From Gemmatimonadota bacterium (lineage in GTDB: Bacteria; Gemmatimonadota; Gemmatimonadetes; Gemmatimonadales; Gemmatimonadaceae), in the NCBI GenBank assembly GCA_021324775.1, contig JAJPIM010000007.1, positions 62,001 through 126,000 of the forward strand: 64,000 bases of DNA, given 5' to 3'. The position numbers and the translations under genes were made by a program. The notes beneath the pieces were generated by a model, which was given only the letters and a program-made list of their open reading frames with translations, was not told where the DNA came from and searched no databases. Below, piece after piece: positions 1-64,000 of this stretch; positions within the stretch are counted from its first letter, which is position 1, and each line of letters opens with the position of its first letter.

Positions 1-720
1 TCCGACGAGGCACCCCAACATTCCGTGACGCTGCGGTCCTTCGCATTGGGCAAGTTCGATGTGACGCGAGAGGAGTACGCGCAGTTCGTCCTGGAGACAG
101 GGCATTCCGCCGGGGATGGATGCTATGCCTACGACGGAGCCCATTTGAACAGCAAGTCGTGGCCCAAGCCGCCGGGCTCGAGCTGGGAGAATCCGGGATT
201 TGCGCAGACGGAGCGTGACCCGGTGGTGTGCGTGTCGTGGCGGGACGCGCGAGCCTACGTTTCCTGGCTGAATGGCAAGCTACGCCACCCTGGGTCAGCC
301 GCGGGCCAGGGTCCGTATCGGCTGCCGAGCGAATCGGAATGGGAGTACGCCGCGCGCGCGGGGCGGACAACGCGCTTCTGGTGGGGTGACGACGACGATG
401 CATCCCCGTACGCTTGGTACAGAGGCAACTCCAGTGGTCACACACATCCGGTGGCGTCGGATCCTCCCAACGCGTTCGGTCTGTATGACATAGCGGGCAA
501 TGTCTGGCAATGGAACGAGGACTGCTATGCCGAGAGTTATGCCGGCGCGCCGGCGGACGGGGGTGCGGCCGAAGCGGGGGGATCCGATTGCCTCCGAGTG
601 GACCGGGGCGGATCCTGGGCTTACCCTTCGTGGTTGCTGCGCGCGGCGACGCGCGAGAGAAACCCTGCCGATTACCGGGACAATGTGATGGGGTTCCGGG
701 TGGCGAAGACGCTGCAGTGA
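1..720 (+). CDS. SUMF1/FGE-fold protein, C-terminal part, catalytic cysteines absent
   Basis: The reading frame is open from the window edge, so the 5' end is missing. The visible 240 residues form an FGE-sulfatase (SUMF1) domain: the opening LGKFDVTREEYAQF, the central RLPSESEWEYAARAG, then NAFGLYDIAGNVWQW and the closing RGGSW...MGFRVAK. True formylglycine-generating enzymes carry two cysteines shortly after the GGS motif; here that stretch (GGSWAYPSWLLRAATR) has none. It is therefore unlikely to oxidise sulfatase cysteines and belongs with the non-catalytic SUMF1-domain proteins, whose roles vary (ligand binding, effectors of kinases). Stop is at 718-720, 31 bases before the BlaI gene on the same strand, so the two could be co-transcribed. 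The family assignment is firm; the role is unknown. Confidence 0.85.
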   Translation, partial: SDEAPQHSVTLRSFALGKFDVTREEYAQFVLETGHSAGDGCYAYDGAHLNSKSWPKPPGSSWENPGFAQTERDPVVCVSWRDARAYVSWLNGKLRHPGSAAGQGPYRLPSESEWEYAARAGRTTRFWWGDDDDASPYAWYRGNSSGHTHPVASDPPNAFGLYDIAGNVWQWNEDCYAESYAGAPADGGAAEAGGSDCLRVDRGGSWAYPSWLLRAATRERNPADYRDNVMGFRVAKTLQ

Positions 721-751
721 AACGGGAGCTTGATCTCCTGACCACGCCCTG

Positions 752-1129
752 ATGAAGCCACCGGTATCGATCAGCGAGGCGGAGTCGATAGTCCTGGCCG
801 TATTGTGGCGGACGAGTCCTGCCACAACCGAGGCGGTCGTGGCCGCGCTCGCGCGCCAGCGGCAGTGGCAGGAATCGACGATCAAGACGCTGCTCAATCG
901 CCTGCTCAAGAAAGGCGCGATCCGCGCGAAGAAAGATGGGCGCCGATACATCTATTCGCCCGTGCTGACGCGGGACCAGTGGCTCTCAAGCGAGAGCGAC
1001 GGGCTGCTCGACCGATTGTTCGGTGGCCGGGTTGCTCCGATGGTGGCGCATTTCAGCAAACACCAGAAGCTGTCCAAGAAAGACATCGCCGAGCTCAAGG
1101 TCCTGATCCAGGGTCTCGGCGATGATTAG
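752..1129 (+). CDS. BlaI/MecI-family transcriptional repressor
   Basis: The 125 residues match the BlaI/MecI winged-helix family in full length. The N-terminal helix-turn-helix region (residues about 8-70) includes the typical SEAESIVLAVLW start and STIKTLLNRLLKKGAI recognition part, followed by the wing (KDGRRYIYSPVL). The C-terminal part is the helical dimerisation segment. Such proteins repress target operons until cleaved by a partner BlaR1-type membrane peptidase, and that partner gene overlaps this one by 8 bases (1122-1129). The pair is therefore a complete two-gene signalling unit. No beta-lactamase gene adjoins it, so the regulated target is not evident here; the beta-lactamase-fold gene at 9344 is 7 kb away and has no visible link. 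Confidence 0.93.
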   Translation: MKPPVSISEAESIVLAVLWRTSPATTEAVVAALARQRQWQESTIKTLLNRLLKKGAIRAKKDGRRYIYSPVLTRDQWLSSESDGLLDRLFGGRVAPMVAHFSKHQKLSKKDIAELKVLIQGLGDD

Positions 1130-2090
1130 CCACGCGCTGTTTTCCCTCGTCGTGCTGACGGTCGCAGCGAGCGTCTCCATACTGGTGGTCGCCTTGCTGC
1201 GCGCGCCGCTCAGGCATGCGACCGGGGCGCAGGCGGCGTATTGGTTGTGGCTGATGGTGCCGTCGAGCGCGGTGGCGGCGTTGCTGCCGGCGCCCTCGTC
1301 GGCGCTCGCGACCATTGCCGTGCCGGCACGGGTCCTGGCGCTGGCCGGGGCGAGCGCGCCGGCGCGCTACGCGGTGATCGGGCTGCTCGTGTGGGCGGCG
1401 GGTGCTTCGCTCATGCTGGCGTATGCCATGCACCGCCAGCGAGCGTTCGAGCGCTCGCTCGGGAGCCTGACATCACTTCCCGACGGGGCTTACCAGAGCG
1501 CTTCCGTGGTGGAACCCATGTTGGTCGGGGCGTGGCGGCCTCGGGTCGTGTTGCCGGCCGATTTCGAGGCGCGGTACACGCAGGAGGAACGCGCGTTGGT
1601 GCTCGCGCACGAGCGAGCGCATTTGCGTCGCGGCGATGCACTGGCCAACGCCGTGGCTTCGGGCTGCCTTTGCCTGTCCTGGTTCAATCCGCTCATGTAT
1701 TGGGCTGTCGCGCAGTTCCGGTTCGATCAGGAGCTGGCGTGCGATGCGTCGGTACTGGCGGCGACGGGCACGGCGCGTCGGCGGTACGCCGACGCGCTGC
1801 TCAAGGCGCAACTCGCGGCAGACTCCGTCAGGTTCGTGCCCGCCGGTTGCGCGTGGCGATCCAGCCACCGGCTGAAGCAGAGAATCGCCGTGCTCAAGCG
1901 GCCGCTGCCGGGTTACATGCGCCGCGCGGCTGGCGTTCTCATGGCGGTCACGTGCATTGGTTCGGGCAGCTATGTCGCGTGGGGGACCCGTGCGATTGCG
2001 GCCATGGTGCCGGCCTGGACGTGCTCGAAGATTCCGCCAATCCTGCTGGGGAGTGCTCCACAGAAGATGAGCCACCATGAGACGCCCTGA
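1122..2090 (+). CDS. BlaR1-type M56 membrane metallopeptidase, no sensor domain
   Basis: This 322-residue integral membrane protein begins with hydrophobic helices (ALFSLVVLTVAASVSILVVALL) and carries the M56 zinc motif HERAH at about residues 163-167, inside the usual LVLAHERAHLRRGD context. Further transmembrane segments follow the motif, with the last near residues 270-285. In BlaR1 the cytoplasmic peptidase cleaves the repressor BlaI after a signal is sensed outside the cell. Here only about 30 residues follow the last helix, so the penicillin-binding sensor domain of classical BlaR1 is absent. The start overlaps the BlaI gene, which supports translational coupling. What it senses cannot be read from the sequence. 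Confidence 0.88.
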   Translation: MISHALFSLVVLTVAASVSILVVALLRAPLRHATGAQAAYWLWLMVPSSAVAALLPAPSSALATIAVPARVLALAGASAPARYAVIGLLVWAAGASLMLAYAMHRQRAFERSLGSLTSLPDGAYQSASVVEPMLVGAWRPRVVLPADFEARYTQEERALVLAHERAHLRRGDALANAVASGCLCLSWFNPLMYWAVAQFRFDQELACDASVLAATGTARRRYADALLKAQLAADSVRFVPAGCAWRSSHRLKQRIAVLKRPLPGYMRRAAGVLMAVTCIGSGSYVAWGTRAIAAMVPAWTCSKIPPILLGSAPQKMSHHETP

Positions 2091-2298
2091 GATCCAGCCA
2101 TCGACGGCGTAGGGACGCGGGCTCGGCGGTGGCGCACGGGGACGACGCGGCACACCGGGCCCTCACTGATGGGGCAGCTACCGTTTCCTGGCCTGTCACG
2201 GGGCTGTGACGAAGGCGCGGCTTGCTACGCCACGGCACTACCTGTGATGATTGGTGGAGCGTCGTAAACACCAATGTTCAATCGGGAGGAGCCGAGCG

Positions 2299-2712
2299 AT
2301 GACCGAGACAGCGACGACCGAGCAACTCAAGAGCGACTCCATGAAGGTCGGGAAGGAGCTGGCCGACCTGTGTCGCGAGGGCAAGCCGATTGAAGCGGTC
2401 GATAGGCTCTATAGCCCCAGCATCGTCAGCATCGAGGCGGAGTCCGACGGGACGATCCCGCGGCGAACGGAAGGCATCGCGGCCGTTCGTGGCAAGACCG
2501 AGTGGTGGCTGAAGAACCACGAAACGCACGCCGCCGAAGTCGAGGGGCCGTGGCCACACGGCGATCGCTTCATCGTCCGATTCAAATTCGACGTGACGCC
2601 GAAGACCGGTCCAATGGCGGGCCAACGGATGAAACTCGACGAGACCGCGCTCTATACGGTCGATAAAGGCAAGGTCGTGCAGGAGGAATTTTTCTACAAC
2701 ATGGGTATGTGA
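2299..2712 (+). CDS. SnoaL/NTF2-like protein
   Basis: The protein is 137 residues long and has the layout of a SnoaL-like cone fold: an N-terminal helix (GKELADLCREGKPIEAVDRLYSPSIVSIE) followed by beta strands including VEGPWPHGDRFIVRFKFDV and DETALYTVDKGKVVQEEFFY. The start at 2299 was chosen over an upstream in-frame TTG (2251) because a GGAGG ribosome-binding site lies at 2285-2289. Members of this family are small enzymes or binding proteins with very varied substrates, so no specific activity is proposed. The gene stands alone, followed by a palindrome and a converging DinB-family gene. Confidence 0.85.
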   Translation: MTETATTEQLKSDSMKVGKELADLCREGKPIEAVDRLYSPSIVSIEAESDGTIPRRTEGIAAVRGKTEWWLKNHETHAAEVEGPWPHGDRFIVRFKFDVTPKTGPMAGQRMKLDETALYTVDKGKVVQEEFFYNMGM

Positions 2713-2794
2713 CCGGCTCCTGACACTCGGACTACCCGGTCACAGGGACCCGCAGGGACCGGATCACCTGGCGCATCATCACTTCGGTCGTAAT

Positions 2795-2826
2795 GAGGCC
2801 GGTCGCGGTACACCGCGACCGGCCTC
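2795..2826. terminator. perfect 15-bp inverted repeat in a convergent gap
   Basis: Arms GAGGCCGGTCGCGGT (2795-2809) and ACCGCGACCGGCCTC (2812-2826) are exact reverse complements around the loop AC. The gap lies between converging genes ending at 2712 and 2895, so it may serve as a two-way terminator. The core GGCCGGTCGCG is shared with the palindromes at 15342 and 21212. There is no T-tract, so a REP-like element is an equally good reading. Confidence 0.6.
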
Positions 2827-2894
2827 TCGAACTGAGGCTAGGAGCGCGGTCAGGACCTGGCGCTGGAGCGACGGCTCGGGGGCGAGACGATAGT

Positions 2895-3434
2895 TTAGTG
2901 CTGCCCGGCAGGTGCAGCCATTCGGGCGTGTGCCGCGCGAGTCAGGTGCGGCACGATGCCGAGCATCCGCTCGATGAGCATCAACTGGCCGCGATGGTGC
3001 ATCTCATGTTCTTTGACCGACATGATCATTTCGAAACGGCTCTTTGACACGGCAATCCCTGGACGCGCCTCGACTCGCTCGGCGAGAAAGCTCTCCGTGA
3101 GTCCGTCGAGCCAGCCGGCCCACTCGTCGCCGGCACTTTGCAGGAGGGCAATCGTCTGATCCTTGCTCCGCGGCACCTTTTCTTCCGCCCTCAGGCGTTG
3201 CCCCGCCGCCGGAAAGTCAAAGCCGGCGAGTGAGGTGCGGCGTTCCTGGCCGTGAATTTGATGCTGAATGTTGTAGTAGAGCGATATATGCACCAACAAC
3301 TCACCGACCGTACGGGTGTCGGGGGTTGGCCGAAATCCATACTGTTCTTCGGGGATGTCCTGCGCGATCGTGATCGTATTCTTGCGGACCGTGCGGAAAC
3401 TCTCGGCTAGTTCCTTGGCTCCGTAGTAGTTCAA
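2895..3434 (-). CDS. DinB-family metal-binding four-helix protein
   Basis: The 179 residues fit the DinB/DUF664-like four-helix-bundle family. Likely metal ligands are His49 (in GELLVHIS), His143 and His147 (in KEHEMHHRGQL), the usual spacing in this fold. DinB-like proteins include damage-inducible proteins and thiol-dependent transferases, and most genomic copies have no known substrate. The N-terminus MNYYGAKELAESFR begins directly at the first helix, which supports the start. It converges on the gene ending at 2712, with the inverted repeat at 2795-2826 between them. Confidence 0.88.
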   Translation of the reverse strand: MNYYGAKELAESFRTVRKNTITIAQDIPEEQYGFRPTPDTRTVGELLVHISLYYNIQHQIHGQERRTSLAGFDFPAAGQRLRAEEKVPRSKDQTIALLQSAGDEWAGWLDGLTESFLAERVEARPGIAVSKSRFEMIMSVKEHEMHHRGQLMLIERMLGIVPHLTRAAHARMAAPAGQH

Positions 3435-3792
3435 GCGGGCGCTCCTTAGATCGGTGAGTGGTCTCTGGCCGCTGATTCGCTGTCCCGAAGTTAGCGTGCG
3501 GCTCTCCGCAGGTTAGTCCTGGACCGCTTGGCCAGCCACTCGCGCCTCTCGGGTCACGTGGCGTGCCGGAGACGAGCAGTCGCGGGAGCGGCCGAGACGC
3601 TATTGGCCCTGGCGGGCACGGGCGTCACGGTGACACTTCGGCCGGCCCAGGGGGCGATCCGCCTGGTCGCCGTTCGTGCCTGCGGGCGCGTATCGTGCTA
3701 TCCTCCAGAATAGGGAGTCGATCTCTCCGACGTTGTTGGTGTCTCGCACCGGGTGAGCAGGCCGCCATGGGTTCGCTGCGTCGCGTTCGGTC
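3435..3792. other. gap without a recognisable gene
   Basis: These 358 bases hold the upstream region of the DinB-like gene (minus) and of the hypothetical gene at 3793 (plus). Short open frames exist on both strands but none shows a recognisable protein pattern, and no clear hairpin or promoter stands out. Confidence 0.5.
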
Positions 3793-4296
3793 GTGATTTC
3801 GCCCGCCGACCGCAGAGCGTGGAGCGAAGCAGCAGGGCAGCTCCGCTATCTATCGATCCGTTTGCAGGGGTACGTCGCGGAACTCCCGGATCGGAGCCTG
3901 CCGCCGCGCGGGCGCGTCCAGTGGTCGCCGGCTGAACTCGGGGAGCTGCGTGAGTTGACGCGGGCGCTCGCCGTGGGCGAGGACGACGCAAGCCGCGCCG
4001 TCGCGTCGCTCGATGCAATCGATACCCTCCTGCATCGGGGCGATTCCGAGCCGGCCGCGAGTGGCTCCGCGGGCACTGGCGATCCAACTACCGTACGTCC
4101 ACCGGCTGCGACCTCGCTTCTCGAGCGCTACCTCGCGCAGCGTGCCATCGCCATGGACAGCCTCCCACGGCTGCAGCGGCTGGGGGAGCCAGGACAAGCC
4201 CCGGCGCGCAGCGACCGTCCGGTGCAACGCACGTCGGCCGGGCAATCGCTCTGGTCTCGTATGCTCGCGAAGATCCTCACGCGACCATCGCGCTAG
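3793..4296 (+). CDS. hypothetical protein
   Basis: No family is recognised. The 167-residue frame starts at GTG and uses codons with G or C at most third positions, as its neighbours do, which supports real coding. The middle (residues about 45-85) looks helical, with repeated Glu/Leu/Arg/Ala spacing. A Ser/Ala/Pro-rich linker follows and then another helical segment (TSLLERYLAQRAIAMDSL). No signal peptide or membrane segment is seen. A competing minus-strand frame of similar length covers the same bases, so the existence of this gene is only moderately certain. Confidence 0.5.
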   Translation: MISPADRRAWSEAAGQLRYLSIRLQGYVAELPDRSLPPRGRVQWSPAELGELRELTRALAVGEDDASRAVASLDAIDTLLHRGDSEPAASGSAGTGDPTTVRPPAATSLLERYLAQRAIAMDSLPRLQRLGEPGQAPARSDRPVQRTSAGQSLWSRMLAKILTRPSR

Positions 4297-4459
4297 GCGC
4301 ACTCCGACCGCCGCGGCCTCTAGACCGCGCACCGGCCACCCCCTTACCCGCGCAATCGCGCCGGCGGTATGGCGTGCCGAGCCGTCGCCGCGGTCCGTGC
4401 TGTAGAGTTACAGCGAACTGTTTCGGCACGGGCGCTCGACACTCAGAACTCCGGCCAGC

Positions 4460-5422
4460 ATGACGACCCTTGTGGGCAGTTTACCGCCCGCCACCGACAC
4501 GGCGATCAGGCTCGAGATCAATGGCTCCGTGCAGCCGGTCCGTCTTGCTGCGTCGCGCGCCGGGTTGCCGCCGGTCCTCATCGTCCAGGCCGGACCCGGC
4601 CTGCCGGTCCTGCACGAGGTCCCGAAGTTCCGGCGGCTCCTCTACCTGGAGCGCAATTTCCTTGTGGCGTACTGGGAGCAGCGCGGCTGCGGCAACGCAC
4701 CGAAGCACGACGCGCTGCGCGTATCGTGGGAACAGCAGGTCGCGGACCTGCGCGCCGTCCTCCGGTGGCTGCACGACGAGACGAAGCAGCCCGTCATCGT
4801 CCTGGGCATCTCGCTGGGTGCATCCATTGCCCTGACGGCCGTCGCGCGGGAACCACATTGTGCGAAAGCGATCGTCGCGATATCGCCCGACGCGGACGCC
4901 GCCGCCAGCGATGCCTCCGCCAACACATTTCTCCACACGCACGCCGAGCGCGCAAATGACGGCCGGTTGTCTGCCAAGCTACGGAAACTCGGCGAGCCGC
5001 CGTACACAAGCCCGGCAGCGTTCCAGCTGCGAGCGCGCCTACTGGCCGACCTGGGTGCCATCGAGCATACCAAGACGTTCAGCACTGTGTTGAGAGAGAC
5101 GTTATTCGGCATGGTCGGGACCTACGGTCCCGTTGGAACGGTGAAGGCCCTCCGCAACATGAATCTGGTCCAGAGCGCGCTGCTGCCAGAGTTGGCATCC
5201 CTCACGCTCCTCGTCGACCCGCCACAGGTGCGGTGTCCGGTTCACTATGTCTTCGGTGCCCGGGATCCCCTGGAAACTCCCGCACTCATCGAAGAGCTGC
5301 CCGCTGCCATCGCGGCGCCAAGAACTGCAGTCGTGATTGCACCAGATGCGGGTCACATGGTGCACTTCGACCAGCCGGGACTCGTTCGCGACATCGTGGT
5401 GCGAGCCAGAGATGACGGCTGA
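4460..5422 (+). CDS. alpha/beta hydrolase, proline-iminopeptidase-like
   Basis: The protein is 320 residues with an alpha/beta-hydrolase core. The nucleophile elbow is G-I-S-L-G with Ser118, the acid is probably Asp269 (GARDPL) and the base His299 (AGHMVHF). The oxyanion region reads VQAGPGLP, close to the HGGPG motif of proline iminopeptidases, and YWEQRGCGNA matches the conserved D/E-Q-R-G-x-G stretch of that group. A peptidase or amidase acting on a small substrate is likely, but the substrate is not known. There is no signal peptide, so it is cytoplasmic. The next gene starts inside its last codons (5412), which indicates translational coupling with that membrane protein. Confidence 0.87.
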   Translation: MTTLVGSLPPATDTAIRLEINGSVQPVRLAASRAGLPPVLIVQAGPGLPVLHEVPKFRRLLYLERNFLVAYWEQRGCGNAPKHDALRVSWEQQVADLRAVLRWLHDETKQPVIVLGISLGASIALTAVAREPHCAKAIVAISPDADAAASDASANTFLHTHAERANDGRLSAKLRKLGEPPYTSPAAFQLRARLLADLGAIEHTKTFSTVLRETLFGMVGTYGPVGTVKALRNMNLVQSALLPELASLTLLVDPPQVRCPVHYVFGARDPLETPALIEELPAAIAAPRTAVVIAPDAGHMVHFDQPGLVRDIVVRARDDG

Positions 5423-6449
5423 CGCCGCGTCCGGGCGCGGGGCCTCGCTACGGGCGTCGCTTGGTACCGTGGTACGGCATCGCGGGGTCCAACTTGCGGC
5501 TGCGCTGTGGATCGGGAGCAGCGTGGCCGTGCTCTGGCTGGCACACGGGTCGCTTCCGTTCAATCGTCCGGCCGTGGCGACGCTGCCCTTCGTCGCGCAG
5601 GTGCTCGGTCCCACCATCGCCCTGATCGAGGTGTTCGTCCTGATGGTCGTGGCCCTCGTGGTGACTCGCACGCGCCGCATCCCGGACATAGCCGCACGTG
5701 CGCCTGAGCGCAGTGTCGCCATGCGAGAGACCGTCCTCCTGATCCTCTACGCAGCACTCGGACAAGTGGGCGGCTGGGTGGTCGGCCCAGCGCTCGGTTA
5801 CCGCCCGTTCAGCTTTCACCTCGCCGGCTCGATGTATGGCACCGCTATGGCCCCGCGACCCGCCGAGGTCGGCGTCTGGGCAGCGTACAACTTCGTGGTC
5901 TTCGCGGCGGTGCCATACCTCTATTTTCGGGCGCGCTACACCAATACCGAGCTGAATCTGCGGTCCACCGATCGCCGTAATGACGCCCTGTTGATACTCC
6001 TCGTGCTGTCGATCGAATCGGCCGTCGAATTGATGTTCTTCCAGAAGAACATCTTCGGCCTGACCGGTCGGCAGGTGCTCGTCGGCGCGCCACTGAGCTT
6101 CGTGATCTTCTTTTTCGGGACTGTGCTGCCGACGATGGTGCTGATCTACGCGATCCTGCTGCCTCGCTACCTCAGGCTGACGGGATCGACGATCACCACC
6201 GTGCTGCTCGGCGGACTAACCTACGCGGCCATGCACATCGTGGAAGGGTGGTCCACATTCGATTCACCACGCGATATCGCCTTGTCGCTGCTGTTCGTGT
6301 GGTTCCAATACTTTGGGCCAGGTATGATCAAGAGCGTCCTGACGCTGCGTACCGGCAACGCCTGGGTGCACGCCCTAGGGTATCATGCCATCGCGCCGCA
6401 CGTGGTGGTCGATACACCGCTGGTCGTCGAAGTATTCCGCATTACGTAA
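5412..6449 (+). CDS. polytopic membrane protein, possibly CPBP-like
   Basis: The start ATG at 5412 overlaps the upstream hydrolase gene by 11 bases and was preferred over farther upstream codons inside that gene. The 345 residues contain about eight hydrophobic segments, for example WIGSSVAVLWLAHGS, LIEVFVLMVVALVV, LLILLVLSIESAVELMFF and VIFFFGTVLPTMVLIYAI. The order of the last helices and the late histidines (WVHALGYHAIAPH) resemble CPBP (Abi-type) intramembrane proteases, but the EExxxR motif is not present. It could be a divergent non-catalytic relative. The function is unknown; coupling to the hydrolase suggests a shared role. Confidence 0.72.
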   Translation: MTADAASGRGASLRASLGTVVRHRGVQLAAALWIGSSVAVLWLAHGSLPFNRPAVATLPFVAQVLGPTIALIEVFVLMVVALVVTRTRRIPDIAARAPERSVAMRETVLLILYAALGQVGGWVVGPALGYRPFSFHLAGSMYGTAMAPRPAEVGVWAAYNFVVFAAVPYLYFRARYTNTELNLRSTDRRNDALLILLVLSIESAVELMFFQKNIFGLTGRQVLVGAPLSFVIFFFGTVLPTMVLIYAILLPRYLRLTGSTITTVLLGGLTYAAMHIVEGWSTFDSPRDIALSLLFVWFQYFGPGMIKSVLTLRTGNAWVHALGYHAIAPHVVVDTPLVVEVFRIT

Positions 6450-6504
6450 AGCCGGGGCAGGCGTCATGGGTAGCGGTATGGCCTCCGCCTGTTAAGTTCG
6501 GGCC

Positions 6505-7770
6505 GTGACGACCGCGCCCGGAGAAGGGAAGCCACGACTCTTTCGTGGCTGGCCGATCGTGGCGGTCGCGTTCGTTGGACAGACGTTCGGCATCGCGCCG
6601 CTCCTGGTCTACACGTTCGGCGTCTTCGCCAAGCCGCTCGCCGGGGCGTTCCATTCGAACCGCGGGTCCATCGCGCTGGCGGTGTCGTTGCTCGATGTGA
6701 TCATCGGGCTCTCAGCACCGGCCGCAGGGTGGCTCGTCGACCGGCGTGGTGCGCGCGGCGTCATCGCGGGATCCATCGTCGCCCTCACCGCCTGCCTCAT
6801 CGCGCTGGCGTACGTGCAGCCGCCGCTCTGGCACCTGTACTCCCTCTATGCCGTGGCGGGGCTGATCGGCGTCGCGTCCTCACCCGTGACGTACGGCCGC
6901 GTGGTGGCCAACTGGTTCGACCGGCAACGCGGGCTCGCGCTCGGGCTAGCCACGGCCGGGATCGGGTTCGGAGCGTTCATCACGCCGATCCTGGCCCAGT
7001 TTCTCCTGGATCGCGCCGGATGGCGAGTCGCTTACCTTGGCCTCGCGGGCTCGGCATTCCTCATCGCGCTGCCCGCGGTAGCACTATGGCTGCGAGGCAC
7101 ACCTCAGGAAGTCGGGCTCCTGCCGGATGGCGTATCCGCGCCGCGCCAGCCCGCGTCGCGCACCGGCCCGCTGGCAGGCATGACGGCGCGGGAAGCCATC
7201 AGGACACGCACGTTCTGGCAGCTCTGCATCATTTTCTTCTGCGTCGCCGCGTGCGTCAACGGCTCGATCGCGCACCTGGTGCCGCTGCTCACCGACCACG
7301 GCATCTCGGGTCGCACGGCGGCTCTCGCGACGTCGCTGTTCGGGCTCACGTCGATCGTGGGACGGGTGGGAAACGGCTATCTCGTGGACCGCATCTTCGC
7401 GCCGCGCGTCGTCGCGGTCCTGTTCGCCGGCGCGGCCATCGGTGTCGCGCTGCTCCTCGCGGATACCACCAGCGCCACGGCGTCCCTCGCCGCCGCGCTC
7501 CTCGGCCTCGCCGTGGGCGCGGAGTCGGATGTGATCCCGTTCCTGATCAGCCGCTACTTCGGCATGCGCGCGATGGCGATGTTGTTCGGGTGCGCGTTCG
7601 GCGCGTACGTGCTGGGGAACGCCTCGGGCCGGTATCTGTTCGCTGCCGGGTATGACGCCGCGGGATCATACACGCTGCCGCTGGAATGTGCGCTCGGGCT
7701 GCTCGTGCTCGCGAGCGTCGCGACGCTCACGCTCGGCAGATACGATCTGGTTCGTGAGGACAGTAAGTAG
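6505..7770 (+). CDS. MFS transporter, OFA/monocarboxylate-type
   Basis: The 421-residue protein has the twelve-helix layout of the major facilitator superfamily. The loop-2 motif is visible as GWLVDRRGARGV and the loop-8 counterpart as GNGYLVDRIFAPRV. The opening GWPIVAVAFVGQTFGIAPLLVYTFGVFAKPL is typical of the oxalate:formate antiporter and monocarboxylate branch, so a small organic acid is the likely cargo. Start is GTG at 6505. The last codons run directly into a GA-rich heptamer array, and the TAG stop is the start of that repetitive stretch. The next gene converges. Confidence 0.9.
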   Translation: MTTAPGEGKPRLFRGWPIVAVAFVGQTFGIAPLLVYTFGVFAKPLAGAFHSNRGSIALAVSLLDVIIGLSAPAAGWLVDRRGARGVIAGSIVALTACLIALAYVQPPLWHLYSLYAVAGLIGVASSPVTYGRVVANWFDRQRGLALGLATAGIGFGAFITPILAQFLLDRAGWRVAYLGLAGSAFLIALPAVALWLRGTPQEVGLLPDGVSAPRQPASRTGPLAGMTAREAIRTRTFWQLCIIFFCVAACVNGSIAHLVPLLTDHGISGRTAALATSLFGLTSIVGRVGNGYLVDRIFAPRVVAVLFAGAAIGVALLLADTTSATASLAAALLGLAVGAESDVIPFLISRYFGMRAMAMLFGCAFGAYVLGNASGRYLFAAGYDAAGSYTLPLECALGLLVLASVATLTLGRYDLVREDSK

Positions 7771-7801
7771 AGAGTAGAGAGTAGAAAGTAGAAAACAGAA
7801 A
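7770..7801 (+). repeat. GA-rich heptamer array at a stop codon
   Basis: Tandem 7-base units GAGAGTA, GAGAGTA, GAAAGTA, GAAAACA, GAAA begin at the last base of the MFS stop codon. Two similar arrays occur at 34077 and 37598 in the same position relative to a plus-strand gene and a converging minus-strand gene. Confidence 0.8.
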
Positions 7802-7831
7802 GGGGTGGCGGTCATCCAGCTCCGCCACCCC
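7802..7831 (-). terminator. intrinsic terminator of the YXWGXW lipoprotein gene
   Basis: Arms GGGGTGGCGG (7802-7811) and CCGCCACCCC (7822-7831) form a perfect 10-bp stem with a 10-base loop. Read on the minus strand the stem is followed by TTTCTGTTTTCTACTTT, a pyrimidine-rich tail provided by the heptamer array, so it can terminate the minus-strand gene ending at 7851. Confidence 0.75.
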
Positions 7832-7850
7832 TCGGCCGATCGATCAGCAA

Positions 7851-9002
7851 TCAGTATTTGGTTTTCTGGTTGCCCTGATCCTTGTGCGGCTGCTGTTTTG
7901 CTTTCAGATCCTGCGTCTGCTTTGCGTGCTTTTGCGCCAACTGCTGCGTCTCCTTCGCGTGCTGCTGTTCCAGCTTCTGCGTGGCGGCGGGATCAGCCTT
8001 CTGTTGCGCCAACTGCTGATGGTCCTGATCCTGCTTTTGCTGGAGCTGTTGGCGCTCCTTGTTCTGTTGGTCCGCCAGCTTCTGCTGTTCTTGCTGGTAC
8101 TGCTGGTCCAGCTTCTGATCCCCCGTGTTGGGAGCCTCGGGCCGCTCGGCTGGCGGCAGGTCCGCCGGATGAACCGCGTTGGTGGGTCGCGCGCCGACGT
8201 TCTCGGGACGCGCAGGCGCGTTGTGCACGGCGCCTCCCTCTTTCGCTGCCACAACAGCCCCCCCGCTGAACTCTCCCGGCTTGGCCGTCGCGGCGATCGG
8301 CGGCTTTCCCTGATTCGCAGACGCCCGGAGCTGCGGGTTCGAGCGCGCAGCCTGGACGTGCTGAGTTTGCGCCGCTACCGGCGGGATGTGTCGCGCCTGG
8401 TCAGCGGACTGCTCCTCGGCCGTCGGGCGATCCTGTACCCCGCCATTTCCGCCATTGTAGCTGATGCGAGTCACATTCGTGGTGTTGTTGTTGATGACAG
8501 TCGTGTTGTAGACGTTGTGCACGACGGTCGTGTTCACGTTGTTGACTGTCTGGTTGTATTCGACGTGGCCGTTGTTCCAGCGAGCGCCTTCGTACCCGTG
8601 ACCGGTGTAGCCGTAGCCGTACGTGACGCCACCGTAGAATCCGACGTGCTCACCCCAGTAGCCCTGATGGAAGACATACGCGTTGCCAGCCCAACCCCAG
8701 TATCCCGGAGTCCACAGGTAGCCGGGTTCCGGCGCCTCCACCCACGTGCCGGGGACCCAGTAGTAGTCGCCATCGGCCCACGCCCAGTAGCCGGGCGTCC
8801 AGAGATATCCATCACCGGGGCAGGGAGGCTGCTCGTATACGGGTAAGTCGGGCGGGGGGACCGTGATCACGGTGACCGAGGCTTCGGCGGGCGGCGGTGG
8901 GGGCTCATACGCGGCTGGCGGCGGACTACACGCGGCGAGTGCGACCGCCAAGGACAGCCAACCTATCGCGCGGCCGGCGGCCGGGCTCATAGGATTGTGC
9001 AT
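7851..9002 (-). CDS. YXWGXW-repeat lipoprotein with Gln-rich coiled-coil tail
   Basis: The start at 9002 is set by AGGAGG at 9015-9010 with 7 bases of spacing; a second ATG at 9008 is too close to it. The 383 residues begin with a lipoprotein signal (GWLSLAVALAAC, Cys25 as lipidation site). Next comes a Pro-rich linker, then tandem YXWGXW repeats (GYLWTPGYWAWADGDYYWVPGTW and a second copy). An Asn/Thr/Val-rich stretch (NNVNTTVVHNVYNTTVINNN) follows, and the last 90 residues are Gln/Lys-rich and strongly coiled-coil (repeats of QQLAQK type). The repeat family is found in surface proteins of many proteobacteria without a defined function. Attachment to a membrane with a long reaching tail is inferred. 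Confidence 0.85.
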   Translation of the reverse strand: MHNPMSPAAGRAIGWLSLAVALAACSPPPAAYEPPPPPAEASVTVITVPPPDLPVYEQPPCPGDGYLWTPGYWAWADGDYYWVPGTWVEAPEPGYLWTPGYWGWAGNAYVFHQGYWGEHVGFYGGVTYGYGYTGHGYEGARWNNGHVEYNQTVNNVNTTVVHNVYNTTVINNNTTNVTRISYNGGNGGVQDRPTAEEQSADQARHIPPVAAQTQHVQAARSNPQLRASANQGKPPIAATAKPGEFSGGAVVAAKEGGAVHNAPARPENVGARPTNAVHPADLPPAERPEAPNTGDQKLDQQYQQEQQKLADQQNKERQQLQQKQDQDHQQLAQQKADPAATQKLEQQHAKETQQLAQKHAKQTQDLKAKQQPHKDQGNQKTKY

Positions 9003-9343
9003 GATCATTCCTCCTGATGTGCCGCGGTACTGGGGACGCGGGCGAGGTGAGTGGTGCAGGTGCAAATGAGGAGATGAGGGCGTGACAAACATGGCGAACC
9101 CACGAGCAGACCGCGAAATGATCCCCGCGTGGGCACGAGCGTGTGGCGGATGCGGCAACGGAATGCACGAACCGATCCACGTCTCTCGCATGCGTGCCGA
9201 ACCCCCTCCGATTCACGAGGTTCCACCGGAGCTCCAATACTCGCTGGCGAGCCCATCAATGCGATGCGGCTCGATAGGCGAGCGTCGCCGTCAATTGCCG
9301 CGGGCGCGTTGCCGAAGAGGGGGAGGGAGGGCGGCGTGGCTGG
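9003..9343. other. gap without a recognisable gene
   Basis: The 341 bases lie upstream of the lipoprotein gene and downstream of the minus-strand hydrolase ending at 9344. Apart from the AGGAGG site at 9010-9015, no protein-like frame, hairpin or clear promoter was found. Confidence 0.5.
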
Positions 9344-10543
9344 CTATTTCGTGGAGTCGGGGACCTGCAGCGCGGGGAGGTAGAGTCCTGCAACATGGTC
9401 GGCGATCCGCTCGGGGTGGGAGTGGTCCTCGTCGAGATTGGTGAACACGATGACCGTCAGGCGGTCATCAACGTAGCGGGCGATGCTCATCGTGAAGCCC
9501 TGCCAGGCGCCGTCGTGCCGCACGACGCGATGCCCGTTCACGGACGTGACCTCCCAGCCGAAGCCATATGGATGGGTCGTCCCGTCGTTGAGTCGCACCG
9601 GGGTCCACATCGCGGCGAGTGCCGCGGGCGGGAGCAAGCGGGCCGTATAGAGCGCCGCGTCCCACTTCCCCATGTCGCGGACGTTCGAGTAGAGGGCTCC
9701 GTCGGCGGTCGTGTTGAGGCTCGGCGCAACCCATTCCTGGTTCTTCAGCACACCGTCCACCAGCCGGTACCCGCTGCTCCGGTGCGGGATGATGTCGGCT
9801 TCGCTGATGATGCGCGTCGCCGACATCCCCAGCGGCTTGAAGATTCGCTCCTGAAGGACGTCGCCGTAGAACTGGCCGGTGACCCGGTGAATCAGCACAC
9901 CCAGGAGGACGTAGCCCGTGTTGCTGTAGCTCCACTTGCTGCCGGGGGGAAAATCGAGTGGAAGGGCGGCGAAGATGCGGACCAGCTCATCCTCCGTGTA
10001 GTCCTTGCGAAAATCGATGACCCCTTTGGACATCGTGTTTTCCTCCGCGCCGTAGTCCGGGATGCCGGAGGTGTGCGTGAGCAGCTCGCGAACCGTGATG
10101 TCGTGCCACGCCGCTGGACCTTCGGGGAAGTACTTCGTGATCGTGTCGTCGAATCCCACTTTGCCGTCCTGCACGAGCATCATCACGGCCGTGGCGGTGA
10201 ACTGTTTTCCCACGGATCCCATCTGGAAAACCGTTTCGGGGGTCACGGGCACGTCCAACTCCACGTCCGCGAGGCCATAGCCGCGCGCCTTGACGATGTG
10301 CCCATCGCGCATCACGCCGAGCTCAATTCCCGGGACACGCTGCTCCTTCAACTGTGACGTGACGTAAGCATCCACCCGCGAATCGAGAGACACCGTGCGG
10401 GGGGCTTGGCCCGCCAGCGCGGCGGGCAGCAACGCGGCGGGTACCAGCGTGGCGAGCACCAGCTTTGCCGCCCTCAGCGTCGGCCGCCAAGCGCGAGGGT
10501 GGCGAAGTTCGCGCGTGGCTATCTCAGTTGGCATAGTAGGCAC
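9344..10543 (-). CDS. exported serine hydrolase of the beta-lactamase (class C/S12) fold
   Basis: The 399-residue protein starts with a long signal region ([25 protein letters not shown]). The three active-site motifs of the beta-lactamase/DD-peptidase fold are present: Ser110-Val-Gly-Lys113, Tyr206-Ser-Asn208, and a His343-Asp-Gly triad in place of KTG. This pattern is usual for S12 esterases and D-amino-acid or DD-peptidases, and such proteins are not necessarily able to hydrolyse antibiotics. It is predicted to act in the periplasm. The gene is single, with 191 bases separating it from the RES toxin gene upstream; no operon partner is apparent. The preferred substrate is unknown. Confidence 0.9.
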
Positions 10544-10734
10544 CGGAAGGGAATGTGCGGTGCGTGTGCGCTCGGTTCGAGTCTCGACGGACCATGACGT
10601 CTGTAGCGCGTAGGAAATCTCTTGGAGTCATCTGCTGCAAAGTGGCAGTACGATGGCGCCGCCCGCCAGCGCTGCCCGGCCTGACGCCGCGGGATCTGAC
10701 ACGCAGGCGCTATTGGGGGGTGCTGCCAGCTCTG

Positions 10735-11235
10735 CTACCGGGCGGCCTTGAGCCGAGTGTCGTAGGTCCACTTGCGGATTTTGCGGGCGCGGGCCGCGGT
10801 GACGTCGGGATGCCGTGGGTTGACCAGGATGTTCGACTCCTCGGGGACGATCACCGATGGAACATCGCCCAGCAGGGCAGTGCTAGCCGCCGCCCAGGCG
10901 GTCCCCCAATCCAGCGACACTTTCCCGGCCGGCTCCGCGTCCCATCCGACATGCCTGTCCGGATCCATCACCGCGCGCTGACGCCACGCCGCAACTGGCA
11001 CGCGGATCTCCACGAGATACCGGTTGAGCGGAAGATCTCCTGCACCCAAGTGCGCGATCGACTCGAGGCAGGCGAGTGCGCGCGAACTCGATGCATACAC
11101 TACCGGCGTGCCCGGCCGATTCCAGCGACCGCCGCTCAGCTCCGCCCCTTTCCCGGTCAGGTCGTCGGCCGTGAAGTCCGGAGTGTCCGGGGCGATCCGC
11201 CACAACGTGACGTACGCGGCGTCACCGCCGGTCAC
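10735..11235 (-). CDS. RES-domain toxin (NAD+-degrading family)
   Basis: The 166 residues cover a whole RES domain. Its hallmark residues are Arg37 (in GGRWNRPGTP), Tyr47 (VVYASSS) and Glu58 (ALACLESIAH), matching the Arg-Tyr-Glu active-site set known for RES toxins that break down NAD+. The start codon overlaps the stop of the upstream antitoxin gene by 4 bases (ATGA at 11232-11235), the standard antitoxin-first arrangement of the RES/Xre type II family. Nothing suggests inactivation: length, motifs and start are intact. The toxic activity is family knowledge, not shown here. Confidence 0.92.
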   Translation of the reverse strand: MTGGDAAYVTLWRIAPDTPDFTADDLTGKGAELSGGRWNRPGTPVVYASSSRALACLESIAHLGAGDLPLNRYLVEIRVPVAAWRQRAVMDPDRHVGWDAEPAGKVSLDWGTAWAAASTALLGDVPSVIVPEESNILVNPRHPDVTAARARKIRKWTYDTRLKAAR

Positions 11236-11804
11236 GCGTATGCCGCCGACTGCGTCTGAGCGATCAGGCCGGCGACGATCTCGCGGCCCTCGGCCGTGTC
11301 CATGAACGTCGAGGGCTGGCGGCCGTCAAGCGCAGGCAGCGGGCGACTGAGCCACCCGGCGACCCAATGGGCCGCGTTGAAGTCCGCCGGATCGCCGGAT
11401 TCAGTCACGATCTGGCGCACCTGGCCGATCAGGCGCGCGATACCGATGACGCGTTCACTCTCATCAGGGCCGAGGCGCAGGCCATCGCGAAGCTTGCGCT
11501 CGATAGTCGCTCTCGCCAGCCCCAACATTGCGTAGAGTTTGTCCCGCGCAACGCTCATGTCCTCGGCGATGACGCTCACCGCCTGCGCGGGCACACCGTC
11601 GCGAACCAGTGCGATGCGCGCGATCGGAGCGAGCTCGTGGAGCGCGCCCAGGGAGCGCTTGCCGCTCAGGAGGGGACCCCAGAGCGCGTCTTTGGCGAAC
11701 GCTGCGTGCGTTCCCGGCCGAGCCTTGGCACCTGGCGACGTGGAAGATCCGTTCAGCCGGGGGCGTGCCCGGCTACGCGGTCGCCGTTGTGGGATGCGCG
11801 GCAT
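11232..11804 (-). CDS. Xre/MbcA/ParS-type antitoxin of the RES system
   Basis: The protein is 190 residues. A basic, probably disordered N-terminus (about 35 residues) leads into an Xre-like helix-turn-helix region (DGVPAQAVSVIAEDMSVARDKLYAMLGLARATIERKL) and then the MbcA/ParS toxin-binding domain (DESERVIGIARLIGQVRQIV ... AAHWVAGWLSRPLPALDGRQPSTFMDTAEGREIV). The conserved P-x-x-L-x-G-x-x-P-x-x-x-x-x-T pattern identifies the family. Such antitoxins plug the RES active site and bind their own promoter. A perfect palindrome lies 20 bases before the start codon and is the obvious operator. Confidence 0.92.
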   Translation of the reverse strand: MPRIPQRRPRSRARPRLNGSSTSPGAKARPGTHAAFAKDALWGPLLSGKRSLGALHELAPIARIALVRDGVPAQAVSVIAEDMSVARDKLYAMLGLARATIERKLRDGLRLGPDESERVIGIARLIGQVRQIVTESGDPADFNAAHWVAGWLSRPLPALDGRQPSTFMDTAEGREIVAGLIAQTQSAAYA

Positions 11805-11823
11805 ATCACTGCCCCGAGAATGT

Positions 11824-11851
11824 CATATGAGACTAATAATAGTCTCATATG
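11824..11851. promoter_or_regulatory. 28-bp operator-like palindrome upstream of the Xre/RES operon
   Basis: Arms CATATGAGACTA (11824-11835) and TAGTCTCATATG (11840-11851) are exact reverse complements around ATAA. The element is AT-rich in a very GC-rich region and ends 20 bases before the antitoxin ATG. Read towards the operon, its centre gives TATTAT, which resembles a -10 hexamer, so bound antitoxin would cover the promoter. Auto-repression by the antitoxin is inferred from the family. Confidence 0.75.
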
Positions 11852-11861
11852 GGATCCCTGT

Positions 11862-11896
11862 CCAGCCCCGCGGATCTCGACCCGCGGTGGTGCTGG
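11862..11896 (-). terminator. GC-rich hairpin after the kinase gene
   Basis: CCAGCCCCGCGG (11862-11873) pairs with CCGCGGTGGTGCTGG (11882-11896) with a small bulge and the loop ATCTCGAC. It lies immediately beyond the kinase stop (11899) on the minus strand and just upstream of the antitoxin operator, so it may separate the two transcription units. There is no T-tract. Confidence 0.5.
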
Positions 11897-11898
11897 GG

Positions 11899-14073
11899 CT
11901 ACAGCGTCGCCAGCAGCGTCTGGAACCGCGGATAGACGCGGAGCGGTGCAAGGTCCGGATCGTTCTCGATCCACTCGCGGTGGCCGAAGCCGTTCTGCAC
12001 CGCCTTCTCGAGCAGCTCAATCGCCCGCTCGTTGCGATTCGCGATCGCGAAGAGGCACGACACGTTGTACAACACCCCAGAGTCCTCCGGGTCCAATGCG
12101 AGCGCCCGGTCGCCCCACTCCAGCGCCTGCTCCCGCCGGCCCACGTGGCACAATGCCACCGCTCCGCAGTAGAGTGCGCGCGCGTCTTCCGGGTTGAGCT
12201 CGACGTGCCGCTCCACGATCGTGACCGCGTGGCGATAGACCGTGTCCGCTCGAGCGGGCTGCCCAAGCCCGGCGTAGCACTGCGCCTCCAGGACCGGCGA
12301 CTGGTAGTCTTCCTTGCGCACCGATGCGGCCTGCGAGAACAATGCCGCGGCCTCCGCCAGCTTACCCTGCTGGAACCGCGCCAGCGCGAAGTAGTAATGC
12401 CCCTCGAATAACTGTGGGTCCAGACGAATCGCGGCCTTGAACTCGTGCTCCGCCTCGTCGTACCGTCCACGCAGGCTCAACGCCAACCCACGGGCAGCGT
12501 GCGCCTCGGCCAGCTCCGGCGCCAGTTCCAACGCCTTGCGGCTGGCCGAGTCGGCCTGCTCGAGATTCGCTTCGCTGGCGTCCCAATAGTGAAAGAGCAT
12601 CGAGCTGCAGTCGGCGATCCCCGCATAGGCGCGCGCATACGCCGGGTCGATCTCGATGGCCCGCGCGAACATCCGCCGCGCGTACTGCAGTCCCTTCTCG
12701 CGGAACTGATGGAAGAACTGCCGGCCCCGCAGATAGTACTCGTATGCCTCAACGTCGCCGGCGCGGGGCTGCTCGATCGCCCGCTTCTCATTCTCGCTCA
12801 GCACCACCCGCAACGCGCGCACAATGTTCTCGGCAATCTCATCCTGCACCGCGAACACATCCTCCAACTCACGATCGTATCGCTCAGACCACAGATGATA
12901 TCCGTCGGCGACGTTGATCAACTGGGCCGTGATCCGCAGCCGGTTGCCGGCTTTGCGCACACTCCCCTCGAGCACCGTGCCGACGTTCAACTGCTCGCCC
13001 ACTTGGCGGATGTCCTGGTTTTTGCCCTTGAACGCAAACGCGGACGAGCGCGACACGACGTGGAGCGCCTGCACCTTGGTAAGCGCGTTGATGATCTCTT
13101 CGGCGATCCCGTCGGTGAAAAACTCCTGGTCGCGCTGCGCACTCATATCCGCGAACGGCAGCACCGCGATCGAACGGCCGGTACTCGAGGGGCCGGTCGT
13201 CGCGCTCGTTCGGCCGCGCGATTGGCCCGGATCCGACGACGCCGCGAGCAATGCGCGCGCGAAATCGGCAGCGGTCGCAAACCGGTCGGCCGGCTGCTTG
13301 GCCAGGGACTGCGTGATCGCCCGCTCCACCTGTTCGGGCACGCCGGGCCGCAACCTCCGGACCGACGGAACTGGGTCCGTCAGGTGCTTGACCATGACGG
13401 ACCGCGCCGACGACCCGGCATAGGGTGGCTCGCCTGATAGCATCTCGTACAGCACGCACCCCAAACTGTAGACATCACTGCGGCCATCGAGCTCGGAATC
13501 GCCTGCTGTCTGCTCGGGGCTCATGTACGTGGGGGTGCCGATGGAGCTGCCGGTCTGGGTCAGGCGGTCGCCACCGGCGACCACGACGGCTTTGGCGATG
13601 CCGAAGTCGGCGATCAGTGCGTGATTGCCGCTGAGGAGGATGTTCTCGGGCTTGATGTCGCGATGCACGACGCCGTGCTCGTGCGCGTAATTCAGTCCGT
13701 CGGCCACCTCCGACGCGATCCGGATGGCATCGCTGATCGGAAGCTGGCGCTCCCGCTTGATCCGGTCGCGCAACGACTCGCCGTCGATGAACGGCATGGT
13801 ATACCACAGCAGCCCGTCCACCTCGCCGGAGTCGAACACGGGCAAGACATGCGGATGTACGAGGCGAGCGCCGGTCTCCACCTCGCGAAGGAACCGCTCC
13901 GCGCCGAGGGCATGCGCCAACTCGGGATGCAGCACCTTGAGTGCGACCTGGCGCCGGTGCTTTACGTCGTGTGCCAGAAAGACGGTCGCCATCCCTCCGC
14001 GGCCAAGCTCACGGTCAGGGGTATAGCGTGTGCCGAGCGCGGTCGTTCGCAGCCGGTCCTCTAACTCACTCAT
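11899..14073 (-). CDS. Ser/Thr protein kinase with TolB-like and TPR modules
   Basis: The 724 residues begin with a complete Hanks-type kinase (about 15-275): glycine loop GRGGMATVF, the Lys in VALKVLH, catalytic HRDIKPEN near residue 138, DFG (IADFGIAKA), and the activation-loop TPTYMSPEQ. A Ser/Gly/Thr-rich linker leads to a TolB-like domain from about residue 298 (SIAVLPFADMSAQRDQEFFTDGIAEEI ... GTVLEGSVRKAGNRLRITAQLI). Several TPR units fill about 470-720. No transmembrane helix is seen, so the protein appears cytoplasmic, unlike many PknB-type receptors. TolB-like/TPR fusions of this sort occur in adenylate-cyclase and kinase regulators. The substrate is unknown; the gene stands as its own unit. 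Confidence 0.92.
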   Translation of the reverse strand: MSELEDRLRTTALGTRYTPDRELGRGGMATVFLAHDVKHRRQVALKVLHPELAHALGAERFLREVETGARLVHPHVLPVFDSGEVDGLLWYTMPFIDGESLRDRIKRERQLPISDAIRIASEVADGLNYAHEHGVVHRDIKPENILLSGNHALIADFGIAKAVVVAGGDRLTQTGSSIGTPTYMSPEQTAGDSELDGRSDVYSLGCVLYEMLSGEPPYAGSSARSVMVKHLTDPVPSVRRLRPGVPEQVERAITQSLAKQPADRFATAADFARALLAASSDPGQSRGRTSATTGPSSTGRSIAVLPFADMSAQRDQEFFTDGIAEEIINALTKVQALHVVSRSSAFAFKGKNQDIRQVGEQLNVGTVLEGSVRKAGNRLRITAQLINVADGYHLWSERYDRELEDVFAVQDEIAENIVRALRVVLSENEKRAIEQPRAGDVEAYEYYLRGRQFFHQFREKGLQYARRMFARAIEIDPAYARAYAGIADCSSMLFHYWDASEANLEQADSASRKALELAPELAEAHAARGLALSLRGRYDEAEHEFKAAIRLDPQLFEGHYYFALARFQQGKLAEAAALFSQAASVRKEDYQSPVLEAQCYAGLGQPARADTVYRHAVTIVERHVELNPEDARALYCGAVALCHVGRREQALEWGDRALALDPEDSGVLYNVSCLFAIANRNERAIELLEKAVQNGFGHREWIENDPDLAPLRVYPRFQTLLATL

Positions 14074-14165
14074 GCGGCTTCTTCAGCATCGATCGGGGGG
14101 ACCGTGGGGGGAACGCCTCGCGGCGCTGACGACCCTGTGATTATACCCGTAGAGAGGGATCGATA

Positions 14166-14498
14166 CTATGGCTTAGGTCGCTTCGAGCGCGAGGCCGTAT
14201 GAGCGCAGGCGAATTTCAGGGCCGATGCGAGGATTTTCGGATTCGTTGCGCCAAGTCGCACCAGGGTACTCCCACGACCGCCCCACGCGCCCGCCGCCCG
14301 TACGAACGACTCAGGATGACGTTCGAGATAGAGCTGCTGATCTGTCGGCGACAGCTTGACCATCGCCGACGAATCGTCCGGATAGCCCAGCGTGGCGAAG
14401 ATGCGTCCGTTGGCACGAAAGTCCGCGTGTCCCTGATGCGCCCCCTCGATGACACCCGGAATACGCAGCGCGAGCTTTCGGAAATCGGCTGGGGTCAT
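14166..14498 (-). CDS. MmcQ/YjbR-family protein
   Basis: At 110 residues the protein matches the small MmcQ/YjbR family: the start DFRKLALRIPGVIEGAHQGHADFRANGRIFATLG is the characteristic N-terminal helix and sheet, and PTDQQLYLERHPESFVRAAGAWG the second half. The family has a CyaY-like fold and is often called DNA-binding, but its biological role is unsettled. The gene lies 30 bases downstream of the membrane-protein gene at 14529 on the same strand and could share its transcript. Confidence 0.85.
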   Translation of the reverse strand: MTPADFRKLALRIPGVIEGAHQGHADFRANGRIFATLGYPDDSSAMVKLSPTDQQLYLERHPESFVRAAGAWGGRGSTLVRLGATNPKILASALKFACAHTASRSKRPKP

Positions 14499-14528
14499 CG
14501 GTAGGCCGGCGCGCCGGGCTCGCGCGTC

Positions 14529-15065
14529 TCAAGTCAGGTTTGCATCACGCGGTTGCTCGATTCCAGAGTCCGTCCTCAGCGCGCGAATCGCAACCCCCCA
14601 TGCGTAAACGACCGCGAGGTCGAATAGAACAGCGCCGATCCCAAATGCGACGCGACCAACCGTGGAGCTCACAGCCTGGCCTGGATGGCTGGCGGACGCC
14701 CCAGCATGGAATGACCTCGGTCCTGGAACGAACGCGATCCAGTCAAAGAGCAGGGCCATCGACGTGACGGCAAGGGCGCCCAGGAACCGCTGGCGGACGT
14801 TGGCTACCGGCTGGCCAAAGGTCGCCGCGCCGAACGCCAGAACGCACAGGCCAACCAGAAACTCAGACATGGCAGCGTCTTCCACGGGGTGTACTGCGTG
14901 CCGAAGATCACGGACGCCAGCGACAGCACACGCCAACCCGGCCATCATCAGGATCGTGCCGACCACGAAGCGCAATCCGGGCGACCCGGACGTTGCTTCG
15001 CTTTGTGTCACCCGTACGTCGACCCGGATGCCGGCCAACGGGCCGTCCTGCTGGGAACTACTCAT
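14529..15065 (-). CDS. hypothetical four-helix membrane protein
   Basis: No family is recognised. The 178-residue protein has about four hydrophobic segments: LRFVVGTILMMAGLACAVAGV, FLVGLCVLAFGAATFG, LGALAVTSMALLFDWIAFV and VAFGIGAVLFDLAVVYAWGVAI, with a hydrophilic N-terminus. The start codon overlaps the stop of a short upstream frame (ATGA at 15062-15065) and has no clear ribosome-binding site of its own, which would fit translational coupling to that small frame. Confidence 0.7.
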   Translation of the reverse strand: MSSSQQDGPLAGIRVDVRVTQSEATSGSPGLRFVVGTILMMAGLACAVAGVRDLRHAVHPVEDAAMSEFLVGLCVLAFGAATFGQPVANVRQRFLGALAVTSMALLFDWIAFVPGPRSFHAGASASHPGQAVSSTVGRVAFGIGAVLFDLAVVYAWGVAIRALRTDSGIEQPRDANLT

Positions 15066-15175
15066 GGCACGATGAACGCGATGGGCCGGCCGAATCGGTG
15101 GAGCCCACGACGGCCGCTCTGATGAGTGCGAACACGCCGAACACGATGAGGCGTCTCGGCATTCTGTGATGCATC
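15062..15175 (-). CDS. possible small hydrophobic peptide gene
   Basis: A 37-codon frame starting at 15175 (or at an internal ATG at 15163) reads MHHRMPRRLIVFGVFALIRA and then a Ser-rich tail. GGGAGAGGG precedes the first ATG, and the stop overlaps the start of the 14529-15065 membrane protein by 4 bases. The basic-then-hydrophobic start looks like a short membrane anchor or an aborted signal peptide. The overlap is the main support; it could be chance. Confidence 0.33.
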   Translation of the reverse strand, partial: DASQNAETPHRVRRVRTHQSGRRGLHRFGRPIAFIVP

Positions 15176-15341
15176 TGCCCTCTCCCGGATGACGGGTTGC
15201 CGACTACTTAATACGATCGAGCAACCAGGTCGGACACAGACCGCCTGCACACCGGCCGGTCATGATACCGGAGGACCAGCCTGTTCCGCCGCGGGGGGGC
15301 CGCTGTCGCCGGGAGGCACTCGCGATGGTGTCTCGGCGAGA

Positions 15342-15361
15342 GGGCCGGTCGCGACCGGCCC
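15342..15361. repeat. 20-bp palindromic repeat, copy 1
   Basis: GGGCCGGTCGCGACCGGCCC is its own reverse complement. The right flank (CCTTCCAGCGACGAATTCG) resembles that of the identical palindrome at 21212-21231, so the repeated unit is longer than the palindrome. It lies 43 bases beyond the stop of the minus-strand gene ending at 15404. Confidence 0.75.
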
Positions 15362-15403
15362 CTTCCAGCGACGAATTCGTGTGGTGCCGGACTGGCCGGC
15401 CTG

Positions 15404-16522
15404 TCAGTGGGCGCCGTGCATCTCCATGTCGCCCATATCGTCGGCCGACGCGATCGTGTCCTCGAAATCCTGCTTGTAGATCGCGTTCCCGGGGTCGACC
15501 CTGGGCCAGGCTGTGCCACGATCAGGGATGAATAGCCCCCCTACCGCACCCATGCCCCCGTCACTGATGACGTGGCCCGTGGGATTCTCATAGGTGACTC
15601 TGATGCGATACTTGTGGTTCGGCACGATATGGACGCCGAGCCGGTACCACCGGTAGAATCGCACGACCGGCAGCGACAACACCCGGCCGGTCGAATCGCT
15701 GATCACCGACGCTTGCCAGATCACCCGGCCCGTCGTCACGTCCGAGAACTCGAGCGCCACCGCGTAGTCGTGTACGTGACCGCCGCAGCCGACGATGGTG
15801 CCGGGAATTGCGGGACTGGCTTCCCACTCTCGGACCGTGCGCCCCGGTGCGAGATCGAATGCCTTGCTGCCATGCGGCCGCTTGCCCAGCGGGAACATCG
15901 CGTCCATGACAAATGGGAACACATGGAAAAGCGGCGAGACCTGGCCGAGGGGGCTGTACGCCAGTTTCACCCGAACGCGCACGCCGTGGCGCGCCGTCCC
16001 CGTCGGATTGGCAAGCATCCCGGCTACGAGGAGCCGCGAGCCGCCCTCGAGGGGCAATCCCATGAGCCACCGCGGGATCGTCACTGCGGGCGTCTCCTTG
16101 CTTGCTGCCAGGAGGTGCAGGGACGTGGGCACGAAGAGATCGCGCCGGGTCGGATCGGTGACGTTCACATGGTGCAGGAATTCGTGCGGGAGCAGCGTGC
16201 CCGCGCTGTCGACCACTTCGACCTGCACCTGATAGATCGACCCCGACGCCGGGATCACCGCCTGATACATGGGCGTTACGACCATCGCCTCGTGGTCCGG
16301 GGTCGACGCCGGCAGATCGACCGCCGGCAATTCTATGGTCAGGGAGTCATGGTCACGATCCAGCGTGACGCGGGTCGGGGGCAGGGCGGCGACCATAGCG
16401 GCGACCTGCGCGCGGCCAACGGCCGGTACCAGCATCCGGCCCAGCATGCAACTCAGGGTGCAGCCCGCGAGCACCAACGCGGCTGGCCAACGCCGGACGA
16501 GTCTGATGGAGGGTTTCGTCAT
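15404..16522 (-). CDS. exported conserved protein with paired histidines
   Basis: The start was placed at 16522, where MTKPSIRLVRRWPAALVLAGC gives a signal peptide; the frame runs open further upstream without protein-like sequence. The mature part of the 372 residues is beta-rich and contains two histidine-rich motifs typical of metal sites, FLHHVNV (coded near 16170) and CGGHVHDY (near 15775), and ends in a Met/His-rich tail (DDMGDMEMHGAH). This combination is reminiscent of SURNod19-type proteins and of the two-copper ascorbate-dependent monooxygenases, but the match is by eye and weak. Export and metal binding are reasonable inferences; the function is not known. The gene is followed by a palindromic repeat. 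Confidence 0.75.
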   Translation of the reverse strand: MTKPSIRLVRRWPAALVLAGCTLSCMLGRMLVPAVGRAQVAAMVAALPPTRVTLDRDHDSLTIELPAVDLPASTPDHEAMVVTPMYQAVIPASGSIYQVQVEVVDSAGTLLPHEFLHHVNVTDPTRRDLFVPTSLHLLAASKETPAVTIPRWLMGLPLEGGSRLLVAGMLANPTGTARHGVRVRVKLAYSPLGQVSPLFHVFPFVMDAMFPLGKRPHGSKAFDLAPGRTVREWEASPAIPGTIVGCGGHVHDYAVALEFSDVTTGRVIWQASVISDSTGRVLSLPVVRFYRWYRLGVHIVPNHKYRIRVTYENPTGHVISDGGMGAVGGLFIPDRGTAWPRVDPGNAIYKQDFEDTIASADDMGDMEMHGAH

Positions 16523-16863
16523 GTCATCAATTCCAGGGGAGCGGCGGGCGACGCGACTGTGGGGTCCGCTGCCGCCCCGGCCTTCTCCAAGTGAGTCCCG
16601 CACACCGTATCGCGACCCATTAATGTATGCGTTCGGCGGCGACGGCAACGGGCTGTTTGCGGGGGAGGCGCCTCCTATGGAGGCGGCGTATCGAGTGCGT
16701 ATCATGTCACTTGCAAGAATACTCGAGTACGGCCCCGGAGCGATGTCACTCGACCACACCAGGCCCGCGGTTCGTATCACGTTACGGGACTTTGCCGGGG
16801 TATCGCTACTGGCGAACTATAACATTCACAAATGCAGCGATCTGGCTCTACGCGGAGGTAGTC
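16523..16863. other. divergent promoter region
   Basis: These 341 bases separate the exported His-motif protein (minus) from the OsmC gene (plus). A short stem GCCTCC-TAT-GGAGGC sits at 16670-16684, and TATAAC at about 16820 could be the -10 of the OsmC promoter. No coding pattern was recognised. Confidence 0.4.
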
Positions 16864-17385
16864 ATGCAGGGAACCGAAACGATACGGAGCGCGGTCGAGC
16901 GTAGTGCCCGCGCGGTGGAGCTGCGGCCGTCAGTCGGCCAGGGTACGGCCGTGACAAAGGTGCGACTGAAGGACGGCCTGGCATGTGAGGTCGAGGACGG
17001 CCCGTGGAAGTTCACCGTGGGAATGACGGAGAAATACGGCGGCTCGAACGCCGGCCCCAATCCCGGCGTCTACGGCCGCGGGGCGGTCGGTTCGTGTCTC
17101 GCGATTGGCTACAGCATGTGGGCCGCCCGGCTCGGCGTTCCGATCTCATCGCTCGAGGTCGAGGTGCAGGCCGACTACGACGTGCGCGGCGAGCTTGGTG
17201 TGTCGGCATCCGTCCGGCCGGGATATCTCGCAATGCGCTACATCGTGACGGTCGAGAGCTCGGCGCCATCGGAGGACATCACCCGCGTGCTGGACACCGC
17301 CGACCGGTGCAGCTCGTGGCGCGACGATGTCGCGAACGGCGTCCCTCTCACCCGGGAAGTTCGCGTCCTCGCACCGGAGCGGTAG
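16864..17385 (+). CDS. OsmC/Ohr-family protein
   Basis: The ATG at 16864 follows GGAGG and is preferred over an open frame upstream. The 173 residues carry the two cysteines of the OsmC/Ohr fold: Cys78 in GSCLAIGYSMWAARLG at the start of the central helix and Cys149 in DTADRCSSW. In this family they reduce organic or lipid hydroperoxides with a dithiol donor. The conserved acidic residue region LEVEVQADYD precedes the second half. The methyltransferase gene begins 4 bases after the stop, so the two are almost certainly co-transcribed. Confidence 0.88.
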   Translation: MQGTETIRSAVERSARAVELRPSVGQGTAVTKVRLKDGLACEVEDGPWKFTVGMTEKYGGSNAGPNPGVYGRGAVGSCLAIGYSMWAARLGVPISSLEVEVQADYDVRGELGVSASVRPGYLAMRYIVTVESSAPSEDITRVLDTADRCSSWRDDVANGVPLTREVRVLAPER

Positions 17386-17388
17386 CTG

Positions 17389-18204
17389 ATGGATCCGCGG
17401 CTGCAGCGCAGGGTGCAGCGCTACGGATGGGATAAAGCAGCCACGTACTACGATCAGTACTGGGCGGAGCAGCTCGCTCCAGCGCAGGATCGAGTGCTCG
17501 CCATGGCCCAGATTCGCAACGGCGAATGGGTGCTCGATGTCGCGTGCGGAACCGGCCTCGTGACATTCCGGGCGGCGGAATCCGTGGGGCCCGGTGGCCG
17601 AGTCGTCGCCACAGACATCTCCGACGTGATGGTCCAACGGGTCACCGAGATCGCGGCGCAGCGCGGGATGCCACAGGTGACTGCCGAGCGGAGCGATGCC
17701 GAGGAGATCATCCAGGGCGACGAGACGTTCGACGTGGTGCTGTGCGCGCTGGGACTCATGTACGTCGTGGATCCGCTCCGGGCCCTCGAACAGATGCGGC
17801 GGGTGCTGCGCCCAGGCGGACGCGTGGCGGTCGCAGTGTGGGGCCAGCGGTCTCGCTGTGGCTGGGCGGAGATCTTTCCGATCGTCGAGCGGCGTGTGGC
17901 GTCGGACGTGTGCCCGCTCTTCTTCCAGCTCGGCAGCGGCGACGCGCTGCAGTACGCACTCGCACGAACCGCATACGAGGACATCGAGGTGGAGCGGATC
18001 TCGGCGACCCTGTCGTATGACTCCGGCGAGTCCGCGTGCGGCGCCGCGTTTGCCGGGGGGCCCGTCGCGCTTCCGTATTCACGGTTCGATCCGCCGACCC
18101 GCGATGAGGTACACGCGGAATATCTGACGTCGATCGCCCCGTATCGCCGCGGCGATGGCTATGAGGTACCCGGGGAGTTCGTCATCGCGCGCGCGACCAG
18201 ATAA
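17389..18204 (+). CDS. class I SAM-dependent methyltransferase (UbiE/Methyltransf_11-like)
   Basis: The 271 residues show a Rossmann-type methyltransferase: motif I VLDVACGTGLVTF, the acidic end of strand 2 in VVATDISDVMV, motif II region ETFDVVLCALGLMYVVDP and post-motif LRPGGRVAVAVWG. The order and spacing are those of UbiE-like enzymes, with the acceptor-binding C-terminal part divergent. The acceptor cannot be inferred. Lying 4 bases after the OsmC gene, it probably belongs to the same transcript. It converges on the DUF4404 gene with only 16 bases between stops. Confidence 0.9.
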   Translation: MDPRLQRRVQRYGWDKAATYYDQYWAEQLAPAQDRVLAMAQIRNGEWVLDVACGTGLVTFRAAESVGPGGRVVATDISDVMVQRVTEIAAQRGMPQVTAERSDAEEIIQGDETFDVVLCALGLMYVVDPLRALEQMRRVLRPGGRVAVAVWGQRSRCGWAEIFPIVERRVASDVCPLFFQLGSGDALQYALARTAYEDIEVERISATLSYDSGESACGAAFAGGPVALPYSRFDPPTRDEVHAEYLTSIAPYRRGDGYEVPGEFVIARATR

Positions 18205-18220
18205 CGGAGATTCCGCTGCC

Positions 18221-18496
18221 CTAGAGATTGTGCGTGCTGAGCGTGTCGATCACGCCCTCAATCTCTGCGGTCAGCTTCGGGTGCGAGATCTGAAACGCCG
18301 CCGCCGCGTCGGCCAGGCGCTGGCGCAGACCGCGATACGCGTCGGCGGCCGGCAATGTGGCCCCGGCGTCGATCGTCCGGCGCACGTCGTCGGTCAACTG
18401 GCCCAAGCGAGCCTTCGCCGCGCTGTCAGCGGGCTTCGTCGCAACCAACTCGCTGTGCAGGTTTTTCAGATGCTCGTGCGGGGTGCGATCGGCCAT
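18221..18496 (-). CDS. DUF4404-family small helical protein
   Basis: The start at 18496 (MADRTPHEHLKNLHSEL) was preferred over the longer frame, whose first 58 residues look non-coding; AGAGAG precedes it. At 91 residues it matches DUF4404, small all-helical proteins with an N-terminal HEHLxxLHxEL helix, a second helix (AKARLGQLTDDVRRTID) and a C-terminal SHPKLTAEIEGVIDTLS. No function is known for the family. The gene stands alone on the minus strand. Confidence 0.8.
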   Translation of the reverse strand: MADRTPHEHLKNLHSELVATKPADSAAKARLGQLTDDVRRTIDAGATLPAADAYRGLRQRLADAAAAFQISHPKLTAEIEGVIDTLSTHNL

Positions 18497-18614
18497 GGGT
18501 CTCTCTGGTTGATGCGGATTCGCGTGCGTGCCGCGGCAACGCCGGCACTGATCCAGGTGTCTCAGAAAAAGATACGCCGTAGCGAGGTCTCGGTCATGCC
18601 ACCAGGTTTTTCGC

Positions 18615-20987
18615 GTGCTAATTCTGGCTTCCCTCATGATCTCGGCCGCGGCTGGTGGCGACAGCCTCAAATCACTCCCGCGCCGTGTCTACAACGGCCG
18701 CCAGGGCCAGACGTCGGTCCACATCCCGCGCCTGGATGACCTGGCGCTGATTGACGGGACACTCGACGACCCGGTCTGGCAGCAGGCCACCGTCCTGACG
18801 GGATTTTCCGAATACACGCCGATCGACGGCCTCCCGGCCGAGGACTCGACCGAGGTGCTGGTCTGGTACTCGCGCAAGGCGATCTACTTCGGGATCCGGG
18901 CCTTCGAGCCGCACGGCGTCGTCCACTACAAGCTCGCGGACCGCGACCGGATCGACGCGGACGACAACGTCCAGATCATTCTGAGCCCGTTTCTGCACGC
19001 GCGCCAGGCCATGGTCTTCGCCGTCAACCCGCTCGGCATCCAGGAAGATGGCACGATCACCGAAGGTGTCCGCACAGGCCGCGGGTTCAACACCGGCAAC
19101 ACCCAGACCGGGCGGCCGACCACGGATCTGAGCCCCGACTTCGTCTTCGAGTCCAAGGGGCACGTCACCGCGTCCGGGTACGAGACGGTTGTCCGGATTC
19201 CATTCCGCAGCATCAAGTACCAGTCAACCGATCCGCAGGACTGGGGCCTCAACATCATCAGAGAGGTTCAGCACTCAGGTCACGAGCAGAGCTGGGTGCC
19301 CACCAAGATCGCGGCTGCCTCGTTTCTGTCGCAGTCGGGCACGATCGTGGGTCTCACGGGACTCGAGCGCGGTCTCGTTCTCGACCTGAATCCGTTCGTG
19401 ACGCAGAAAGTCACGGGGGACAGCCTGCACCCGACGCCGTGGCACTACGACACGGACCGACCGGCGTTCGGCGGCAATATCCGGTGGGGCATCACGAACA
19501 ACCTCACCCTCAACGGCACGTACCGGCCGGATTTCGCCGAGGTGGAGTCGGATGCCACGAGGATCCAGCTCGATCCCCGGTATGCGCTGTCGTATCCGGA
19601 GAAGCGGCCCTTCTTCCTGGATGGCCTCGAGCAGTACAACACCCCGAACAATCTGATCTACACGCGGGCGATCGAGGCCCCTATCGCGGCCGCCAAACTC
19701 ACCGGCAAAGTCGGCGGCGTCACGATCGCCTACCTCGGCGCGCAGGATCAGGAGGACTCGTCGGTCACCGGTGCGGGCCACTCGATCTACAACATCCTGC
19801 GGGTGTGGGACGACCTGGGCTCCGCGTCCCAGATCGGGGGCGCGTTCACCGACAAGGAGCAGGGCGGGGCATACAACCGCATGGGCAGCATCGACGCGCG
19901 CTTCGCGTTTCTCTCCGTCTATACCGTCGCCGCGCAGGCCGGGACCAGCGAGACGCGTGACAGCGGCGGCGTGGGCACGAGCGCCGGGCCGCTCTGGTAC
20001 CTGCGGTTCATGCGCGCTGGGCACACGTTCGGGATGGACTACTTCTTCCGGCAGATCGATCCGCAATTCGTCGCCGGGAGCGGGTTCATCTCGCGCGTGG
20101 GCGTCGGATCGGTGTCGCTCGACCACCGTCTCACCCTGTACAACGCTCCGGGCAGTTTCGTCGAGACGTATGGCGGCGACATCCGGTTGAGCGACACCTG
20201 GGCGGGGCGAGCACTGACGGGACTGCAGGCGGCGGAAGACCGGCGCTGGCAGTTCAACACGACCGCGTCCATCCATGGCGGCTGGCGCGTCGGCGCGGCC
20301 ATCTATCTCGAATCGTACGGCTACGATCCGCAGCTCTACGCAGACTACTACCTCGCGCAGACGGTCGGCCGGATGACGACATACTCACCGTTCCCGAATC
20401 AGAAGCCGATCCCCAACACCGACTACGTCCTCAACATCACCACCCCGCAATTCGCGCATTTCTCGGCGAGCTTCGTGTACGTCGGCGGGCGGGACGAGAA
20501 CTTCTTCGAGTGGTCCGCGGCCGATATCGCGCTGCCGCAACTCGCGATCACGTGGCAGCCGACGCAACAACTTCGGTTCAACGGGACCTATACCGCGCAG
20601 GTCAACCACCGGCATACCGACGGCAGCATCGTCGAGGCGCAATACCTGCCGCGGATCGACGCGGAGTATCAGTTGTCGCGTGTGATCTTCTTCCGCCTCA
20701 TCGGGCAGTACAACGCCGTCTATGAGGATAGTTTGCGCGACGACTCGCGGTCGAATCTGCCGATCTTCATCAAGGATCCGGTCACCGGTGTGATCACCCG
20801 TGCGTCGGCGATCAACAACAACGTCCTGACCGGGTCGGTGCTGTTCTCGTATCAGCCGGTCCCGGGGACGGTGGCGTTCTTCGGGTATGGGAACGATTCG
20901 TTCGAGCCGAGCGCGCTGCATTTCACTGGGTTGACGCGCGAAGCAGATAATTTCTTCGTGAAACTGAGTTATCTGTTTCGAATGTGA
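18615..20987 (+). CDS. outer-membrane protein with CBM9-like domain and DUF5916 barrel
   Basis: The GTG start gives a short signal peptide (LILASLMISAAAGG). Residues about 35-230 form a CBM9-like domain (IDGTLDDPVWQQA ... YSRKAIYFGIRAFEP ... YETVVRIPFRSIKY), and the remainder to residue 790 is a DUF5916-type region rich in alternating strands ending in a C-terminal aromatic motif (VKLSYLFRM), as expected for an outer-membrane beta-barrel. The signature RPFFLDGLEQYN is typical of the family. These proteins are common in Bacteroidota, Gemmatimonadota and Acidobacteriota and are presumed to bind or import surface ligands; none is well characterised. A tandem repeat, a hairpin and a palindromic repeat follow. 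Confidence 0.88.
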   Translation: MLILASLMISAAAGGDSLKSLPRRVYNGRQGQTSVHIPRLDDLALIDGTLDDPVWQQATVLTGFSEYTPIDGLPAEDSTEVLVWYSRKAIYFGIRAFEPHGVVHYKLADRDRIDADDNVQIILSPFLHARQAMVFAVNPLGIQEDGTITEGVRTGRGFNTGNTQTGRPTTDLSPDFVFESKGHVTASGYETVVRIPFRSIKYQSTDPQDWGLNIIREVQHSGHEQSWVPTKIAAASFLSQSGTIVGLTGLERGLVLDLNPFVTQKVTGDSLHPTPWHYDTDRPAFGGNIRWGITNNLTLNGTYRPDFAEVESDATRIQLDPRYALSYPEKRPFFLDGLEQYNTPNNLIYTRAIEAPIAAAKLTGKVGGVTIAYLGAQDQEDSSVTGAGHSIYNILRVWDDLGSASQIGGAFTDKEQGGAYNRMGSIDARFAFLSVYTVAAQAGTSETRDSGGVGTSAGPLWYLRFMRAGHTFGMDYFFRQIDPQFVAGSGFISRVGVGSVSLDHRLTLYNAPGSFVETYGGDIRLSDTWAGRALTGLQAAEDRRWQFNTTASIHGGWRVGAAIYLESYGYDPQLYADYYLAQTVGRMTTYSPFPNQKPIPNTDYVLNITTPQFAHFSASFVYVGGRDENFFEWSAADIALPQLAITWQPTQQLRFNGTYTAQVNHRHTDGSIVEAQYLPRIDAEYQLSRVIFFRLIGQYNAVYEDSLRDDSRSNLPIFIKDPVTGVITRASAINNNVLTGSVLFSYQPVPGTVAFFGYGNDSFEPSALHFTGLTREADNFFVKLSYLFRM

Positions 20988-21024
20988 TTTGGCGGCCCCC
21001 GAGCAGGCATGGGCAGTGCGGCAG

Positions 21025-21136
21025 GCGGACGGTTTTGGTGGCAGCATGCGGATGGTTGGTGGCAGCAAGCGGATGGTGTTGGTGGCAGTTGGCGGATGGT
21101 TTTGGTGCAGTTGGCGGATGGTTTTGGTGGCAGCTG
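21025..21136. repeat. five-copy 21-23-bp tandem repeat
   Basis: Units start at 21025, 21048, 21069, 21092 and 21114, with consensus GCGGATGGTTTTGGTGGCAG plus three variable bases; copies differ by small substitutions and 1-2-base deletions. The array begins 37 bases after the stop of the barrel gene. Because unit length varies (21, 22, 23), no reading frame is kept across it. Confidence 0.85.
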
Positions 21137-21141
21137 ACGGT

Positions 21142-21163
21142 GGGGCCGTTCTCGAACGGCCCC
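21142..21163. terminator. GC-rich hairpin between convergent genes
   Basis: GGGGCCGTT (21142-21150) and AACGGCCCC (21155-21163) form a perfect 9-bp stem with loop CTCG, a stable tetraloop type. It lies in the convergent gap 20988-21270 and may end transcription from either side; there is no T-tract. Confidence 0.55.
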
Positions 21164-21211
21164 CGCTGCGTAGGCCACTGCCTGCCGTGGGACGGCAACT
21201 ACAGTCCTACC

Positions 21212-21231
21212 GGGCCGGTCGCGACCGGCCC
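21212..21231. repeat. 20-bp palindromic repeat, copy 2
   Basis: Identical to the palindrome at 15342-15361 (GGGCCGGTCGCGACCGGCCC), with right flank CCTACCAGGGACGGATCAATTCG that matches copy 1 apart from substitutions and a 4-base insertion. It lies 40 bases beyond the stop of the P1 peptidase gene, almost the same distance as copy 1 from its gene. Confidence 0.75.
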
Positions 21232-21270
21232 CTACCAGGGACGGATCAATTCGCGACCCTGTGGGCCTGG

Positions 21271-22557
21271 CTACGGCTCCTCGGCGGGGAGGTCGCGATC
21301 CCAGTGGAGCGCGTGGTATTTCTGGAGGATCGCCAGCGTCTTGTCGATAGGCAGGGCTTCGACGGTGTGGCCGCGATAGGTTACCGGTGTGGCGCGGAAC
21401 ATCGAGTTGATCAGCGCTTCCTCGGTTGCTTCTACCGTCGCCTCGAAGAGCGGGGCCAGGTCATCGTGGTTCAGCTCCTGTAGCTGATACGGAGCGGCGG
21501 GGGTCATCGCCCAGCGGCGGCGGCGCACGGAGCCGGCCGTCGAGAAGGCGATCACGTAGTCGCCCGAGCCCGGACTCGCAGACGACCCCGTGCGCGCGAG
21601 CGCGAGTGCGGCCCGCTTCGCGACGCGCTCGAGATCACGGGATGACAGCGGGGCATCGGTCGCGACGACGATCATGCAGGATCCGTGGCCCGGTGGCGCG
21701 CCGTCTTTCGGGCGCGCAGTTGCGAACGGGTTCTGTCCCAACTCGCGGCCGACCGGGGCGCCGTTGATGGTCAGGAGTCCACCGTAATTCGATTGCACGA
21801 GCACGCCGACCGTGTACCGGCCGTCAACCGATGGCAACCGGCGCGAGCTCGTGCCGATCCCGCCCTTCCACCCGAACGCCTGGGTGCCGGCACCCGCGCC
21901 GACCGTGCCCTCCGCGACCGGGCCGGTCGTCGCCGATTGCAACGCCTGGCGCACGTGCGCTTCCGTGATGGGCCGCAGGCGAATGTCGCTCAAGCCGTAG
22001 TCGTTGGTCTCGCCGACGACAGGATTGATCGACCCGATGGTCTCCATGCCCGGTTGCTCGAGCAGATACGCAACCATGGCGTCCGCGGCTTTCCAGACAC
22101 AGAGCGTGCACGTGAGGAGGATCGGCGTCTCCAACTCGCCGTGCTCCTGCAACTGCGTGACGCCGACCAGTTTCCCAAAGCCGTTGAGCACGAAGAGTGC
22201 AGCGGGGACGCGCTCCTGGAAAATGTTGCCGCCGTGCGGGAGGATCGCTGTCACACCCGTGTGGATGGTGTCGCCGAGGTTCACGGTGGTCTGGCCGACG
22301 CGAACGCCGTCCACGTCAGTGATGGCGTTGAACGGGCCGGGCTGGAACACACCGATGATCACACCGGCATCGCGCGCGCGCGGCCTTGGCGCCTGCTGGC
22401 CTTGCATCTGATGTTCCGGGATGAGGAACAGGACAGCGAGCACGGCGAACGCCGGGGCGAGTCGCGCGGAGATGAACGCTGGGATGAACGCGCGGATGCG
22501 CGCCACCGCGTTCCCGGACGCCAGCTCCCGGGCATTGGTACGGTGAGCGCCCTTCAT
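21271..22557 (-). CDS. exported P1-family (DmpA/BapA-like, S58) aminopeptidase
   Basis: The 428 residues begin with a basic stretch and a hydrophobic segment (LAPAFAVLAVLFLIPE) that should direct export. The P1 (DmpA) core is clear: VGQTTVNLGDTIHTGVTAILPHGGN, NGFGKLVG, INPVVGETNDYGLSD, and the self-cleavage site PGHGSCMIVVATDAPL, where the serine (near residue 292) becomes the N-terminal nucleophile of the small subunit. Family members release N-terminal D- or beta-amino acids or beta-peptides. The start codon is one base after the stop of the upstream hydrolase, so the two form an operon. Confidence 0.9.
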   Translation of the reverse strand: MKGAHRTNARELASGNAVARIRAFIPAFISARLAPAFAVLAVLFLIPEHQMQGQQAPRPRARDAGVIIGVFQPGPFNAITDVDGVRVGQTTVNLGDTIHTGVTAILPHGGNIFQERVPAALFVLNGFGKLVGVTQLQEHGELETPILLTCTLCVWKAADAMVAYLLEQPGMETIGSINPVVGETNDYGLSDIRLRPITEAHVRQALQSATTGPVAEGTVGAGAGTQAFGWKGGIGTSSRRLPSVDGRYTVGVLVQSNYGGLLTINGAPVGRELGQNPFATARPKDGAPPGHGSCMIVVATDAPLSSRDLERVAKRAALALARTGSSASPGSGDYVIAFSTAGSVRRRRWAMTPAAPYQLQELNHDDLAPLFEATVEATEEALINSMFRATPVTYRGHTVEALPIDKTLAILQKYHALHWDRDLPAEEP

Positions 22558-22558
22558 G

Positions 22559-23548
22559 TCATGGCGCCGGTTCGCTGGGCCTTGTCAGGAAATCGACTAG
22601 GGCCTCGACGAACCGCGCGCGCGCACTCTCCAGGAAGGCCGCGTGGTCCACCCCGGGCAGTAATACAAACTCCCGGTCCGGTGTCGCCAACCTCCCGAAG
22701 AATGCCGCCTCTCCGCCGGGACTCTGCGTCGAGATCGGATCGCGCTCTCCCATGATCTCGAGGGTCGGCACGTGGACGGCCGCGGGGTCGAGCGCATTGA
22801 ACTGGTCGATGTGGTTCCAGTCGGCCCGCACCGGATCCGCGGCCAGGGCAGCGCGCACGTATTCGCGGACCACCGCGGAATCGGTCGCGGCGGGACTGAT
22901 GAAATCCTCGCCGGCTGCCTTGGCGGTCGTCTTCACGCGGGGCGGGGGGCCCGGCTGTTCGGGCGGCGCTGGGGGGAAGCTGAAGTGGCCGAAGAGCACG
23001 AGAGCAGAGATGTCGCCGGGGGACCGCTGCGCAGCCAACTGTCCGGTCACGGAGCCGAAGGACCATCCGAAGAGAGCCGGCTTGCCCGCGATGCCGGAGT
23101 GCGCGGCGACCCACCGGCACACCGTGATCACGTCCTTGGCGGCGCGGTCGGGCGTCAGCCAACCGGAGGAATCCCGCGCTGTGCCGCCGTAGCCGCGCGC
23201 GTCGAGTGCGTAGACGTCGAACCCGTGCGCGACGAGCGCGTCCATCAGCGACACCGGGTGGCCCGGGACCTGGAGATCGAAATCCGGAATCGCACTCCAC
23301 GTGCGGCCGTGCAGCAGCACGATCGTGTGGCGGGGCGATGGTCCCTTCTTCTCCCACACCGTGAGCGGGTGGCCATCATCCGCCGTGACTACGTGCCGCA
23401 CTGGCGCCTGAGCCGGCGCACTTTGCGTGATTGCGGTGACCGCGATGGACGTGGCCGCCAGCAGCCGCGAGATTCCCGTGAGTGAGTGTCGGCCGAGGCA
23501 AAACCCGTCTGCCAACCAAGCATGTGCGTCCGTCACATTCAGCCCCAT
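22559..23548 (-). CDS. exported alpha/beta hydrolase
   Basis: The 329 residues contain an N-terminal hydrophobic segment (ISRLLAATSIAVTAITQSAPAQA) consistent with a signal peptide, although the first 20 residues may not be translated. The alpha/beta-hydrolase core has HGRTWSAIPDFD as oxyanion region, the nucleophile elbow G-W-S-F-G with Ser163, acid Asp270 (GERDP) and base His302 (VDHAAF). Substrate is unknown; esterase or peptidase activity is likely. One base separates its stop from the P1 aminopeptidase start, suggesting both act on the same exported or scavenged peptide-like substrate. Confidence 0.87.
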   Translation of the reverse strand: MGLNVTDAHAWLADGFCLGRHSLTGISRLLAATSIAVTAITQSAPAQAPVRHVVTADDGHPLTVWEKKGPSPRHTIVLLHGRTWSAIPDFDLQVPGHPVSLMDALVAHGFDVYALDARGYGGTARDSSGWLTPDRAAKDVITVCRWVAAHSGIAGKPALFGWSFGSVTGQLAAQRSPGDISALVLFGHFSFPPAPPEQPGPPPRVKTTAKAAGEDFISPAATDSAVVREYVRAALAADPVRADWNHIDQFNALDPAAVHVPTLEIMGERDPISTQSPGGEAAFFGRLATPDREFVLLPGVDHAAFLESARARFVEALVDFLTRPSEPAP

Positions 23549-23742
23549 TTTGTGGGTCCGTGCGTATGGTGCTCAATGCACCGAATATACGCGAGGCATG
23601 GCGCCCGCGATCGGCAAGCGATGACACAGCAGGAATGGCAGTACGGTTCGCCGCTTCGCTTCAACGCCGGCGGGACAGCGCTGCTTGACCGCGCTGCTTG
23701 ACAGCAGTGGCCGAGCGGGTGCATTTGGCGGAAGCCTCATCC

Positions 23743-24882
23743 ATGAATTCCGGGACACCCATGCATCTCTCCGCCCTCGTGGCAGTCCGACGCCGCGTCG
23801 CCAAGTCCTCGCGACTGACCTACGCTCTTGCCGGCAGGCTGTTCACGTGCCGGCTCGCGTGCCTGTGGTCAGTCGCCGCCGTCACAGTCGCGGTGTGGGG
23901 GCCGGCCAACGTCCGGGCACAAACCGCCATTGCTGCATCTCGCACTGGCGGGGCGAACTTCGAGGTGCCCGCGTGGTCGTATCCCTACCCGCCCGGGCGT
24001 CCCGCACCCGGGGCGGCGGTGAAGGAACCGGCGCGGGAGGCCGATAGCGTCGCGCTGTTCCACGTGCCCAACAGCACGGCGGCGTTCACGGAGGCACAAG
24101 TCGAGAATCTGTTCGGGGTCGCGGACTGGCACCCCGACGCACATCCGGCGATGCCGGACATCGTCATGCACGGCCGCCGGCCCACGGTGATGGCGTGTGG
24201 GTTCTGCCACCTCGCGGACGGCGCAGGACGTCCCGAGAATGCCATGCTCGCGGGGCTGCCAGCCGGCTACATCGAGCAGCAGGTCAAGGACATGCGATCC
24301 CACGCTCGCAAAGCCGCATGGCCAGGGCCGTACGGTCCCAGTGACTACATGCGCGCCATCGCCGACAGCGCGACGGACACGGAGATCGCCGAAGCCGCGC
24401 AGTACTACTCGCAACTCTCTCCCCGCCTTCGCTCGAGGAGCGTCGAGACCACGACCATCCCCAAACCGGTTCCCCGGGTAGGTCTCTATTTTCCCGCGGC
24501 GGGCGGTGGCACCGAGCCGCTCGGCAAACGGCTCATCACGATGCCATCGGACACCCTGCGGCACGATCTGCGGGATCCGGGATTCCTCTATGTCACCTAC
24601 GTGCCGCCGGGGAGCATTGCGCGCGGCAAGGCACTCGCGACGACGTGGAGAGAGGACGGCGCGGCGCCGTGCACGAGCTGTCACGGCGAGGAACTCCACG
24701 GCGTGGGACCGATCCCGCCGACCGCCGGCCGGTTCCCGGCGTACATCCTCCGGCAACTGCTGGCGTTCAAAACGAGGGCGCGCTCCACACCCGCCAGCCT
24801 GCCGATGAACGACGTGGCATCCAAGCTCTCGCTCGATGACATGATCGCCGTCGCTGCCTACGAGGGCTCGCTCAACCCGTGA
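23743..24882 (+). CDS. exported diheme cytochrome c
   Basis: The start at 23743 follows GGAAG and leads into a signal peptide ([24 protein letters not shown]). Two CxxCH heme sites are present, CGFCH at residue 152 and CTSCH at residue 310, each inside a cytochrome c4/class I-like domain ([27 protein letters not shown] and [22 protein letters not shown]). It should carry electrons in the periplasm. The MFS gene overlaps its stop by one base, and the facing minus-strand operon encodes a GMC flavoprotein dehydrogenase with its small subunit, the type of enzyme that passes electrons to such a cytochrome. A start at 23761 is also possible. Confidence 0.88.
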
Positions 24883-26096
24883 TGACCGCCGTACGGCTCA
24901 AGCTGTCGGCGCTCATGTTCCTCGAGTACTTCGTCTGGGGCGCGTGGTACGTCACCATGGGGACGTACCTGGGGCAGGCGCTCAGGTTCTCGGGGACAGA
25001 GATCGGCCTCGCCTACGGTGCCACGGCCATTGCCGCAATGATCTCGCCGTTCTTCGTCGGGATGGTAGCGGACCGCTTCTTTGCATCGGAGCGAGTGCTG
25101 GCGGTCCTCCACCTTGCGGGAGCGGCTCTCCTCTACGTGGCGTCGCGGGTGACGTCGTTCGGTGTCTTCTACGCGCTGCTGATCGGCTACGCGCTCTGCT
25201 TCATGCCGACGCTGGCGCTCAGCAACTCTTTGTCCTTCGATCATCTGCGCGATCCACAGCGCGAGTTCCCCCAGGTCCGAGTGCTCGGCACCATCGGCTG
25301 GATCGTGGCCGGCCTCCTGGTCGGGCGGCTGGGTCTCGAACCGACCGCCGTTCCGCTCAGACTCGCCGCCGGTGCCTCGCTGGTGCTGGGCTTCTTCTCG
25401 CTCTTGCTCCCGCACACTCCGCCCCACGCCGCCGGTCAACCCCTCCGCGCCAGGGACGTGATCGGCCTCGACGCTCTCTCGCTCTTCCGCGATCGCTCAT
25501 TCGCCACGTTCATGGCGGGGTCGTTTCTGCTCTGCATCCCGCTCCAGTTCTACTACGCGTTCACGAACCTCTACCTCAACGAGATCGGGTTTGCGGAGCC
25601 GGCGAGCAAGATGACCCTGGGGCAGGTGTCTGAGCTGGGGTTCATGATCCTGCTTCCGTGGTTCCTCGTGCGCCTCGGGGTCAAGCGAATCCTGCTCGCC
25701 GGCATGGCGGCGTGGACGCTGCGGTATCTGTTCTTTGCGGCTGGCAACACCGGAAGTCTGGCATGGATGCTGTACGCGGGCATCCTTCTCCACGGCATCT
25801 GCTACGACTTCTTTTTCGTCACGGGCCAGATCTACGCCGATCAGCAGGCGAGCGTGCGCATCCGCGCGGCGGCGCAGGGCCTACTCGCCTTCATCACGCT
25901 GGGCGCAGGACTGCTGATCGGGGCGTGGCTCTCAGGACGGGTCGTTCAGTCGTACACCTCCGCGGCCGGCGGCCACGACTGGCGATCGATCTGGCTGGTG
26001 CCGGCGGGATTCGCGCTGGTGGTCCTCCTCGTATTCGCGGTGCTGTTCCGGCCGTCAGCGGCTAGCGCGAAGGACCTGGCGGCGGCGCAGCCATAG
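24882..26096 (+). CDS. MFS transporter of the nucleoside:H+ symporter (NHS) type
   Basis: The ATG at 24882 overlaps the cytochrome stop (TGATG), so the genes are coupled. The 404 residues have twelve hydrophobic segments. The opening [25 protein letters not shown] and the loop [23 protein letters not shown] are characteristic of the NHS/NupG-XapB branch. In other bacteria, carriers of this branch also accompany sugar and keto-sugar gene sets, and given the facing operon a glycoside or oxidised sugar is a reasonable cargo. It converges on the PfkB kinase gene with 9 bases between stops, leaving no room for a separate terminator. Confidence 0.88.
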
Positions 26097-26105
26097 CCGC
26101 TCTCC

Positions 26106-27191
26106 CTACGTGCGCCTCCGGTCATGGGGCGTATCGAACAGACCCGGGTCGAACACCAGCGATTTGCCATGCCTCGGCAGCGCACCATCGAATGTCACGA
26201 CCTGTGTGGCGATGGCGAGCGCGCACTCGGCGGCCGCATAGCACGACCGCCCGGCCAGCCGCGCCGCCAGGTATGTTCCCGCAAAAGCGTCACCAGCGCC
26301 AACCGTGTCTACCACGGCGCCCGTCGGCGGCACGCCGAGCGTCTCGAGGCGCTGCTCGTCGCCCGCGCCGTAACTGACCAGGATCGGGAATGCATCGTCG
26401 GTGACGACGATTTCGGCATGCGCATTGAGCGCGCGCAACTCCTCCACTGCATCGCGAGGCGATTCGCACCCGCGGAGCTGGCGCTCGTCGGCGAAGTTGG
26501 CGAAGACCACATCCGCCAACTCAATTGCCGCGTCGAGCCACCGGCGAGCCTTTTGCCGCCACGCCGCGTCATCCGGAGTCAGCCCGGATGGGTCATCGCG
26601 ATCGGGCATCTGCCAATTCGATGCGCGAAGATTGGTGCAGACGATGATCTGAGGAGATGGGTTGGCGAGCCGGGCGCTCTCCAGCAGAACGAGCAGACTG
26701 GCGCGATCGCGAATGCAGGCCAGGGACGTGCCGGACACCACGATGTGGCTATAGCCCTCCGTCATACTCGCGAGGTCCGTTTCAGCCGCTCCATCAAGCA
26801 GATCGCGGAATGCGGAGTTCCGGCGGTCGAGCCTCACCTTCTCCCGGGCCGGGGCACCTGTCTTGTCCTTGAGGTTGATCACAATCCCCAGGTGTTTCCC
26901 GGGAAGCCGCTTCGTGCCGAGGTGGATGCCCAGCGAGTGCGACTTCAGGTCGGCGAGTATCTCGGTGCTCAGGGGATCGTCGGCGGTGCCGACCGCCGTC
27001 AGCACGTCGATCGCGCAGTTGACTCCCAGTCGCGTGGCGGCGCGTCGCGTGTAGGACGCCATGTTGGGGACCAGATCGCCGGCGAAGCCGAGGAAGATCT
27101 GGTCCGACAGAGAGTCATCCGCCTCGAGGGTGGCGATGTACTCCTTGAGCGGCTCGCCGATGAAGAGTATCCGCGGATGCAGTGATGGCAG
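26106..27191 (-). CDS. PfkB-family carbohydrate kinase, apparent CTG start
   Basis: The kinase core is complete at its C-terminus: VDTVGAGDAFAGTYLAARL holds the anion hole and catalytic aspartate, preceded by the VVFANFADERQLRG and IVVTDDAFPILVSYG segments. The first ATG (27062) would cut off the first strand and substrate lid. The same frame reads upstream through HPRILFIGEPLKEYIATLEA and LGFAGDLVPNM, which is exactly the usual PfkB N-terminus. It is bounded by the TAG stop of the upstream gene, and no ATG, GTG or TTG lies between. CTG at 27191, 8 bases after AAGG, is the best start; CTG at 27182 is second. Substrate is unknown; the operon suggests a sugar or sugar acid. Confidence 0.85.
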   Translation of the reverse strand: MPSLHPRILFIGEPLKEYIATLEADDSLSDQIFLGFAGDLVPNMASYTRRAATRLGVNCAIDVLTAVGTADDPLSTEILADLKSHSLGIHLGTKRLPGKHLGIVINLKDKTGAPAREKVRLDRRNSAFRDLLDGAAETDLASMTEGYSHIVVSGTSLACIRDRASLLVLLESARLANPSPQIIVCTNLRASNWQMPDRDDPSGLTPDDAAWRQKARRWLDAAIELADVVFANFADERQLRGCESPRDAVEELRALNAHAEIVVTDDAFPILVSYGAGDEQRLETLGVPPTGAVVDTVGAGDAFAGTYLAARLAGRSCYAAAECALAIATQVVTFDGALPRHGKSLVFDPGLFDTPHDRRRT

Positions 27192-27194
27192 TGG

Positions 27195-28487
27195 CTAGCC
27201 CTTCCACCTGCCGGTTGCGACCTGGGGGACGAACGTCGCCAGCCCCGCTGGAGGAAACGCGAGTGTCTTCCCCTGTTCGGCGCTCATGTAGGCCGCCATC
27301 AGGAGCTTCACGACCTCGACCCCATCGTCGAACGTGAACGCCGCGGGCTCGCCGCGGAGGAACGCCCGCACGAAGTGCCTGTTCTCCGCCTCGTAGCCGT
27401 ACGCCGCGGCTTCTTCGGCCACCACCGGCATGAGACCGGCTTCCGCGTTCTGTTTCTCCACCAGATCCTCGCCCGCATCGCCTTTGACGCGGCGGCTGAA
27501 GAACAGTTTGAGGCCGCTGTCGAGCGTATTCCACGACATCGAGTATTCGGGGCCGAGTACTTCGGCGGAGAGGCGGAGACCCGCGCCGACGTAGCTCCAG
27601 GATGTCGTGGCCTCGCCGATCGCCGGGCGTCCGTCCGCACCCGCGAACTCCACGGTCATGCTCGCATAATCTTCGGCGGGCGTCTTCGCATAGTCTACGG
27701 CGGGCCCCATCTCGCGCTTGAGGCGAGCGGCGTATTCCGGACGGCTCCACTTGAGACTCGCGATGTGCGCCGCCACGCGCACAGGACGGAGGGAGTCGCG
27801 CGGGGCGCCGGGTTCCGTAAGGAGGTGCCGGACGAGGAGCGCGGAGTGGCACATCATGTCGTTGAGGACACCGCCGCCCTGAAGGTGTCCCTGCCAGAAC
27901 CACGGGCGGTGCGGCCCGCTGTGCTCTTCGGCGGCGCGTGCGAGATATGGCCGTCCCGTGAGCTTGGCGCCGCGGGCCCACAGAAGGTGGCGGCCGTGTT
28001 CCACCTGCGGGGCGAAGACCTGATTCTCGAGATAGCCGTGATTGAGGCCGCAGCGTTTCACGAGTGACGTGACACGTGTGGCCTCGGCGACCGTGCGGGC
28101 GAGCGGTTTCTCGCAGGCGATGCCGGCGAGCTCACCGCGGCCGCGGGTGATCGTGTCGGTAATCTCCTCGACGTTTTCAAGCCGGGAGAAATTGGGGCCA
28201 CAGAGCCAGATCGCGCCGATGGATGGGTTCGCGACCATGGCGGCTATCGACCGGAAGGGTTTGGCGGGTCCGACGCCGAGTTGCCGGGCGAGCGCCGCCG
28301 CTTCGGTGGCGTGTCCGGCAGTCGGGCTCCAGACCCCGCGCACATCGGCGTCGCGAACTCCGACGAACGCACGCAGGTGGAACTGGGCGTTGAAGCCACT
28401 CCCGATGATGCCGATGCCCAGGCGACTGGGAAGGCGCGGCGCGGCCGGCCGGGCGGTCGCGGATGGACGCGATCGTGGTCGCGGCAT
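27195..28487 (-). CDS. Gfo/Idh/MocA-family NAD(P)-dependent oxidoreductase
   Basis: The 430-residue protein has the N-terminal dinucleotide-binding fold (LGIGIIGSGFNAQFHLRAF) and the family signature EKP at residues 126-128 (CEKPLART), whose lysine contacts substrate and cofactor. The C-terminal barrel-like domain carries GGGVLNDMMCHS with the family histidine. In 3-keto-sugar pathways such enzymes interconvert 3-keto-glucose and glucose or the matching glycosides; that role is inferred from the neighbours. The start directly abuts the stop of the small-subunit gene (28488), and a likely CTG-started kinase gene follows 3 bases later. An Arg/Ala/Pro-rich N-terminus of about 22 residues has no recognised role. 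Confidence 0.9.
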   Translation of the reverse strand: MPRPRSRPSATARPAAPRLPSRLGIGIIGSGFNAQFHLRAFVGVRDADVRGVWSPTAGHATEAAALARQLGVGPAKPFRSIAAMVANPSIGAIWLCGPNFSRLENVEEITDTITRGRGELAGIACEKPLARTVAEATRVTSLVKRCGLNHGYLENQVFAPQVEHGRHLLWARGAKLTGRPYLARAAEEHSGPHRPWFWQGHLQGGGVLNDMMCHSALLVRHLLTEPGAPRDSLRPVRVAAHIASLKWSRPEYAARLKREMGPAVDYAKTPAEDYASMTVEFAGADGRPAIGEATTSWSYVGAGLRLSAEVLGPEYSMSWNTLDSGLKLFFSRRVKGDAGEDLVEKQNAEAGLMPVVAEEAAAYGYEAENRHFVRAFLRGEPAAFTFDDGVEVVKLLMAAYMSAEQGKTLAFPPAGLATFVPQVATGRWKG

Positions 28488-29117
28488 TCAGTAGCTCACT
28501 CCCAGTTTGGCCAGCGCCTCGGGTGGGCATCCCTGCCACTCGTGCACGACCGTGTTGCCCATGTATCGAAGATCGGCCATCCCCATCTTGCTCGTCCAGA
28601 AGCCCGATGCCACGAGGTCGCGGAACGTCGCGAAGAAGGCCACTCCCTGGCTCATCGACGGGCGAGCGCGGGCGGGCCAGGCGATGTCATCGAGCACCGC
28701 CGACCGGCGCTCGGTGTTGCAGTCCGCGAAGGAGGCGCCGAAACGTGTGTGCGCCTGCGTGTCGAGCCAGTGCAAGCCGCCGCGCATCGGGAGTTGCGCC
28801 TGCGGCTGGTCCGTCATGATGAAATCGATGAACTCGGGGACGCCGGCGTCGGTCGCGCTACCCGAGCGGCCGTCGCGCGGGATGATGTCGTCGGCGAGCA
28901 GCCGGACGATGCGCCACTCGTGAGGAGTGAAGAAGCGCGGCGTGTAGGGCGCCGCGGCGTCGCCGGCGTGGCCTTCGATGTGACGCCAGGCTCGGGCGAT
29001 CAGCGATGCCGGGTCAGTGGCTGCAGCGAGCGGGAGGCCGGCGAGGAAACCGAGGACCTCGCGCCGGGAGAGATCGCGTGGGGCGGAGCCACTGCCGGGC
29101 GAAACGGCGTCGCTCAC
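28488..29117 (-). CDS. gluconate 2-dehydrogenase subunit 3-type small subunit
   Basis: The GTG at 29117 overlaps the stop of the GMC gene by 4 bases and replaces a longer frame whose first residues look non-coding. The 209 residues start with a twin-arginine signal (LSRREVLGFLAGLPLAAA), then the subunit-3 core: FFTPHEWRIVRLLADDIIPRDGRSGSATDAGVPEFIDF, ending in DLRYMGNTVVHEWQGCP. These small subunits escort the flavoprotein partner through the Tat pathway and help it assemble with a cytochrome. Position directly after the GMC gene fits this completely. Confidence 0.9.
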   Translation of the reverse strand: MSDAVSPGSGSAPRDLSRREVLGFLAGLPLAAATDPASLIARAWRHIEGHAGDAAAPYTPRFFTPHEWRIVRLLADDIIPRDGRSGSATDAGVPEFIDFIMTDQPQAQLPMRGGLHWLDTQAHTRFGASFADCNTERRSAVLDDIAWPARARPSMSQGVAFFATFRDLVASGFWTSKMGMADLRYMGNTVVHEWQGCPPEALAKLGVSY

Positions 29118-30832
29118 AGGTCCCCTGCCTTGCGCTGGTTCACGATGTACGTGGCGGTGCGCATCGAGAGTGCGAGGATCGTCCAGGTGGGGTTCTTGTC
29201 GGCCTGTGAGACGAACGGGCCGCCGTCGGCGACAAAGAGATTCTTCACATCGTGGGCCTGGCACCAGCGGTTCACCACCGAGCTGTCCGGGTCATCGCCC
29301 ATGCGTGTGCCGCCGACCTCGTGGATGATGCGGCCGCCGGCATCGAGGCCGAACCGTTCGTCGCGCGTGGGCATCGCGGTGAACGGCTCGCCGCCCATCG
29401 CGCTGAACAAGGCCCGGCAGGTCTCCTGCATGTGCTTCGCCTGGAGGTATTCGTGGTCGCTCCACTTCCAGTGGAAGCGCAGGACCGGGATTCCCCAGCG
29501 GTCCACGACGTCGGGATCGATCTCGCAGTAGGAGTCCGCGTTGGGGACCATGGCGCCGCGGCAGTTGAAACCAATCCGGGCGCCGTAGAAGTGCCGGTAG
29601 TCGTTCTTGAGGGTGGTGCCGTAGCCCCCGCCCGACGGGAAGCGCTCGATGCCGGCCATCGACCCGTACGTGGGCTGGTCCATGCCGCCCCACGGCTCGA
29701 TGTGGTACCCGCGCGGGAAGTCCAACGTGCTGTTGTCGAGCCACCACGGCATGTAGATGTGCGGACCGCCGACGCCGTCCTCGTTGTGGGGAACGTGATC
29801 GGCGAGCCGCGGCACCATTCCGGTGATCGTGGTGCCCGTGGTGTCCGTCAGGAACCGGCCGGCGGTGCCGCTCGTGTTGGCGAGGCCGTTCGGCGAGCGC
29901 GAGGTGCGCGAGTTGAGGAGAAGCCGGGCCGATTCGCAGGCGCTGGCCGCGAGCACCACGATGCGGGCCCGCACGTGTTCGTCGGTCCCCGAGGGCTTAT
30001 GGATGTACGACACGCCCGTGGCCCGGCCTGACTCATCGGTCGTGATCTCTCGTGCCATGGCGTTGGTCAGCAGCGTGAGCCGGTCGGTGCGAAGTGCGGG
30101 CTCGATGAGGACGCCGGGGCTCGAGAAATTGGAGTTCGTCTTGCACCCGCGTCCGCACTGTCCGCAGTAGTGGCAGGCGGCGCGCTCGTTGAGTGCGCGC
30201 GTGAGGACCGAGAGGCGGGAGGCGATGCAGCGGACGCCGGTGCCGGCGCATGCCTGCTTGATGAGCAGCTCGTAGCAGCGGGGGCGCGGCGGCGGAAGGA
30301 AGATCCCATCCGGGTCGTTGGGCAGTTCCTCGTTGGAGCCGAAAATGCCGATCAGACGGTCGATCGCGTCATAGTACGGGGCGAGATCGTCGTACGAGAT
30401 GGGCCAGTCGTCGCCGAGTCCGTCGAGGGACTTGCGGCGGAAATCGTCGGGTCCGAAGCGGAGGGAGATCCGTCCCCAGTGATTCGTGCGACCGCCGAGC
30501 ATGCGGGCGCGCCACCAATCGAACTCGGTGCCGGGTGCGACGGTGTAGGGCTCGCCGTCGATCTGCCAGCCACCGATGCAGCCGTCGAACTCGCCGAACG
30601 GGTGAGAGGGCGTCGGCGCGCCGCGGCGGGGAGAATCGTAGGACCATTTGAGCATGGCGCCATTCGCGGCCGCGCTCCACGGGGGTCCGGCTTCGAGCAT
30701 GACCACGTCGGCGCCAGCGCGCGTCAGCACGTACGCCGCCATACCGCCGCCCGCGCCGGACCCGATGATGGCGACATCGTACATGCGCGGCCGCGGCTGC
30801 AGTCGCGCCGCGGAAGTGGCCACAGAGCGCAC
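29114..30832 (-). CDS. GMC-family flavoprotein dehydrogenase (large subunit)
   Basis: The 572 residues begin, after a short basic stretch, with the FAD-binding motif VAIIGSGAGGGMAAYVL. An internal cysteine-rich stretch (ACHYCGQCGRGCKTNSNFSSPGVLIEPAL) and the GMC C-terminal part (NLFVADGGPFVSQADKNPTWTILALSMR) follow. This is the layout of gluconate 2-dehydrogenase, fructose dehydrogenase and glucoside 3-dehydrogenase. With the small subunit encoded next (4-base overlap) and a diheme cytochrome nearby, it should be a periplasmic three-part dehydrogenase. The neighbouring DUF1080 hydrolase points to oxidation of glycosides at C3. A start at 30784 is also possible. Confidence 0.9.
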   Translation of the reverse strand: MRSVATSAARLQPRPRMYDVAIIGSGAGGGMAAYVLTRAGADVVMLEAGPPWSAAANGAMLKWSYDSPRRGAPTPSHPFGEFDGCIGGWQIDGEPYTVAPGTEFDWWRARMLGGRTNHWGRISLRFGPDDFRRKSLDGLGDDWPISYDDLAPYYDAIDRLIGIFGSNEELPNDPDGIFLPPPRPRCYELLIKQACAGTGVRCIASRLSVLTRALNERAACHYCGQCGRGCKTNSNFSSPGVLIEPALRTDRLTLLTNAMAREITTDESGRATGVSYIHKPSGTDEHVRARIVVLAASACESARLLLNSRTSRSPNGLANTSGTAGRFLTDTTGTTITGMVPRLADHVPHNEDGVGGPHIYMPWWLDNSTLDFPRGYHIEPWGGMDQPTYGSMAGIERFPSGGGYGTTLKNDYRHFYGARIGFNCRGAMVPNADSYCEIDPDVVDRWGIPVLRFHWKWSDHEYLQAKHMQETCRALFSAMGGEPFTAMPTRDERFGLDAGGRIIHEVGGTRMGDDPDSSVVNRWCQAHDVKNLFVADGGPFVSQADKNPTWTILALSMRTATYIVNQRKAGDL

Positions 30833-30834
30833 GA

Positions 30835-31635
30835 TCAGTCCGTCAGCGGGCGGATCCAGATATTCCGAAACCTGACGGGGGAGTGATGGTCCTGCAGAGC
30901 CAGCGGGAGCTGGCCGGCGTCGTGCGTATACGGCGGGCGGTGCATGAATGCCGTCGGGCCGGTGAGCGCGACATTATCCTGGACGAGGACGCCGTTGTGG
31001 AAGACCGTGATGCGCGCGGGTGCGCTGAGGTCTCCGGACGCGGACCACCGCGGGCCGTGCCAGATGATGTCGTAGGTCTGCCATTGTCCCGGCGGGCGGC
31101 TCGCGTTGACGAGCGGGGGGTACTGCCCAAACATCGCCGCCGCCTGTCCATCGGCGTAGGTGATGTTGTCGTAGGAGTCGAGGACCTGCACCTCGTACTT
31201 TCCCATCAGGAAAACGCCACTGTTGCCGCGCTCCTGTCCTTCGCCGGTCGCTGGGACGGGCGTTTCCCATTCCACGTGGAGCTGCACATCGCCGAACGCC
31301 CGGGTCGTCGCGATGTTGCCGGTGCCGCTCACGACCTCCATGTACCCGGAAACGACCTTCCAACGGGCGGGGAGGCTGGCCGAATCCGCGTTCCGCCAGC
31401 CGGTCAGATCGTGCCCGTTGAAAAGCACGATGGCGTCGGATGGGGGCGGCGCGGGCTCGTGATAGGGTCCGGGGTCGATCACCGGTGGTCTGGGGCGGTC
31501 CATCGAGTGGATCGGCCACTGGGTCGAGACCTGTGCGCGGGCGGAGGGCGGTGGAACGACCGTCAGGGCGAGAACGGCCAGCGCGAGAACGCCGGCGCAC
31601 GGCAGCGAGGGAAGCGCGCGAGGCAGGTGCGGCAT
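30835..31635 (-). CDS. DUF1080 protein (3-keto-disaccharide hydrolase family)
   Basis: The start at 31635 gives a clear signal peptide (CAGVLALAVLALTVVPPPSARAQ). Residues about 60-266 form a DUF1080 jelly-roll: AIVLFNGHDLTGWRNAD, GDVQLHVEWETP, GNSGVFLMGKYEVQVLDSY, and the closing VRFRNIWIRPL. Characterised members cleave glycosidic bonds after the sugar has been oxidised to a 3-keto form. It is the first gene of the minus-strand operon; its stop is 2 bases before the GMC start. Export matches the periplasmic dehydrogenase that would supply its substrate. Confidence 0.9.
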   Translation of the reverse strand: MPHLPRALPSLPCAGVLALAVLALTVVPPPSARAQVSTQWPIHSMDRPRPPVIDPGPYHEPAPPPSDAIVLFNGHDLTGWRNADSASLPARWKVVSGYMEVVSGTGNIATTRAFGDVQLHVEWETPVPATGEGQERGNSGVFLMGKYEVQVLDSYDNITYADGQAAAMFGQYPPLVNASRPPGQWQTYDIIWHGPRWSASGDLSAPARITVFHNGVLVQDNVALTGPTAFMHRPPYTHDAGQLPLALQDHHSPVRFRNIWIRPLTD

Positions 31636-31835
31636 GAGTCGCGGGGTGGCGGAGTCGTGCGGCGGTCCGGGGTGGCAGGGCCGCCGCGATAATGTACGGC
31701 CACCGCGTGGGCCGGCTAGCCTGGGCTCCGTAGTCGCGGCAGGGCGTCCATGTTTAGGGCGAGGATATGCCGGCTCCGGAAACATCCGCGCCCATTCCCG
31801 GGCAGCAACACCCGACTTCAACTCGCGACCTCACC

Positions 31836-32420
31836 ATGCGCCGCATACTGCTCGTACTGCTGCTCGCCCTACCGCTCGGATTCACCGCCGCCCGAACGCA
31901 GAAGACGTATCAAGTCGGCCGCATCCGGACGCCCAAAGGCGAAATCCTGTTCGTCCTGTACGACCGGACCCCACGGCACAAAGCGAGCTTCATCAAGCTC
32001 GCCGCCAGCCATTACTGGGATTCCCTCACGTTCAACCGCGTGATCAAGGATTACGTGGCGCAGGGCGGGTGCCCCGACACTCCGGAAGGCTTCAGTGGCT
32101 CACCGTATCTGCTGGCGCCGGAGTTCAACGACAGTCTCAAGCACGTGTACGGCGCGGTCGGCGCGGGGCGTGACGACAATCCGGGGCAGCTTTCGGCCGG
32201 GTGCCAGTTCTACATCGTCGCGAACAAGCAGGGCCTGCCCAAGCTCGACAATCACTACACCGTCTACGGGCAGGTCTTCAAGGGGATGGACGTCGTCGAG
32301 TCCATCGTGTCGGTGCCGAAGGATTCGACGAACAAACCGTACACGCCGATCACGCTGCACATCGACGTGATCGGCATGTCGGCGGACGCGCTCAAGGCGG
32401 ACGGGTACGTGCCGAAGTAG
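31836..32420 (+). CDS. exported cyclophilin-type peptidyl-prolyl isomerase
   Basis: The start at 31836 gives a signal peptide (RRILLVLLLALPLGFTAARTQ). The cyclophilin core is recognisable: GEILFVLYDRTPRHKASFIKLA, YWDSLTFNRVIKDYVAQGG, LSAGCQFYIVANKQGLPKLDNHYTVYGQVFKGMDVVESI. At 194 residues it is a single-domain enzyme expected to assist folding in the periplasm. The gene diverges from the DUF1080 operon with a 200-base gap. Confidence 0.92.
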   Translation: MRRILLVLLLALPLGFTAARTQKTYQVGRIRTPKGEILFVLYDRTPRHKASFIKLAASHYWDSLTFNRVIKDYVAQGGCPDTPEGFSGSPYLLAPEFNDSLKHVYGAVGAGRDDNPGQLSAGCQFYIVANKQGLPKLDNHYTVYGQVFKGMDVVESIVSVPKDSTNKPYTPITLHIDVIGMSADALKADGYVPK

Positions 32421-32543
32421 GCAGCGGGTTCACGCGGGGGCGTGGACCTGGCTGAACAACTCGTGGGACTGGTACGGTGTGTGCAAATTCCGAGAGAGCG
32501 CGGTGATTGCCGCGCCTGATTCGCCAACGGCCGGGAGGGTGGC

Positions 32544-33035
32544 ATGCCAGACCAGGAGACGATCGAACGGGCTCACGAGGATGCGCGCGAGGGGAAGTCG
32601 CCGTCGACCCAGGCCGGCGAGTTCGTGCGCCAGGAGATGGACCACATTCGGGACGGGCAGCACGGCGCGAGATCGACGAAGCAGGCGATCGCCATCGGGC
32701 TGTCCGAGGCGAGGCGCGCGGGGATCGATGTGCCGGCCAGCAAGAGCTCGTCTCCGGCGACCCGCAAGCAGGCGAAGCGGGATCGGGCACGCGGCCGAAA
32801 GCCCCAGCGTGCGGTGTCCGCGACCCGGTCTCGCGCGGTGCGAAAGGCGCTCAAGAAGGAGGGACGGGCGGCCGCTTCACGTGGCGCGCTGTCCAAACAG
32901 GCGCGATCGGCTGCGCGGCGGCGGAGTGCGGCCGAGCGGTCGAGAGCCGCCAGGAAAGCTGCGCGAACCAAGGGGGCAGCGGGCCGCTCGGCCGCCGCGA
33001 AGAAGGCGGCGCGGACACGCGCGCGGAGGAAATAG
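32544..33035 (+). CDS. DUF6496-like basic protein with Lys/Arg/Ala tail
   Basis: The first 65 residues (DQETIERAHEDAREGKSPST, GEFVRQEMDHIRDGQHGARS, KQAIAIGLSEARRAGI) match a small family of conserved basic proteins (DUF6496-like). From residue 70 on, the protein is almost only Lys, Arg, Ala and Ser, with repeats such as KKAARTRARRK, like histone-H1 tails, so nucleic-acid binding is likely. A ribosome-binding site (GGGAGGGTGG) precedes the ATG. Total length is 163 residues; the function is unknown. Confidence 0.78.
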   Translation: MPDQETIERAHEDAREGKSPSTQAGEFVRQEMDHIRDGQHGARSTKQAIAIGLSEARRAGIDVPASKSSSPATRKQAKRDRARGRKPQRAVSATRSRAVRKALKKEGRAAASRGALSKQARSAARRRSAAERSRAARKAARTKGAAGRSAAAKKAARTRARRK

Positions 33036-33163
33036 CGATCGCTTTTATGGTAGAGGTCGCTTAAGCGGCCGATTCTCGGTTGCGATCTTGCGGGCCCGGG
33101 CAACACCTTCAAGCGGTTAGGAACCGCAGGCCTACGGCTCGCGCCGAGCGGAGGAGCGTATCG

Positions 33164-34072
33164 ATGATCGCCGACACGAAGACCAGCCCTCGCCTCACTG
33201 ACCGAGCGCCGCGCGACGACGAGATCGATTTCTTCGGGCTGACGCATACCGGCAAGGTGCGCACTAACAATCAGGACCATTTCCTGATCTGCTCCGTGCG
33301 CCGGAAGATGGAGGTTCACATCTCGAGCCTTCCATCGCTCGACCGGTTGCCGCTTGGGGCCGAACGCATTGCGCTGCTGGCGATGGTCGCGGACGGAGTC
33401 GGTGGCGGGCCGATGGGGGAAGAAGCCAGCCGGCAGGCGGTGGAGGCCGTCACCCAGTACGTGGCGCGCTCGATCAAGCTGTGCACGGCCGATGCGGCCG
33501 GATCGAGCGACGCGTTCGCCCACGCGCTGGAGGATGCCGCGCGCGAATGCCACGATGGGATCCTTCGCCAAGCCGCCGACAACCAGGAACTCGCGGGGAT
33601 GGCGACGACGCTGACAATGTGGATCGGCTTGTGGCCGCGGTCGTACCTGCTGCACGTCGGCGACAGCCGTTGCTACATCCTGCACGACGGCGAGCTCACG
33701 CAACTGTCCCGCGATCAGACCATGGCGCAGGAGCTCGTCGACCTCGGCGTCCTGAGCCGCACCGACGCGTATCGCAGTCCGTGGGTCCACGTGCTGTCGA
33801 GCGCCATCGGCGGCCAGCAGACCACGCCGGTCGTGACATCACTCTCGCAAGTATGGGGCACCGTGGGGCTGCTGTGCAGCGACGGCCTCACCAAGCACGT
33901 ATCCGATACCCGCATCCGCGAGCGGCTGCTCAACATGACGTCGGCGCGGCAGGTCTGCGAGGCTCTGGTGCAGGACGCGCTCGACGATGGCGGGACCGAC
34001 AACATCACCGTCGTCGTTGGCCGCACCGTGCGCAAAGAGGAACCGGACGACCGGAGCGAAGCGAGAGTGTAG
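33164..34072 (+). CDS. PP2C-type Ser/Thr protein phosphatase
   Basis: The ATG at 33164 follows GAGGAG and yields 302 residues. PPM motifs are in order: THTGKVRTNNQDHF, VADGVGGGPMGEEAS, the aspartate of GDSRCYILHDGELTQLSRDQT, LLCSDGLTKHV and DDGGTDNITVVVG, so the metal-binding aspartates are all present. It is a soluble enzyme likely to reverse phosphorylation by Hanks-type kinases such as those encoded at 11899 and 57193; a direct link is not shown. GA-rich heptamers begin 5 bases after the stop, and the next gene converges. Confidence 0.93.
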   Translation: MIADTKTSPRLTDRAPRDDEIDFFGLTHTGKVRTNNQDHFLICSVRRKMEVHISSLPSLDRLPLGAERIALLAMVADGVGGGPMGEEASRQAVEAVTQYVARSIKLCTADAAGSSDAFAHALEDAARECHDGILRQAADNQELAGMATTLTMWIGLWPRSYLLHVGDSRCYILHDGELTQLSRDQTMAQELVDLGVLSRTDAYRSPWVHVLSSAIGGQQTTPVVTSLSQVWGTVGLLCSDGLTKHVSDTRIRERLLNMTSARQVCEALVQDALDDGGTDNITVVVGRTVRKEEPDDRSEARV

Positions 34073-34076
34073 GGAC

Positions 34077-34101
34077 GAGAAAAGAGAAAGGAGAAAGGAG
34101 A
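34077..34101 (+). repeat. GA-rich heptamer array after a stop codon
   Basis: Units GAGAAAA, GAGAAAG, GAGAAAG, GAGA start 5 bases after the phosphatase stop, in the gap to a converging gene. It is the second of three such arrays, with a slightly different unit from those at 7770 and 37598. Confidence 0.7.
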
Positions 34102-34108
34102 TTTAGCG

Positions 34109-36178
34109 TCAGCGGGGAAACGCGTCGGAGAGGCCGCCGTCGATCGTGATGATGTCGCCGGTGGTGTAGCGGAACCGGTCGCTCGCGAGCAGGGCGGCGA
34201 TGTCCGCGACGGCGTCCGCCGGAATGAGCGACACACCCATCGCGTTCCGGCGGCGATAGGATTCCAACTGGTCGTCGGCCGAAATGCCGCGCATGGCGGC
34301 ACGTTCCTCGACGAACCGCATGAACATCGGCGTGTCGACCTGGTCGGCATTGATGGCGTTCACGCGAATCTGGTCCGGACCCAGCTCCACGGCGGCCACG
34401 CGCATGGCCTGCAGCAGCGCGGCTTTGCTGCCACCGTAGGCCGCCGCGTCGCGGCCCGGTGCGAGCGCCGCCTTGGAGACCGACGCAATGATCGATCCGC
34501 CCAGCTCCTGGCGCCGCATCACGGAGGCGGCAGCACCGATCGCGAGAACCCCGCCCACGTAATGAACGTCGAGCTGTTGCTGGAGGTCCTCGCGGCGAAG
34601 GTCGGTCACGCCCGCGAAGCGGGGTGAGCGTCCCGGCGTGTAGAACAGGCAGTCGATTCCGCCGAACTCGAACACGGTCCGGCGAATGAGAGCGGCCAGG
34701 CTCTCGTCGTCGCGGACATCCACGGCCACGGCAATCGCGCGACCAGGCGCCGTCTTGTTGATCTCCGCCGCCACCGACTCGGCGGCGGCCGCATCGAGAT
34801 CCGCGACGGCGACATGAGCGCCTTCACGGGCGAAGCGCATTGCTGCGGCTTTGCCGATGCCGCTGCCCGCGCCGATCACGACCGCGATGTGCCGCGGGAG
34901 GAGCAGCGTGGCGCGGTCGCGCGCGTCCTGCTCGTCGATCTTGCGGCGCTCGAGCTGCCAGTGCTCGAACTCGAAGACCTCGGATTCCGGGATGAACTGA
35001 AACCCGCCGATCGCGTCGGCGTTCGCCATCGACTCGAGCACTGCGCGGTAGCAGAGATTGGCGGTGACAGCGCTCCGCTTGTCGCGGCCGGCCGTGATCA
35101 TGCCGAGGCCCGGGGCGAGGATGATCTTGACCCAGTCGTCGAGCGGCGCCGTCCCCTCTTTGGCGTGCCGCCGGTGGTACTGCTCGTATTCACTTCGCTG
35201 GTCGCCGAGCTGCGTGCGGATTGTTTTCGCGATCGCGTCAGGGGGCGCGGCGGGATCGGCATCGAGCCAGACCGGGAGGCGGCCGGCGCGGAGGATGTGC
35301 TCCGGCGTGGACATACCGCGTTTGATCTTCTCGCTGGTGCCGGGTGCCGCGAGCACGGCGAGCACATCGTCTCCGTCATCGAGGTGCAGGATCACGCGGT
35401 GAGCCGCGCCGAGCTCTCCGCGCACGACGGGCAGGGCAATTTCCGCGAAGCGCGTGCGTTGCTCAGGGGGCGGGATCGGCGCCGAGGCGCCGCGTGCCGG
35501 CATCGCCTGCCGGCGGGTCGCGAGGTAGTCCTCGATCCGGTTGATCGCCCGCACGAGCCGCGTGTAGCAGGCATGCGGATCATCGCCCCAGACCATGAGA
35601 CCGTGATGCGCGAGCGCGAGGCCGAACACGTTTGGGCCGAGGCCGTCCACCATCCGGCTGACTGCCTGCGCGAGCGGAAAGCCGGGTCGCACGTACGGCA
35701 CCAGCACGATCTCCCCCGAGAACAACTCGGCGACGAGCCGCTCGGCGATCTCGTCGTCTACGTTGGTCAGGCTCATCGTCGCGACGTCGTGTGTGTGCAC
35801 GATGACGCGATGCGGCAGCAGGGAGTGCAGGGGAGTCTCGACGCTCGGTGCCGGTCCAGGTTGGAGCATGCACCCCGCCATGAACCGCATCATCTCCGCG
35901 TCGAGCATGGACGTCGCGGAGCGCAGCGCCGACAGCGACGCGAGCGAGAGCTGTGTGAAGCCGTCGCGTCCGATCGTACGGAGGTCGGTGCCGCTCCCTT
36001 TGACCATGAGCGTGTCGCCGGATTTGGCGGACGTGTTGCCGCCGCCGGGCTGGACGAGGCGTGGCTCGCGGCCAACGATGTTCGAGAGGTAGACCAGTTG
36101 GCCGAGCGTGTCGGCGCCGGGCGGGGGTCCGTCACCCCAGCGGTCTTCGAGTCGTTGAGCCGTTACCGAGCCGAGCAT
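34109..36178 (-). CDS. bifunctional class II aldolase / short-chain dehydrogenase
   Basis: The start at 36178 (MLGSVTAQRLEDRWG) is used; the open frame extends 645 bases upstream but only as a shadow of the lipoprotein gene. Residues about 1-400 form a class II aldolase domain (QPGGGNTSAKSGDTLMVKGSG, metal ligands in VIVHTHDVATMS near residue 125, LAHHGLMVWGDD). Residues about 425-689 form an SDR domain (VVIGAGSGIGKAAAMRF, catalytic Tyr and Lys in AAYGGSKAALLQAM). This two-enzyme fusion is the RhaD/RhaE type: it cleaves a ketose phosphate such as rhamnulose 1-phosphate and handles the aldehyde product. No other rhamnose gene is adjacent, so the sugar is inferred from family only. Confidence 0.9.
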   Translation of the reverse strand: MLGSVTAQRLEDRWGDGPPPGADTLGQLVYLSNIVGREPRLVQPGGGNTSAKSGDTLMVKGSGTDLRTIGRDGFTQLSLASLSALRSATSMLDAEMMRFMAGCMLQPGPAPSVETPLHSLLPHRVIVHTHDVATMSLTNVDDEIAERLVAELFSGEIVLVPYVRPGFPLAQAVSRMVDGLGPNVFGLALAHHGLMVWGDDPHACYTRLVRAINRIEDYLATRRQAMPARGASAPIPPPEQRTRFAEIALPVVRGELGAAHRVILHLDDGDDVLAVLAAPGTSEKIKRGMSTPEHILRAGRLPVWLDADPAAPPDAIAKTIRTQLGDQRSEYEQYHRRHAKEGTAPLDDWVKIILAPGLGMITAGRDKRSAVTANLCYRAVLESMANADAIGGFQFIPESEVFEFEHWQLERRKIDEQDARDRATLLLPRHIAVVIGAGSGIGKAAAMRFAREGAHVAVADLDAAAAESVAAEINKTAPGRAIAVAVDVRDDESLAALIRRTVFEFGGIDCLFYTPGRSPRFAGVTDLRREDLQQQLDVHYVGGVLAIGAAASVMRRQELGGSIIASVSKAALAPGRDAAAYGGSKAALLQAMRVAAVELGPDQIRVNAINADQVDTPMFMRFVEERAAMRGISADDQLESYRRRNAMGVSLIPADAVADIAALLASDRFRYTTGDIITIDGGLSDAFPR

Positions 36179-36258
36179 GCGCGATAAGATGGCATACGCG
36201 CCGCTGCCGGGCGAGGCGCGAGCTGCGAGCCGCGAAACGCGGAGTGCGAGAGGGTTCG

Positions 36259-36795
36259 CTACGGCTGGAAGATCTGGCTGGCTGCGAACATCGAAATCAC
36301 GTTGGTGATCGGCTGCCCGGTGTCGGCGGGCGAGGCGCATTGTACCGTGACGTGACCGCGGACGGTCAACAGCGCGATCGAGTCCTGCGCCACGCTGCCG
36401 TTCATGGCGCCGCCGGTCGCGCGGCCCCAGTGGCACGTGGGGAGCACCTGCTGGAGGTACTGTTCGCCCTCGAGCGGCGGCTTGCCGGATACGCCAAACG
36501 ACGTGAACGTGATGACGCCTTTGCCGTTTTCCGTGCCGGACAACTCGCCGGTGATGAAGGCGAGATAGTAGGAGCCCGTGAAGGAGCCATCGCTCGCGAC
36601 CGGGCCGATGGTGATCTGGCCACCGAGGGAGGCGATCGTGTCCGGGATGGGAAAGAAACTGTTGGAGTCGGTGGGGATGAAATTGACGTTGTAGGTGCCG
36701 GCGATCGGGGGAAGCGTTGGGCCGGTCGCTTCCGTGGCCGCCTTGTGGCAGGCGCCCAGCGTCACGATCGCTACCAGGAACAAGATCCATCGCAT
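36259..36795 (-). CDS. putative lipoprotein of unknown function
   Basis: ATG at 36795 is preceded by GGGGAG with 5-base spacing. The 178 residues start with a lipoprotein signal (MRWILFLVAIVTLGACHKA, Cys16). The rest is beta-rich with strands such as GTYNVNFIPTDSNSFFPI and GGQITIGPVASDGSFTGSYYLAF. It resembles short single-domain lipoproteins seen repeatedly in Gemmatimonadota-like genomes, but no named family is recognised. The gene starts 198 bases from the divergent gene at 36994. Confidence 0.72.
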   Translation of the reverse strand: MRWILFLVAIVTLGACHKAATEATGPTLPPIAGTYNVNFIPTDSNSFFPIPDTIASLGGQITIGPVASDGSFTGSYYLAFITGELSGTENGKGVITFTSFGVSGKPPLEGEQYLQQVLPTCHWGRATGGAMNGSVAQDSIALLTVRGHVTVQCASPADTGQPITNVISMFAASQIFQP

Positions 36796-36993
36796 ACAGT
36801 CTCCCCGGCAAACGTCGCCACAACCTAACCGGATGGGCGCTCGCCCGGTGATACCCCGGTGGTGCCCGATCCGGCTATCGGACAAGCGGCGCCACGGGGC
36901 GGGCGCCGATCTTGCGCGATTGGACCGCACCGGAATGGCCTTCCCGATGTCCCGCTTCTAATATTGATCTGAGTCTCGCTGAAGGAGCCGTTC

Positions 36994-37605
36994 GTGCGCT
37001 CATCACTGCGAAGTTCGGTCTACGCGATCGCGACCATGCTGGCGGTCGCGCCGGTGTTGGGCGCCCAGCAGCGTATGGACAACCTCCATCGTGCCCCGCC
37101 GGTCGCCGACTCAGCCAGTGCGACCGCGCTATTTCCGCTGTCGGTCGCCGATGTTGCACCGCTCGCCCCCGAGCCCGATCGCTACCGCATTCTGGCGCAC
37201 CGGATCGACAGCATCAGCGCCTTCGCGAGCCGCCTGGCCGGACCAGCGGAGCTACAGGATGAGATCGCGCAGACAACGAGCCGGCTGGTACTCTTTTCTC
37301 AACTCGAGCACCGCTTCGGCATGGGCGAATCGCCGCCGACGTTTGCGAGCGCGCACTCGCCCTACGGATCCATGGACTGGATCAACTTCGTGACCTTGGC
37401 CGGATTCACGGGCCTCGTGCGGAACTCGTTCCTCGCGCCCGACGAGTCCGACGAGACGGTCCTGGGGTCGCTCCGGACGGCGGGGCAATGGGCGGGGATG
37501 GCGACGGCCGCAGGCGGTGCGTCGTGGCTCATCTCGAACCTCACGCGGCGTTCGGTGTGCCTGAGCCACTTTTCGTGCCGGCGTCCCACGACTGAGCGAA
37601 AGTAG
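36994..37605 (+). CDS. exported protein of unknown function
   Basis: GTG at 36994 follows AAGGAG. The 203 residues start with a signal peptide (SVYAIATMLAVAPVLGAQQ). The mature part is mainly helical and contains one possible membrane segment (LRTAGQWAGMATAAGGASWLISNL) near the C-terminus, before a short cysteine-containing tail. No family is recognised. Its last codon and TAG stop fall inside a GA-rich heptamer array, so the present C-terminus (ERK) may have been set by that repeat. Confidence 0.68.
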   Translation: MRSSLRSSVYAIATMLAVAPVLGAQQRMDNLHRAPPVADSASATALFPLSVADVAPLAPEPDRYRILAHRIDSISAFASRLAGPAELQDEIAQTTSRLVLFSQLEHRFGMGESPPTFASAHSPYGSMDWINFVTLAGFTGLVRNSFLAPDESDETVLGSLRTAGQWAGMATAAGGASWLISNLTRRSVCLSHFSCRRPTTERK

Positions 37606-37637
37606 AAAGTAGAAAGTAGAGAGTAGAAAGTAGAAAC
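37598..37637 (+). repeat. GA-rich heptamer array containing a stop codon
   Basis: Five tandem units GAAAGTA, GAAAGTA, GAAAGTA, GAGAGTA, GAAAGTA and a partial sixth. The TAG stop of the 36994 gene (37603-37605) is inside the first two units. The array faces the stop of the converging TolC-like gene (37652). Confidence 0.85.
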
Positions 37638-37651
37638 TACAAAAGTCGCGA

Positions 37652-39154
37652 CTAGGGCAGCCGGTCAGTCGGCGCCAGTCCGATCGCGTAGGCAATCGCT
37701 CGTTTGGCGAGCGACAACTGGACAATCGCCTGCGCGCGGAGACTCTGGGCCTGGGCGAGCGCGGCCTGCGCGGTGAGGAAGTCCACGATCGAGGCGAAGC
37801 CGACGTTGTACCGCCCGGAGACCAACTGAAATGCGGCCTGGGCGGAGGCCAGACCCGAGGCGGTGGAAGCCATGCGTTGAACGGCGACGCCGTACTCGCT
37901 GATCGCCCGCGCGACGTCGCCTGTCACGGCGCGCCGGACGTCGCCTTCCGCCACCTGGGCGGATCCGTACGCGACCTGGGCTTCCTGGTAATCGAGTCGC
38001 GACCGAAAGAGGTCGTAGAGGTTGTATCCGAGCCCGATCGAGAATATGCGAGATGTCTGCGGCCCGATCTGATCGATGAGCACCGGCTGGGGCGTCGCGA
38101 TCTGTGACACGCCGTCCTGCGTGGCGTAGTCGAAGACCCGGCCCACCGAATAGACCGTGAATCCGAGGGACAGCGCCGGCATGTTCTCGTTGGCGGCGCG
38201 GCGGATGCCCCAGCGGGTGGCGTCGATCGCCGCATTCGCGGACTGCAGGTCCGGCCGCCGTTGGAGCGCCTGGGCCGCTACGCGCGAGGTATCCAGCCAT
38301 TCGGTGTCCAGCAACGTCGTGTCCATCGGTGGCGTCGCGATCACGACACTGCGCTGCGGATCGATGTGTATTCGCTGCAGGAGGGCGATCTCGTCCGCGC
38401 GCTGGCGGTTCACGGCGTCGAAATACAGCGATTGGTTTGCGGCGGCCTGCGATTGTGCTTGATAGAGGTCCGCGGGCGGCCGCTTTCCGACACGGACCAA
38501 CTCCTGCAACTGGACGACCTGCTCCTGCGAGACCTGAATGTTCTGCGCGGCCAGCGCCACGAGCTGGCTATCGAGCACCGTCTGCAGAAACGCCTGCGAC
38601 ACGTCGAGCGCGACCGACTGCCTTGTCCGCTCGAGCGTGAGATCGGTCGTCTGGCGCTGGTACTGGGCGGACCGGATCGCGGGATATGCGCTGATGCCGC
38701 CCAACAGGTTGAGCGACGTCTGGAGCTGATAGCCCATCGTCTCGTACTGCGTGTTCCACGGGACCATGGCGCGCGCCCCGACCAGTGGGTCGCCCTGCGT
38801 CACGGCGCGGAGTCCAGTTGCCGTGACGGACGGCAGGATGCCTCCGTAGCTCCGGCTGACCTCCGACCGCGCGATCGCGCTGGCGAACCGTCCTTCCTGA
38901 ACGGCCGTCCCGATCTCGAGGGCCAGAGCGACCGCGGTGTCGAGCGTGAGGACCGGTGGCGGGTCCGTGCTCATCGCGGTCGCTTTGGGCGGAGCGACGG
39001 GCAGTGGGACCGGTTGCGCGACGGCGGGATGACCGGTGTCCGGTGGGGACGCGGTGCTCTGCGCGGCGAGGCGTGGGCTGGCCACGACGAGCAATGCCAA
39101 CGCCAGTACCCCCGCGGTGCGGCAATACGGCGCGGAACGAAGGCTCGGAATCAT
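37652..39154 (-). CDS. TolC-like outer-membrane channel of an RND efflux system
   Basis: The 500 residues have a signal peptide (CRTAGVLALALLVVASPRLAAQ) and the repeated helical and strand pattern of TolC-family outer-membrane factors, with the typical EIGTAVQEGRFASAIARSEVSRSYGGILPSVT start and paired long helices (VQLQELVRVGKRPPADLYQAQSQAAANQSLYFDAVNRQRADEIALL). It forms the exit duct. The start overlaps the stop of the adaptor gene by 4 bases (ATGA), so it is the third gene of the operon. It is notable that the channel gene is last and convergent to a GA-array. Confidence 0.9.
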   Translation of the reverse strand: MIPSLRSAPYCRTAGVLALALLVVASPRLAAQSTASPPDTGHPAVAQPVPLPVAPPKATAMSTDPPPVLTLDTAVALALEIGTAVQEGRFASAIARSEVSRSYGGILPSVTATGLRAVTQGDPLVGARAMVPWNTQYETMGYQLQTSLNLLGGISAYPAIRSAQYQRQTTDLTLERTRQSVALDVSQAFLQTVLDSQLVALAAQNIQVSQEQVVQLQELVRVGKRPPADLYQAQSQAAANQSLYFDAVNRQRADEIALLQRIHIDPQRSVVIATPPMDTTLLDTEWLDTSRVAAQALQRRPDLQSANAAIDATRWGIRRAANENMPALSLGFTVYSVGRVFDYATQDGVSQIATPQPVLIDQIGPQTSRIFSIGLGYNLYDLFRSRLDYQEAQVAYGSAQVAEGDVRRAVTGDVARAISEYGVAVQRMASTASGLASAQAAFQLVSGRYNVGFASIVDFLTAQAALAQAQSLRAQAIVQLSLAKRAIAYAIGLAPTDRLP

Positions 39155-40356
39155 GACACCGCGGGGCGGACGGCCGAGTCAGCTGCGGCGGGCTCCACGT
39201 GTTGTCCTTCCGCTACGCTGTCGCCGAGGTTGAGGGCGACCCGCTCGCCTTCCTGTATGCCGCTCAGGACACGGACCGTGACGCCGTCCGTGTCGAGGAT
39301 GTGGATCTCGCGATAGGTCACGTGGTCGTCGGGTGTGATGACCGCCGCATATTGTTTCGCGCCTCGCACGATCAAGGCCTCCGCGGGAATCTCGAGGTAG
39401 CGGGGTCCGGTGACCGACAACGAGACCTGCACGAAACTGCCGGGTACGATCGTCCCTTTGCGGTTGCTCAGGTCGATCTCGGCCAGCAGCGTGCGCGTGC
39501 TCGGATCCAGCTCGCCCGTGAAGCGGGTGATGGTTCCGGTCGCGTGGATGTTGGGCCGGCTGGCGTCGGTGATCGTCACTGGTTGCCCGCGCCGGATGTC
39601 GGCGGCGTCCCGCTGCGCGAGATACACGAAGATCCGGAGGCTGTCGGTCGTGCCCACCTCGACGACCGGGAGGGCGCTCGTCTGGGATGCTTCAGCGTTC
39701 TGGACGAGGGCGCCCGGGTCCGCGTACCGCGCGGTCACCGTCCCATTGAACGGCGCGCGGATCCGCTCGTAGTCCTCGAGCGCCTTGTATCGTTCGGCCG
39801 AGGCGGCGGCCATCCGGGCATCCGTTTCGGCCTGCTCGGCCTCTTCGGGCGCGATCAGCTTCTGCGCGATGAGCTGCGTATCGCGATCCGCGATCGCGCG
39901 CTTGTTGCGGGCGTCGGCGATCGCGGACTGGGTCTGCTGGTCCGTCTCCGGCGACTCGACCACGGCGAGCACGTCGCCCGCCTTGACGTGGTCACCCTTG
40001 TCGACGCGGACGTCCTTGAGGTATCCGCTGACCTTGGCATAGAGCGAGACCGACAGGAATGGCCGCGTCTCGCCCGTGAGGAGGATCGTGCGCGCACCGG
40101 GCGACCGCTCGACGAGAACGGTTCGGACGACCGGTCCTTTGGCGACCGTCGTCACGCGTGACTCACGCTCGCGAGACACGGACGCCCGCTTGAACGCGGC
40201 CAGTGCGATCACGCCCACGATCGCGGCCACGACGATGATGGCGCCGCCGACGTAGAGCAGGGATCCCGCGCGCCGGGTGGGCGGGTGGCTCGGTGTCCAC
40301 GGAGGGACGCCGCCGGGATGGCCGCCGGTTGGCGGAGGGTTGTCCGGACTCGCCAT
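39151..40356 (-). CDS. RND efflux periplasmic adaptor (membrane fusion protein)
   Basis: The ATG at 40356 was chosen over a GTG at 40371 because GAGGG lies 8 bases before it. The 401 residues have a Pro-rich N-terminus, one membrane anchor (YVGGAIIVVAAIVGVIALAA), then the lipoyl halves (VSGYLKDVRVDKGDHVKAGDVLAVVES and APFNGTVTARYADPGALV) around an alpha-hairpin, and the beta-barrel and membrane-proximal parts. It bridges the inner-membrane pump to the TolC-like duct. It starts 1 base after the permease stop and overlaps the channel gene, so all three are translated as a unit. Confidence 0.92.
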   Translation of the reverse strand: MASPDNPPPTGGHPGGVPPWTPSHPPTRRAGSLLYVGGAIIVVAAIVGVIALAAFKRASVSRERESRVTTVAKGPVVRTVLVERSPGARTILLTGETRPFLSVSLYAKVSGYLKDVRVDKGDHVKAGDVLAVVESPETDQQTQSAIADARNKRAIADRDTQLIAQKLIAPEEAEQAETDARMAAASAERYKALEDYERIRAPFNGTVTARYADPGALVQNAEASQTSALPVVEVGTTDSLRIFVYLAQRDAADIRRGQPVTITDASRPNIHATGTITRFTGELDPSTRTLLAEIDLSNRKGTIVPGSFVQVSLSVTGPRYLEIPAEALIVRGAKQYAAVITPDDHVTYREIHILDTDGVTVRVLSGIQEGERVALNLGDSVAEGQHVEPAAADSAVRPAVS

Positions 40357-40357
40357 C

Positions 40358-43300
40358 TCAGTATCCCTCACTATAAGCCATGCCTTGCTCCTCGGCTTTG
40401 AAGCGCTCCTCGAGAGAGAATCGTTCGGGGAGCGGACGGCGCACGAGCGAATACACCACGGGGACGACGCAGAGCGTGAACAGCGTGGCCATGATCAGGC
40501 CGCCGATGACTGCGCGGCCCAGCGGCGCGTTCTGGCTGCTGCCTTCGCCGATCCCGATGGCGGTGGGGATCATACCGAGAATCATCGCCAGCGCCGTCAT
40601 CAATACTGGCCGGAGCCGAGTCTTGCCCGCTTCGATCGCGGCCGCGGCGCCCGATACCCGCTGGTCGACCCGGAGGTCGTGTGCGAACGTGACGACGAGG
40701 ATCGAATTCGAGACGCCGATGCCCACCGCCATGATCGAGCCCATGAGCGACACGACGTTGATCGTCGTGTGGGTGAAAATCAGAATCCAGAGAATGCCGA
40801 CGATCGCGCCGGGGATTGCCGCCATGATGATCAGCGGGTCGATCCACGACTGGAACAGCACGACCATCAGGAAATACACGAGCAGGATCGCGACGACGAA
40901 GCCGAGTGCCAGGCTCGAAAACGCCTGGTTCATCACGTCGCCCTGTCCGCGCACCGTGATGTACATGCCGGCGGGCAGCTTGCCGAGCGCGGCGATCTTC
41001 TGGTTGATGCCGTCGACGACCGATCCCAGGTCCCGTCCCGTCACGCTGGCGGTGACGTCCAGCACTCGTGCCACGGTGTAGTGATCGATCACGTCCGGGA
41101 CCGCGGTGGGCGTAACCTGGGCGACGTTATCGAGCGTCTGGGCGGGCTGGCGAGGGACGGGATCGGTGGTCCGGCCCTCGGGAATCGGGTGCTGGTCGAG
41201 CGACAGGCCGAAACGCGTCACCGGGGTGTTCATCAGATCCCGTGCGGACGTCATCTGCGGCGTCGGTACTTCGACGGCGACGAGGTAATTGACGTGGTTG
41301 TCGGGATTGATGTAATACGTGGGCGAGACCACGGCGCTCGATGAGAGCGAGACCAGCATGCTGTTCGCGACATCGCGCTGGCTGAGCCCGAGCTGGGCCG
41401 CGCGCTCGCGATTGACGTTCACGAACAGCGTCGGGTAGTCGAGCGTCTGCTTGATCGTGACATCGGTGGCGCCCGGGACCTCGCTGATCGCGTCGCGCAG
41501 CGTCCGTGCGGTGACGTAGCCGCGCGTCAGATCGGGGTACATGATCTGGACGTCGATCGGTGCCGACAGGCCGAAATTGAGCACTTGGCCGACGATGTCG
41601 GCCGTCTGGAAATAGACCGCCGATCCGGGGAACTGCGACTGCAGCGCCTGGCGGACGCGCTGGACGTAGCCGTCCGTCGGGTGGTGATCGGGATTGAGAG
41701 CGACCAGGATCTCCGCATCCATCTCGCTGACGTTGTCCGTCGGCACGAAGGCGAGATTGAGCGGCTGTGGCACGCCGATCGTCGAGTTGATCGTCTGCAC
41801 CTCCGCGGGCGGGATGATCCGGCGAATCGTGTGTTCCGCCTGGGCGACGAGCTGCTCGGTCTGCTCGATGCGCGTGCCCGACGGCGCGCGGAAGTGGATC
41901 TTCATCATGCCGGCGTCGGTCGGCGGGAAGAAGTCCGTTCCGATAATCGGGGGAAGGAGCAGACTCGATGCGATGAGCAGTCCGACGACACTCAGCGTGT
42001 AGACGCGGTGGACGATCAGGAGCTCCACGAAGCGGCCGTAGCGGTCCTGGAACCGTGTGAACCACCGGTCACGGCCTTCGTTGAACCGGCGGCCGAGGCG
42101 TGCGATCGCGCCTTCGTGGGGCGGGTCTTCGCGGGCATCGCTCGCGACCGCAGGTTCAGCCGAGGCGAGAACCCGTGCGACGGCGGCATGGTGAGCCTGG
42201 ACCTCGGTACCCAGGAGCATGCGCGACAGCGTCTTGACGAGCGTGCGGGAGAGCAGCCATGACGCGGCCACCGCGCTCACGACGGCGATCGCCATGGGGA
42301 TGAACAGGAATCGCGCGGGGCCGACGAGCAGCACGACCGGGAAGAACACGATACAGATCGCCAGCGTCGCGACGATGAGCGGTGTCGAGATCTGCGCGGC
42401 GGCATCGAGGATGGCGACCGTCAGCGGTTTGCCGAGTCCGATGTTGCGGTGGACGTTTTCGACGGTGACGATCGCGTTGTCGACGAGGAGACCGATCGAC
42501 AAAGACAGGCCGCCGAGCGTCATGACGTTGAAGCCGTTGTCGGTCGCGTGCAGGACGATGACCGCGACGGCGATCGAGAGCGGGATCGATGTCACGGCGA
42601 TGAGCACGCTGCGCCAGCTCCCGACGAACAGCAGGATCATGAGGGAGACGAGGACCGCCGCGATCAGCGCCTCGCGGACGACACTGGCCACCGCCGCACG
42701 AACGAAGACCGACTGATCGAAGTCGAGGCGGACATTGAGTCCCGCCGGTGCGACCTCGCGGATCTGTGGCAGCAGGGCCTTCGCGGCGTCGACCACGGCG
42801 AGCGTCGAGGCATCCGCCTTCTTGAGAATGGTGAGATACGCGGCACGGCGGCCGTCGATCCGGACGATGTTCTCCTGCTCCGCGAATCCGTCGCGCACGG
42901 TCGCGACATCGCCGATCAGGACGGGCGCCCCGTTGACGACCTTGACCGGAATGTTGTTGAAATCGGCGACATTGGACGGGCTCGAGTTCATGGCCACGTT
43001 GTAGTCGCGATCGCCGATGCGTGCCGTACCGGCCGGAATCAGCAGGTTGGATGAGAGCAGGGCGCTGAGCACATCTTCGGCCGACAGGCCTTTGCCGGCG
43101 AGCGATTTCGGATCGACATCGACCGTGATTTCGCGGACCTTGCCGCCGTAGGGCGACGGCGTGGCCAGGCCCGGGATCGTGAAGAGCCGGAGGCGGATGA
43201 AGTTCTGTCCGTAGTCGGAGATATCCTGCTCCGGCATGGACTGCGACGTCATCGTGATCTGGGCGACCGGGACGCTCGCCGCGTTGGACTGGACGACATA

Positions 43301-43681
43301 GGGGGGCGTGACCCCGGGCGGCATGGCGCGGAGCGCCGTCTGGGATGACGAGGTGATCTGGGCGATCGCGTTGCCGATGTCGACGCCGGGCTGGAAGAAG
43401 ATCTTGATCAGTCCGACCCCGGGGATCGACTCTGACTCGATCCGGGAAATGCCGTTGACGGTCGCCGAGAGATTCCGCTCGCTCAGCAGGACGATGCGGC
43501 TTTCCATGTCCTCCGCTGAGAAGCCGTTGTAGTTCCAGACGACGGCGACGACGGGGATGTCGATGACGGGGAAGATGTCGACCGGCATGGAGCGCATGGC
43601 GAGCCAGCCCATGAGCACGAGCACCAGCGACATGACGGCGACGGTGTACGGTTGTCGAAGCGCGAGCCGAACGATCCACAT
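40358..43681 (-). CDS. RND-family efflux permease, altered proton-relay residues
   Basis: The 1107-residue protein has the twelve-helix plan of RND pumps with two large periplasmic loops. The opening MWIVRLALRQPYTVAVMSLVLVLMG is typical. In AcrB the proton relay uses two aspartates in helix 4 and a lysine in helix 10. Here helix 4 reads GLLVDNAIVTVENV (Asp-Asn, near residue 400) and helix 10 GIGVSNSILVVTFA (Ser in place of Lys, near residue 992). It therefore belongs to a divergent RND branch rather than the drug pump AcrB group, and its cargo is uncertain. First gene of the efflux operon, divergent from a LysR regulator. Confidence 0.9.
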   Translation of the reverse strand: MWIVRLALRQPYTVAVMSLVLVLMGWLAMRSMPVDIFPVIDIPVVAVVWNYNGFSAEDMESRIVLLSERNLSATVNGISRIESESIPGVGLIKIFFQPGVDIGNAIAQITSSSQTALRAMPPGVTPPYVVQSNAASVPVAQITMTSQSMPEQDISDYGQNFIRLRLFTIPGLATPSPYGGKVREITVDVDPKSLAGKGLSAEDVLSALLSSNLLIPAGTARIGDRDYNVAMNSSPSNVADFNNIPVKVVNGAPVLIGDVATVRDGFAEQENIVRIDGRRAAYLTILKKADASTLAVVDAAKALLPQIREVAPAGLNVRLDFDQSVFVRAAVASVVREALIAAVLVSLMILLFVGSWRSVLIAVTSIPLSIAVAVIVLHATDNGFNVMTLGGLSLSIGLLVDNAIVTVENVHRNIGLGKPLTVAILDAAAQISTPLIVATLAICIVFFPVVLLVGPARFLFIPMAIAVVSAVAASWLLSRTLVKTLSRMLLGTEVQAHHAAVARVLASAEPAVASDAREDPPHEGAIARLGRRFNEGRDRWFTRFQDRYGRFVELLIVHRVYTLSVVGLLIASSLLLPPIIGTDFFPPTDAGMMKIHFRAPSGTRIEQTEQLVAQAEHTIRRIIPPAEVQTINSTIGVPQPLNLAFVPTDNVSEMDAEILVALNPDHHPTDGYVQRVRQALQSQFPGSAVYFQTADIVGQVLNFGLSAPIDVQIMYPDLTRGYVTARTLRDAISEVPGATDVTIKQTLDYPTLFVNVNRERAAQLGLSQRDVANSMLVSLSSSAVVSPTYYINPDNHVNYLVAVEVPTPQMTSARDLMNTPVTRFGLSLDQHPIPEGRTTDPVPRQPAQTLDNVAQVTPTAVPDVIDHYTVARVLDVTASVTGRDLGSVVDGINQKIAALGKLPAGMYITVRGQGDVMNQAFSSLALGFVVAILLVYFLMVVLFQSWIDPLIIMAAIPGAIVGILWILIFTHTTINVVSLMGSIMAVGIGVSNSILVVTFAHDLRVDQRVSGAAAAIEAGKTRLRPVLMTALAMILGMIPTAIGIGEGSSQNAPLGRAVIGGLIMATLFTLCVVPVVYSLVRRPLPERFSLEERFKAEEQGMAYSEGY

Positions 43682-43772
43682 AGCCGGGTCCGCCAGGCGG
43701 CGGGAGAAGGCTGGACGGCCGGCGCCATAGGATTGGCGCCCGGTCGTGCATTTTTGTCAGATTATGTTATAC

Positions 43773-43789
43773 TGTGCATCAACAGCACA
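43773..43789. promoter_or_regulatory. LysR-type operator candidate between efflux operon and regulator
   Basis: TGTGC (43773-43777) and GCACA (43785-43789) form an inverted repeat with a 7-base spacer, the T-N11-A layout used by LysR regulators. It lies in an AT-rich stretch (43750-43800) inside the 147-base divergent gap. A TATACT at 43768 could be part of a promoter for the regulator. Confidence 0.5.
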
Positions 43790-43828
43790 CAAATGGCAAA
43801 CATGGTATCTCCCCATACCGAATTAGTT

Positions 43829-44800
43829 ATGCCGTTCAATTTGCGCCTGATCCGGGTCTTTCTCGCGATCGCTGACCGCAAGAACATCACCCAGGCGGCG
43901 GCCGATCTCGGCGTTTCCCAGCCGTCGGTCTCGCGCTCGGTGCGCGAGTTGGAGCGGCAGACGCGCGCGATTCTGCTGGAGCGGACCCCCTCAGGGGTGC
44001 GGCTCACCGAGGCCGGCCACGCGCTGCTCGGCCATGCGCGCAACATCTTTGCCGAAGCGCGGGCGGCCGAGGAGGATCTCGAAGCGCTGGCCGGGCTGAC
44101 GCAGGGGACGCTCCGCGTCGGGGGCAGCCCCACAATTGCCACGTACATGCTGCCCCCGCTGCTGCAGACGTTCCACAGCCGGTATCCCGGCGTGGAGCTG
44201 CGACTCATGTCGGCGCCGTCGCGGGTCGTGGCGCGGATGCTCGCGGAGCGTGAGATCGACGTCGCGCTGGTCGAGACGCCGGTGGAAGATCCACGGCTCA
44301 AGACTGCCCAGTGGGCCGAGGACGAGCTGGTCGTGGTGGTAGCGCCCGGGCATCCGCTCGCCCAGCGGTCGCCGGCCGCGCCTGCGGAGCTGGCGCACGA
44401 GCTCCTCGTGACGCGGGAGCCGGGATCGGGGACCTATGACACGGTCATGAGCGCGCTGCGGGGGGTGGGCGTCGCGCCCAAGCGGAGACTCGAGGTCGAT
44501 ACGGCTGAAGCCATCATCCAACTCGTCGCATCGGGGCTGGGATTCGCCATCGTGTCGAGGAGTGCGGCGGCGGATGCACTGGCGGCGGGGCGGCTTCGCG
44601 TGATCGATGTGACGGGGCTCGCGATCCGGCGGCCGCTCATGCGGCTCTCGCTTGTCGCCGCGGGCGAGAGCGCGGCGGCGCGGGCGTTCGGGACCTTTCT
44701 CGACGTGGGGAGTGCACCGCGACCTGGGGCGGCACCGGGTGCCACGAGAGTGAGTACCGCCCGCCGGCGGCCGGTGGCCCGATCGTCGGAAGCGCGGTAG
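43829..44800 (+). CDS. LysR-family transcriptional regulator (CysB/CbbR-like)
   Basis: ATG at 43829 gives the standard LysR beginning (PFNLRLIRVFLAIADRKNIT); ATGs at 43793 and 43802 are possible but would add an untypical leader. The winged helix (residues 5-65: QAAADLGVSQPSVSRSVRELERQ) is followed by a linker helix and the periplasmic-binding-like effector domain (GTLRVGGSPTIATYMLPPLLQTFHSRYPGVELRLM). It is 323 residues. Being divergent from the RND operon with a T-N11-A site between, it very likely controls that operon and itself. The effector is unknown. Confidence 0.92.
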   Translation: MPFNLRLIRVFLAIADRKNITQAAADLGVSQPSVSRSVRELERQTRAILLERTPSGVRLTEAGHALLGHARNIFAEARAAEEDLEALAGLTQGTLRVGGSPTIATYMLPPLLQTFHSRYPGVELRLMSAPSRVVARMLAEREIDVALVETPVEDPRLKTAQWAEDELVVVVAPGHPLAQRSPAAPAELAHELLVTREPGSGTYDTVMSALRGVGVAPKRRLEVDTAEAIIQLVASGLGFAIVSRSAAADALAAGRLRVIDVTGLAIRRPLMRLSLVAAGESAAARAFGTFLDVGSAPRPGAAPGATRVSTARRRPVARSSEAR

Positions 44801-44818
44801 TCGCCCCGCGATCCTCCC

Positions 44819-45673
44819 TCACTGCGGGTCGAATTGGGCGTCCTCGATGTACTTGGCCGTGCTCAGCCCCTTGATGGTCTGACGCCCTGTGATGTGGTGG
44901 AATACCGTCCCTGACAGTTCCGCCAGCGAGAGGTCGGCCCCGGTGAGCGTCGCGTCGGTGAAGTTGGCTCGCGTGAGTTTCACCTTGCGCAGGTTCGCGC
45001 CGGTCAGATCCGCGCCCGTCAGGTCGGCGTTCGTCAGGTCTGCGCGCATGACGCCCATCGGCTGGTTGTTCGGATCGGCTCCAAGGTCGGCGTGCATCAT
45101 CTTCGCCCGGATGAACTTGGCGCCCGCCGCCGAGGTGATGAGACGGACGCCGGTCAGATCGGCATCGGTGAAGTTGACGCCTGGAATGATCACGGCGTAT
45201 AGGGTGGCACCCGCCAGCTTGGCGCCCGTGAAGTCGGCATCACGCATCGTGGCGAGATCGAGCTGCGCGCCGGTGAAGTCAGCGCCCTTCGCTGTGGCGT
45301 GGTCGAAGTTCGCGGCCTGCAGCTTGGCGTGCGACAGGTTGATGCCATCGAGGTTGGCGCCGCTGAAGTTGGCGCGGTGCAGATCTTGGCCGGACAAATC
45401 CAGCGAGGACAGATTGGCTCCGGAGAAGTCGGCCGGATGATCGTCGGTGGCGGCCGCCATGCGAGCGATAACGACCGCCCGGGTGAGCGGAGCCGTGTCC
45501 GGATGCACCGTCGGATCACCGGCGCCGTTCTGGCCCATTGCCTGTGACGGGAGCGCGTCACCGCTGAGCGTCAACGCAATGGCCAGGACGAGCGAGATCA
45601 TACCCGGCGCGTGGCAAGTGTCCCGGCCACGCCGCGCTGTCAACGTGCCGGTCGGTGGTTGATGGTCGCGCAT
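44819..45673 (-). CDS. exported pentapeptide-repeat protein
   Basis: ATG at 45673 follows AGGAGG with 7-base spacing. The 284 residues begin with a signal-like segment (MISLVLAIALTLSGDALPSQA) and then carry long runs of the A(D/N)LXX pentapeptide (for example ANLSSLDLSGQDLHRANFSG and ADLTNADLTGADLTGANLRKV), which fold into a right-handed quadrilateral helix. Function in this family is mostly unknown; the DNA-gyrase-protecting members are cytoplasmic, unlike this exported one. It converges on the LysR gene. Confidence 0.88.
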   Translation of the reverse strand: MRDHQPPTGTLTARRGRDTCHAPGMISLVLAIALTLSGDALPSQAMGQNGAGDPTVHPDTAPLTRAVVIARMAAATDDHPADFSGANLSSLDLSGQDLHRANFSGANLDGINLSHAKLQAANFDHATAKGADFTGAQLDLATMRDADFTGAKLAGATLYAVIIPGVNFTDADLTGVRLITSAAGAKFIRAKMMHADLGADPNNQPMGVMRADLTNADLTGADLTGANLRKVKLTRANFTDATLTGADLSLAELSGTVFHHITGRQTIKGLSTAKYIEDAQFDPQ

Positions 45674-45751
45674 GACAATGCCTCCTGGTATCTCACGCTG
45701 TCTGCATCCACATGACGGCGGCCGCGTAGGCAATAGGCTGAGAGCCTGGGA

Positions 45752-47368
45752 CTACACGGACGGGAGCGCGGCGAGGAGCTTCTTACCGTTCGGCGTGCCC
45801 CATCCGGATACAGCGTCGTAGCCCTTGCCGGCCTGGTAGCCTCCGATTGCATCCGTCGTATTGTCGCCTGATGTCACGTCGGTGCATCCGAGCGCCCCGG
45901 CGGGAGTGCCGGTCGAGCCCCCTTTACCTTGATAGAGCACCGGCGTCAGGAAGCCGACGCGCTTTCCGGGTCCTCGTGCCGCGTTCATGAGCGCGATGAG
46001 GGATGCGCACAGCGGAGTGGCGGCGCTCGTCCCGCCGTTGGCTTGCGCCTGGCCGTCGACGACGAGGAGATACGGTGAGGCGACCCAGTCGGCGTTCGCG
46101 GCGACATCAGGCACAACGCGTCCGGCGATCGCACCCGGGTTGACCGATCGGATCTTCACCGCGTTCTGCCAGACCGGGCGCGGGAAGATGGCACTGCAGC
46201 CGCCGCCGGTGCTCCCCCCGTTGTCGGCGCGCAGACCGTCGCCCTCCTTCCACGCGATGTCAGGCTGCTTGCCGTTCTTCACCGGGATGGTCGTGCCGCC
46301 GACCGACAGGACGTAGGGACTCGAACCGGGGAAATCGACGTGGGCGTGGCCATCGGCGATGGCGTCGCTGGATCCATCATCACCAGCGGCGAGGCAGACC
46401 GTGACGCCGATCATCGCCGCTTCCTGCAGGGTCTCATTCACCTGCGTCATCGCCGCGGTGGTCCAGATGTCAGCGTCTTCCGCATATCCCCAGCTCGCCG
46501 AAACGACACCGGGGTCGTTCGCGGCATCGTGGACCGCGGCATCGATCGCGGTGATCCATCCCTGCTCCGTGAAATCGGCGAAGTAGGCGACGATCGTCGC
46601 TTTCGGGCAGACCCCGGCGACGACCTCGATATCCAGCATCACTTCGCCTTCCGCGCCATCGTGGGCGGAGGTTGAAGTGCCATCGGTGCTGATGGCACTG
46701 ACTTTGGGCACGCCAACGCCGGCGAGCGTGCAGAATTGCCGGAGGTCGTCCGCGAAGTAGCCGCCTCCGAACTCCAGGATGCCGACGGCCTGTCCGCTGC
46801 CGTCGCCGGGCGGGAAGTTGTAGTGCGTGGCGAGCTCGCTCGGGATGTACCAGGACGCCGGGACCGTCGCGGCCGAATGCATGCGTGTCGTACCGCGCAC
46901 CGGTTGGCGGCGCCTCCGGACCACGCGCCGGTTGTCGAGGCCGAAGACACCCTCGACGATGTTCTGGACGTCGACGGGCACATGGATCGATCCCACGCGT
47001 CCGCGATAGCTGTCGTCCGGGTGCACGTAGTCAAAGAGCCGGACGACGAAAGCCGCCTCCATGGCGGCGACGGTGCCGGAGAGCCGCACGGTGCGGGAGC
47101 CGGCGTCCGCGCGGACCGTGGTGAGACCGAGGCGCTTGAAGACGGCTGAGACCTTGGCGATGTCTTTGGGTGCGGCCCCGTATTTGGCGGCGAGCGTCCT
47201 GCGCGAGATCGTCGCGGCGGGGCGTCCGGTGAGCGCGGGAAGGGGCGCGATGCGGCGGAGCTTGAGCGAGACCTCGATCGTCGCATTGGCGTTCGCGCGG
47301 CCGGTGGCCCGGGCGCCGGGCATGGCGACGCGTTTGCTTCCCGGAAGAATCACGTGTCCAACGGCCAT
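45752..47368 (-). CDS. S53-family (kumamolisin-like) serine-carboxyl peptidase
   Basis: The 538 residues match a pro-S53 peptidase. The N-terminal pro-domain (about 30-150) ends near an RRRRQ cleavage-like stretch. The catalytic domain has Glu242 and Asp246 (GAEGEVMLDIEV), Asp330 of the oxyanion hole (AAGDDGSSD) and the nucleophile Ser448 in NGGTSAATP, all present and correctly spaced. The calcium site near the C-terminus (DVTSGDN ... GYDAVSGWGTPNG) is also recognisable. Activity at low pH is usual for the family. There is no evident signal peptide; secretion by another route or an intracellular role is open. GGAGAGG precedes the ATG. Confidence 0.92.
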   Translation of the reverse strand: MAVGHVILPGSKRVAMPGARATGRANANATIEVSLKLRRIAPLPALTGRPAATISRRTLAAKYGAAPKDIAKVSAVFKRLGLTTVRADAGSRTVRLSGTVAAMEAAFVVRLFDYVHPDDSYRGRVGSIHVPVDVQNIVEGVFGLDNRRVVRRRRQPVRGTTRMHSAATVPASWYIPSELATHYNFPPGDGSGQAVGILEFGGGYFADDLRQFCTLAGVGVPKVSAISTDGTSTSAHDGAEGEVMLDIEVVAGVCPKATIVAYFADFTEQGWITAIDAAVHDAANDPGVVSASWGYAEDADIWTTAAMTQVNETLQEAAMIGVTVCLAAGDDGSSDAIADGHAHVDFPGSSPYVLSVGGTTIPVKNGKQPDIAWKEGDGLRADNGGSTGGGCSAIFPRPVWQNAVKIRSVNPGAIAGRVVPDVAANADWVASPYLLVVDGQAQANGGTSAATPLCASLIALMNAARGPGKRVGFLTPVLYQGKGGSTGTPAGALGCTDVTSGDNTTDAIGGYQAGKGYDAVSGWGTPNGKKLLAALPSV

Positions 47369-47813
47369 TCGCGCCTCTCCTGTTCCGTGTTTCCCGTAAT
47401 CCGGTACCTATTGGTATGCGCGGGCAAACATCACCGCAATGCTGGTTGGCGAATGACAACGGTTCAGTCGCGAGTGAAGGCCGCCGGCGATGCCGCAAGA
47501 GTGCAGCAGCCCCGTCCGGTTTCGCGTGCGGCGCGTCTCATTTTCTGATGCGAGCGGAAGCATTTGTCGCAGCGAGTGTGGCACGGAGGAAGTGATGAGA
47601 CAGACTCGACACGGCCACATTTGCCCGTACGTCATCCGGTCACATGGCATCTATTGAGCAATGTTGAGCAACGCCCGAGCAACGCTGTGTCACACTTGCG
47701 AAACGGAATGGCTGGCTAAACATTAGCCCGCAACGGCTCACGCATCTGCGCTCGTTCGGTTGACGCATGGCTAACCGAGGACGCAGCGCCCTGAGAGGTC
47801 TTGTCCCATCGCG
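47369..47813. other. 445-base gap before the sigma/FecR operon
   Basis: No gene is recognised here. It contains the upstream regions of the S53 peptidase (minus) and of the ECF sigma factor (plus), and three spaced GAGCAA-type direct repeats at 47655-47686, listed separately. Confidence 0.5.
47655..47686 (+). promoter_or_regulatory. three spaced direct repeats upstream of the ECF sigma gene
   Basis: TTGAGCAATG, TTGAGCAACG and CCGAGCAACG follow one another with 10-11-base spacing about 130-160 bases before the sigma-factor start. One helical turn of spacing is usual for cooperative regulator binding. The role is inference. Confidence 0.35.
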
Positions 47814-48425
47814 ATGGAATCGGCGAGTAAGCTCCGTCCCGAACGTGTCGTCGCCGCGGATGCCGCCACGGACGCCGACTTGGTGGCTCGGATTCGAGCG
47901 GGAGACGAGCGAGCGTTCGAGACGATGTTCCGTGCCCACGCCGACACCTTGTGTCGTCTGGCGCACTATTACCTGGAGTCGACGGCGCTCGCGGAGGAGG
48001 TGGTACAAGACGTCCTCCTGCGCGTGTGGGAGCGGCGCACGGCACTGGTCGTGCGCGACAGCCTTCGCGCATATCTTCATGCCGCCGTGCGCAATCGCGC
48101 GCTCGATGCGATGAAAGCGGCCCGATCCGCATTAAGAACGGAACGGGCGGATCGGGCGCCCGGAGACATGCAGCCACCAGGGATGGGCCAAGCCGCGCGG
48201 TCTCCGCTCGAGGATCTCGAAACTCGCGAGCTTTCGGTCGCGCTCCGCACCGCGACAGACGGTCTCCCGGAGCGATGCCGCCAGGTGTTCAGGCTCCGGT
48301 GGGAGTTGCACCTCTCCTATTCGGAGATTGCCGAGCTTCTTCATATCTCGGTGAAAGGGGTAGAGAGGCACCGCCAGCGCGGGTTGGAGCGGCTCGCCAG
48401 GTCTCTTCGCGGATTCATGCCCTAA
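47814..48425 (+). CDS. ECF-subfamily RNA polymerase sigma factor (FecI-like)
   Basis: The 203 residues contain region 2 (LVARIRAGDERAFETMFRAHADTLCRLAHYYL ... AEEVVQDVLLRVWERR) and region 4 (ALRTATDGLPERCRQVFRLRWELHLSYSEIAELLHISVKGVERHRQRGLERL), with no region 3, as in ECF factors. The order sigma, FecR, SusC with an STN domain is that of surface-signalled uptake systems. The sigma factor should be released by FecR when the outer-membrane receptor is occupied and then transcribe this operon. Confidence 0.94.
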   Translation: MESASKLRPERVVAADAATDADLVARIRAGDERAFETMFRAHADTLCRLAHYYLESTALAEEVVQDVLLRVWERRTALVVRDSLRAYLHAAVRNRALDAMKAARSALRTERADRAPGDMQPPGMGQAARSPLEDLETRELSVALRTATDGLPERCRQVFRLRWELHLSYSEIAELLHISVKGVERHRQRGLERLARSLRGFMP

Positions 48426-48471
48426 CATCTGAAGGTGGGGTTTTCGCCGCCGGCGTCGTCCTTCTCAGCAT

Positions 48472-49533
48472 ATGGACACCATCGGCGGACCGTTCGGGGG
48501 CGGGGGCAGACTCTCGGCGGAGGATATTCGGCGGATCGAGCAGCACCTGGCTGGCTCGCTCTCGGCCTCAGAGGCAGAGGCGTTCGCCCAGTGGGTCGCC
48601 GCCGACCCGGCGCGGGGTCGTTTGGTCGCGGCGTTCGCCGAGTTATGGCGTGGCGATGGACCGGACGCCCCGTCGTTCGACATTCACGGCATGTGGGCGC
48701 GGATGGTGCCGCGCATCCGCGAGCGTCGCCGGGTTTTGTCGCTCATCCGGCGCGATGACCGGCAACTGCGGACTCGCGGACCGTGGTCGCGCGTTCCGGC
48801 TGCTGCGGCAGCAGCGGTCCTGATCGCGGTACTTAGTGTTGCCGGGTGGCTCGCCGTGCGTGCGGGGCCGTCCCGCGAACGGACGACATCGGTGGCGATG
48901 CGCGAGTTCTCGACGCGCCGGGGCCAGCGCGCCGATCTTCGGCTGGACGACGGAACGCAGGTCGTACTTGGGGCGGCGACAATCGTGCACATCCCCGACG
49001 ACTACGGGGATCGCACTCGCGACGTCTATCTCAACGGTGAAGCCTATTTTGTCGTGCGGCATGACGCCGCGCACCCGTTTGCGGTGCATACGGGTCACGC
49101 GACCATCCGGGACATCGGGACGCAGTTTGCCGTCACCGCGTACGACGATGCGACGCACACCGAAGTCGTGGTCGTCGATGGCGAGGTCAGCGTCGCGCAC
49201 ATCGCGCTCCGGCGTAACGATTTGGCGATCGTCGATTCGGCTGGGCAGCCGGCCGTGGTCCGGCACGGTGTTGACGCAGCCGCCGCGACTGGCTGGACCG
49301 AAGGGCGTCTGGTGCTCGAAGCGACGCCGTTTCAGGAAGTCGTCGCGGAACTCAGCCGGTGGTACGATCTCGACATCCAGCTCGCCGACCCCTCACTCGG
49401 CCGCCAGCAGCTGACCGTCACGTTCGGGTCGGAGAGTACCCGCCAAGTGCTTGATGCGTTGGCGATGCTCACACACACGCACTACGAGCAGCACGGCCGA
49501 ACTGTGACGTTCTCTGCCATTCCCGGAACGTGA
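48472..49533 (+). CDS. FecR-type anti-sigma regulator
   Basis: The 353 residues follow the FecR plan: an N-terminal cytoplasmic sigma-binding part (residues about 15-85, with DIRRIEQHLAGSLSASEAEAFAQWVAADP), one membrane helix (VPAAAAAAVLIAVLSVAGWLAV), the periplasmic FecR domain (DVYLNGEAYFVV, HTGHATIRDIGTQFAVTAY) and a C-terminal DUF4974-like part (FQEVVAELSRWYDLDIQL). It holds the sigma factor until contacted by the STN domain of the receptor. The receptor gene starts just after its stop. Confidence 0.92.
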   Translation: MDTIGGPFGGGGRLSAEDIRRIEQHLAGSLSASEAEAFAQWVAADPARGRLVAAFAELWRGDGPDAPSFDIHGMWARMVPRIRERRRVLSLIRRDDRQLRTRGPWSRVPAAAAAAVLIAVLSVAGWLAVRAGPSRERTTSVAMREFSTRRGQRADLRLDDGTQVVLGAATIVHIPDDYGDRTRDVYLNGEAYFVVRHDAAHPFAVHTGHATIRDIGTQFAVTAYDDATHTEVVVVDGEVSVAHIALRRNDLAIVDSAGQPAVVRHGVDAAAATGWTEGRLVLEATPFQEVVAELSRWYDLDIQLADPSLGRQQLTVTFGSESTRQVLDALAMLTHTHYEQHGRTVTFSAIPGT

Positions 49534-49577
49534 TCGAGCCGCGGAATCATCCACCTCCTTCACCGGCGGAGCACTCC

Positions 49578-52500
49578 ATGCTATCCCACGTCGCGATGCG
49601 GGCCGTGATGGCCTTCGCGATCCTGAGCACTCCGGTCGCAGCTCAGGGGACCTCCTCGTCTCCCGTGACCAGCCTGACGCTCAACCAAACCAGCGGGACG
49701 CCGCCAGGCACGTGGGTGAAGGCCACGAGTAGCGCCGCGGTCATTCTCAAGGAGCCAATCGCGCTCGACCTCCGCCTCGTCCCCCTCCAGGCCGCGTTGC
49801 GCGCGATCGGCAGCGCGGCCAACGTCACCATACAATTCGGGCCTGACGTCCTGACCAGCAAGGTGCGCGTCTCGCTGCACGTGGCGAACATGAGCGTGGC
49901 CGACGCGCTCTCGACCGTCCTCGAAGGGACCGGGCTGGCCGCGTACGTCTCACTTCGCGGTGACGCCGTCCTCGTGGGCCGGCCGCCGGCGGCAGAAGCG
50001 AGTCAACGCCAACCCGCCGCGACTCGCGTTCTCACCGGCCACGTGACCGATTCCGTCTCGTCCAATCCGGTGGGATCCGGTGACGTGTCCGTCAATCAGA
50101 CCCAGGCGACGGCGCCCATCCGAAACGACGGTTCGTTCTCGATCGTGGCACCGGCCGGCGATGTGACACTGCTCGTGCGGAGCGTCGGCTACGTGCCGCG
50201 AGCGTTGGCAGTCGCGGCTGGACAGGACACGGTGCGGGTTGTCCTGGCCCGGGATTATGCGCTGCTCAACCAGGTTGTCGTGACCGGACAGGCGACGGGC
50301 GTCACGAGGCAGAATCTTCCGAATTCGGTCGACATCGTGGACTCCGCTCAGTTGGAGCGGGTTCCCAACCCGACGGTCGAGCGCGCCATCCAGGGTGTTG
50401 CGCCGGGGGTCCATGTGTCCGAGAACAGCGGCGCACCTGGCGGCGGGTCGATCGTGCGTGTGCGGGGAGTCACGTCGATCTATGGTGCCTTCACGCCCCT
50501 ATACGTCGTAGATGGCGTGATCGTAAGTGACGCCAACCTCGGCACCGGCACGAACGGCGTGATTCACTCGAACGGTACGTCCCTGGAACCATCCAGCGAC
50601 AATCAGGACAATGGCGACAATCGTATTGCCGATCTGAACCCGTACGACATCGAGAGCATCGAGGTGCTGAAGGGCGCGGCCGCGTCGGCGATCTACGGAT
50701 CGAAGGCCGCAAATGGCGTCGTGGTCATCACGACCAAGAAGGGCCAGTCCGGTGCCCCGCAATTCACGATCACGGACCGCGAAGGCTTCTCGGAGCTCAG
50801 CCACGAGTTCGGCCATCGCTGTTTCACCGAGCAGCAGGCGGAGGCGACCTTCGGCCCACAGGCCGCGAATTCCTGGACGCCGACATGCAACGACTTCGAG
50901 CAGCAGCTCTACGGCGGCAAGCCGCTGTCCTACGACGTGAGCGCCAGTGCGAGCGGCGGATCGGCCTCGACACGGTACTACGCGTCGCTCCTCGACAACT
51001 ATCAGGGTGGCATCGTACCGAACACGGACGCAGGGAAACAGTCACTTCGCGTGAACGTCAATCAGGCGGTGGGCACGCGGCTCAACATGACGTTGAGCGC
51101 GCAGCTCCTTCACAGCGAGCGCGATCCCGGCATCACGCAGAACGGCAACAACGGCACGCCGATCGGCGGATCGATCGCGTACGGCGGCGCGACATGGCTC
51201 AATCTCGAACAGCAACCCAATGGATCGTACCCCGTCAACCCGTTTGCCGTCAGCAACCCGTTCCAGACCGTGGCGCTGTTTCAGAATCACGAGTCGGTGT
51301 GGAGATCGATCATCAGTGGAACCACTACGTATGACCTGTTCAAGACGAGCCAGCAGAGCCTGCAGTTCGTCGGAAATGGCGGCGTCGATCTCTTTACGCA
51401 GCGGAACAACGTTCTCGCACCGCCGCAGTTGTACTCCGAAGAGGCGTCCGCATTACCTGGCGCGTCGGTCGTCGCGTACGGCCAGAATCAGAACGCCAAC
51501 CTCAATCTGAATCTCGTACACATCTACCATTTCAGTGGCAGCCAGGCGACGACGCAGGTGGGGATGGAGTACGAGACCCAGGATCTGGACTATGACGGCA
51601 CTCTCGCGCAGGGGCTGGCTCAAGGTGTCAACGACATCAACGAGGCGCTCGCGGTACAGGTTCAGGAAAACCGGCAACGTGTACGTGACTTGGGATTGTT
51701 TGCACAGGAAGAGTTTCTGACACTCCACGATCGGCTGCTGCTGACCGTCGGCGCCCGCGCGGATCAAAGCAGTAACGATGGCAATCCAACCCAGCTGTAT
51801 TTCTATCCGAAGGCCTCGGCCTCGTACCGCTTGCCGATCCTGCCTCAGTACATCGACGAGTTCAAGATCCGGTTCGCGGCCGGCTTTTCCGGAAACGAAC
51901 CGTTGTACGGGCAGAAGTACACCGAACTGCTGCCGGGCAACATTGCCGGGTCCATTCCCACCGTCGCAATTCAAGGCACCACAGGCGCTTCCAATCTTCA
52001 GCCGGAGCGCGAACGGGAGTTGGAGACGGGCATCGATGCAGCGACGCTGCACCGCCGGCTCAACTTCGAGATCACGTTGTACGAAAAGGACGTCACCAAT
52101 CTTCTCCTTCAGCGTACGCTGGCTCCCACGACCGGCTTCACGTCGGAGTATTTCAACGGAGGTGCGCTTCGCAATCGTGGCGCCGAACTCTCCGTCACCG
52201 GCGTGCCTGTGCAACAGAGCGGGGGGGTGACCTGGACGACGACGGCCACGTACTACATGAGCCGGTGCATGATCACGTCGCTGTCCGTGCCCGCGTTTGA
52301 ACCGGCCAGCTTCCTGAACAGCCAGACGTTCGGCTACACCTTCATTCAGCCTGGGCGGTCGTGCACGCAGATCTACGGCCAGGACACACTCGGTGCGCGG
52401 CCCGGAGATGCCAAGCTGGGGGCGATCGGGACCTCCGTCGTCCGGGGCCTGGCGGATGCCGCGCCCAACTTCAATGGCTCATGGAACAACTCAGTGGACT

Positions 52501-52946
52501 ACCGGTTGTTTCACTTGACGTTGTTGTGGGACGCGCAAGTCGGCGGCGTGCTCGACAACATCTCCGAGTTCGAGTACGACGCGTCGGGTACGAGTCCTGA
52601 CTACCTCGTGCCCCGTAGCCCGGGACAGCTCACCGGCCAGCAGCGGATCGACGCCTTTGCGAGAACCGCACGGATCTACCTGCAGAATGTCAGTTACCTG
52701 AAGTTGAGGGAATTGACGGTGGGCATGGACCTGCCGCCGTCCTGGGTCAGCCGGATCGGCGTTCATTCACGCAACATCCGGCTCAGCGTGAGCGGCCAGA
52801 ACCTCTTCGTCTTCACTCCGTATCACGGCACGGGGGACCCCGAGGTCAATCAGGTGGCGACATCGGCCGCTCAAGAAGTGCCCTGGGATATCTGGACATA
52901 CCCGGAAAGCCGCACGTTCTGGTTCACGGTCAGCGCGGGTTTCTGA
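49578..52946 (+). CDS. SusC/RagA-type TonB-linked outer-membrane receptor with STN domain
   Basis: The 1122 residues (start 49578, with signal peptide MRAVMAFAILSTPVAAQ) have a secretin/TonB short N-terminal (STN) domain at about 60-136 (PLQAALRAIGSAANVTIQFG ... VADALSTVLEGTGL), a carboxypeptidase-like beta domain at about 150-230, the plug, and the SusC signature IEVLKGAAASAIYGSKAANGV near residues 360-380, followed by a large barrel ending in FTVSAGF. The STN domain marks it as a transducer that talks to FecR. A start at GTG 49530, overlapping the FecR stop, is an alternative. The imported nutrient is unknown. Confidence 0.93.
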   Translation: MLSHVAMRAVMAFAILSTPVAAQGTSSSPVTSLTLNQTSGTPPGTWVKATSSAAVILKEPIALDLRLVPLQAALRAIGSAANVTIQFGPDVLTSKVRVSLHVANMSVADALSTVLEGTGLAAYVSLRGDAVLVGRPPAAEASQRQPAATRVLTGHVTDSVSSNPVGSGDVSVNQTQATAPIRNDGSFSIVAPAGDVTLLVRSVGYVPRALAVAAGQDTVRVVLARDYALLNQVVVTGQATGVTRQNLPNSVDIVDSAQLERVPNPTVERAIQGVAPGVHVSENSGAPGGGSIVRVRGVTSIYGAFTPLYVVDGVIVSDANLGTGTNGVIHSNGTSLEPSSDNQDNGDNRIADLNPYDIESIEVLKGAAASAIYGSKAANGVVVITTKKGQSGAPQFTITDREGFSELSHEFGHRCFTEQQAEATFGPQAANSWTPTCNDFEQQLYGGKPLSYDVSASASGGSASTRYYASLLDNYQGGIVPNTDAGKQSLRVNVNQAVGTRLNMTLSAQLLHSERDPGITQNGNNGTPIGGSIAYGGATWLNLEQQPNGSYPVNPFAVSNPFQTVALFQNHESVWRSIISGTTTYDLFKTSQQSLQFVGNGGVDLFTQRNNVLAPPQLYSEEASALPGASVVAYGQNQNANLNLNLVHIYHFSGSQATTQVGMEYETQDLDYDGTLAQGLAQGVNDINEALAVQVQENRQRVRDLGLFAQEEFLTLHDRLLLTVGARADQSSNDGNPTQLYFYPKASASYRLPILPQYIDEFKIRFAAGFSGNEPLYGQKYTELLPGNIAGSIPTVAIQGTTGASNLQPERERELETGIDAATLHRRLNFEITLYEKDVTNLLLQRTLAPTTGFTSEYFNGGALRNRGAELSVTGVPVQQSGGVTWTTTATYYMSRCMITSLSVPAFEPASFLNSQTFGYTFIQPGRSCTQIYGQDTLGARPGDAKLGAIGTSVVRGLADAAPNFNGSWNNSVDYRLFHLTLLWDAQVGGVLDNISEFEYDASGTSPDYLVPRSPGQLTGQQRIDAFARTARIYLQNVSYLKLRELTVGMDLPPSWVSRIGVHSRNIRLSVSGQNLFVFTPYHGTGDPEVNQVATSAAQEVPWDIWTYPESRTFWFTVSAGF

Positions 52947-53005
52947 TGCGCCATCACCACACCGACACCAAGCCGAGTTTTCCCTACCCCACAAGGCGTG
53001 GCGCC

Positions 53006-54376
53006 ATGACAACGAGAACGAGCCTCGTGCGTGCGGCCGTCCTGGCCGCGACGGCGATTGTATGCGGGTGCAATTCACTGGACGCACCTGACGAAAACGG
53101 CCTTGCGCTGCAAGGTCTCGTGACGGCTCCGACCGTTACGGGCATCACGGATGCTTCCGAGGGACTCTTGTCCGGGATGCGGGGCGATGCGAGCCAGCTC
53201 ACGCAGAACTTCAGCATCTTCGGGCGCGAGGGGTACAACCTGGACCCGGGCGATCTGCAGCTCGTGCAGGAATACTTCCAGACCCTGGGCGACCTTGCGG
53301 TGTGGAGCAATCCGTACCGCACGATCAAGCTGGCGGATCTCATCCTCGGCGGCGTGAACGGCGTCGCGAGCTTTACCGCCCCTCAGAAGGCAGGCTTTCG
53401 CGGGTTTGCGATGACCGTCAAAGCGGTCGAGCTCCTGAACGTGGTTCGCAACGTCGACTCGAGCGGGGCGGCTCTGGACGCGTCGGCCGGTGCCGAGTCG
53501 GCGTTACCGCCGATCGTCCCGGCGGCGCAAGTATACGCCTACATCGGCGCTCTGCTCGACTCGGCGCAGACCGCTCTCCTGGCGGCGGGGCCATCGTTCG
53601 CGTTCAATCTCGGCGCAGGATTCACCGGCTTCAATACGCCCGCGACGTTTCTACAGTTCAACCGTGCCATCCGTGTCCGCGCGGATGTTGACGTGCAGAA
53701 CTTCGGGCAGGCGCTCAGCGACCTGAGTACGTCGTTCGTCAGTACCTCACAGCCTCTTTCCTACGGGGTGTACTTCGAGTTCAGTACCGCTTCGGGTGAC
53801 GTAGCCAATCCGCTGTTCGAATCCACTCCGCGGTACTACTACGCGCATCCATCGCTGGCGGATTCCGCGCAAATGAAATCAGACGCCACACCGGACGATC
53901 GCTTGCTGACGAAAGTCAGGCAAATTCCGCCAATCACGCGAGCCGGTCTGACGACGCAGTGGACGTTCCAGATCTATTCCGGTCCGGGGGCTCCGATGGC
54001 GATCATCCGCAACGAGGAGCTCATCCTGCTGCGCGCGGAGGCAAATCTCGGCCTGGGAAACAACGCGGCGGCGATCCAGGACATCAATTTCGTTCGCACG
54101 ACGTCTGGGGGCCTGCCTCCGATTTCGAGTCCGTACGTCGCCGTGGCCGGCCAGCCGCCGACGCTGCTCCGCGAGCTTCTCTACGAGAAACGGTACTCGC
54201 TGATGTGGGAACCGGGTTCGAGTAGCTGGCTCGATGCTCGCCACTACGGTACGCTTGCCGCGTTGCCGCACGATTTGCCTGGGTTCGTCGTGTTCCCGTA
54301 TTGCTACATCCCTCTGGTCGAATGTCAGGCGCGTGACAACGCCCCAGCCGGGTGCAAGCCGCCTGGGGGCGTGTGA
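53006..54376 (+). CDS. SusD/RagB-family outer-membrane lipoprotein
   Basis: ATG at 53006 gives a lipoprotein signal (LVRAAVLAATAIVCGC); an ATG at 52946 that overlaps the receptor stop (TGATG) is an alternative. The 456 residues are mostly helical, with the expected C-terminal pattern (IIRNEELILLRAEANLGLGNNAAAIQDINFVRTTSGG ... ELLYEKRYSLMWEPGSSSWLDARHYG) of the SusD substrate-binding family. With the SusC gene it makes the lid-and-channel uptake pair. Confidence 0.9.
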   Translation: MTTRTSLVRAAVLAATAIVCGCNSLDAPDENGLALQGLVTAPTVTGITDASEGLLSGMRGDASQLTQNFSIFGREGYNLDPGDLQLVQEYFQTLGDLAVWSNPYRTIKLADLILGGVNGVASFTAPQKAGFRGFAMTVKAVELLNVVRNVDSSGAALDASAGAESALPPIVPAAQVYAYIGALLDSAQTALLAAGPSFAFNLGAGFTGFNTPATFLQFNRAIRVRADVDVQNFGQALSDLSTSFVSTSQPLSYGVYFEFSTASGDVANPLFESTPRYYYAHPSLADSAQMKSDATPDDRLLTKVRQIPPITRAGLTTQWTFQIYSGPGAPMAIIRNEELILLRAEANLGLGNNAAAIQDINFVRTTSGGLPPISSPYVAVAGQPPTLLRELLYEKRYSLMWEPGSSSWLDARHYGTLAALPHDLPGFVVFPYCYIPLVECQARDNAPAGCKPPGGV

Positions 54377-54412
54377 CGTAGCGGCCAGACATTTATCCAT
54401 CAGGTGCCATTG

Positions 54413-56350
54413 ATGCCACGCAAACGCTCTCGTGCAGGCGACGAATCCTTGGGCATGGACGCCAATATCACGCGCAAGGATTTTCTCAATACTTCGCTGC
54501 TCGGGTTGGGTGCGGCGTTGCTGCACGCACCGCCACCGGCAGCTCTCGTGGCGCAGTCCGGTGGCGACGCCACCAGCCCGCCGGAGCACATGGCGGATCC
54601 GTGGACCGGGTATGGCGGTGTCGGCGACTACGCTTCCGCGAACGGTAACACGGCGCCCGTGCTGGCTGCCGCGCACAAGATTCGGGACGGAGTCTATGCC
54701 AAGCTGCCTGCCGACACGACCGATACCGGGCAGGTATACGACCTGGTCATTGTCGGCGGGGGGATCTCGGGGTTGACTGCCGCCTACTATTTCCAGAAGG
54801 CGGCCGGGGGATCCAAGACGTGCCTCCTACTGGAAAATCATCCCATCTTCGGTGGTGAGGCGCGCCAGAACGAGTTTCTCGTCGGCGGCTACCGTTTGCT
54901 CGGCCCGCAAGGTTCGAACGATTTTGGCGTGCCGCACGCGGGATCCGGCACCCAGAGTGACGAGATCTGGACCGACCTCAAGCTGCCGCGCGAGTTCAAG
55001 TATCAGGATTGGGATCCCAACCTCAAGCCGCTCCGATTCCAACTCGACAACTACGCCAACATGGACGGGGTAGACGAAACCCAGGTCGATGTCGGCTACT
55101 ACTTCGATGAGAACTCCGGCGTATCGAAGCCGATCTGGATGCTCAACATCTGGAAGAACAATCTGGAGGGCACGCCGTACTCCGACGAGGTCAAGCGGGA
55201 TCTGCTCAAGTGGCGCCATGCTACGGGCGAGAGCACCGATGCATTCCGCCGAATGCTTGACGGCATTACCTATCGCGACTACCTCGAAAAGACGCTCGGC
55301 CTACGTCCCGAGGTGACCAAAGTCGTCGAGCCGGTCATCGGACTGATCAACGGGGCGAGTCCTGACGCCGTCTCGGCGTTCGCGGCGTCGCAGATCGGCA
55401 TGCCGGGCGTCGCACGCCAGCGCCCGGCCACCGGTGATCTCCCGCAATCGTTTCCGGGCGGGAACTCGACGTTCGGCCGCTACCTGGTTCGCGAGTTGAT
55501 CCCGGCTGCGATGCCCGCGGGGACGGATTTCGAAGAAATGCTCATGGCTCCCGTGGACTTCGCGGCGCTCGACCGCCCAGGACAGCCGGTCCGGATTCGC
55601 CTCGGTGCTCTCGCGGTCCGGGTTCAGCACGCGGCCGGGGCGGGATCGGCCGGCGATGTCGAAGTCGCTTACGCGAAAGCCGGACGCGTCTACCGCGTCA
55701 AAGCCCACAAGGTGATCATGGCTTCGGGTGGTTGGGTCAACAAGCATATCTTGACGGACATTCCAGCCGACATGAAGGCGGCCTACGGCGAGTTCTGCTA
55801 CGGCTCCGCGCTCGTGGTGAACGTCGCACTCAGGAACTGGCGCTTCCTGTACAAGCTGGGAGCGCCAGCGAGCCGCTGGTATGGCGACGGATTCGGCTTC
55901 TGCTGCAACATCCGCAGGCCCATGGTAGCCGGCGGTTACAGCCCGCCTTTGCACCCGGACAAGCCAATCGTGATGACGTATTACGTCGGCCTCTATACAC
56001 CAGGCCGATCGGCGTACGAACAAGGCGTGTTGGCACGCGCGCGACTGCTCTCGCTATCCTATGCCGATTACGAGCGCCAATGCCGCGAGCACATGGTGAA
56101 ACTATTTGCGGACGCGGGCTTCAGCCCCAAACGAGACATCGCGGGGATCATCCTGAATCGGTGGGGACACGCCCGAGTACTCCAGCCTCCCGGGTTCTAT
56201 TTCGGCCGCAACGGTGCGCCGCCGGGCCGCGAGATCGTGGAGAAGGGGTATGGCAACATCGCGATTGGCCATTCCGAGCTTAACGGACATCAGAGCGTCG
56301 GTGGGGCCATGGCTCAGGGGAAGCGCGCGGCAGAGCAAGTGCTGGCGTGA
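54413..56350 (+). CDS. Tat-exported flavoprotein, spermidine-dehydrogenase-like
   Basis: The start is ATG 54413 (GTG 54404 and ATG 54455 possible). A Tat-like signal follows (NITRKDFLNTSLLGLGAALL), with Arg-Lys rather than Arg-Arg. The FAD-binding fold starts near residue 112 (DLVIVGGGISGLTAAYYFQKAAG, then LLENHPIFGGEARQNEFLVGG). The long substrate region (RDYLEKTLGLRPEV) and the C-terminal FAD contact (AIGHSELNGHQSVGGAMAQGKRAAEQVL) are as in SpdH-type spermidine dehydrogenases. Polyamine or related amine oxidation in the periplasm is likely; the exact substrate is not. As the last gene of the sigma/FecR/SusCD unit it suggests that the imported molecule is the one oxidised. Confidence 0.85.
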   Translation: MPRKRSRAGDESLGMDANITRKDFLNTSLLGLGAALLHAPPPAALVAQSGGDATSPPEHMADPWTGYGGVGDYASANGNTAPVLAAAHKIRDGVYAKLPADTTDTGQVYDLVIVGGGISGLTAAYYFQKAAGGSKTCLLLENHPIFGGEARQNEFLVGGYRLLGPQGSNDFGVPHAGSGTQSDEIWTDLKLPREFKYQDWDPNLKPLRFQLDNYANMDGVDETQVDVGYYFDENSGVSKPIWMLNIWKNNLEGTPYSDEVKRDLLKWRHATGESTDAFRRMLDGITYRDYLEKTLGLRPEVTKVVEPVIGLINGASPDAVSAFAASQIGMPGVARQRPATGDLPQSFPGGNSTFGRYLVRELIPAAMPAGTDFEEMLMAPVDFAALDRPGQPVRIRLGALAVRVQHAAGAGSAGDVEVAYAKAGRVYRVKAHKVIMASGGWVNKHILTDIPADMKAAYGEFCYGSALVVNVALRNWRFLYKLGAPASRWYGDGFGFCCNIRRPMVAGGYSPPLHPDKPIVMTYYVGLYTPGRSAYEQGVLARARLLSLSYADYERQCREHMVKLFADAGFSPKRDIAGIILNRWGHARVLQPPGFYFGRNGAPPGREIVEKGYGNIAIGHSELNGHQSVGGAMAQGKRAAEQVLA

Positions 56351-56411
56351 ACCAGTGGAACGGCGCCGGGCAGCAGAACACACACTGGCCCGTTGACGCG
56401 CCCGACCCCTG

Positions 56412-56640
56412 ATGAGGGCGGCGCCGTGGCTTCAGGTTTACGACCCACTCCACAGCCCGGTGTGGTCCACCTCCGCGGCTGCGCTGCCGATCGTGGTGTT
56501 ACTCGGGACGATCGCTGTCCTGCGGCCTGCGGGCGCACTACGTGGCGCTCCTCGGCCTCGGGACGGCACCCGCGGTAGCTGTCGCTGTTTTAGGCGTGCC
56601 CGGGTCGTGCACTGAGGCCAGCGCGCCGGCATGGCGTCAT
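56412..56640 (+). pseudogene. lldP: 5' fragment of an L-lactate permease gene, frameshifted
   Basis: From ATG 56412 one frame reads WLQVYDPLHSPVWSTSAAAL and then PIVVLLGTIAVLR, the typical first helix of LldP-type lactate permeases. The similarity then continues in another frame: AHYVALLGLGTAPAVAVAVL followed by GVP. The frames differ by one base near 56540. Similarity stops near 56610, and the DNA after 56643 codes on the other strand for a DUF2442 protein, so about 85 percent of a permease gene is missing. It is a decayed stub, not a functional carrier. The match was made by eye from memory of the family. Confidence 0.72.
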
Positions 56641-56642
56641 CA

Positions 56643-57074
56643 TCACGCCGGCTGCGACTTCCGTGGGCGCCCACCCTTGACTCCGTTCGCCGGGGACGCG
56701 CGCGCTCGAGCGGGGCTTTTGGTGCTTCCGCCGATACGTCCAAGCTCGCGCATTGCGGCTGCCGGATGCGGCCAGCCGGCGAGAGCAAGGATGCCCCCCA
56801 CCTCGTATTGCACATCCACCTGATCCCAGCACACGCCCCACCCGCCTGGACTGACATGCACATCCGTCAGGACGTCCTCTCCCGCACCCTTGAGCGCCCG
56901 GAGGAGAGCGATCGGCACGGTTACCACGACTCCGCTAGGCAGTGTGACTTGGATGGCGCGGGATTTCGGTAGATAACTGGCTTGCGTCGCCCGCACTTCG
57001 AACGGCACCTTGCGCTTCGTCGCGCGCCGCAGTTGGGTCGCGATTTCCGCGTCTGTCGGTCTAGGTCGCGCCAT
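56643..57074 (-). CDS. DUF2442-family protein (antitoxin-like), no partner seen
   Basis: ATG at 57074 follows GGAGGA with a suitable spacing; the longer open frame upstream is not used. The 143 residues have an N-terminal basic region and then the DUF2442 core: ASYLPKSRAIQVTLPSGVVVTVPIALLRALKG ... VHVSPGGWGVCWDQVDVQYEVGGILAL, with a Ser/Arg/Lys-rich tail. DUF2442 proteins usually accompany a DUF4160 toxin as antitoxins. No such partner lies beside it, only a lactate-permease remnant. A short inverted repeat precedes the start and may be its operator. Confidence 0.8.
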   Translation of the reverse strand: MARPRPTDAEIATQLRRATKRKVPFEVRATQASYLPKSRAIQVTLPSGVVVTVPIALLRALKGAGEDVLTDVHVSPGGWGVCWDQVDVQYEVGGILALAGWPHPAAAMRELGRIGGSTKSPARARASPANGVKGGRPRKSQPA

Positions 57075-57086
57075 CGATCTTCCTCC

Positions 57087-57107
57087 ATAACCTAGCGCCT
57101 GGGTTAT
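57087..57107. promoter_or_regulatory. inverted repeat before the DUF2442 gene
   Basis: ATAACC (57087-57092) and GGTTAT (57102-57107) flank a 9-base spacer, 13 bases upstream of the DUF2442 start. The placement fits an autoregulatory operator; the arms are short, so this is tentative. Confidence 0.4.
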
Positions 57108-57192
57108 ATCAAGCAGGGCCAATCTTGGCGACACTTCTGATGGCCGCCCGGAGTTTGGACGCTGTTGATTCTGCCCCGGCTGACTCCGTTCC

Positions 57193-59868
57193 TTACCTGA
57201 TCACTGCGGGCACCGAAGGTGCCCGCGATGCGGCCAACTCGCTCCGGAACTTCGCAGCCTGGCTTGGCATGTGGAGCGAGTCATACTCGATCACGAGGTC
57301 GTTGCGAGCGTTATTGAGCCAGCCAAACGACGCGCTGGCCTGTTTTTCGATGATCCCGTACCCGGCCAGCGATTCCTGTACCGCTTCGGCGAACTTTCCC
57401 TGGTTGAGCAGGGCACGTCCGAGCTTGATCCGTGCCACGCCGGTGTTGAGATGGGTCGGCGACTGCGCGGCCGAAAAGCGCTGTACGGCCTCGCGGAACA
57501 GCCGCTCGGCCTCCGCCTGATCGCCGCGCTGGGCGGCCACGCTTCCAAGATCCGATGCCGCGACGCCCAGGAGATAGTGTTTCTCGCCGTAGACCGACCG
57601 GTAGATGGCTGCCATGCGTGTGAAGTAGGCCTGTGCCTCGTCGAGCGAGCCTTGTCCGAGTGCGGCGGCTCCGAGGGCATTGAGTGCGGAGGCCACGCGC
57701 GGGTGCGAGGGACCGTAGACACGCTCCTGGATGCGCAACGCCTGTTTGAGCGACGTGATCGCTTCGTCGTAGCGCGACTCCATGACCAGCGTGCGGCTCA
57801 GGATGGTGAGGACGGAGGCGGTTTCGGGATGATCGTCGCCGTACCAGGAGCGGTCGATGTCCAACGCCTGCCGCAAGTAGGCCTCGGCCTCGCGGTAGTG
57901 CCCGAGGTCGTGTTGAATGGCGCCCAGGTTGATGAGATCGTCCGCGACCTGTGGCGTCCGGTCGCCGTAGATCCGGCGGTCCATCGCGAGTCCCACCCGA
58001 TTGAGCGAATCGGATACCCCGTAGTGACCGACGTAGTAGTGGGAGTTCGCGAGGCGGTTGAGGCTTTCGCCGAGGTCGACTGGCTCGACCCCTGGCCGCG
58101 CCTGGAGGTGCACCGCGTCATCGAGAATGGCGATGGCGCTGTCGTAGGATCCCCGGTCGGCCATCACCTGGCCCAGCGCCATCGTCTGGCGGCCGATAGC
58201 CGGATCGTTTGCGGGCAGCTTTCTCTTGCTCATCGCCAGCCCCTCGCGGACGAGCTGCTCGGCGTCGTCGTAGCGGGCCTGGTCCGAGCGGAGGAGGCCG
58301 AGCGCGACCAGATCGGCCGCGACATCGGGATCGTCGGGAGACAGAGCGCGCTGGCGCTGCAGGGCGGCGCGCAGGAGCGTGTCCGCACGGTCGAAATTGC
58401 CGAGCCGCTGATAGATCCCGCCGAGGGTGCCGTAAAGCGCCGCCTGGACGGCGGGCTCCTTGTCGAGCATTCGGGCTTCTTGCACGCCCCGTCCCACCAT
58501 CGTCACCACGTGGAGCGTGTCGGACGGGCCAGCGGAATAGTTTTCGCCATTGAACAGATTGAGCATGAAGCGCTGGATACGCTGCGTGCGAGCAACCTGG
58601 GCGACCGCCGCATCGCGGGCCGCTTTGAGCCGCACCGTGTAGTACGCAATCGTGGCGATGGCGCCCATGACCACCAGCGTGGCGGCTGCGAGCGGGCGCC
58701 GGTACCGCGTCGTGAACTTCGTGAGGCGGTACCGAGCGGAGTCGGGGCGCGCGTCGAGCGGCTCGCCGCGCAGGTAGTGATCGACATCGCGGATCAGCGC
58801 CTCGACCGACCGGTAGCGGCGCTGCGGGTCCTTGTGCATGGCCGTGAGGCATAGCACATCGAGGTCCGACCATGACGCGCGGCTCACGATCAAGCGCCGC
58901 GCCTGGTCGCCCGCGCGTTCCGCGACTCGCCGCGCCACGGCCGACGGTTTGACCGGCTCGTGGTTGAGGATGATGGACTCGGCCTCGCCGAGCGATCGCT
59001 GGCCGATGTCGAACGGCAGGCGCTCGGTGAGGAGCTCGTACAGGACGACGCCCAGCGAATACACGTCGGTGTGCACGCCAGACTGGCCGCCGCGCATCTG
59101 CTCCGGTGCCGCGTACGCCAACGTCATGAAGCGCATTGCCGTATGCGTCTTGTCGGCCGGCACGTCGAGGCTGTCGATCTGTTTGGAGATGCCGAAGTCG
59201 AGGAGCACGACGCTACCGTCCGGCCTCACCAGGATGTTGGATGGCTTGAGGTCGCGGTGTATGACGAGGTGGCGGTGCGCGTATTGGACCGCTTCACACA
59301 CGGCGCGGAAGAGGCGGAGCCGGTCGGCGACGGAGAGCCGGTGTGTGACACCGTAGGTCGTGAGCGGGACGCCCTCGACGTATTCCATGACGAACCACGG
59401 CGTGCCGTCGCCCAAGGTATCGGCATCGTAGAGACGGGCGATAGACGGGTGGTTGAGCTGGGCGAGCGTGCGTTGCTCATTGGCGAATCGGTCGCGGCGG
59501 GCGGGCGAGAGCCACGCGTCCCGCAGAATCTTGATGGCGACCAGTCCGCCCAGATCGGTGCGCTCGGCCAGATAGACGACGCCCATCCCGCCTTCGCCGA
59601 GCATGGACACGATGCGGTAGCGTCCGAACTCCTGGTGCGGCAAGACCGGCGATGCCTGTTCGCGGAGCACGCGGTCCGCGAGTTGGGCGAGGCCGGCATC
59701 GAGCAGCGAGGATCCCGAGGCGTCCTCGCGGAGGAGGGCCGAGACCTCGGCCGCGAGATCGGGGTCATCACTGCACTCCGCGGCCAGGAGGGCCTGCTGC
59801 TCGTTGGCCGGCAGGTCAGCCGCGCGGTGGAAGAGAGCCTGAATCTGCTCCCAACGCTGGGTGTCCAT
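57193..59868 (-). CDS. membrane Ser/Thr protein kinase with C-terminal TPR sensor
   Basis: ATG at 59868 starts 17 bases after the sigma-factor stop. The 891 residues have an N-terminal helical segment of about 75 residues (as in many STK partners of ECF sigma factors) and a complete kinase at about 80-355: GEGGMGVVY, VAIKIL, HRDLKPSN, LLDFGISK and the activation loop TLAYAAPEQMRGG. One membrane helix (RPLAAATLVVMGAIATIAYY) follows near 388-410, and then about ten TPR units outside the membrane or in the periplasm (for example LYGTLGGIYQRLGNFDRADTLLRAAL). Such kinases work with the upstream ECF factor, which they are thought to activate by phosphorylation. A GCGGGCACC/GGTGCCCGC hairpin lies within the final codons. 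Confidence 0.93.
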   Translation of the reverse strand: MDTQRWEQIQALFHRAADLPANEQQALLAAECSDDPDLAAEVSALLREDASGSSLLDAGLAQLADRVLREQASPVLPHQEFGRYRIVSMLGEGGMGVVYLAERTDLGGLVAIKILRDAWLSPARRDRFANEQRTLAQLNHPSIARLYDADTLGDGTPWFVMEYVEGVPLTTYGVTHRLSVADRLRLFRAVCEAVQYAHRHLVIHRDLKPSNILVRPDGSVVLLDFGISKQIDSLDVPADKTHTAMRFMTLAYAAPEQMRGGQSGVHTDVYSLGVVLYELLTERLPFDIGQRSLGEAESIILNHEPVKPSAVARRVAERAGDQARRLIVSRASWSDLDVLCLTAMHKDPQRRYRSVEALIRDVDHYLRGEPLDARPDSARYRLTKFTTRYRRPLAAATLVVMGAIATIAYYTVRLKAARDAAVAQVARTQRIQRFMLNLFNGENYSAGPSDTLHVVTMVGRGVQEARMLDKEPAVQAALYGTLGGIYQRLGNFDRADTLLRAALQRQRALSPDDPDVAADLVALGLLRSDQARYDDAEQLVREGLAMSKRKLPANDPAIGRQTMALGQVMADRGSYDSAIAILDDAVHLQARPGVEPVDLGESLNRLANSHYYVGHYGVSDSLNRVGLAMDRRIYGDRTPQVADDLINLGAIQHDLGHYREAEAYLRQALDIDRSWYGDDHPETASVLTILSRTLVMESRYDEAITSLKQALRIQERVYGPSHPRVASALNALGAAALGQGSLDEAQAYFTRMAAIYRSVYGEKHYLLGVAASDLGSVAAQRGDQAEAERLFREAVQRFSAAQSPTHLNTGVARIKLGRALLNQGKFAEAVQESLAGYGIIEKQASASFGWLNNARNDLVIEYDSLHMPSQAAKFRSELAASRAPSVPAVIR

Positions 59869-59885
59869 CGGGTCAGCCAGACATA

Positions 59886-60464
59886 TCAGTGGTCGTGGCG
59901 CAGCTCGTGAGCGAGCCACGCCTTGGCGGCGCGCCAGTCGCGGAGGATCGTGGCTTCGGAGACGCCCAGCAACTCCGCCGTCTCGCTGATGTCGAGACCA
60001 CCGAAGAAGCGGCTCTCCACCATCAGGGCCTGGCGTGGCTGGATGCGCGCCAGGGCCTCGAGGGCGGCATCGAGCGTGAGGAGCTCATCGGCACCACTGG
60101 CCTGGTGGTCGAGCCCTTCGTCGAAGGTCACCGGTGTGAGTCCCCCACCGCGTTTCTGTGCATTGCGCCGCCGGGCCGCCTCGATCAGCACCTGCCGCAT
60201 CGCGCGCGCGGCGATTCGTTTGAAGTGCACGCGGGAAACCGACACCAGCGGGGGCGAGCCCGCGAGCTTGAGCCAGGCCTCATTGACGAGCGCGGTGGGG
60301 CTCAGCGTGGCACTGGGATCGGTGCGCCGGATGCTGGAGGCGAGGCGCCGAAGCTCCTCATACGTCGCCGTGAACAAGTCTTCCAGAACGGCGCGTTCGG
60401 GCGATACCGGGCTCAGCGTATCGAAACCCGCGGGTGTCATTGGTTTTCGTGGTTTCGACACCAT
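59886..60464 (-). CDS. ECF sigma factor paired with a Ser/Thr kinase
   Basis: ATG at 60464 is used (preceded by GGGAAA); GTG or ATG codons up to 60491 are possible. The 192 residues belong to the Sigma70_ECF (PF07638-like) group: EDLFTATYEELRRLASSIRR ... LSPTALVNEAWLKL in region 2 and LDAALEALARIQPRQALMVESRFFGGLDISETAELLGVSEATILRDWRAAKAWLAHEL in region 4. This group is usually encoded beside a kinase, as here, and has no anti-sigma gene next to it. Its regulon is not visible in the window. Confidence 0.92.
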   Translation of the reverse strand: MVSKPRKPMTPAGFDTLSPVSPERAVLEDLFTATYEELRRLASSIRRTDPSATLSPTALVNEAWLKLAGSPPLVSVSRVHFKRIAARAMRQVLIEAARRRNAQKRGGGLTPVTFDEGLDHQASGADELLTLDAALEALARIQPRQALMVESRFFGGLDISETAELLGVSEATILRDWRAAKAWLAHELRHDH

Positions 60465-60560
60465 GACGGTATTTCCCAGGCGTTGGCGCAATGTTCGGAA
60501 GGGCCAGACTCCGCTCTAGGCTACCACTTCGAGGGCAGACTGGGCAACAGGCACGCCGAA

Positions 60561-60572
60561 CCAATGCATTGG
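60561..60572. promoter_or_regulatory. 12-bp palindrome in a divergent promoter gap
   Basis: CCAATGCATTGG is its own reverse complement and lies in the 190-base gap between the ECF-sigma/kinase operon (minus) and the small membrane protein (plus). A regulatory site is possible, but short palindromes occur by chance. Confidence 0.25.
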
Positions 60573-60654
60573 CCCACACTGGCGGCCCCCGACGCTGCAC
60601 TCGCGCCGCACTTTGAAGTTGCCCCGCAACACGTCACGGCGAGGCGCCACGCAC

Positions 60655-61023
60655 ATGGGCGACAGGATCTTTACCGTTGCCGACACGAGTGCCGACGAGG
60701 TGATGGGTGTCCTCAGGAACACCGGCTCGAGCGATCCGGACGTGCTGTTTGCCGCGACGACCGAGTTCGGACGTCCGTTCCGGAACCAGAAGCGGTTCGG
60801 CTTCATGGCGATCGCCGTGGGCGCCGTGCTGGCATTGACCGTCGTCCTGCTGGTCGCCGGCGTGCTGCTCGCGATCGCCGGAGTCTGGCTCTGGCACAAG
60901 GGTAACCGCAACACCGCGGTCATCGGGTCCGCCTACACCTCGTACATGGCGTCGCTCACGGACGCGGCGGGCGCCGCAAGACCCGCGGCTCCGCCCCTTA
61001 ACGGCATCGCGAATACCGGCTAA
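60655..61023 (+). CDS. small membrane protein of unknown function
   Basis: ATG at 60655 gives a 122-residue protein with a polar N-terminus of about 55 residues (GDRIFTVADTSADEVMGVLR), one long hydrophobic stretch (FMAIAVGAVLALTVVLLVAGVLLAIAGVWLW) sufficient for one or two membrane helices, and a short Ala/Pro-rich tail. No family is recognised. The EVE-domain gene starts 9 bases after its stop, so they may share a transcript. Confidence 0.6.
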   Translation: MGDRIFTVADTSADEVMGVLRNTGSSDPDVLFAATTEFGRPFRNQKRFGFMAIAVGAVLALTVVLLVAGVLLAIAGVWLWHKGNRNTAVIGSAYTSYMASLTDAAGAARPAAPPLNGIANTG

Positions 61024-61032
61024 GTTGGGGGC

Positions 61033-61413
61033 GTGAACTACCTCCTCAAGACCGAGCCCTCGGAGTATTCGTTCGCCGATCTGCAGCGCGATGGGGTGAC
61101 CCGCTGGGACGGTGTGTCGAATCCGGTGGCGGTGAAGCACTTGCGCGAGATGGAGCCCGGTGCGCGGCTCATCATCTACGAGACGGGCACGCGCAAGAGT
61201 GCGGTGGGGACCGCGAAAGTGACGGCGGCCGACGCCTCCAATGCCAGCGATCCGGTTGTCACGATCTCGGCGGGTCGTCCCATCAAGGAGCCCGTCCCGC
61301 TGGCCACGATCAAGGCGAACAAGCTCTTCGCCACCTCGCCGCTCGTTCGCCAGGGGCGCCTCTCCGTCGTTCCGCTGACCGACGCGCAGTACAAGTTCCT
61401 GACGGACGGCTGA
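61033..61413 (+). CDS. EVE-domain protein
   Basis: The 126 residues, from GTG, form one EVE domain: MNYLLKTEPSEYSFADLQRDGVTRWDGVSN, REMEPGARLIIYETGTRKSAVGTAKVTAADAS and the closing QGRLSVVPLTDAQYKFLTDG. EVE domains, related to PUA and YTH folds, bind modified bases in RNA or DNA, and single-domain EVE proteins are common. No partner restriction or tRNA-modification gene is adjacent. It converges on the GGDEF/EAL gene with a hairpin in the gap. Confidence 0.9.
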   Translation: MNYLLKTEPSEYSFADLQRDGVTRWDGVSNPVAVKHLREMEPGARLIIYETGTRKSAVGTAKVTAADASNASDPVVTISAGRPIKEPVPLATIKANKLFATSPLVRQGRLSVVPLTDAQYKFLTDG

Positions 61414-61438
61414 TCCGCCCAGGCGGATAGTACCGCCT
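61413..61438. terminator. two overlapping hairpins in the EVE/GGDEF convergent gap
   Basis: ATCCGCC (61413-61419) pairs with GGCGGAT (61422-61428), and AGGCGG (61421-61426) can instead pair with CCGCCT (61433-61438). The two alternative stems share the GGCGG segment between converging genes and could act as a two-way terminator. Confidence 0.5.
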
Positions 61439-61442
61439 GCCC

Positions 61443-63815
61443 CTAGCTCGCGAGGATCGCGGCGGGGATGCGTTGGGGCAATCGGGGGACCGCCGGGCCG
61501 ACTCTCGCGCCCTGCGGGTCTTCGAGCAGATGGCTGATCTCGTCCGCCGACTGCGGCTTCGCGAAGAGGTAGCCCTGGCCGAACCGGCAACCGAGCGAGC
61601 GCATCAACTCCTGCTGGTCCGCATGCTCGATCCCCTCGGCAACCGTCCGCATCGCGAGCATGTCGCCGAGCGCGATGATCGTGCGGGCGAGCGCCGCATC
61701 ATTTCCGCCGCGGGTCACGCCATCGATGAACGACTTGTCGATCTTGAGGATGTCGATCGGGAACCGCTGCAGGCTGCTGAGCGACGAGTATCCGGTGCCG
61801 AAGTCGTCGATTGCCAACTGGACGCCGAGGGCCTTGAGGGCGTGCAACTGGGCGATCGTGGCCTCGGTGTTTCTCATGACCACGCTCTCCGTGATCTCGA
61901 GCACCAGATGACGGGCATTCAACCCCGAGTTATGCAGTGCCGTCGCCACGTCACTGGCGAGATCCGCGTGCTCGAACTGGCGTCCCGAGAGATTCACCGT
62001 CACGGCGGGGGCGTCGCCTTTGGCGGCGGCTTGCCAAACTGCTGCCTGGCGGCAAGCCTCCTCGAGGACGAACCGGCCTAGTGGCACGATCAATCCAGTC
62101 TCTTCGGCCAGCGGCACGAAGAGGGAAGGCGGCAGCAGGCCCCGGCGCGGATGCTTCCAGCGCACGAGGGCCTCGATCGCCGTGAGGCGTCCGTCCTGAA
62201 GCTCGACGATCGGCTGGTATACGAGTTGGAGCTCACCGCGCGCGATGCCATCGCGCAGATCGGCTTCGAGCGCCATACGATCTACGAGCGCCCGGTGCAT
62301 CTCGGGCTCGAAGATCGCGCAGCGTCCGCGCCCTTCGCTCTTGGCCTGGTACATCGCGACATCGGCGTTGCGGAGCAGGGTCTCGGTATTATCGTCGTTA
62401 CTCGCGCGCGCGATCCCGATGCTCGCGCTCACCGACAACTCGCTTGCGCCCAGCCGGAACGGGGTGCGGAGCGCTGCTCCGATCCGGCCGGCGACAATGA
62501 GCGCGTCGGCATCGGCGCTGGCATGTTCGATGAGCACCGCGAACTCATCGCCGCCGAGGCGCGCCACGGTGTCGCATCCGCGCGTGGCGTTCAGCAACCG
62601 GTGGGCGAGGGTAATGAGCAACTGGTCGCCGGCGCCGTGTCCGAGGCTGTCGTTGACGGTCTTGAACTCGTCGACGTCGAGGAACACGACTGCGATGCGG
62701 CCGCCGGCCCGCTCCGCCGCGGCGAACGCGTGCTCGACGCGATCGTGGAAGAGCACCCGGTTGGCCAAGCCGGTCAAGGGGTCGTGCAGGGCCTGGTATG
62801 AGAGCTGGAATTCCAGCGTCTTGCGGGATGTGACGTCCCGCGCCACCCAGACCACGGAGTCGTCCGTCATGGGAGAAATCGTGCCGGCGATCCACGTCGT
62901 CTCCCCCGTACCCGCGACGCTGTATTCGACGTCGATCGGCTGGTGCGACTCGAGCGCGCGGGTCACGCAGTTCGCGATCATGCTCGCGTCCTTGGGCGTC
63001 AGGACATCCTGAACGCGGCGGCCAATCCAGTCGGCCGGCGGACGGTGTGCAGCGCCGGCGCCACTGGCCGCGATCTTGAGATACCGGCCATCGCGATCCA
63101 GGACCACGATCACGTCCGACATGGCGCCGATCAGCGCGCGCAGCTCGGCCTCGCTCTCACGCAGCGCGGAGCTCGTTCGACGGAGCGTCCGTTCGCACCA
63201 CAACGTCGCGTACGTCGCGGTGGCGCCCCCGGCGGCAAGCAAGCCGATCTTCGCGATCTCCCCGAACACCGAGGTCCCGCCCAGCTCGGCGACCGACAGC
63301 GGGTTGTCACGCATCGCGAGGTGTCCCACCCCCACGAAGAGCGCGATCATGATCGCGTATTCCGCGACCGCGATCGCCGAAGCGACGGCCGCGCGACGGG
63401 CGGAGCCAGTGAAGGGCCGCGCCGCAAGAATGACGAAATAGGCGAGCCAGATCGGCGATTGCACGGCGAGATCGGGCGATCCCACGAACCCGTAGCCGCA
63501 GAGGATGGCCGTCACCGCCGAGATGTCGACCGCAGCATTGACGGTCGTCAGCCACTCAAAGGATCGGTGCGGCCGGTGAATCCAGATGTACTGGGCGATC
63601 GTCCACACGAGCATTGGGACGAGCACGCCGACGTTGACGAGCGCGAGCCCTCGGGTCAGCACCGTCGCGTACATCAGACCGGCGCATGCCAGCATGATCA
63701 GCACCGCAGCGCGTACTCCATTGAGCACGCGCTCGGCTTCGATTCGCTCTCCCTCGAGGAGCCGCGCCGTCAGATGCCGGTCGCTTGTGGTGCGGAGTGC
63801 TGAGGCGTCAGTCAC
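61443..63815 (-). CDS. membrane-bound GGDEF/EAL protein with PAS domain
   Basis: The 790 residues begin with about six hydrophobic segments (for example [22 protein letters not shown] and [22 protein letters not shown]) forming an integral-membrane sensor, then a PAS domain (about 225-345), a GGDEF domain with an intact GGDEF motif near residue 418 ([14 protein letters not shown]) and an EAL domain with an intact EALVRW near residue 550 and [13 protein letters not shown]. It could both make and break cyclic-di-GMP; which activity prevails is not decidable by eye. The ligand sensed by the membrane part is unknown. Confidence 0.93.
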
Positions 63816-64000
63816 CGAGACGGCAGTCCAGAGATAGGTCGTTGGCGGAGCACCATAGAGGACGGGGAAGTAGTGCCCCCCGTCACGTCACAAAACCGCT
63901 CCGTGTCGTTCCTTCTTTAGGACAGTATGCCGTCCTTGAGGCAGGTGGCAGCGCGTCGCATCAGAAGCGCCCTCTCCCGGGCGTTCTGGGTGAGTGATGC

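Follow-up and report, generated by a model that had tools for sequence, protein, structure and literature searches.

Sets of a FecI-like ECF sigma factor, a FecR protein and a receptor with an STN domain mediate cell-surface signalling and are best known for iron. In Bacteroidota such sets are found with SusC/SusD pairs, which import their ligands into the periplasm and are by default taken for importers of glycans. RagAB of Porphyromonas gingivalis is a SusC/SusD-type pair whose known ligand is not a sugar but peptide, and it stands without a dehydrogenase partner. In the open-access literature searched we found no report of a SusCD system or a TonB receptor tied to polyamines. The spermidine dehydrogenase (SpdH) of Pseudomonas aeruginosa (PaSpdH) oxidizes a C-N bond with reduction of its own heme, and its heme-b ligands are His54 and His562 (PMC12564564). 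The enzyme has a strong Tat signal (PMC11107197).

The window analysed here, a stretch of 64,000 nucleotides, contains a sigma factor, a FecR with FecR_C domain, an STN-SusC and a SusD in the same order as in the Bacteroidota systems. It differs from them in its last gene, which codes for a flavocytochrome dehydrogenase and not for a glycan enzyme, and in belonging to the phylum Gemmatimonadota. All parts are of known families; in the sources searched we did not find them combined in this way.

Results

Gene order and conservation

Gene content, gene order, conservation, fold, heme-ligand residues, phylogeny, loss of pocket residues and linkage statistics were computed for the locus. The plus strand from 47814 to 56350 carries a tight run of genes for an ECF sigma factor, FecR, STN-SusC, SusD and a presumably exported flavoprotein of the SpdH superfamily (Table 1). 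The first-pass annotation had described five closely spaced plus-strand genes, and all of them were found at the positions it gave. Because the intergenic distances in 5' to 3' direction are 46 bp, an overlap, a second overlap and about 36 bp, the five genes probably form one transcription unit. The host of the run is a soil bacterium.

Table 1. Coding regions and candidate promoter element of the run, in window coordinates
Feature	Coordinates	Strand	Basis or remarks
Candidate ECF-type promoter element CACTTGCGAAACGG-N13-ACATT	47693..47724	+	about 90 nt 5' of the sigma gene
FecI-like ECF sigma factor, 203 aa	47814..48425	+	TIGR02985; Sigma70_r2/r4_2
FecR anti-sigma/sensor, 353 aa	48472..49533	+	FecR and FecR_C domains, one transmembrane segment
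SusC-type TonB-dependent transporter with N-terminal STN, 1138 aa	49530..52946	+	TIGR04056, TIGR04057, STN, CarbopepD_reg_2, Plug
SusD-type surface lipoprotein, 476 aa as ORF	52946..54376	+	predicted fold; lipobox Cys42
FAD/heme-b flavocytochrome, SpdH superfamily clade A, predicted exported	54404..56350	+	phmmer, fold, residues, tree

The five-gene order is kept in the congener G002 (palsa_1248), one of the two congeners compared, where SusD and the flavoprotein have counterparts of 81-85% protein identity. In the other congener, G001, the closest SpdH-family genes are only 44-46% alike and have no SusCD beside them. The host genome codes for 10 SusC proteins that pass the cut-off and for 3 FecR proteins. 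Its SpdH-family genes lie at three loci, on contigs C27 (the window), C44 and C10; two of these three are no more than three genes from a SusC, for which a rough estimate gives a chance of about 7e-4.

The element upstream of the sigma gene may be the sigma factor's own promoter. Its blocks are conserved in comparison with the upstream region of G002, and it has one exact match in the window with 0 expected in shuffles. Sigma-70 promoters within the operon were no more frequent than in shuffles. A link of the locus to defence was looked for and nothing relevant was found.

Signalling proteins and the SusCD pair

The domain matches bear out a sigma/FecR/STN receptor set joined to SusCD and a terminal enzyme of the SpdH superfamily. 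The sigma factor matched TIGR02985 with 128.5 bits (cut-off 126.4). FecR matched PF04773 with an E-value of 6e-19 and PF16344 (FecR_C) with 3e-15, both over cut-off, and hydropathy yielded a single transmembrane segment at residues ~111-129, in line with the membrane-spanning FecR claimed earlier. SusC scored 438 bits against a cut-off of 368 for TIGR04056 and 59 bits, over cut-off, for the TIGR04057 signature. The STN domain assigned to it in the first-pass annotation was confirmed by PF07660, with 30.0 bits barely above the cut-off of 28.4.

By sequence SusD stayed below the cut-off of PF07980 with a score of 19.6 versus 23.1. Its predicted structure has a SusD fold with a best Z-score of 29.9 to 3kez and 3jq1 and rmsd values of 3.3 and 2.9 Å, respectively, over 374 residues. 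The start codon is probably ATG 53006, and the lipobox Cys42 is nearly invariant among the relatives. RagB was among the fold matches (6sln, Z 27.2), and among SusD proteins it did not stand out as especially close to the window SusD. The suggestion of an 'unrecognised nutrient class' was too strong, since peptide transport by RagAB, itself of the SusCD type, is known already.

The SusD family is present in 123 of 249 genomes of the phylum with varied neighbours, which rules it out as a marker for amine systems. Outside the genus, the nearest relatives of the window SusCD adjoin sarcosine-oxidase-like genes together with an MFS transporter (G250, contig C64), a Glu/Leu/Phe/Val dehydrogenase (G250, contig C213) or S9 peptidases. 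In this small sample, such neighbours suggest that the ligands of the window SusCD group are nitrogenous and not glycans.

The flavoprotein resembles SpdH in fold and cofactor sites

The flavoprotein, which probably starts at ATG 54413, matched PaSpdH in phmmer with an E-value of 9e-56 and 27-28% identity, and PaSpdH entries were its only sequence relatives in the PDB at E<=0.001. An FAD-binding motif and the SpdH fold are present; Z was 29.6 to 7d9h with an rmsd of 4.2 Å over 528 residues. The next folds were those of monoamine oxidase, putrescine oxidase and L-amino-acid oxidases with Z-scores of 22-23.

In the alignment, H91 and H589 of the window enzyme stand opposite His54 and His562 of PaSpdH (numbering of the PDB sequence), and from this alone H91 and H589 are predicted to be its heme-b ligands. 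Of the 94 clade A relatives scored, 87 carry a histidine at each of these positions. Seven clade A proteins from Nitrospirota have lost both ligands together (Q or K; Y), and this joint loss fits the expectation for a ligand pair. A loss of the heme site, which was first suspected from an RGSHPG motif, was ruled out, as by residue numbering His54 is a later, invariant histidine.

The solved SpdH set 7d9f-7d9j includes the mutants D282A (7d9i) and Y443A (7d9j). Because they were mutated in solved structures, Asp282 and Tyr443 were taken as pocket residues of SpdH. In the window enzyme they are replaced by Leu314 and Val471, and neither occurs in any of the 94 clade A sequences. Among 36 aligned clade B sequences Tyr443 was present in 36 and Asp282 in 9; thus Tyr443 is the stronger SpdH marker. 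In a midpoint-rooted tree clade A was monophyletic (support 0.993) and split from clade B, which includes PaSpdH (support 1.0). The enzyme shares with PaSpdH the fold, the FAD motif, the predicted heme-b ligands and a putative twin-arginine-like signal, and differs from it by its separate clade and its place within an ECF/FecR/SusCD operon. With Asp282 and Tyr443 absent and a clade of its own, the enzyme is unlikely to be a spermidine dehydrogenase; its likeness to SpdH lies in fold and cofactor sites.

The flavoprotein had been described as SpdH-like and Tat-exported. Membership of the SpdH superfamily held, while the Tat motif turned out to be R-K (ITRKDFLN) and not R-R, so that we infer export. 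R-R is found in 89 of 94 relatives, and R-K in the window enzyme and four near relatives. The R-K motif may weaken export. A TatC gene was found in the host genome, and Tat export of the flavoprotein appears likely.

SusCD pairs beside SpdH genes of clade B

Contig C10 of the same genome codes for two proteins whose matches to PaSpdH, with E-values of 1e-162 and 6e-147, are far stronger than that of the window enzyme; the first of the two keeps both Asp282 and Tyr443. C10 holds a second SusC/SusD pair with a SusD of a different family, PF12771 (SusD-like_2). The further genes comprise two aldehyde dehydrogenases (one SSADH-type, one betaine/aminobutyraldehyde-type), two sets of Pot-type permeases with a PotA-type ATPase and PotD-like binding proteins, a GABA transaminase (over cut-off), a DAO oxidase and an amine oxidase. 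The core of the cluster is conserved in G001 and G002, i.e. in three species in all. Thus C10 resembles the window locus in joining SusCD to an enzyme of the SpdH superfamily, yet it has a clade B SpdH, a SusD-like_2 SusD and dedicated polyamine genes, and none of the three FecR genes of the genome is located there.

Besides C10, SusCD pairs adjoin SpdH genes in two genomes from other Gemmatimonadota families, each with the genes tightly spaced on one strand: G079 (L262) with the order SusC-SusD-SpdH, where SusC is truncated at the edge of the contig, and G109 (L277) with the order SpdH-SusC-SusD. Three independent arrangements in about 43 clade B loci correspond to p~0.01 if a rate of 1% per locus is simply guessed. 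Because a second SusCD pair sits in a polyamine-breakdown cluster, SusCD-type systems seem able to feed on amines. The strongest argument for amine import by SusCD comes from the linkage at C10, G079 and G109, which is outside the run covered by the first-pass annotation.

Neighbourhoods of clade A enzymes

Among 80 relatives in named genomes, SusCD adjoined the clade A enzyme only in the congener, and a general linkage of clade A to SusCD was ruled out on this count (1/80 loci). The first-pass annotation had named rare adjacency as an argument against its reading. In part this is what we found, yet other TonB-dependent receptors are enriched beside clade A, with 8 of 150 adjacent versus 7 of 616 distant positions (p=0.003). 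Gluconacetobacter and Novacetimonas have a receptor, the clade A enzyme and a multicopper oxidase, and in Woeseiaceae a TonB-dependent receptor adjoins the enzyme. A Caulobacter MAG has ECF, FecR, clade A enzyme and a RidA-like gene in order, with an opposing TonB receptor whose STN match is sub-threshold. RidA-family proteins act on imines, the products of amine oxidation. A spermidine-synthase-like gene was located near clade A in 15 loci, nearly all in Nitrospirota. Clade A genes are for the most part orphans, and their contexts are unrelated. On the whole the neighbours favour amine chemistry and name no substrate.

In G002 a lactate-permease gene follows 3' of the operon in the same direction, which could hint at an organic acid as the ligand. 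The host genome's own lactate permease is located elsewhere; a role of the permease as a fixed partner was therefore not supported.

Discussion

We propose, with a probability of about 0.5, that the run is a cell-surface-signalling operon for the import and periplasmic oxidation of an amine-type ligand that is not a polyamine. In this model we infer signalling and induction, an amine as the substrate, the direction and acceptor of the electrons, and export at this locus. SusD and SusC would bind and import a small nitrogen-containing ligand of the amine type. The STN domain of the loaded SusC would then contact FecR in the periplasm, upon which FecR would release the sigma factor and the whole operon would be switched on. 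The exported FAD flavoprotein with its predicted bis-histidine heme b would oxidize the C-N bond of the ligand in the periplasm and pass the electrons via heme to a periplasmic acceptor.

The amine reading is based on the amine and amino-acid oxidases as nearest folds after SpdH, on the SusCD pairs with true SpdH elsewhere in the genome and the phylum, on the ECF-FecR-enzyme-RidA-like order with a TonB receptor at the Caulobacter clade A relative, and on the sarcosine-oxidase-like, amino-acid dehydrogenase and S9 peptidase genes adjoining relatives of the window SusCD. It is weakened because clade A and SusCD adjoin each other in no more than two species, both from one genus, and most clade A genes are orphans. 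These last points, and the S9 peptidases, would suit an ordinary peptide or glycan SusCD under FecI/FecR control with the flavoprotein as an unrelated passenger of the operon. We regard this as unlikely in view of the tight spacing, the order kept in the congener, the proximity of two of the three SpdH-family loci of the genome to a SusC (~7e-4) and the recurrence of TonB receptor neighbours in other phyla.

The earlier annotation had proposed an amine or polyamine as the ligand. That SusCD can serve amines is supported by C10, G079 and G109, while a polyamine at the window locus is not. Uptake of spermidine, putrescine or another polyamine by the window SusCD and its oxidation by the window enzyme would agree with SpdH being the closest solved relative, with the SusCD-SpdH linkage among polyamine genes elsewhere in the genome and with the spermidine-synthase-like genes adjoining Nitrospirota clade A genes at 15 loci. 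Yet all clade A members are devoid of Asp282 and Tyr443, the window locus has no polyamine gene, and the genome already possesses two true SpdH genes with a SusCD of their own. Thus we consider a polyamine improbable here, and the ligand is probably neither spermidine nor spermine. A FecI/FecR system for iron or heme, whose flavoprotein would act as a reductase or modifying enzyme on a metal complex or siderophore, is very improbable. The reputation of FecIR/STN sets and the predicted heme binding of the enzyme speak for it, but the transporter is of the SusC/SusD and not of the siderophore type, and the fold neighbours of the enzyme are amine oxidases and dehydrogenases.

Our preferred reading of the window locus, a non-polyamine amine, can be extended to Gemmatimonadota as a whole. 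SusC/SusD pairs of this phylum would be amine importers, for polyamines where they stand with true SpdH (C10, G079, G109) and for another amine at the FecI/FecR-controlled window locus with its new clade of heme-flavin amine dehydrogenases. This extension is tentative, with the odds slightly against it.

The window enzyme represents a clade of predicted heme-flavin dehydrogenases that is widespread, and in the sources searched no known substrate was found for clade A. If SusCD imports amines here, predictions of substrates that are based on the number of SusCD pairs in soil metagenomes would need revision, and an active route of polyamine uptake across the outer membrane would become directly testable.

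Genomic surroundings of the operon and of related enzymes

The genome that carries the window also holds, on its contig C10, a gene cluster for polyamine catabolism. It contains Pot-type ABC genes, a GABA transaminase gene, a SusC/SusD pair and two true SpdH genes, which group with P. aeruginosa SpdH. The core of this cluster is kept across three species of the genus. In the congener G002 the enzyme gene is followed after 82 bp by a lactate-permease gene in the same direction, which is absent from this position in the window.

Features around the operon and at related loci
Feature	Location	Strand	Remark
Polyamine catabolic cluster	G000:C10:14500-39500 (L032, L059)		also L050, L054
Pro-kumamolisin-type secreted protease gene	45752-47368	minus	just upstream of operon, opposite strand
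DUF2442 protein gene	56643-57134	minus	just downstream of operon
Lactate-permease gene	L034:4527-6146		congener
SusC-SusD-SpdH tandem	L262:3-4428		Gemmatimonadota family other than the window's
SpdH-SusC-SusD tandem	L277:7416-14403		second further Gemmatimonadota family
Receptor/enzyme/oxidase set	L074:6366-12236		acetic acid bacteria
Sigma/FecR/enzyme set	L085:7456-15007		Caulobacter MAG

Fifteen loci, L082 among them and almost all from Nitrospirota, share a conserved order in which the window-type enzyme gene is followed by genes for a spermidine-synthase-like protein and a small membrane protein. Both heme-ligand histidines (predicted as H91 and H589 in the window enzyme) are jointly missing, with Q/K and Y instead, in the Nitrospirota relatives at L094, L098, L100, L108, L133, L135 and L140.

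In acetic acid bacteria (L074, L075) genes for a TonB receptor, a window-type enzyme and a multicopper oxidase, the last one overlapping, apparently form an operon; the enzyme-oxidase pair is present in L076 and L077, too. The Caulobacter MAG combines an ECF sigma factor, FecR, a window-type enzyme and a RidA-like gene with a TonB receptor on the opposite strand, a set that is an independent parallel to that of the window.
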